From positions 1 to 22,929 of IMG/VR virus record IMGVR_UViG_3300014489_000146: 22,929 nt of DNA. One strand, given 5' to 3'. A model generated the notes under the pieces. That model saw only the letters and a program-made list of their open reading frames with translations. It had not been told where the DNA came from and made no database searches. The number at the start of each line of letters is the position of its first letter. Within the stretch, counting starts at the first letter, position 1. Below are positions 1-22,929 of this stretch, one piece after another. The translations under genes were made by a program, and so were the position numbers. Origin of the DNA: a virus.

Positions 1-1
1 C

Positions 2-175
2 ATGCCCGAAACCCTCGACGTCACCCCTTACATCGGCCGCACGGCCAGTCTCTCCGGCGTGATGCACCGCGTGGTCGGACCCGACCCCAACAAACCCGGC
101 GGCGCGATCCTCGCGGTTGGCGACCGGCAGTTCCCCACCAGCGGCGACACGCTGCGCCGCTACTTCACCACCTGA
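2..175 (+). CDS. Small hypothetical protein, possibly 5'-truncated by the window edge
   Basis: An open frame runs from an ATG at position 2 to a TGA at 173-175 and gives 57 residues. It begins MPETLDVTPYIGRT and ends with a GDTLRRYFTT tail. The strong GC3 bias matches the neighbouring genes. The frame may be open further left, so the ATG could be internal and the protein longer. No domain was recognised. It lies on the same strand as the DUF3560 operon but is separated from it by about 210 noncoding bases that hold a candidate promoter, so it probably belongs to a preceding transcript. Confidence 0.5.
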   Translation: MPETLDVTPYIGRTASLSGVMHRVVGPDPNKPGGAILAVGDRQFPTSGDTLRRYFTT

Positions 176-287
176 TCCATCCGGGCGTGGTGTGGAGCGG
201 CTACGGGAACTGCACCCGCCCGGTGATTGGAACACCAGTCTACTGATAGTCGCCGCGCAAATAGCCAGTCAAATTCCGGCTTTTTTG

Positions 288-316
288 TTGTTCTGTTAGC
301 GTAATAGTGGTATAAC
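288..316 (+). promoter_or_regulatory. Candidate promoter of the small-gene operon with 8-bp repeat boxes
   Basis: A TTGTTC hexamer at 288-293 and a TATAAC hexamer at 311-316 are 17 bases apart. Three 8-bp-spaced boxes start at 295, 303 and 311 with cores GTTA, AATA and TATA, so the last overlaps the -10 element. Read on the minus strand, ACTATTACGCTAAC here resembles GCTATCACGCTACC in the array at 3344-3383 (11 of 14 positions). Placement about 70 bases before the DUF3560 gene suits a regulated operon promoter. No transcription start evidence exists. Confidence 0.35.
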
Positions 317-387
317 GTCTCCGTTACCACCTACCACGGAACCCCGGCCAAAACGGCCACCCCGCCGCTACACCGGAGACACCCCAA

Positions 388-1197
388 ATGACTGACCGCT
401 CTAACCGCATGACGCAAGCGGAGCGCATCGCCGCGCGCCAGGACCGCCTCGACGCCCGAACCGACCGGCTCCGCGCCGAAGCCACCAGCCAGTTCCGCCG
501 CGCCGACGCCGCGGTCGATGGCATCCCGTTCGGTCAACCGATCCTCGTTGGCCACCACTCCGAAAAGGGCCACCGACGCGCGCTCGCGAAATGCCACACG
601 GCGATGCGCGCCGGCATCGCCGCCAGCGACGCCGCCAAGGAAATCGCCTCGATCAACCCGTCCATCGCCGTCCTGGTCACAGACGCGGACGGCCCGGAGA
701 TCCTTCGCGAGCGGATCGCCAAGGCCGAGGCCGACCAGGCCACGTGGAAAGCCATCAACGCCATGGTCCGCAAAAACGACCGCGCGGGCCTCGCCGCCGC
801 CGGTGTCGGACCCGCGACGATCGAGGAACTGTTTAAGCCACAGTGGGGCACCAGCGGTCCGCTTGGCATCCCGGCGTACCGGCTCGGCAACAACAACGCC
901 AACATCCGCCGCATGCGCCTGCGGCTCGCGGAACTCGATGCCATCGCGAAGCTGCAGGACAAGGAACGCATGGTCGGCGACGTGCGCGTGGTCGAGGATG
1001 CCGACGCCATGCGGCTGCGGCTCCACTTCCCCGGCAAACCGGCACCCGACGTCATCGCCAGGCTCAAAGGAAGCGGCTTCCGCTGGGCACCCTCCGAACG
1101 CGCCTGGCAGCGTCAACTCACCAACAGCGCGCGCTACGCCATCAACTACGTGCTCGGCACGCCGGACCCGGCCCCCGCGCAGGCGCAGGAAGGCTGA
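388..1197 (+). CDS. DUF3560 domain-containing protein
   Basis: This 269-residue protein has the recognisable DUF3560 signature in its N-terminal half: a charged, arginine-rich start (QAERIAARQDRLDAR, residues 8-22) followed by IPFGQPILVGHHSEKGHRRA near residues 46-65. Such proteins are common on plasmids and phage-like elements and their function is unknown. The middle is helical and charged. A C-terminal segment (about 195-255) with FPGKPAPDVIARLKGSGFRW and WQRQL looks like a small separate module also found attached to other plasmid proteins. The start was chosen at the ATG after a GGAG-like element and a candidate promoter. It is the first gene after that promoter and is followed by a 157-base gap carrying another possible promoter. 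Confidence 0.85.
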   Translation: MTDRSNRMTQAERIAARQDRLDARTDRLRAEATSQFRRADAAVDGIPFGQPILVGHHSEKGHRRALAKCHTAMRAGIAASDAAKEIASINPSIAVLVTDADGPEILRERIAKAEADQATWKAINAMVRKNDRAGLAAAGVGPATIEELFKPQWGTSGPLGIPAYRLGNNNANIRRMRLRLAELDAIAKLQDKERMVGDVRVVEDADAMRLRLHFPGKPAPDVIARLKGSGFRWAPSERAWQRQLTNSARYAINYVLGTPDPAPAQAQEG

Positions 1198-1290
1198 CCC
1201 GGACCCGCGTTCCCGGCGCCGGCTCACCGCCGGCGACCGGAGCGCGCGCGAGTAAAGCCACAATAAAAATGCGCCGCGGTTGCTTTTTAC

Positions 1291-1319
1291 TTGGTGCGGT
1301 ATCGTATCGATGCTATAAG
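1291..1319 (+). promoter_or_regulatory. Candidate promoter upstream of the 1355 gene
   Basis: TTGGTG at 1291-1296 is followed after 17 bases by TATAAG at 1314-1319, in an AT-richer 90-base gap between two genes. TA steps at 1305, 1321 and 1329 keep 8- or 16-base spacing, a faint echo of the 8-bp box arrays elsewhere, but the phase is broken at 1313. The call rests on hexamer matches only. Confidence 0.3.
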
Positions 1320-1354
1320 ATACTCAGTTACCACTTACTCAAAAGGCCAGTCCG

Positions 1355-1792
1355 ATGCGTTACCTTTTCTCCTGCGACAGAAAAACCCGGACCCGTAAGT
1401 CCTACGCTGACCGCACCGGAATGTCCTCTCGCGCCAGCGTCACCCTCGCGGCGGCCGTGATCGTGAAACCCGAGTCATTCGAAGACGACAACGGCAACAC
1501 GATCCGGGTCTGGAAGTCCTCGGAAATGTCCTCCTACTCAAATTCAGACATCGCCTCGACCCTGGTCAACCGGGTGGCGGTGGAACCCAACGAAATGCTC
1601 GGCACGGTGCCGCCCTCCGCGATCAAGTATTGCGTCACCAAGGGCTGGCTCATCCCCAACGCCGACAAGACCCTCTACCGCATCACGCTCAAGGGCGCGA
1701 TCGACCTCGACCTCCCGCTCTACTTCAAAGGCAAATTCAACGGCCGCAAAATCCCGTTCGCGGCAGCACCTTCGGCCAGCGTCAGCAACTAA
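1355..1792 (+). CDS. Hypothetical protein with possible winged-helix C-terminal half
   Basis: This 145-residue protein starts at an ATG preceded by AAAAGG at 1341-1346, a good ribosome-binding spacing. The first 40 residues are basic and low in similarity to anything recognised. The second half contains AVEPNEMLGTVPPSAIKYCV followed by TKGWL and YRITLKGAIDLDLP, a helix-turn-strand pattern that could be a small winged-helix DNA-binding fold. That is a pattern-based guess, not a family match. A later ATG at 1421 (residue 23) is an alternative start. The next gene follows after 26 bases with its own GGAG site. Confidence 0.6.
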   Translation: MRYLFSCDRKTRTRKSYADRTGMSSRASVTLAAAVIVKPESFEDDNGNTIRVWKSSEMSSYSNSDIASTLVNRVAVEPNEMLGTVPPSAIKYCVTKGWLIPNADKTLYRITLKGAIDLDLPLYFKGKFNGRKIPFAAAPSASVSN

Positions 1793-1818
1793 TTCCTTGC
1801 TCCGCCGGAGCAACGTCC

Positions 1819-2079
1819 ATGACCGCTCCCCTGATCTCGGTCCCCATCACCAAAACCCAGCGCCTGCGCGAATTCATCGCCGCCGGCGACTGGCCCAGAG
1901 CGCTCAGCCTGGCGAACACGTTCCGCCACCTTGGCCCGCACCGCGACACCATCCGCCTCGCGCATGAGTGCCGCGTCCACCCTCGGTTCTACCGCGGCCT
2001 CGGCCGCGATCCAGAAGCCGTCACCGCCGCCGGCATCGCGGCGCTCCAACAGCTTTACCCCGAAAGGCAAGATAAATGA
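1819..2079 (+). CDS. Small phage/plasmid-type hypothetical protein (86 aa)
   Basis: The start is the ATG at 1819 because GGAG lies at 1807-1810, eight bases before it; the open frame extends further left but overlaps the previous gene. The protein carries TQRLREFIAAGDWPRALSLA, then HRDTIRLAHECRVHPRFYRG and DPEAVTAAGIAALQQLY. This helical pattern recurs in small proteins of alphaproteobacterial prophages and plasmids; their function is unknown. The stop overlaps the start of the next gene (ATGA at 2076-2079), indicating translational coupling. Confidence 0.75.
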   Translation: MTAPLISVPITKTQRLREFIAAGDWPRALSLANTFRHLGPHRDTIRLAHECRVHPRFYRGLGRDPEAVTAAGIAALQQLYPERQDK

Positions 2080-2363
2080 CCATGCTCCGACAACTCGCCC
2101 TTAAATGGCGCGAGCGGCAATCCGCCCTCGGCTACAAGGGCAAGAAAGCCGAGGCCGCGGTGTTCGAGTACTTCATCGGCGCCAGCGCGGCCTTGCAACT
2201 GTCCGGCCATGCGGACGCTGAACACGTCGCCACGTGCGCCGCGCTCATCCTGTCCACCGCGCCGTTCCCGCTCGCCACCGTCGAGCGATGGGCGACGGCC
2301 GATCTCCCCGAGGCACAGCCCGCGACTGAAACGGCCGCGGCGCCAACGGAGCAAGCAAAATGA
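2076..2363 (+). CDS. Small hypothetical protein (95 aa)
   Basis: The ATG overlaps the previous stop in an ATGA junction, and GAAAGG at 2062-2067 serves as the ribosome-binding site. The protein is alanine-rich and mainly helical, with a basic N-terminus (LRQLALKWRERQSALGYKGKK) and a low-complexity proline/threonine/alanine tail after residue 80. No catalytic motif or known domain was seen. A second ATG two codons downstream is possible. It is part of the overlapping small-gene operon. Confidence 0.7.
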   Translation: MTMLRQLALKWRERQSALGYKGKKAEAAVFEYFIGASAALQLSGHADAEHVATCAALILSTAPFPLATVERWATADLPEAQPATETAAAPTEQAK

Positions 2364-2632
2364 ACAACGTCCCTACCACGGAACAAGTCGCCGCGTTGCG
2401 CGCCGTCGCGTCCGCCATCATCGAGGCGGTCCGCGCCGCCGGACCGATGGGTGCCCCAGGCGGCGTGATCTACGCCGCGCTGATGTCCAACGGCTGCACC
2501 CTCGCGCAGTACGAAAGCATCATGAGCGCGATGGTCCGCTCCGGAAACCTCACGCGCCACGGCGACCTTTACCGCGTCGCGTCAAAATCGACCCCTGCCA
2601 CAGCCGAAACAAAGGAGGCATCACATGCCTAG
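2360..2632 (+). CDS. Small hypothetical protein with winged-helix-like pattern (90 aa)
   Basis: The start overlaps the preceding stop (ATGA at 2360-2363). Residues about 30-75 read GAPGGVIYAALMSNGCTLAQ, YESIMSAMVRSGNLTRHG and DLYRVA, a pattern of helix, loop, recognition-type helix and strand that resembles the small wHTH-like proteins of phage and plasmid operons. This suggests DNA binding but it is not proved by any conserved catalytic residue. AAAGGAGG at 2610-2617 lies inside its 3' end and serves as the Shine-Dalgarno site of the next gene, which starts before this one stops. Confidence 0.72.
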   Translation: MNNVPTTEQVAALRAVASAIIEAVRAAGPMGAPGGVIYAALMSNGCTLAQYESIMSAMVRSGNLTRHGDLYRVASKSTPATAETKEASHA

Positions 2633-2906
2633 CTTTTCCGTCGTCATCACCGAAACCGTGATCGTCCGCTACAAGGCGATCGCGGTAACGGCACCGGACA
2701 AGGCCGGAGCGATCAACGCGGCCGACCTGGTCCGCTGCGACGGCGAACTCGACGATCCCGAGGTTGAACGCGTCCAGGACGTCACCTTTGAGGTCTCGCT
2801 GCACCAACCCGCCACAGCCGCGCCGGACGCCACTGGACCGGAACTCTACGTCACCGGCGCCGGCCTCGAGGCGATCAACGCCACCGGCCAGCCGAGCGAG
2901 GCCTGA
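2625..2906 (+). CDS. Small hypothetical protein (93 aa)
   Basis: The start at 2625 follows a near-perfect AAAGGAGG element by seven bases and overlaps the end of the preceding gene by eight bases. The N-terminal half alternates hydrophobic residues (SFSVVITETVIVRYKAIAVT), a beta-strand pattern, followed by an acidic section ending VQDVTFEVSLHQP. The C-terminal third is low complexity. No domain was recognised. Confidence 0.72.
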   Translation: MPSFSVVITETVIVRYKAIAVTAPDKAGAINAADLVRCDGELDDPEVERVQDVTFEVSLHQPATAAPDATGPELYVTGAGLEAINATGQPSEA

Positions 2907-2909
2907 GCC

Positions 2910-3092
2910 ATGGCCAGGGATTTGGACGACTTCTCGCAACTCGCGTTGCTTGAAGACCTGAACGCCGCAGGCGGCGAGGCCCTGACCGCGCTGGAAGAAA
3001 ACCGCCTCGCCGACGTTCGCACCAACCTCCGGGCGCTGCTCGATGCGATCCGGGAGGAAATCGACGCGATCGAGCAACGACCACCCGGTTAG
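2910..3092 (+). CDS. Small acidic helical protein (60 aa)
   Basis: This short gene starts three bases after the preceding stop. The protein is acidic and helix-forming throughout (DLDDFSQLALLEDLNAAGGE, then NLRALLDAIREEIDAIEQ), which could form a coiled coil. No family was recognised. Its close spacing within a run of co-directional genes supports it as real despite its length. Confidence 0.65.
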   Translation: MARDLDDFSQLALLEDLNAAGGEALTALEENRLADVRTNLRALLDAIREEIDAIEQRPPG

Positions 3093-3129
3093 CCCTCAAC
3101 CTCCTTTCCCTACCACCGGAGAAACGAAA

Positions 3130-3348
3130 ATGTCCGTCGTCAACAAGGCCGTCCGCGCGCCCGCGTTCCGGACCTTCACTCTCGCTCAAATTGAAGAAGC
3201 CAGCGCCGATCAAAACGGCCTGTGCCTCGCCTGCGGCGCCTCGCGAGAATGTTGCGAGCCCGACGCCCGGAAATACCTCTGCGACAACTGCGGCCAGCAT
3301 CAAGTCTACGGCGCCGAGGAAATCGTGCTGATGGGATTGATGCGCTAG
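3130..3348 (+). CDS. Small Cys-rich (zinc-ribbon-like) protein (72 aa)
   Basis: The ATG at 3130 is preceded by GGAGAAACGAAA, a normal ribosome-binding distance; an upstream start overlapping the previous gene is less likely. Two CxxC pairs (CLAC near residue 32-35 and CDNC near 51-54) plus intervening cysteines in RECCEP suggest a single zinc-binding knuckle. The leading segment FRTFTLAQIEEASADQNGLC and following QHQVYGAEEIVLMGL occur in small phage proteins of unknown function. The TAG stop lies inside the first box of the 8-bp repeat array. Confidence 0.75.
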   Translation: MSVVNKAVRAPAFRTFTLAQIEEASADQNGLCLACGASRECCEPDARKYLCDNCGQHQVYGAEEIVLMGLMR

Positions 3349-3383
3349 TTCGCTATCACACTAGCTTGCTATCACGCTACCGA
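3344..3383. promoter_or_regulatory. Tandem 8-bp box array A, upstream of methyltransferase-ParB gene
   Basis: Five boxes begin at 3344, 3352, 3360, 3368 and 3376, an exact 8-bp period, with cores GCTA, GCTA, ACTA, GCTA and GCTA. The octamer GCTATCAC occurs twice (3352 and 3368). The array fills the gap between the small Cys-rich gene and the methyltransferase-ParB gene, 32 bases before its ATG. It matches the arrays flanking the parA-RHH operon. Inferred to be an operator or centromere-like site for the RHH protein. Confidence 0.65.
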
Positions 3384-3415
3384 TCCCACTTTCCCTCCCT
3401 ACCACGAGGCTCCCC

Positions 3416-5110
3416 ATGAAACCCGTCAAGACCAGGATTCCAGCCGACGTGCTGGCGATCCTCGCCCGCAGCACGATCACCGGCAACGTCCTGGTGCTGC
3501 CCGAACAACTCGACCGCGAAACCTACCTGCGCGTCGCCAAGACGCTGACCGCGGCGCGCGGCAAATGGGACCGCAAGGCCAAGGGCCATGTGTTCCCCTT
3601 CGACCCGCGCGAACTCATGGCCGACGCGGTTGAAGCCGGCGCCGTCGTCGATGCCAAAAAGACCCTGCAATTCTTCGAGACGCCGCCCGCCCTGGCCCGG
3701 CGCATGGTCGACCTCGCCCAGATCGCGCCCGGCAACTCCGCTCTGGAACCCTCGGCCGGCACCGGCCGCATCGTCCGCGAGCTGCTCGCCGCGCGCGCCG
3801 AGGTCCGCGCCGTCGAGGTCGAACCCGCCAACGTCGCAGCGCTGCGCGCGATCGGCGGCGACGGCGTGCTGCAGGTCAACGAGATGACGTTCGAAGACTT
3901 CAGCGCCTTCGCTCCGACATGCGGCGCCCTCTACGACGCGGTGGTGATGAATCCCCCGTTTTCGCACGACCGCGACAGCGACCATATCCGCATGGCCTGG
4001 AAGCATTTGGCCCCTGGCGGTCGCCTGGTGGCGATCTGCTCCGAAGGCCCGTTCTTCCGATCGGACCGTGCCGCCGCGTCGTTCCGCGAATGGCTGGGCT
4101 CGATCGACGCCTACACCGAAAAGCTGCCGCCCAACACGTTCCGCGACGCCGGTACCGGCGTCGCCACCCGCCTGATCGTCGCCACCGCCCCAGGCACCCG
4201 GTTGGAGCACATGCGCGATCGCGAACCCGAACCCGAGGCGACCGTCCGGAGCATCCCGCTGCGCGAGATCGACCCCGACCCCGACCAGCCGCGCAAGACG
4301 TTCACCCCATCGGAACTGAGCGAACTAGCCGCCTCCATCCGGGCCAACGGCTTGCTGCAACCGATCACGGTCCGGGCGGGTGGACCAAACGGCTACCTGA
4401 TCGTCGCCGGCGAGCGCCGCTACCGTGCCCACCTGGTCAACCGCGCCGCCACCATCCGCGCGATCGTCATCGAGCCGATCGACACCGCCGACGTCAGGGT
4501 CAAACAGATCATCGAGAACGACCAGCGCGCCGATGTGCCCCCGCTCGAACAGGCCCGCTCGTATCAGGCGCTGATGGACGAACAGGGTTGGACGCCGGCC
4601 GAACTCGGCCAGCGGATCGGCAAGGCCGCGCTCCGGATCACCGAGCGGACGGACCTGTTAAAGATCGCCCCCGAGTACCAGCAGCTTCTGGCCAGCGGCA
4701 ACCTCCGGCCGTCCGAAGGCACCGAACTGGCCCGGCTCTCGCCTCGCGGCCAGGTCACCTTGTTCAACGCCATCCGCGCCGGCTCCTGCAAGAGCTACGG
4801 CGACCTCCGCGCCTCCGCTTCCGCGCTGGTCAACGCCGAGGCCCAACTGACCCTGATGCCGCCCGACGCGCCACCGCCGCCCAGCGACGAAGACAGGCGG
4901 TTGGCCAGCAGCTTCGAGGCCAACGTCGAACGCATCGCGCTCATGCTGCACACCAGCATCCACGACAACCAGATCGTCGCCGTCCGCAAGGTCAGCCCAC
5001 ATCGCGCGGGCAATCTGGCGGACCTGTTCGGCCAGATGCAAAAGGATCTGCGGCGGATCGAGATCGCGCTGCGGGAAGCAGCGATTCAGGAGAGTTTCCT
5101 CGCCGCCTGA
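3416..5110 (+). CDS. Fusion protein: N6-adenine DNA methyltransferase plus ParB domain
   Basis: The 564-residue protein has two parts. Residues about 85-260 form a class I SAM-dependent methyltransferase with motif I EPSAGTG (111-117) and the catalytic NPPF tetrapeptide (179-182) typical of N6-adenine methylation. Residues about 278-355 form a ParB/Spo0J N-terminal domain (LREIDPDPDQPRKTF, then the CTP-binding-type motif GERRYRA at 332-338), followed by a helix-turn-helix region (about 391-415, TPAELGQRIGKAALRI) as in ParB DNA-binding cores. The C-terminus (about 490-564) is helical and may dimerise. The first 80 residues are a separate small domain. The usual phage arrangement is ParB first, so this order is less common. 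It is the last gene of the left operon, preceded by the 8-bp box array and followed by a strong hairpin. Target sequence is unknown. Confidence 0.88.
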   Translation: MKPVKTRIPADVLAILARSTITGNVLVLPEQLDRETYLRVAKTLTAARGKWDRKAKGHVFPFDPRELMADAVEAGAVVDAKKTLQFFETPPALARRMVDLAQIAPGNSALEPSAGTGRIVRELLAARAEVRAVEVEPANVAALRAIGGDGVLQVNEMTFEDFSAFAPTCGALYDAVVMNPPFSHDRDSDHIRMAWKHLAPGGRLVAICSEGPFFRSDRAAASFREWLGSIDAYTEKLPPNTFRDAGTGVATRLIVATAPGTRLEHMRDREPEPEATVRSIPLREIDPDPDQPRKTFTPSELSELAASIRANGLLQPITVRAGGPNGYLIVAGERRYRAHLVNRAATIRAIVIEPIDTADVRVKQIIENDQRADVPPLEQARSYQALMDEQGWTPAELGQRIGKAALRITERTDLLKIAPEYQQLLASGNLRPSEGTELARLSPRGQVTLFNAIRAGSCKSYGDLRASASALVNAEAQLTLMPPDAPPPPSDEDRRLASSFEANVERIALMLHTSIHDNQIVAVRKVSPHRAGNLADLFGQMQKDLRRIEIALREAAIQESFLAA

Positions 5111-5116
5111 CAGTTG

Positions 5117-5150
5117 CGCGGCCGGGGCCAGTTTCCTCCCCCCGGTCGCG
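5117..5150 (+). terminator. Strong GC hairpin after the methyltransferase-ParB gene
   Basis: CGCGGCCGGGG at 5117-5127 pairs with CCCCGGTCGCG at 5140-5150 (one G-U wobble) around a 12-base loop. It begins six bases after the stop codon. No U-tract follows, so it is terminator-like rather than a textbook intrinsic terminator. Confidence 0.45.
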
Positions 5151-5427
5151 TAACCCCCCCTCCCCAATTCCGCGGTAGGTAAAATTACACCCATGCACGG
5201 TCCCGGGAGGTGCGAGCGGGGGGGTTGAAACCCCCTATACCTAAACCTAAGGTGGGCCGACCATTCGGGTCATGGAGCAAGCAGACGCCGAAGCTCCGAC
5301 TTGGCATAGCGCAACCTTGCGTGCCATCGTCGCGCCAGGAATCAGTTATACGGCGGGTCCGCTGCCGGGAGTAAGGTCTCATAACGTCCTCATTTTCGAC
5401 GTGTCTAATTGCCAGAAAGGCATGAAA
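5151..5427. other. Noncoding gap before the exoprotein gene
   Basis: This gap contains C-tracts and a short perfect hairpin, GGGGGT at 5220-5225 and ACCCCC at 5230-5235 with a TGAA tetraloop. Just after it CCTA occurs three times within 16 bases (5234-5249). No convincing gene or promoter hexamer pair was seen. The frame of the exoprotein is open here back to an ATG at 5272, but the ribosome-binding evidence favours 5428 as its start. Confidence 0.35.
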
Positions 5428-8400
5428 ATGGCATCTCCCACGTCTGAAGACTTTCTGGTCGCCAGCGCAATGGCCTACGCGGAAAGCTTCAACAATATCA
5501 CGCTCGACGGGCTTCCAGGTCAGGCCGAGTCAGTTGATCCGTCAGCCGCGCAATGGAACATTTTGGACTATACGACTACCGCCGAGTTACAGGACGGCCT
5601 CTACGGGGTTGCCTACTATTCAAGCCAGACCGACCAGGCGATTATCGCTTTCGATGGCAACATACCATCGACAACGAGCAGCACACAGTTGTTTGGACCT
5701 CTGCTTGGTCTGGTTCGTCAGGTCAGTCCGAGCCAGATCCCGGCCTTCGTTGACGCGGAGACCTTCGCCGAGCAGGTCGCTGTCTACGCGTCCGACGTTA
5801 ATATCCCGCTCAACCAGATTTACGTCACGGGGAATTCGATCGGCGGCACCGAGGCTGAATATTTGGCAACTCAGTTGGGTCTGCAGGGCATGACCTTCGG
5901 TGGTTCCGGTCTGCCAGGGTACAGCGGGACCCAACTACAGCCCCCGGTCATTGACTACGTGGACACTGCCGACCCGATCGCCAACCTGGCGTCGGATACA
6001 ACTCAGAGCACCGGCGCTCTCAACAATTTTGCTCATGCGGGCCGAGTTATCGAGGAGCAGTCCCCAATCGGTGGCTCGGTTCTAGAACTATTTGGTAACG
6101 AGCTTGTAAATGCGTCGACCTTGTTGGCCAATCCTCAGGCGCTTAGTCTTCTTTCACTGACTAAGCTTTCGAAGGCAGTCGGCCAATTTGTCGTGCACAC
6201 TGACATTGATATTCTGCTGTCAAAGCAATACGGTTCGTTGACGAATTATGCCAATGACCTGCACCTTCAGATGCCGACACTGACATTTGCCTCGGCGCTC
6301 GAGTCGTCTGCTGGCATTTCGATGCTAGACGGACCTGGATCCGTGGTCGCGGCCTCCAACGGACAGCTCCCAAATTCTGATGTCGGTATCAACTCGGAAA
6401 CAGTAGATCCCGTCGCCGCTGCTCTGGGGCTCGATCCTCTGGAAATCCTGGAGAGCCTCGATGACCAACTTGGGGCAGCAGGTGACGCGGATCTCGAGCA
6501 GGCAACGGTTATCAATGCCGACAGCGCGGAGTCACCCTATTATTCAGTATCGATCGATACATCTGGTGCGTCACCCATCGTCACAGTTGTTCAAAATGCT
6601 GCTATATCGTTCGTGGATGATTCCGAGGATTTGCCCCTGGACCCCGGAACTGCGGTTATCACCTTGGACGCCACGTCCGGCCAACCTGATATTGAAGCCT
6701 ATACGGATACCACGACCGGGCTCACGACCCTGTTTCTGCCCGGCGGTAACGCGAGTGCGAATGCCGCAGACCTCACGATTGGTGAAGCGAGTGATCTGGT
6801 ACTGATCGGTGATCCGACAGTTTATCAAGGAACCATCCTCAGTTTCCTTGCGGGTGGCACCATCGATATGTTGGGCATCGGCACCGCGACCAGTGCCACA
6901 CTTGGCACCAACAATATGCTGACGGTGACAGGGGGTAGCAGCCCGATCACTCTCAATCTCGGTTCAACTCAGTACACCACCAATAGCTTCCTCATCGCAC
7001 CGGATGGCAGCGGAGGCACAGAGATTACCGCCGAGGACAACACGCAGCCGATCGCCTTCACCGGCATCAGCGAAACCCTGTTGGTCACGAACCCCGCTAA
7101 CCTGACCGGAGCAATCAGCGCGTTCGCTCCCGGTGACATCATCGACCTCGCGGGTATTGGCACAGCTACCGGTGCCGTCCTCGGAAACAACAACATACTC
7201 ACCGTGAATGAAAGCGGTGACACTTCTCTTTTGTTGCAGCTGGACCCATCTCAGACGTATGCCCCCAACGAATCCTTCCTAACCACTTCAGACGGTAACG
7301 GCGGTTCATTAATCACACCTTATTCAGTTACCATGACCGCCGGAGTAGAACCTCAAATCGTCAACGATGCAGGCGAATTCCTTAGCAACGGCACGATTTA
7401 CAGTGCCTCTGGATCGGTCATCAACTTCAATCTTCCTGCGTCTGCGTCGGGCGGCACCGTGACCGCTATTGGCGATAACGGGATCGTCGCCGGCCAACTA
7501 TCGGTTGTCAGCGGCACGCCTCCTAGTGGACAGATTTATGGGTTTGTTGATGATGCCGGTGAGGTCACAACATTCAACGGCGGTATTGCTGGATCTTTCA
7601 CTATTCCAATCCAGGTCAGTTCCGGTGGCGCAGTGGTCGGCGGTTATGAGTATCCTCTCATTCAAGGTCAATTCTTCCAACTTCAAGCGTTCGGATTCTT
7701 ATATGATAACGGAACATTTATGGTCATTGATCCTACAGGAGCGTCAAGCGCCGAGGCCGTTGGGGTCAACGATAACGGCGATGCGGTGGGGTGGTTTACC
7801 AACAATTCGGGCCCACGGTCCGGGTTCCTTTATTCTGGTGGAGCTTACACATCCATTGATGTGCCTGGTTCCACCAGCACATCCCCCGTTGGGATTGACG
7901 ATCAAGGGCAAATCGCTGGCACCTACACAGACAGTGCCGGTACACACGGATTTGTCTGGACTGCGGGAGTATATGGCACGATTAGCGCTCCCGCAGGTTC
8001 GACCGGCATTGATGTCATAGGCATTGATGAGCAGGGGCGGGTTTGGGGTTACTATTCCGGGGCGGATGGCAAGGGACATGCGTTTGCTTATTATGATGGG
8101 ACACTTACCCCGTTCCTTTCGGAATTCACCAGCGTCATCCCCACAGCGGTCAGTCCCGCCGGAGACGTTGTGGGGACGGAGATAACAGGCGGGAAGGAGC
8201 AAGGATTTGTCGCGACGACCGTCCAGAACGTCGCAGACCAATTGTCGTGCTTTGCATCTGGCACGAAGATCACGACACTGCGCGGCGATGTCTCTGTGGA
8301 ACATCTGGCTATTGGTGATTGCGTAATCACATCTAGTCGAATACCTTCCCTTGTAAAATGGATCGGGCATCGGCGGGTCAATTGTGCTCGTCATCCTAGA

Positions 8401-8850
8401 CCGCAGGCAGTTTGGCCAGTCCGGATTTCCGCCGATGCGTTTGGCACAGGCTTGCCGCAAAAAGACCTTTGGCTTTCACCTGATCACTCGGTTTATGTCG
8501 GGGACGTACTCATCCCTGTTAAGCACCTGATCAACGGCACGACTATCACGCAAATTCCTGTTGATCAGGTCACTTACTATCACGTCGAACTGGAAGAGCA
8601 TGACGTGCTGCTGGCCGAAGGGCTGCCAGCGGAATCCTATCTCGACACAGGCGACCGCTCCAACTTCGAGAACGATGGCAAGGTGATGCGGCTGTTTCCT
8701 GACTTCTCATCGCGAGCGCTCGACACAGCGACGTTGTGGGAAACCAAGGCCTGTGCCCCGCTGTTAGTGCACGGCCCTGAGCTTGAGGCCGCCCGCGCCG
8801 TTGTGAACGCCCAGGTACCGAAGATCACCCCCGCCGCCGTGGCGGCATAA
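5428..8850 (+). CDS. Large lipase-like / HAF-repeat / Hint_2 domain protein
   Basis: The preferred start at 5428 follows AGAAAGG by eight bases and gives 1140 residues; an in-frame ATG at 5272 would add 52 residues that do not look like a signal peptide. Residues about 1-330 resemble a lipase-type alpha/beta hydrolase, with nucleophile elbow GNSIGG near residue 135 and DTADPIAN following as the likely acid region. Two tandem beta-rich repeats of roughly 90 residues follow (about 448-630), then HAF-type repeats (about 680-930; GVNDNGDAVGW, GIDDQGQIAGTYTD). The C-terminus is a Hint_2 domain opening with CFASGTKI near 941 and containing LSPDHSVYVGD. Such proteins are presumably secreted without a cleaved signal and may self-process. 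Base composition is lower in GC than its neighbours, indicating separate acquisition. Substrate is unknown. Confidence 0.85.
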   Translation: MASPTSEDFLVASAMAYAESFNNITLDGLPGQAESVDPSAAQWNILDYTTTAELQDGLYGVAYYSSQTDQAIIAFDGNIPSTTSSTQLFGPLLGLVRQVSPSQIPAFVDAETFAEQVAVYASDVNIPLNQIYVTGNSIGGTEAEYLATQLGLQGMTFGGSGLPGYSGTQLQPPVIDYVDTADPIANLASDTTQSTGALNNFAHAGRVIEEQSPIGGSVLELFGNELVNASTLLANPQALSLLSLTKLSKAVGQFVVHTDIDILLSKQYGSLTNYANDLHLQMPTLTFASALESSAGISMLDGPGSVVAASNGQLPNSDVGINSETVDPVAAALGLDPLEILESLDDQLGAAGDADLEQATVINADSAESPYYSVSIDTSGASPIVTVVQNAAISFVDDSEDLPLDPGTAVITLDATSGQPDIEAYTDTTTGLTTLFLPGGNASANAADLTIGEASDLVLIGDPTVYQGTILSFLAGGTIDMLGIGTATSATLGTNNMLTVTGGSSPITLNLGSTQYTTNSFLIAPDGSGGTEITAEDNTQPIAFTGISETLLVTNPANLTGAISAFAPGDIIDLAGIGTATGAVLGNNNILTVNESGDTSLLLQLDPSQTYAPNESFLTTSDGNGGSLITPYSVTMTAGVEPQIVNDAGEFLSNGTIYSASGSVINFNLPASASGGTVTAIGDNGIVAGQLSVVSGTPPSGQIYGFVDDAGEVTTFNGGIAGSFTIPIQVSSGGAVVGGYEYPLIQGQFFQLQAFGFLYDNGTFMVIDPTGASSAEAVGVNDNGDAVGWFTNNSGPRSGFLYSGGAYTSIDVPGSTSTSPVGIDDQGQIAGTYTDSAGTHGFVWTAGVYGTISAPAGSTGIDVIGIDEQGRVWGYYSGADGKGHAFAYYDGTLTPFLSEFTSVIPTAVSPAGDVVGTEITGGKEQGFVATTVQNVADQLSCFASGTKITTLRGDVSVEHLAIGDCVITSSRIPSLVKWIGHRRVNCARHPRPQAVWPVRISADAFGTGLPQKDLWLSPDHSVYVGDVLIPVKHLINGTTITQIPVDQVTYYHVELEEHDVLLAEGLPAESYLDTGDRSNFENDGKVMRLFPDFSSRALDTATLWETKACAPLLVHGPELEAARAVVNAQVPKITPAAVAA
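6769..7320 (+). repeat. Two tandem protein-coding repeats inside the exoprotein
   Basis: Two copies of a roughly 90-residue unit are encoded at about 6769-7030 and 7048-7320. Matching pieces are IDMLGIGTATSATLGTNNML in the first and IDLAGIGTATGAVLGNNNIL in the second, each followed by LTV and ending in SFL, two or three residues, DG, a Gly-rich turn and IT. The DNA has diverged more than the protein pattern, so the duplication is not recent. Confidence 0.75.
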
Positions 8851-9030
8851 TCACTGTGGCCTGACACGGCAGTTGCGTTCGCGGGTCATCACGTACGTTT
8901 CTAGCCAACGACCGTTGACAAGAACCGTTCACTGTAAAACGTTGATGCGCTTCGTCGCTGGCGGCGCGCGCGACGCACACCTCGGTTTGACGACGAGCAG
9001 CAACATCGAAAGCTCCCGAAATTCGGTGTA
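8851..9030. other. Convergent intergenic gap between exoprotein and portal genes
   Basis: The two flanking genes converge here. CGTCGC at 8953-8958 and GCGACG at 8970-8975 can pair as a short hairpin that could stop transcription from both sides. The rest holds no recognisable gene or promoter. The switch in base composition at the end of the exoprotein gene makes this a plausible recombination junction. Confidence 0.3.
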
Positions 9031-9046
9031 ATTGTCAGATTGTCAG
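9031..9046. repeat. Tandem octamer ATTGTCAG over the portal stop codon
   Basis: ATTGTCAG occurs twice without a gap at 9031-9038 and 9039-9046, covering the stop codon of the portal gene. It is a perfect 8-bp tandem duplication but does not share the RCTA core of the other arrays. It may be chance or a small replication slippage. Confidence 0.4.
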
Positions 9047-10383
9047 GCACCCGGCGCGGGATCATCCGCCGGGTTTCGGTTCGGGTCTCCATTGCCTCCC
9101 TCGCCAGGGACACCTGTCTGATTGCTCCCCTCACCGCCTGTCCCGCAGTCCGGCGGTTCCCAACCCAGTGGCGCCATATTCACCGCCTGCTGCACTGTTT
9201 CGCCATTTTCAACGTTCGGCATGCCCTCGCCGCGCCGCGCCTCGTTGACCGCCATCCACGGCCCGCCGACCGCCTGGCGATACGCAGTGAAGCGTGACAG
9301 CAAATCGGCCTTCACAAAGTGGGCATAGTCCCAATCGAGGAACGCGCTTTCGCCGTCCAGGTCGAAGAACTTTTCGCCCTTGGCTTTCCACCGCTCGCAA
9401 TAGCCGCTGATCGGCCCGTTCAAATATTGTTGGCCCATCTGCACCATCGCCGGGCCTTCGCTCTCGCCCTCGATCGCCAGCTTGTAAGGCGGCACATCGA
9501 ACGCGCGTGCCACATCGCGAAGCTGGAATTTGCGCGAGTCGATGAACTGGGCGTCAACCATGCTCAGGCCCAGCGGTTGCCACTTCAAGCCTTGTTCCAG
9601 GATCGCGGTCGCTCCGGAGTTTTTCGGGCCAGCCTGCAACCGCTGCCATTCCTCGCGAAGCTGCTCGCGGACCTCCTTGTTGGCGAACTTCTGATCGGTC
9701 GATAGCACGCCGCCGGTTCGGGCACCCTGGCCGATGAACCGCGCCTGGTGTTCCTCCAACCCGATCGAGACGCCGATCGACTGCCGCACCAACCCCAGGC
9801 GCGAGGTGCCGAGCAACGAATTCCACAGCGGCATCCAGCGCAGATGCAGCATGTCACACGACGGGATCATGAGCGGCTTGTCGCGCAGCATCGCCATCTC
9901 ATGCAGACCGTTGCGCGTGACGAAGTAAAAATACTCGCCGGACGGCGCCTCAAACAATCCAACCCGGTCAGGGTGGATCGGCACCATGTAGAGCGGCACG
10001 CCGCGCCCGTTCCGCACCGCGACGGCATAGCCGTTGCCGCGCAGCACCAGCGAGGCTTGCAGCATTTCCTTGAACTCGAAGCCGTCCTGCCAGTCGTTCG
10101 GAGCACGCAACAGCCGGTGCAGGTAGTGGTCGGTGATGACCTCCTTACCGCCGTTCGACAGCCGCTTGAACACGTCGAGCGGGATCTTCGCCACGTCGCC
10201 GGCGAGGATCGAGACGCACGCCATGACGGCCACGTGCCGCATCGCGCTCGATGTGGTGACCGGCACGCCCGAGGCGGTCCCCCCGCCTTCGCCCCACTCA
10301 CCCCACAGGGTTTCGCTCCCGACGCCGCCGGGCTCACCCGCCCGCTGCCGCGCGAAGTCGGCGACCCTCGACCAGAATCCCAT
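9043..10383 (-). CDS. Phage portal protein, HK97 family
   Basis: The 446-residue protein matches the HK97-type portal pattern. It has an N-terminal stretch with AMRHVAVMACVSILAGDVAK, then the portal core with LRGNGYAVAVRNGRGVPLYM and HPDRVGLFEAPSGEYFYFV, the conserved HLRW and LGTSRLGLVRQSIGVSIGLE segment, and the later VARAFDVPPYKLAIEGES motif near residue 290. The length fits the family. The C-terminal 45 residues are Gly/Pro/Asn-rich and probably disordered. In a working phage the portal forms the dodecameric vertex through which terminase pumps DNA. Here there is no terminase, protease or capsid gene beside it, and the next gene downstream is an unrelated cargo gene on the other strand, so it is probably non-functional or co-opted. 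Confidence 0.93.
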   Translation of the reverse strand: MGFWSRVADFARQRAGEPGGVGSETLWGEWGEGGGTASGVPVTTSSAMRHVAVMACVSILAGDVAKIPLDVFKRLSNGGKEVITDHYLHRLLRAPNDWQDGFEFKEMLQASLVLRGNGYAVAVRNGRGVPLYMVPIHPDRVGLFEAPSGEYFYFVTRNGLHEMAMLRDKPLMIPSCDMLHLRWMPLWNSLLGTSRLGLVRQSIGVSIGLEEHQARFIGQGARTGGVLSTDQKFANKEVREQLREEWQRLQAGPKNSGATAILEQGLKWQPLGLSMVDAQFIDSRKFQLRDVARAFDVPPYKLAIEGESEGPAMVQMGQQYLNGPISGYCERWKAKGEKFFDLDGESAFLDWDYAHFVKADLLSRFTAYRQAVGGPWMAVNEARRGEGMPNVENGETVQQAVNMAPLGWEPPDCGTGGEGSNQTGVPGEGGNGDPNRNPADDPAPGA

Positions 10384-10420
10384 CGTTGTGCCAGACTCCG
10401 GTCACCGCCGTTACGAATTG

Positions 10421-10765
10421 TTATTTGGGCTTCCCGCGCATGCCGCGGTGACCCGCCGCCGTCTGTCGCGCGGTGTGCGCGTCATGACAGGGTTTGCAGC
10501 CGGAACGCAGGTTGCCCCAGACTAACCGAAGGTCAGGACGATCCGCGATCGGCACGATGTGGTCGACGGTGTTGGCCGGGGTCAAAATCCCCTCGGCCAG
10601 ACACCACCAGCACAGCGGATCGGCGGTGAGTTTCGCCGCGCGCAACGCCCGCCACGCCGCGTCATACCCGCGCGACGCGGCCGATCCGCGCCACCGATCA
10701 TGCGCCAGCTTCCGATCGGCCGCGCCGAAGCCGGCGGGCTTATGGATCGGTGGCCGGAACGGCAT
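10421..10765 (-). CDS. HNH endonuclease (phage packaging type)
   Basis: The 114-residue protein carries a full HNH motif: CWWC at 52-55, the catalytic DH at 68-69 (in NTVDHIVPI), the asparagine in VWGNLRSGC (N85), and KPCHDAH with C90, C93 and H94 completing the zinc knuckle. Small HNH proteins of this form sit next to terminase genes in HK97-like phages and assist DNA packaging. Here only 37 bases separate its stop from the portal start, where small and large terminase genes would normally lie. The start has a weak ribosome-binding site. Confidence 0.9.
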   Translation of the reverse strand: MPFRPPIHKPAGFGAADRKLAHDRWRGSAASRGYDAAWRALRAAKLTADPLCWWCLAEGILTPANTVDHIVPIADRPDLRLVWGNLRSGCKPCHDAHTARQTAAGHRGMRGKPK

Positions 10766-10830
10766 GGCGAACTCGTTACGATTGTCGCGTTAACGTTTCT
10801 GCCAACAGTCCGCTCCGGTCCCGATCGAGG

Positions 10831-11634
10831 TCACCCGCTGGCAGCACGCCTACGCGGGAGACCCTGTTCGATGGGTTCGGGCACGCTCTCCGGTACCAGC
10901 CGAGTCCAGGTCGATTCGGCGCTGGTGATCGGAATTGACACGGTTTCGACCCGATTTCGACCCGATTTCGGGTCACCCGGCACGATCCCCTTCTCCCGCA
11001 GGACCACAGTCAGCCGCGACATCACCTCGTCCCAGTACTGGCGGGCGGCGGTGTCGCGCGGCGGTTTGTCGCGTTTCTTGCCCCAGGCCATGATCGTCCG
11101 CGCGTGCGTCGCCGGCAGGTTCAGCCGCAGCAGCGCGTTCACGACGTCGTCGGGCTCGCACGGCCGGCCGATCCGCAGGCCTAAGTTCTCTCGGCGGTTT
11201 TCCGCCCGAGCGTCGAGGCAATCCAGCGTCCACCACCAAGCATTGGCGGCATCGACGAAGGGCGTCCCTCGCGGTCCCCAGAAAAAATTGTCGCGCCGCT
11301 CCGCTGGCGGCGGCGGCGGTGGAAACACCATGCGGTTCATCTCGGCCTCAAGCACCGCGACCCCGGCATCCCACAATTGGCGAGCCGCGGCGTCAGTCCG
11401 GTTCGGAGGCCCGATCGCGCCATGCGCGGCGAGGACGGCGAATTGTTCGCCGGTCATCCACCCCATGAAAACGCAGCGATCGAGCGCTGTGATGACCAGG
11501 TGCTCGAGCTGGCCAATCTCGGGACGCGGAACGCATCCTCGCGTCGCTTCGCGGTCCCGGCATGCCTTGATCCAGGCATGTTCGGCCGTGCTGCGCTGGA
11601 TTCCATCCAGCATTTCCGCCAACTCAACACGCAT
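10831..11634 (-). CDS. Hypothetical phage-type protein (267 aa)
   Basis: The start at 11634 has a strong GGAGGGG site nine to ten bases upstream on the minus strand. The protein is rich in Arg, Ala and Trp, with FFWGPRGTPFVDAANAWWW in the middle, a proline run (PPPPPP) near residue 105, and HARTIMAWGKKRDKPPRDTA before a C-terminal charged region. I do not recognise the family. It is co-directional with the HNH gene (65-base gap), so it may be an accessory gene of the packaging block. A perfect TATAAT on the minus strand inside an inverted repeat lies about 170 bases upstream and probably drives it. Confidence 0.7.
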   Translation of the reverse strand: MRVELAEMLDGIQRSTAEHAWIKACRDREATRGCVPRPEIGQLEHLVITALDRCVFMGWMTGEQFAVLAAHGAIGPPNRTDAAARQLWDAGVAVLEAEMNRMVFPPPPPPAERRDNFFWGPRGTPFVDAANAWWWTLDCLDARAENRRENLGLRIGRPCEPDDVVNALLRLNLPATHARTIMAWGKKRDKPPRDTAARQYWDEVMSRLTVVLREKGIVPGDPKSGRNRVETVSIPITSAESTWTRLVPESVPEPIEQGLPRRRAASG

Positions 11635-11781
11635 TTTTTGACCCCTCCAGTCGATCGACGGCAGCAGCTTCCTTCGCGGTCGAGCAGCTTGCCGGCGCGG
11701 TTACGCTCCGGGAGACCCGCGGACCGGCGGGGAGCGCGGACCGCGGTCGGTTTCCCGGTGGTAGGGGGTTTCGATGCGCTA

Positions 11782-11823
11782 GTTAGAGGCTGGTTAGATG
11801 CTGATTATACTCTGATCAGCATC
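11782..11823 (-). promoter_or_regulatory. 11-bp repeats and 9-bp inverted repeat around a minus-strand TATAAT
   Basis: Three 11-bp units lie end to end at 11782, 11793 and 11804: GTTAGAGGCTG, GTTAGATGCTG and the diverged ATTATACTCTG. Overlapping them is a perfect inverted repeat, GATGCTGAT at 11797-11805 and ATCAGCATC at 11815-11823, with nine bases between. The minus strand reads TATAAT at 11809-11804, a consensus -10 box, though no good -35 is visible. It lies just after the end of the serine recombinase gene and upstream of the 10831-11634 gene, so it could be an operator-promoter or a recombinase binding (res-like) site. Confidence 0.5.
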
Positions 11824-11837
11824 TCCTTGACCTTGGA

Positions 11838-12635
11838 TCAGGTCGCCGTTGACGACTTCACAGCATCCGCGTCGGCCGCTCCGAGGATCCGGCTCACCTG
11901 TCTGGCGTGCCACATCTCACCCCCGCCCGGCGGTTGAATGCCTCTGGCGGTCAGCGCCCGCGCGATCTCCCGCAGCGATATCGCGCCGGCCTTTTGAGCG
12001 GCGCGGATGAACGGCAGCACGTCGGCCCGGTGTTCGGCCGCGCGCGTCTTCTGCGCCGCTCGGCCGGCCCGGCTCACCGCGCCATCGATGCCGCTGAAAA
12101 TCCGGCGACCACCAAGGTGCGTGCAGACGTTGCCCGCCTTCGAAATCCAGGTGCCCTTGGCCTTGACCGCCGCGAGCGCCGCCTTGGTCCGCTGGCTGAT
12201 CAACCCACGTTCCAGTTCGGCGACGGCGGCGAACATCGTCAGGATGAACGTACCCGCGGGCCCTGGCGGAAGTTGCGGCAGATCACAGAAAGCCACCCCG
12301 CCCTCGCCGGCGCCGCGCACGATCGACAGCAGGAACGCGGCGTCGCGCGCCAGCCGGTCGAGCTTGGCGATGACCAGTGTCGCGCGACGCGCTCTGCAGG
12401 CGCCCAAAGCCAGCGCCAGTTGCGGCCGATCCCGGCGTTTGCCGGACTCGACCTCCTGGAATTCCGCGATGATGGCACCCGACGCCGAGGCGACGTATCG
12501 GCCCACGGTCGCCTTCTGAGCATCCATGCCAAGCCCGCTGCGGCCCTGCTTATCGGTCGAAACCCGGTAGTAGGCCACGAACAATGCGGCGCCAGACGGC
12601 CCGCGTGTGGCCATCCGAACGCGAGGTCGGGGCAT
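11838..12635 (-). CDS. Serine recombinase (resolvase/invertase family)
   Basis: The 265-residue protein has the resolvase catalytic domain with YYRVSTDKQ (R24, nucleophile S26), the conserved IAKLDRLARD segment near residue 90-100, FILTMFAAVAELERGLISQR and its long arm helix, then a C-terminal DNA-binding region with the helix-turn-helix SLREIARALTARGIQPPGG. The length is a little above Tn3-type resolvases (about 185) and far below large serine integrases. An alternative start at MATRGP, seven residues in, is possible. It sits inside the phage-type block and no transposase or terminal repeats flank it. Likely role is dimer resolution or inversion within the element. Confidence 0.9.
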   Translation of the reverse strand: MPRPRVRMATRGPSGAALFVAYYRVSTDKQGRSGLGMDAQKATVGRYVASASGAIIAEFQEVESGKRRDRPQLALALGACRARRATLVIAKLDRLARDAAFLLSIVRGAGEGGVAFCDLPQLPPGPAGTFILTMFAAVAELERGLISQRTKAALAAVKAKGTWISKAGNVCTHLGGRRIFSGIDGAVSRAGRAAQKTRAAEHRADVLPFIRAAQKAGAISLREIARALTARGIQPPGGGEMWHARQVSRILGAADADAVKSSTAT

Positions 12636-12940
12636 TTTAAGGCTGTTACATCCCCATACGAACGTTGACTACGTTGTCACACGCGGACCGCTCCGGCGCG
12701 CGTCCCTGACCCGGCGATTTGCCCTTGGTTCGCCTCCGCGATCACGCGAGGCGGGACACGCAGCAACGCCCGCCGTCTCGCCATGCTGGCCAGAGAATGC
12801 GCGTCACGCGTGAAATTTGATGTGCTGGAATCAATCGATCCGGACTATGTTCAGACCCGATCCTCGCGAAAGTATAGCACTTTTCTGGGCTTTTTGGCCG
12901 TCCAACGGCCACCGTCCGGAAATTTAAGCAAAACAGGGCC
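12636..12940 (-). promoter_or_regulatory. Noncoding region upstream of the recombinase with extended -10 and hairpin
   Basis: On the minus strand TGCTATACT (12879-12871) is an extended -10 element that could drive the recombinase with a long leader. Next to it GGCCGT at 12896-12901 and ACGGCC at 12905-12910 form a perfect hairpin with a CCA loop. ACGTTG occurs twice close together near 12662-12676. No gene was recognised in this stretch. Confidence 0.35.
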
Positions 12941-13537
12941 TCACTCCCGGCTTTTCTGGTACTCGCGCGGGGAAAAAGCGAACGGCATCCCCGGCCACGC
13001 GCCCTGCGCCGGCGGCTGTCGCGCGAGTTTGGCAGATGCCTCACGGCACATCGGGTCCGCCACGTTGGCGGCGGCTCCGCGCATGCGCGAAGCGCTTCGC
13101 GACCCGATCGATCCCGCCGCCGCAGCCGGCGCCATCCTCAGAGCCTGGACGATCTCGCCAATCCCGGCGGCATGGCGTCGTTTCAGCGTGTCGGGGTGCA
13201 GGCCTGTCGCGCGCCGCAACCGTCCCCAGGTCCACACATACCTGGGTTTGCCCGAGGGCGACGGCGGCAGCATCAACGACCGCATCAGCACCACCCGCCG
13301 CTCGTCCTGATTGCGTATCAGCGCCGTCCAGGAATAGGCCTGGTCCATGGCGTCGATCTGCAACGACGACGGTGGCCGGCGCCGTTCGGTCGCGGGCGCG
13401 GACGCGGGCCACAGACTGCGAAAGCCGCACGGAAAGCAGCCGGCCCACGGCAGGGCGACCAAAACACGTCCCGCCTCGGCGAGACGTGCCTCTACCTCCT
13501 GTTCGCTGAAGCCACCGCGACGCTCACGTTCGGACAT
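12941..13537 (-). CDS. DUF6362-like phage protein (helix-turn-helix)
   Basis: The start MSERERRGGF at 13537 is preferred over an upstream start that adds 40 residues unlike the family. The 198-residue protein has EVEARLAEAGRVLVALPWAG at its N-terminus, then IDAMDQAYSWTALIRNQDER and a helix-turn-helix-like region TWGRLRRATGLHPDTLKRRH followed by AGIGEIVQAL. This order (a helical N-terminal segment, an aromatic tryptophan/acid motif, then a sigma-like HTH) is that of the DUF6362 proteins found before the HNH and terminase genes of alphaproteobacterial prophages. The role is unknown, perhaps late regulation. The C-terminal 50 residues are low complexity. One isolated GCTATCAC octamer lies 29 bases upstream of its start. 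Confidence 0.65.
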   Translation of the reverse strand: MSERERRGGFSEQEVEARLAEAGRVLVALPWAGCFPCGFRSLWPASAPATERRRPPSSLQIDAMDQAYSWTALIRNQDERRVVLMRSLMLPPSPSGKPRYVWTWGRLRRATGLHPDTLKRRHAAGIGEIVQALRMAPAAAAGSIGSRSASRMRGAAANVADPMCREASAKLARQPPAQGAWPGMPFAFSPREYQKSRE

Positions 13538-14185
13538 TGGCCATCCCGAGACCCACGGCAGCGACGCTATCACGACGTGGGATCGGCATAAAATAACTAA
13601 GTTGTTATAGAGGTGTGATTTTTCAACCTGTGCGTGTATCAACTCACGCCGCGCCACCGCCCCATCTCAACGCCCCGGCCGGAGTCGGGCGTGCCGAGGA
13701 TGGCGTTGCCCTGGCTACCGTACGCGGCGGCGTCGTTATCGACCGGCCCGACGTGGATCACGGCCGACCGCACGCACCCACCGCTCCAGCGTTTTCAACC
13801 TGCGCCAACCGCTTCACACACACCGCCAGCACCTCGGCCGGGCCTGCTCGGGTCGCGTAGCGTGCTCGCCTCGGCGATCGCGAGCGCTGAGGCCCACACC
13901 TGTCCGCCGCCTTCCTCCGCCACACGTCAGAGCCGGGGGGCCGGTAGCAACGGTACCGAAAGTTTGAGTCAGACCGGAGTCCGGGCCAAGCAGCAAGGTC
14001 CGTAGGACCGCATCCGACCCAACTCGGCCGCCAGACCGCCGATCAGCCGTTCTCGGAACCGGACGTACAGCGCCACACCGTGCCGACTGCTGTGCGTCGT
14101 CTCCGGACGGCACCTCGTATTGCGTCAAACTCCAAGACCATACATTGTCAATATTAGATATCTTGCGATCAGTGGAGACATGTTC
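13538..14185. other. Long noncoding gap with AT-rich dyad and coding-like remnants
   Basis: Near the left end an AT-rich dyad, ATAAC at 13593-13597 and GTTAT at 13604-13608, probably belongs to the promoter region of the DUF6362-like gene. From about 13830 to 14090 the minus strand reads like protein in two alternating frames (for example LYVRFRERLIGGLAAELGRM in one and VWASALAIAEASTLRDPSRP in another) broken by stops, which suggests a decayed gene. I could not name the family. The right end is AT-richer and leads into the HEPN-like gene. Confidence 0.35.
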
Positions 14186-14866
14186 ATGCTTATCGCGATG
14201 CCAAACTGGCCGCCGTTCTCTCCGACGGAGTATGCCACGGATATGCCTGACGAGTTGCTCGAACTCCTGCCTTTGTTACACGGATCGTGCATTATCGTGC
14301 AATCCGCCGTCTACGACCACGCACTTTTAGCCTATATGAAGAGCAGTTCGGAGTTCAATCTTAAGATTCGCGAGTCATATCTCGCTGCAGTTATTAATCA
14401 GGTAGAGATAAGCTTGACGAAATCTTTGGTGCTCTCTTTGGCGTCCCTCTTCGACTCCGCCCCCGCAACTGTTAACATCCGCCGCGCGCTGAACGTAGCC
14501 GTGCGAGATCAATGGTTACCCATCCTGGAGCCGCGCCACAGTCTTCGAAGTGAAGATGTATCGCGGAAGAGAGATCGTTTAATCCGAATGCAGAGACGCA
14601 TAAAGCGGGCTCCTTTGAAAGGTGCCATTGAGCGCGTCACAGATTTTCGAAATAAGGGTGTCGCTCATGTTGACAAAGATCAAGGCCTGGACTTCAAAAT
14701 ACCTACATACGGAGACACTACACTAACACTAGCCGCCGCTGCTAATATTGTTGTGTCTCTTCTTTCATATTTAACCTTCCGTCGCGCCGGCATAAGAGCA
14801 TTACACACCCAAGCCAATCAACAGGCGGAGCTGCTTGGGCGGGCGATTCAACCACTTACAAGCTAG
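14186..14866 (+). CDS. HEPN-like (AbiU2-type) protein, candidate anti-phage cargo
   Basis: The start at 14186 is chosen because GGAG at 14174-14177 lies eight bases upstream; ATGs at 14180 and 14120 are alternatives. The 226-residue protein is helical and contains TDFRNKGVAHVDKDQG near residues 152-167. Its R-N-K-x-x-A-H arrangement (R155 to H161) is the Rx4-6H motif of HEPN ribonuclease domains, most like AbiU2-type abortive-infection proteins. An earlier segment, AVINQVEISLTKSLVLSLAS, fits the first HEPN helix. Base composition is clearly lower in GC and codon use differs from the neighbours, which points to separate transfer. It stands alone, without a nucleotidyltransferase or antitoxin partner. 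Function is inferred. Confidence 0.6.
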   Translation: MLIAMPNWPPFSPTEYATDMPDELLELLPLLHGSCIIVQSAVYDHALLAYMKSSSEFNLKIRESYLAAVINQVEISLTKSLVLSLASLFDSAPATVNIRRALNVAVRDQWLPILEPRHSLRSEDVSRKRDRLIRMQRRIKRAPLKGAIERVTDFRNKGVAHVDKDQGLDFKIPTYGDTTLTLAAAANIVVSLLSYLTFRRAGIRALHTQANQQAELLGRAIQPLTS

Positions 14867-15106
14867 CGATCAAGACAGGCTGGACTATACGATGTCTGCC
14901 TTGTCGCATTGCAGGGTGCAGAGCGGAGTCTGCTAGCGGCCAGAGTTGGCCTTGCGCCGAATGTCCGATCTCCACACTTCCTGGCCTGCAAGCGGACCGG
15001 CAGAAAGCCGCCCAATTCGGCCGTAACCGCCGCGGTAGTGACGCAGAAAACCACTGTGTGATGCGAGCTTCGGCACCGATGGCGCATATTGCCATCCTCT
15101 CCGATT
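14867..15106. other. Noncoding gap between HEPN-like gene and repeat array B
   Basis: No gene was recognised here. The minus strand has an open frame of arginine- and serine-rich sequence (14856-15095) that looks like the degenerate coding-like intergenic repeats seen in Rhizobiales and Rhodospirillales, but I cannot confirm a repeat family without a search. Confidence 0.3.
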
Positions 15107-15154
15107 GCTAGCTTGATACCAAACTACGTTGCTACGCAGCTATCCCGCTATCGT
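15107..15154. promoter_or_regulatory. Tandem 8-bp box array B at the RHH gene end, candidate centromere
   Basis: Six boxes begin at 15107, 15115, 15123, 15131, 15139 and 15147, an exact 8-bp period, with cores GCTA, GATA, ACTA, GCTA, GCTA and GCTA. The RHH stop codon (15140-15142 on the minus strand) lies within the fifth box. As it lies downstream of the parA-RHH operon rather than at a promoter, it is a good candidate partition site (parC/parS). Confidence 0.65.
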
Positions 15155-15388
15155 CGGCCGATTGTAGTGGTCGAACAGCAGGTTCACCGCCTCGATCAAC
15201 AGATCATGCGAGGTCTTGCCCTCGGCGATCGCCAGCATCTTCAACTGGCGCCAGGCCTCCGGTTCCAGGCGCAGAGTCTGACCGCGGCGCACTCGTTCCC
15301 CATTCCCCGACGCCGCGGGCGCCGGCGCCGGTGCGGCCTTGTTCGCCCGCAGATCAGTGAGTGTCAGTGCCGCGCGCGTTTTGGCCAT
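15140..15388 (-). CDS. Ribbon-helix-helix partition partner protein (ParG-like)
   Basis: The 82-residue protein has a flexible basic and Ala/Pro-rich N-terminus (1-35) and a ribbon-helix-helix fold at about 36-76: strand RGQTLRLEPE, helix EAWRQLKMLAIAEG, turn KTSH and second helix DLLIEAVNLLFDHY. This matches the ParG/Omega type of centromere-binding protein, whose flexible N-terminus stimulates ParA ATPase. Its ATG lies within the end of parA (25-base overlap), so the two are translationally coupled. Such proteins bind tandem 7-8-bp repeats and repress their own operon, which fits the 8-bp arrays on both sides of this operon. Specific binding to those boxes is inference. Confidence 0.8.
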   Translation of the reverse strand: MAKTRAALTLTDLRANKAAPAPAPAASGNGERVRRGQTLRLEPEAWRQLKMLAIAEGKTSHDLLIEAVNLLFDHYNRPTIAG

Positions 15389-16020
15389 AGAATCCCCTCC
15401 ATGTGCTTGAACAGTTTCCGCAGTTCCCGCGCGGCCTTGCCGTCCGGTTCGAACTCTGTGACAGACCGGCCGTCGATCAGGGCATGCGCGAACGCCTGCC
15501 GGTTGCCGATCGAGACTTCGGCCACCGGCAGGCGGTAGGCTTCAAGGGCGGCGCGCGCCTCGATCGTCAGGGTGTTTTCGCCGATACCGCGACCCGCCGG
15601 GACCGCGTTCAGCACGATCATCGTGCCGGCTCTCGGCCGCGCCGCCAGCATGACCTCGACCGTCGCCGCGATTGCTCTCAGGTCAAGAATCCCCGGCCGC
15701 GTCGGGATCAGCACCATGTCGGCCAGCCGGGCGATATCGGCGGTATCGGCCTCGACGCTCGGCCGCGTGTCCACCACAACCAGATCGATGCCATCCGCTC
15801 GGGCCGCGTCCAGCACCGCCGGCACCCGTTTGACCGCGCACTCGACCAACTGAGGATCGTCCGTCTTGCGAACCCGCCACCAGTCTCCGGCGCTGCGTTG
15901 CGGATCCGTGTCCACCAACAGGACCCGGCGACCGGTTGAGGCGGCGAGAACCGCCAGGTGAACGGCGAGGGTGGTCTTTCCGGTGCCGCCCTTGCGGGCC
16001 AGCAGCGCGACTGTCTGCAT
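15364..16020 (-). CDS. parA: ParA-family partition ATPase (ParF type)
   Basis: The 218-residue protein has the deviant Walker A motif ARKGGTGKTT (8-17), the Walker A' segment LLVDTDPQ (34-41) and Walker B LVVVDTRP (80-87). Length and lack of an N-terminal HTH place it in the short ParF/Delta class, which partners an RHH protein instead of a classical ParB. It moves plasmid or phage DNA by forming ATP-dependent gradients or filaments on the nucleoid. The start MQTVALLARKG is preferred; a TTG start at 16077 would translate through the 8-bp box array and is unlikely. The ATG is only seven bases from that array, so repressor bound there would occlude transcription or translation. Confidence 0.92.
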   Translation of the reverse strand: MQTVALLARKGGTGKTTLAVHLAVLAASTGRRVLLVDTDPQRSAGDWWRVRKTDDPQLVECAVKRVPAVLDAARADGIDLVVVDTRPSVEADTADIARLADMVLIPTRPGILDLRAIAATVEVMLAARPRAGTMIVLNAVPAGRGIGENTLTIEARAALEAYRLPVAEVSIGNRQAFAHALIDGRSVTEFEPDGKAARELRKLFKHMEGILWPKRARH

Positions 16021-16027
16021 CCAGATT

Positions 16028-16067
16028 GCTACCTTGCTACCAGAATAGCGCTGTAGCACGATATCGG
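16028..16067 (-). promoter_or_regulatory. Tandem 8-bp box array C upstream of parA
   Basis: Five boxes begin at 16028, 16036, 16044, 16052 and 16060 with cores GCTA, GCTA, AATA, TGTA and GATA. On the minus strand GCTA and GGTA cores keep the same 8-bp phase. The array ends seven bases before the parA ATG, where an autoregulatory operator is expected. Flanking hexamers for a promoter are poor. Confidence 0.6.
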
Positions 16068-16259
16068 GGCGTCGCAACCCCCGGCAGGATCATCATGAGC
16101 CGCCCTCTGGGAACATCACCGGGCCGAAGGCTGAGAGGATCGCCGCTGCCGGCCTCTGCGCCGCTCGAAACCGGATGAATGACCCGATCCAGTCGCAGCG
16201 CGCCCTCTCGTGAGCAATCTTTCTTTTTCCCCAGGACCTCGCCGGGGCGCGCACAGCGG

Positions 16260-16313
16260 GGGTCAGCGGAGCTCTTGCGGAGCGTAGGGGGGCGCAGCCC
16301 CCTTACCTGACCC
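16260..16313. repeat. Nested inverted repeat with long GC hairpin
   Basis: GTAGGGGGGC at 16284-16293 pairs with GCCCCCTTAC at 16297-16306 around a GCA loop (one G-U pair). This is enclosed by GGGTCAG at 16260-16266 and CTGACCC at 16307-16313. A direct repeat GCGGAGC (16267-16273 and 16278-16284) lies on the left arm. Hairpins of this form occur on alphaproteobacterial plasmids as terminators or origin/transfer structures. Confidence 0.6.
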
Positions 16314-16369
16314 GGTAGATGCGCGTCTTCGCGCTCCGCTCATAGATATATTCTCTTGAATCCCATGAT

Positions 16370-16392
16370 GTTAGGACTCCGAGTCCGTTAGG
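16370..16392. promoter_or_regulatory. Small dyad with flanking direct repeats
   Basis: GGACTC and GAGTCC flank a single C at 16374-16386, and GTTAGG occurs on each side (16370-16375 and 16387-16392). The symmetry suits a protein-binding site, but no promoter is evident nearby. Confidence 0.35.
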
Positions 16393-16606
16393 CGTGCGCC
16401 GCACAACGACAACCACGCGCCACCGGAACGGCTAAGCAACGATCGTCGCCGGACGTTCTATACTTGTTCCTGTTCTAAGGAGGGTCGGCGACGGGTTTAC
16501 CTTCCCGCGCGCTCGTTTTTCGGGACGGAATCCGGCCTCCGGCCTCAATCGGACAACCGTGCCCGCCGGTGATCCGGGTGCCGCGCGCGACCGCCAGTAC
16601 GGAAAG

Positions 16607-17545
16607 TCAGGCGGGCGCGGGGCGTCCCAGCCGAGATGATGAGATCGGGGTCGCATTCAACCCCCAGGGGCGCTCGCGCAGGCTGAACAGCGCGGCCAGC
16701 CGCGCCAGCCCCCCGAACGCGCGCGACGCCGCCGCGGAAGGGACGGGGTCGGCCCCCACGACGTCAGCGGGCAGAGGAGCAGGGGGCACGTCTACAGTCG
16801 GCACGTAAATGTTGGCGCCGCGCACAAGCAAGCCGTCCGTGTCGCGTACCAGCACGTTCAGGACGTCGAACAGGCCGTGCGCCTCAAACCAATTCTTGAG
16901 CCGCGTGACATGCCGCTCGCAATAGCCCATCAGCTTCGCGAATTGTTCGCCGGTGCGCTGCACGAAGCCAACCCTATCCCGCCTTTCCACGTATATTAAC
17001 TTCTCAGCGTACTTCTCGATGGCGTGCCACGACAGGCCCGGGTGACCACCGGCGGCGGCGGCCCGGATGCGCGCGAACCAGTCACCCGCCGCGGTTTCGC
17101 GATCGATCCGCTCCGGAACGTCGGCTTTGTGGACCTTCCAGTGGTTGACCCGGATCCTCGCTGCCGCCTGAACCTGCGGGGGAAGCATGGCGCTGATCGG
17201 TCGGGGTGCGCCGGCTGGTTCCTCGCCTCGGGCGATCGCCGCCACCAGCCCGCGCCGGCGTGCCGCCCGCGCCGCGTCTGGCGAGTCAGGCTCGGGCTCC
17301 GGATCGGTCGGCATCGGCGCCGAGGAAACCACCGGAGCCGGTTCCGGTTTGGCGACGGCGGACGCGCCGCCTTCCGCCGCCAACCGTGCCAGCCTTTCCC
17401 GGTCCAACCGTTCGAGGTACTCGCGTCCCGTCTCGATGCCGTGCGGACCATAACCGCGCGAGCTTGGTTTGGCCGCGATCGTGCGGCCAAGCCGCTCCAA
17501 CGCGGCATCCAGGCTTCCCTTCGGCTTGGAGGGGGCGTCCGCCAT
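16607..17545 (-). CDS. Replication-type winged-helix protein (putative)
   Basis: The 312-residue protein has a charged N-terminus (1-110) that looks disordered, then a segment WHAIEKYAEKLIYVERRD and QRTGEQFAKLMGYCERHVTR followed by LKNWFEAHGLFDVLNVLVRD, which reads as a winged-helix DNA-binding domain of the sort in plasmid or phage replication initiators. I call it replication-type from this fold and its place upstream of a parA-RHH operon; no catalytic replication motif is visible. The C-terminus (about 255-312) is Ala/Pro-rich. It is 20 bases downstream of the preceding gene with GGGAGGG about 12 bases upstream of the ATG. An ordinary transcriptional regulator is the alternative. Confidence 0.6.
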   Translation of the reverse strand: MADAPSKPKGSLDAALERLGRTIAAKPSSRGYGPHGIETGREYLERLDRERLARLAAEGGASAVAKPEPAPVVSSAPMPTDPEPEPDSPDAARAARRRGLVAAIARGEEPAGAPRPISAMLPPQVQAAARIRVNHWKVHKADVPERIDRETAAGDWFARIRAAAAGGHPGLSWHAIEKYAEKLIYVERRDRVGFVQRTGEQFAKLMGYCERHVTRLKNWFEAHGLFDVLNVLVRDTDGLLVRGANIYVPTVDVPPAPLPADVVGADPVPSAAASRAFGGLARLAALFSLRERPWGLNATPISSSRLGRPAPA

Positions 17546-17565
17546 GCCGCGGCCTCAGCCCTCCC

Positions 17566-17880
17566 TCACGCCGCCGCCGCGCGGGCCAGCCGGCGCAGCC
17601 GGTAGGATTCTTCGCGGATCTCGATCGCGATCTCGCCGCCGAGGTGTGGCGCCAGTTCGATCGCCTCCCCGTCGAACAGCCAGACGCGAAACCGGCGCGA
17701 CGCTGCGTTGCCCGCGTCGACCAGCCAGGGCACGCCCGGCCGGTCATCGCGCAACGCGGCGCGCAGCGACGGCTTCGGAACGCACGCCGCGCCCGCGACC
17801 ACTTCGGTAGGAGAGTTGCCGCACCAGCGGCATCGCCATGTCGCAGACACGGCGACCAGTTCGGCCGGTGAGGCTTCCAT
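17566..17880 (-). CDS. Small hypothetical protein (104 aa) with CxxC
   Basis: The start MEASPAELVAVSATW at 17880 is chosen because its ATG overlaps the stop of the upstream gene in a TGATG junction; the longer open frame reads through the neighbour. The protein has one CRWC pair near residues 17-20 and later VWLFDGEAIELAPHLGGEIA, a strand-rich pattern. A few residues resemble short zinc-binding proteins, but no second cysteine pair is evident. Function unknown. Confidence 0.65.
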   Translation of the reverse strand: MEASPAELVAVSATWRCRWCGNSPTEVVAGAACVPKPSLRAALRDDRPGVPWLVDAGNAASRRFRVWLFDGEAIELAPHLGGEIAIEIREESYRLRRLARAAAA

Positions 17881-18341
17881 CAGAGCCTCCCCTGCGTTTC
17901 CGGCCTGATGTCCTGCCTGGCGACACCGCGGGCGGCGTAGAACGCACGCAGAGCGTCGGCGGTCCCCGCCACACCGCTGATCCCTCGGCAAACCGCCCAA
18001 AGATCGAGCGGCGCGCTGGGCGGATTGCCGTAGTGCTTCAACCCCTCCGCGAACGGCGCGGACAGCGGCGGCGGCGGGCGGTCACCCTTGTTGAGCCATT
18101 CCACCCCATGGCCCAACGCCACGAAGGCGTCGTCGCACGCCCGCCAATGGTCGCGGAAAAGCCGCGCCGCCGTCTCGGCCTCGGTCTCCGGCGCCGCTGG
18201 TGCCGTGGACACGATCGGCCCCTCGGCCATGTCGCGCCCGCCGCCGGCGTCCGCGCCGGCGGCGTCGCCACTCACAGCGTCACCCGCCCTACCAACCACC
18301 AAGGACCGGAACGCGTTGGCCAGCGCCGGCGGCGCATCCAT
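17880..18341 (-). CDS. Hypothetical protein (153 aa)
   Basis: The gene starts directly after a TGA (TGAATG at 18344-18339) and ends by overlapping the next start, so it belongs to a coupled operon with the following two genes. The first 60 residues are Ala/Gly-rich. The later part contains ARLFRDHWRACDDAFVALGH, VEWLNKGDRPPPP and LDLWAVCRGISGVAGTADAL, a helical pattern with no family recognised. MAEGPIVSTAP (about 37 residues in) is an alternative start. Confidence 0.6.
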   Translation of the reverse strand: MDAPPALANAFRSLVVGRAGDAVSGDAAGADAGGGRDMAEGPIVSTAPAAPETEAETAARLFRDHWRACDDAFVALGHGVEWLNKGDRPPPPLSAPFAEGLKHYGNPPSAPLDLWAVCRGISGVAGTADALRAFYAARGVARQDIRPETQGRL

Positions 18342-18680
18342 TCACGGCAACGCCGCGAAGATCGCGTCGATTCGTGGCGCCACGTCATCCTGACGCGCGA
18401 CACGTGAGTCGTAGCTGCCACGACTTTGCGCGAAGGCGGAACTCTGGCCACCGCGCCGCCATTGTCGTAAGATGAGCCGTCGAACCCGGCCCCACTGACT
18501 AACAAGGCATGGGTCGGGATCGATACTACCTGTGTAACCATGTCTAGTCTCCGCCTGGGCCTCGGGTGGTTGCAGCCATCCGAGGTCGCTACCTGTGCTC
18601 GACTGATTCACTTCGTTGCGTACATGGCTGGTGGCGCGCGGGCGCGAACGACGACGCTCCACACATGCGAGCATTCGCAA
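18342..18680 (-). CDS. Uncertain ORF, possibly a truncated gene heading the operon
   Basis: The stop codon directly abuts the ATG of the next gene (TGAATG), which is typical of real operon neighbours, and the last 30 residues (SRGSYDSRVARQDDVAPRID, then AIFAALP) look like genuine protein. The first 70 residues have atypical composition, and the neighbouring frame also reads plausibly over 18430-18541. This may be the 3' remnant of a gene damaged by a frameshift or deletion. The start is not supported. Confidence 0.3.
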   Translation of the reverse strand: MRMLACVERRRSRPRATSHVRNEVNQSSTGSDLGWLQPPEAQAETRHGYTGSIDPDPCLVSQWGRVRRLILRQWRRGGQSSAFAQSRGSYDSRVARQDDVAPRIDAIFAALP

Positions 18681-19197
18681 AAATGAAGCCGTTGCCTGAG
18701 GAGGCGCAGAGGCGCGCCATATCCGTGCGTGCCGTCAGCACGGCCTGGCGCAACTGATTCGTTGCAGATCAACCCTGAGTGGAAACCGGGCCGATCGCAC
18801 GTCCGAACCAGGCGGAAAATCGCAATTATACCGTCACAAGTCTTGCCCATTGAAGACTTGCCAACGCCGCTGCGATTTGCGATATCAGACCAACTACCGG
18901 AAAGTCGGTCTAGGACGGCCCCCGCCGCCCATATCGCCTGATATGGTCCGCTCGTCTCGCCGCACCACACAAGGCGGCGAGACAACGGCGGTCCCCGCAA
19001 GGGTGGCCCCCTCGGCGAACCGATCCCCTCCGGACCACCTTCCGGCTCAGCGCATGGCAGATAACGATCCCGGTCCGGCGCCGCGCGTCGCCGGGGGTCC
19101 ATGTGTTTCCTGCTGGATGCCGCCATTGCCGTCCGCGACGCTTCCGCGGGGGACAAACACCACAGAGGCAGGCCGCGTTGTTGCGCGTGCGACTGCA
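18681..19197. other. Noncoding or decayed stretch with a strong hairpin
   Basis: No credible gene was found. A perfect 10-bp inverted repeat, GTCTCGCCGC at 18954-18963 and GCGGCGAGAC at 18974-18983, surrounds a 10-base loop without a U-tract. ATATC at 18931-18935 and GATAT at 18940-18944 form a smaller dyad next to it. Weak coding-like stretches occur on both strands. Confidence 0.35.
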
Positions 19198-19425
19198 TTA
19201 CGCGACGCGCTGATAAATTTCAGGGGCGCCTTTTTTCTCGGGCGGATACAGATCGGGCCGCAGCCGGGTCCGGCAGATGCCAGTGCCAGCCTCAACCTTG
19301 AGCACCCGAAGCGGCGGAACTGCCCGCCACGAGTAGAGCGACGGCAGCTTGATCCCGACCATCGCCGCGAAAGCCCGCGGGCCTCCGGCTATTCGAATCG
19401 CTTCGTCAAGAATCGGGTCCCACAT
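19198..19425 (-). CDS. Cro/YdaS-type helix-turn-helix regulator
   Basis: The 75-residue protein matches the short YdaS/Cro group: ILDEAIRIAGGPRAFAAMVG, then an HTH with IKLPSLYSWRAVPPLRVLKV and EAGTGICRTRLRPDLYPP, the last being the usual C-terminal motif of the group. It is transcribed away from the cI-type gene across a 74-base intergenic region that contains two operator-like repeats. This is the layout of a lysogeny switch, with this protein expected to favour excision or replication. The ATG at 19425 lacks a clear ribosome-binding site. Confidence 0.82.
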   Translation of the reverse strand: MWDPILDEAIRIAGGPRAFAAMVGIKLPSLYSWRAVPPLRVLKVEAGTGICRTRLRPDLYPPEKKGAPEIYQRVA

Positions 19426-19445
19426 GGGATCGGAGTTTTGTCGTA

Positions 19446-19486
19446 CCTAATTATCGAGTCAATAGGTGCGCCCTAACTATCGGGTC
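19446..19486. promoter_or_regulatory. Operator region of the cro/cI switch
   Basis: A 15-bp motif, CCTAA-Y-TATCG-R-GTC, occurs at 19446-19460 and 19472-19486, 26 bases apart in the same orientation. The first copy continues into AATAGGT (to 19467); on the minus strand that reads ACCTATTGACT with a -35-like TTGACT pointing toward the cro-type gene. The same composite, ACCTATTGAC plus AATTAGG, recurs at 20062-20082. Confidence 0.65.
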
Positions 19487-19499
19487 GTCACTCTCAGGT

Positions 19500-19928
19500 A
19501 TGGATCAGACGGAAGGACCGGGCGAGCGAATCGCCAAGGCACTCAAGGCCGCCAATCTCCGGGCGGCTGACCTTGCGCGCCGCGCCAAGGTGTCGCAACC
19601 GACCGTGCATAGCTGGATCAACTCCAAACATGGCATCTCATGGGCTAATGTGCGGCGGGCCGCCGCCGTGCTCGGAGTATCAGCGAGTTGGATCATGTTC
19701 GGTACGAACGAAGAAGCGGAGCGCATGGCGCAGACAGGCGACGAACTTTCATTCCTCCGCCTTTACCGCGACCTAAGCGATGACGATCAGGCAACGCTGC
19801 TGCGCTTCCTCGCCTCCATGCACCGGACTTCGCAACAGCCGGCAGCTCCAATTCCCGATCGTACAGCCCCTTTTCAAGGGGATGGCCGCGTCATGCCGCT
19901 CCCCGTCAAGAATGTGCGGGCGCGATAA
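19500..19928 (+). CDS. cI-type XRE-family repressor, without peptidase domain
   Basis: The 142-residue protein has an XRE helix-turn-helix at about residues 10-67 (ERIAKALKAANLRAADLARR, then VSQPTVHSWINSKHGISWAN) and a short C-terminal region with ELSFLRLYRDLSDDDQATLL that may mediate oligomerisation. It is much shorter than LexA/CI proteins and has no Ser-Lys autocleavage domain, so induction would not be by RecA-driven self-cleavage. It is divergent from the Cro-type gene and upstream of the excision-integration operon, whose promoter carries the same operator. Start codon at 19500 follows a short AGG element. Confidence 0.85.
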   Translation: MDQTEGPGERIAKALKAANLRAADLARRAKVSQPTVHSWINSKHGISWANVRRAAAVLGVSASWIMFGTNEEAERMAQTGDELSFLRLYRDLSDDDQATLLRFLASMHRTSQQPAAPIPDRTAPFQGDGRVMPLPVKNVRAR

Positions 19929-20061
19929 GGGCCGAGCCGGCGCTGCCGCAACGAATCGCCGAACGCGCCAGTCCGCAATAGATACCAGTATCGACCGACC
20001 GGAACGGTCTCCACCGCCGCTCGCTTGAGCAGGCGACTTAGTCGGTACATAATTAGGCCTG
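19929..20061. other. Short noncoding gap after the repressor gene
   Basis: GC-rich at the left and AT-richer toward the operator-promoter at 20062. No gene and no clear terminator were seen. Confidence 0.3.
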
Positions 20062-20093
20062 ACCTATTGACATGAAATTAGGATGAACCTAAC
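20062..20093 (+). promoter_or_regulatory. Operator-promoter of the excision-integration operon
   Basis: ACCTATTGAC at 20062-20071 followed by AATTAGG at 20076-20082 repeats the composite motif of the cro/cI intergenic region, with one base fewer between the halves. It contains a perfect -35 hexamer TTGACA at 20067-20072; the expected -10 region at 20090-20095 (TAACCA) is weak. It is 96 bases before the first gene of the operon that ends in the integrase. Confidence 0.6.
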
Positions 20094-20177
20094 CAAAGGG
20101 CACGATGGCATTGGTCGCCGTCGCGATCGCCGCCTCGCCCCTCGTCTGGTTCCACTCACGATGAAGGACACCGCCCG

Positions 20178-20390
20178 ATGCTGATCGCGCTCAACACGCT
20201 GGATTTCAGCCTCCCGGTCGTTCGCCGCATCCCGCCGAAGCCGCGTGCCGGCAAGGCGCTGCAAGACAGCATCGCCGCACGCCGGCTACCAAACTGGCGT
20301 CCGGTGCCATTCGGCGCCGCAGGCCCGGAACCCCGTTCCGAGGTGACAGATCATGCACCGTCTCACGAAGTCGAAAGCGCGACGGCATGA
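20178..20390 (+). CDS. Small hypothetical protein (70 aa), first of the integrase operon
   Basis: The ATG at 20178 follows GAAGGA by about nine bases. The protein is basic in the middle (RRIPPKPRAGKALQDSIAAR) with a charged C-terminus, and no domain was recognised. Its stop overlaps the start of the next gene (ATGA at 20387-20390). It is preceded by the cI-type operator, so it should be repressed in the integrated state. Confidence 0.6.
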   Translation: MLIALNTLDFSLPVVRRIPPKPRAGKALQDSIAARRLPNWRPVPFGAAGPEPRSEVTDHAPSHEVESATA

Positions 20391-20623
20391 AAACCTGGGA
20401 GTTCGACGTCGAAGTGCGGGTGCGCAAGACGCTCCATTTCGGCGGACCCACGACAGAAGCGGCGGCACGCGACCTGTTGGAGAAGGCGCTGCGCGGAGAA
20501 ATGGACATCAGCCTTTTCATCAAGTGGGACCCCAACGCCCCCCATCATCGCTTCGTTCCGATTGAAACCATTATCGATAACGATCCGCGGATCGTTGCCG
20601 TGCGGGAGGTTCCACATGACTGA
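20387..20623 (+). CDS. Small hypothetical protein (78 aa)
   Basis: The protein opens with alternating hydrophobic and charged residues (WEFDVEVRVRKTLHFGGPTT), followed by a helix (EAAARDLLEKALRGEMDISL), and ends RIVAVREV, an alpha/beta pattern that resembles small phage proteins. Function unknown. The start overlaps the preceding stop, and the next gene begins before its stop, so all three are coupled. Confidence 0.68.
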   Translation: MKTWEFDVEVRVRKTLHFGGPTTEAAARDLLEKALRGEMDISLFIKWDPNAPHHRFVPIETIIDNDPRIVAVREVPHD

Positions 20624-21209
20624 ACTCCCAGAGGAACGGAGCGCCATGTTCCCCGACGCCGACGCTGTCGTTTCCAATACGCAACGCTGGCTGCAGAACG
20701 TTGCCCTCGATCTTGAAGCTGGCCGCATCTCGGTTGATCAGGCCAGGGTGATCGCCCGCAGGAATGGCCTCCGCATCGTAAAGGCCATCTACGGACCATA
20801 CTCCGCGTGGAAGGACCGTCCCGGGCTGACCCTGCTCGAGACCATCGATCCGGTCGTCGCTTGGCGGTCGCTTTCGATCGAGGCGCGCGACGCCATCGGC
20901 GCCGCGGCGATCGCCGCCACTGTCGGCGTCCTTGGTGCCGACATCGCTATGGAACGCGCCGACATTTTTGCCTACAGACCCCGCCGTTCGGCCTCCGAAG
21001 AAGCGCAATCGCTCCTGCGGGCGCTCGTCAACATCAACGTCCTCGAGGGCGACGACACGGATCTACCGCCGCGCCCCGATCTGCGTCCGCTCGGCATCCG
21101 CCAGTGCCGTACCTGCGGCTGCACCGACGACTTCGCCTGCGACGGAGGATGTTCCTGGGTCGAAACCGACCTGTGCAGCGCCTGCGTCCCTAAGACCCGA
21201 GATGGCTGA
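20616..21209 (+). CDS. Hypothetical protein with C-terminal Cys-rich motif (197 aa)
   Basis: The start MTELPEERSAM at 20616 follows GGGAGG by a good distance; an in-frame upstream start is less likely. The N-terminal 145 residues are helical without a known domain (WLQNVALDLEAGRISVDQAR). The C-terminus holds a metal-binding-like motif, CRTCGCTDDFACDGGCSW then LCSAC, with six or more cysteines, of the form seen in several phage and plasmid proteins. It probably binds zinc. Its exact role is unknown. Confidence 0.72.
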   Translation: MTELPEERSAMFPDADAVVSNTQRWLQNVALDLEAGRISVDQARVIARRNGLRIVKAIYGPYSAWKDRPGLTLLETIDPVVAWRSLSIEARDAIGAAAIAATVGVLGADIAMERADIFAYRPRRSASEEAQSLLRALVNINVLEGDDTDLPPRPDLRPLGIRQCRTCGCTDDFACDGGCSWVETDLCSACVPKTRDG

Positions 21210-21273
21210 CCGCACCCGCGCGGACGCTGCGGCGCAGTTCGGAGTGTCAGAACGGACGGATGCCGGATCGTGA
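21202..21273 (+). CDS. Very short ORF (23 aa), HTH-like fragment
   Basis: An ATG at 21202 overlaps the preceding stop, and its TGA at 21271-21273 overlaps the next start (GTGA). The 23 residues contain RADAAAQFGVSERT, the first part of a helix-turn-helix pattern, so it may be a coupling leader peptide or the remnant of a truncated regulator. It is too short to be sure it is translated. Confidence 0.3.
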   Translation: MADRTRADAAAQFGVSERTDAGS

Positions 21274-21605
21274 CAGGCAAACGTCTTACCCGTGAACAAC
21301 TGCCTCACTGGCCGCGCTACATGACACGCGACCTTGCAGCGGCCTATGTTGGCGTGTCCGAAACCGTATTCATCGCTGAGGTCGAGAGGGGTTGGTGGCC
21401 GCTCCCGCGCCGGCGAGGCGCGAAATCGACTCTGCTGACCTGGGATCGTGTTCTACTTGACCAAGAGGCCGATCGCGAGGCCGGATTAGGAACGCCGGAG
21501 CAGACATGGGGTGCTGCGCCGGTAGTAACCGACAACGAAGTCAGGAACCGATTCAGTGCCAAGACCCCGACAAGACGGGCCGAAGCGGGTCGTCAAACAC
21601 CTTAA
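21270..21605 (+). CDS. Excisionase-like (AlpA/MerR-type) small DNA-binding protein
   Basis: The 111-residue protein begins at a GTG that overlaps the preceding TGA. It carries MTRDLAAAYVGVSETVFIAE, VERGWWPLPRRRGAKS and a closing TLLTWDRVLLDQEAD, the wHTH pattern of AlpA/Xis-type recombination directionality factors. Its place directly upstream of the integrase, with a 50-base overlap, supports excisionase function. Regulatory action at the integrase promoter is also possible. The C-terminal 30 residues are probably disordered and overlap the integrase start. Confidence 0.78.
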   Translation: MTGKRLTREQLPHWPRYMTRDLAAAYVGVSETVFIAEVERGWWPLPRRRGAKSTLLTWDRVLLDQEADREAGLGTPEQTWGAAPVVTDNEVRNRFSAKTPTRRAEAGRQTP

Positions 21606-22728
21606 GGACGGCACCACCTGGGCCTATCTCTACGACCGGCGCACCGGCGCGGCGATCGGCAAGGAGCAGGTCATCGCAACGGCCGCGGTTCGACCGGGCA
21701 CGATGTCCTCGCTCATCGCGGCGTATCGAGAAACAGCCCGCTTTAAGTCGAGGAAGCCCGGCACCCGTGAGATATACGGGCGTACACTGGATTACCTGGA
21801 CACCACGATCGGCGACCTTCCAATCCGCGCCATCGCGCCGGCCACGGTCCAGACCATCAAAGAAGCGATGCAGGATAAGCCCTCGAAGGCCAACCAAGTG
21901 CTGGCCCTGCTGTCCATCCTGTTCAAGTTGGCGATCCGGCAGGGAGTGATCCAGGTCAACCCGGCGGCCGAGCCAGGTAAGCTCGAAGTCAGGCGCCGCG
22001 TCGAGGTCTGGACCCGCGAGGAAGAAGAGCGGCATCTCTCCGCGTTTCGACCGCGGCTGCAACTCTTGTTCGGCCTGATGCTCTACACGCTGCAACGGAT
22101 GTCGGATTGCCTGGTCATGACGATCAACCAGATTTCTGAGCGGGATGGCCGTCTCTATCTGGTGCTGCGTCAACACAAGACCGATGAACTCGTTGGCATC
22201 CCGATTCATAACCGCCTCGACGCAATGCTGCGCGCTCGCCTGGCAGAAGACGTGTGGGTCCGACCGTCGGAAAAGAGCGGCAGGAAGTCGCAGGTGAAGA
22301 GCCTTCTTCTGGTACCGAGTCCGCGTGGCTTGCAATGGTCGCGGCGGAATGCATCGCGGGCCTGGGACCACGACCAGGGGACCGCGGACGAGACGCTGAC
22401 GAAGGAACTGAAATCGGCCGGCTGGAACGATGCTCGGATCAAGGAGGAGCTGGCGCAACGCCACAGGCAGCGTCGGGATCTGCGGCGCACCGGGGTAGTC
22501 CGAATGGCTGAAGGAGGCGCCACGACGCCTCAGATCGCCGCGGTGAGCGGGCATTCGATCGACTACTGCCAGCGCATCGTCGACACGTACCTGCCACGCC
22601 GAACCGAGGTCGCGTTAGGCGGAATTGAGTCGTGGGAGGCCGCGGAAAAATCCGGCCCGCGCGCTATTCGTCTTTCGGACGGGGCGGCATTGGAATCTCA
22701 GGCTCAACAGCGCCGGGACCGAGGTTGA
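21556..22728 (+). CDS. int: Tyrosine-family site-specific integrase
   Basis: The 390-residue protein starts at GTG 21556, with AGGA nine bases upstream. The N-terminal arm- and core-binding region runs to about residue 140 (YGRTLDYLDTTIGDLPIRAI). In the catalytic domain I see R181 (LYTLQRMSD), K208 (LRQHKTD), the box II segment RRDLRRTG with R310, H333 (VSGHS) and the tyrosine Y345 (DTYLPRR). In HxxR terms the usual histidine of box II is replaced by R307. The element's attachment site is the tRNA-Lys 3' end downstream. It is the last gene of the coupled operon controlled by the cI-type operator, and the gene lies entirely inside the element. Confidence 0.93.
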   Translation: MPRPRQDGPKRVVKHLKDGTTWAYLYDRRTGAAIGKEQVIATAAVRPGTMSSLIAAYRETARFKSRKPGTREIYGRTLDYLDTTIGDLPIRAIAPATVQTIKEAMQDKPSKANQVLALLSILFKLAIRQGVIQVNPAAEPGKLEVRRRVEVWTREEEERHLSAFRPRLQLLFGLMLYTLQRMSDCLVMTINQISERDGRLYLVLRQHKTDELVGIPIHNRLDAMLRARLAEDVWVRPSEKSGRKSQVKSLLLVPSPRGLQWSRRNASRAWDHDQGTADETLTKELKSAGWNDARIKEELAQRHRQRRDLRRTGVVRMAEGGATTPQIAAVSGHSIDYCQRIVDTYLPRRTEVALGGIESWEAAEKSGPRAIRLSDGAALESQAQQRRDRG

Positions 22729-22807
22729 GTTTCCGGTTTCCAGTTCAGTTTCCGAAACTACAAACTCCGGAATCCGGAACGAAAATATTTGTCATTTCAA
22801 GGGGTTA
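22729..22807. promoter_or_regulatory. Candidate integrase arm-binding repeats of the att site
   Basis: Between the integrase stop and the tRNA lie short repeats: GTTTCC three times (22729, 22736 and 22748), GTTTCCGAAAC dyad at 22748-22758, and TCCGGAA twice in tandem (22766-22772 and 22773-22779). An AAATATTT palindrome at 22783-22790 sits in AT-rich DNA that may bend or bind an IHF-like protein. The pattern suits integrase arm sites, but the core crossover is not defined. Confidence 0.45.
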
Positions 22808-22883
22808 TGGTGAGCCCGGTGGGACTCGAACCCACGGCCCCAAGATTAAAAGTCTCGTGCTCTACCAACTGAGCTACGGGCTC
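22808..22883 (-). tRNA. tRNA-Lys (anticodon TTT)
   Basis: The minus strand folds as a complete 76-base tRNA including an encoded CCA end. The acceptor pairs GAGCCCG with CGGGCTC, the D-arm carries AGCTCAGTTGGTAGAGC, the anticodon loop ACTTTTAAT has anticodon TTT, and the T-arm is GTGGG, TTCGAGT, CCCAC. Its 3' end faces the integrase, the expected geometry for an element using the tRNA 3' end as attachment site. Confidence 0.97.
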
Positions 22884-22929
22884 ACGCGCGCGGGTTGAAC
22901 GACAGGACGGGCGGCGGGTCAAGGGATGA

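Follow-up and report, generated by a model that had tools for sequence, protein, structure and literature searches.

The window analysed here, a stretch of 22 929 nt of virus DNA (IMG/VR record IMGVR_UViG_3300014489_000146), carries a parA-rhh operon with tandem 8-bp boxes on both sides and further boxes of the same kind 12 kb away. The locus raises two questions: which protein binds the boxes and what purpose the three arrays serve. In our main reading, with a probability of roughly 0.8, the operon is a type Ib-like partition cassette, its ribbon-helix-helix (RHH) protein binds the two flanking arrays, A and B, and the same protein has a further, third site in the distant array, C.

Arrays of phased boxes

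Array A (positions 15107-15152, six boxes) spans the 3′-end of rhh, the genes on its two sides being convergent; array B (16028-16065, five boxes) ends ∼8 bp before the parA start codon; array C (3344-3381, five boxes) is situated in a putative operon, directly 5′ of a gene for a methyltransferase-ParB fusion protein. All three were confirmed on the sequence, in exact 8-bp phase, at the places reported in the first-pass annotation. The box cores are GCTAGC, GATACC, ACTACG, GCTACG, GCTATC and GCTATC in array A; GCTACC, GCTACC, AATAGC, TGTAGC and GATATC in array B; GCTAGT, GCTATC, ACTAGC, GCTATC and GCTACC in array C. The boxes have a symmetric core GCTAGC around a central TA, with one half usually degenerate, and neighboring cores are separated by two bases. 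The motif RCTA, suggested earlier, fits all boxes of array C and five of the six boxes of array A, but only two of the five in array B, where orientation is mixed. The remaining boxes are GATA variants or have TAGC on the plus strand, so that the motif is properly described as a symmetric 6-mer centred on TA. Array A covers the last codons of rhh and supplies its TAG stop; the TAG stop of a small gene upstream of array C sits in the first box of that array.

The first-pass annotation had asked for a comparison of box counts with shuffled sequence; against simulated sequence the arrays prove to be non-random. We scanned for phased boxes defined by a TA centre with a G/A-C or G-C/T half on either side. 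In the whole window, three or more of five phased boxes were found only around 3344, 15107 and 16028, with 0.06 such places per 22.9 kb expected under a first-order Markov model; four or more phased boxes did not occur in any of 200 first-order Markov simulations. When the matrix was derived from one or two arrays, the held-out array or arrays outranked all other places of the window in every cross-validation, and they also exceeded the maximum of 200 third-order simulations. An origin of the arrays by chance was ruled out by the Markov simulations and the cross-validated matrices. For array C taken by itself, the absence of conservation in relatives (see below) could speak for a chance resemblance; still, with a matrix from A and B only, array C is the top place in the window with a score of 34.2, while 200 simulated windows gave a mean of 7.5 and a maximum of 16.6, which makes such a resemblance hardly conceivable.

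The parA-rhh operon

Gene parA (15364-16020, minus strand) encodes a 218-aa Walker-type partition ATPase with the sequence KGGTGKTT and no N-terminal HTH. Gene rhh (15140-15388, minus strand) follows directly and shares 25 bases with the 3′-end of parA; its product, an RHH protein of 82 aa, has the recognition strand RGQTLRL and a disordered N-tail. The ParA domain matches are to AAA_31/CbiA; against NF041546 (ParA_partition) the protein scored 175.5 bits, under the curated cut-off of 180, and it is close to this family without being a formal member. The nearest solved structures are TP228 ParF (4dzz) and a ParA chain (5u1g), both matched over the full length with E-value ∼1e-16; the alignment with the 206-aa TP228 ParF runs end to end (E-value 1.9e-16).

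The RHH protein matches PF20605 (Antitox_RHH, E-value 3e-11), and its GQTLRL strand is invariant among aligned members of the clade described below. A low-confidence structure model (mean pLDDT 63.5) has two helices after the strand, and residues 1-33 in it mostly have pLDDT <50. A Foldseek search with this weak model gave no significant matches: the first was ParG (1p94, E-value 1.6), and the best ones were ParG and Arc-type proteins, all with E-value >1. Profile searches of the window proteins gave no match to the MetJ family.

In type Ib partition modules parA is likewise followed by a gene for a small RHH protein (PMC5016525). Along with this order, the window has a small ParA with a deviant Walker A motif and no N-terminal HTH, a small RHH protein encoded right after parA and having, in the low-confidence model, a flexible N-tail, and short tandem repeats at the par operon that are kept in six of six clade members. 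A type II toxin-antitoxin system would have a toxin gene in one operon with the RHH antitoxin; the parA-rhh operon contains no toxin gene, and the partner of the RHH protein is ParA. Outside the operon an HEPN AbiU2-like gene (14120-14866), with a possible abortive-infection function, is convergent with rhh, and array A lies between the two.

Conservation of arrays A and B

The clade of ParA-RHH operons used for comparison has six members: the window, L083 and L082 (ParA ∼75% identical to that of the window), L162 (p546-7, a plasmid of Roseomonas haemaphysalidis), L301/L317 (a genome in the family sampled around Rhodopila) and L308. Each of the six operons has two arrays, one preceding parA and the other located either where rhh ends or beyond it. 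Counterparts of array B were seen upstream of parA in L083, L082, L162, L301 and L308, and counterparts of array A downstream of rhh in L083, L082, L308 and L301, with a weaker one in L162. Locus L308, found through its RHH gene alone, is a held-out success with strong arrays on both sides (scores 25.3 and 31.6); p546-7 and L301 have arrays of lower score (15.9-19.3), level with or barely exceeding the simulated maxima (16-18). The exact three-box TAGC array occurs a single time, before parA, in the 4.9-Mb genome that holds p546-7 (G371). A third place in L162 (14689-14728), inside a hypothetical gene, scored 18.0 with the window matrix, the simulated maximum being 17.7.

The scan of related elements proposed in the first-pass annotation has thus found both arrays in every operon of the clade, and the 8-bp phase, the loss of which in homologous elements was named there as grounds for rejecting the idea, is conserved. 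The additional claim that array B is the centromere did not hold in this form: conservation is the same for array A and thus gives B no preference over A as centromere. Judging by position and conservation, array B is probably both operator and centromere, and array A is probably a centromere.

Cassette relatives are small plasmids and virus-like contigs, with Acetobacteraceae as the best-supported hosts. No arrays were found near solitary chromosomal RHH homologues, which keep the GQTLRL strand without ParA; such homologues were observed in Acetobacteraceae genomes (L318, L319, L320 and L316). As the arrays travel with intact parA-rhh in six of six cases and are absent near solitary RHH homologues, the best reading is that the RHH protein is the likely binder of the boxes. 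In a collection-wide scan for four TAGC boxes, only the L083 contig (L242) had both this ParA and this RHH type among the matches listed. Decayed parA-rhh remnants, with frames fused, parts missing and no arrays, were seen at two loci (L299 and L307) of one Acetobacteraceae genome (G210).

One may ask whether the arrays are merely operators in an autoregulatory circuit of the RHH protein, with parA-rhh being no partition system at all. Such a circuit would agree with array B adjoining the parA start, with the antitoxin-like name of the RHH Pfam family and with the apparent integration of the element at a tRNA gene. It would not account for the conservation of array A, which in the window lies between convergent 3′-ends and is unable to control the par promoter, nor would one expect relatives that are small plasmids or an operon without a toxin gene; we consider it improbable.

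Period of 8 bp across the ParA family

Upstream of parA, a set of 82 dereplicated ParA loci has a conspicuous period of 8 (mean z 1.34, with z >3 in 21 loci). The period persists in the ∼80 loci that are left without the clade of the window, with a mean z of 1.29 (p 6e-7) on the upstream side of parA and of 1.06 (p 3e-6) on the downstream side, and in this set period 8 is enriched above every other period in the range 5-15. The box sequence itself is lineage-specific, e.g. TTGCAA in L091, RNCAT in L095 and an ATC-type box in L114; repeats that diverge in sequence have been described for homologous parFG systems (PMC2262945). Given a period that is family-wide and boxes that are lineage-specific, the arrays appear to be no peculiarity of the window but the usual centromere/operator in this ParA-RHH family.

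Array C and arrays at distant genes

The gene next to array C (3416-5110, plus strand) encodes a 564-aa methyltransferase-ParB fusion with ParB_N (E-value 4e-22), HTH_ParB and Methyltransf_12 domains. Upstream of the array there is a small Cys-rich ORF (3130-3348, plus strand), the one with its stop codon in the first box, which has no Pfam match. Homologues of this ORF precede the methyltransferase-ParB gene also in L166 and L168, where the gene product is 66% and 60% identical, respectively, to that of the window; a 66% identical homologue is present in contig G001. We looked for conservation of array C at its gene and found no boxes in the homologous gaps of these two relatives, L166 and L168. 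Within our sample, array C is therefore a private acquisition; by its score it is bona fide despite non-conservation. No third place scored as an array in the L083 contig, L082 or L308.

With its ParB HTH domain and its gene adjoining array C, the methyltransferase-ParB protein was itself a candidate binder of the boxes. This candidate was rejected on the evidence of the complete plasmid p546-7, which has the boxes but not the gene, while L166 and L168 have the gene and no boxes there. Moreover, tandem sites spaced by 7-8 bp are a pattern of RHH proteins. Binding by the fusion protein instead of the RHH protein is, in our estimate, very improbable.

A further question is what the RHH protein, as the likely binder, would do at array C. 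The array could serve solely as a third centromere cluster, in which case it would be by accident that the methyltransferase-ParB gene comes next. In pSM19035, at least four contiguous repeats suffice for ParA stimulation (PMC9499535). In the window no array has fewer than five boxes (six in A, five in B), and the five of C are contiguous. A scan restricted to sigma-70 type promoters found none at the arrays, array C included, which agrees with a centromere, as do the relatives without C at this gene. On the other hand, array C is placed exactly in the short gap before a gene within an operon, and distal arrays on other plasmids are also intergenic (L325 at 14263 and L322 at 9628). A purely centromeric array C is possible but doubtful; because of its position we slightly favour a role as operator or roadblock, with the limit that only one contig carries array C at a methyltransferase-ParB gene.

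Distal arrays of their own box were found on several other complete ParA-RHH plasmids. The array of L325 lies 3 kb away in an intergenic gap and scored 25.0 against a null maximum of 17.8; that of L322, also in an intergenic gap, is ∼1 kb past rhh. In L323 and L324, distal arrays precede other RHH-coding genes (scores 25.0 and 28.2, null maxima 17.6 and 16.8). The same ACGT/CGTA boxes stand in these two plasmids before parA, a CopG-RelE operon and another RHH gene (L323 at 15830 and 17391, L324 at 6346 and 4772), which suggests one regulon shared by several RHH proteins, each a candidate binder. An automatic test for distal arrays in 15 elements supported arrays outside the par region for L323, L324 and L325, with a crude matrix that missed the window's own array C (p 0.18). 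The match of L321 is a second copy of its own par region and that of L327 a second ParA-RHH operon; L326 came to the same nominal p value as the supported cases but showed no clear boxes on reading. The boxes of L328 and L329, at a comparable place, are too weak to claim.

Proposed mechanism

The arrays, the array statistics, the conservation with parA-rhh and the protein families were established directly; from these we infer binding, repression, partition and the role of array C. One RHH dimer would occupy each 8-bp box, with dimers coating arrays A and B side by side. At array B, next to the parA start, the RHH protein would repress parA-rhh, and the coated arrays A and B would make up the partition complex. 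The N-tail of the RHH protein would stimulate the ATPase of nucleoid-bound ParA, and ParA would move the complex on the nucleoid, so sharing copies of the element among daughter cells while it is extrachromosomal. Array C, as an operator or roadblock within its operon, would match expression of the methyltransferase-ParB gene to the RHH level and could possibly serve as an additional centromere cluster as well.

Comparison with known systems

Symmetric 8-bp boxes in tandem are known for MetJ, the RHH dimers of which bind tandem met boxes; MetJ, however, is a metabolic repressor without a ParA partner. In par2 of pB171, clusters of binding sites are present on both sides of the parA-parB operon, and we know of no third remote cluster there. 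The window resembles par2 in the clusters flanking the par operon, with different repeats. The order in the par2 construct is parC1, parA, parB, parC2 (PMC4270457).

Systems with an architecture and a mode of action like those proposed for the window cassette are TP228, pMET1 and pSM19035 (PMC5016525, PMC2262945, PMC9499535). TP228 parFGH and pMET1 parFG share with it a small ParA of the Walker type, a small RHH protein encoded next and short tandem repeats at the operon; the window differs in its box (GCTAGC), in having arrays on both sides of the operon and in the further array 12 kb away. The omega protein of pSM19035 has tandem 7-bp repeats as its binding sites, and these cover three promoters: that of the omega gene, that of the ParA gene and that of copS, a copy-number gene (PMC9499535, PMC4498918). 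Common to this plasmid and the window is one RHH protein accompanied by repeats at its own gene, at that for ParA and also at a remote one, and in pSM19035 partition is in this way linked with further functions. The repeats of pSM19035 delta-omega are non-palindromic and the genes are transcribed separately, whereas in the window the 8-bp boxes are symmetric and parA and rhh share an operon. The remote target is copS in pSM19035 and, putatively, the methyltransferase-ParB gene in the window.

The first-pass annotation knew of no described system with this combination, but omega serves partition, its own gene and the distant copS (PMC9499535, PMC4498918). Its proposal that one regulator sets partition, its own operon and a distant operon stands in so far as array C shares the boxes of A and B; it is weakened by the lack of conservation of C at its gene. 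In terms of an omega-like regulon, an array at a distant operon is ranked top by the matrix from A and B, and L166 and L168 lack this array at their methyltransferase-ParB genes. The cassette is of a known kind, and an omega-like regulon is plausible for it.

For a ParA-RHH clade with members among environmental virus contigs and plasmids of Acetobacteraceae, the analysis identifies the probable centromere/operator boxes, and it shows that sequence alone is enough to recognize arrays in 8-bp phase throughout the ParA family. What makes the locus of interest is the putative methyltransferase-ParB target, together with the hint of recurring distal arrays on related plasmids: should array C and its parallels have a function, RHH proteins that couple partition with remote operons would be common and not a curiosity of one Gram-positive plasmid. 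At somewhat less than even odds, one could generalize that in small alphaproteobacterial plasmids and in phage-like elements the RHH partition proteins are element-wide regulators, with arrays of their own box inside unrelated operons coupling segregation to other maintenance genes, and with distal arrays quickly gained and lost.

The element

The window also encodes an HK97-type portal protein, an HNH endonuclease and a tyrosine integrase. A tRNA-Lys gene (22808-22883, minus strand) is located just past the integrase gene (21556-22728). The integrase beside this tRNA gene, along with the portal and HNH genes, points to an integrating phage-like or satellite-like element, and attachment site and flanking host DNA probably make up the right end of the window. 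As the integrase gene adjoins the tRNA gene, the element may be mostly integrated, a state in which partition is not needed.

Between the methyltransferase-ParB and portal genes there is a 1192-aa open frame (5272-8850) with a C-terminal Hint_2 domain (E-value 1e-44). A 70-aa frame at 20178-20390, with no Pfam match for the resemblance, is similar by eye to the start of a 470-aa ParB-like protein of L083 (3-1412), as if the ParB-like gene were broken in the window in comparison with L083.
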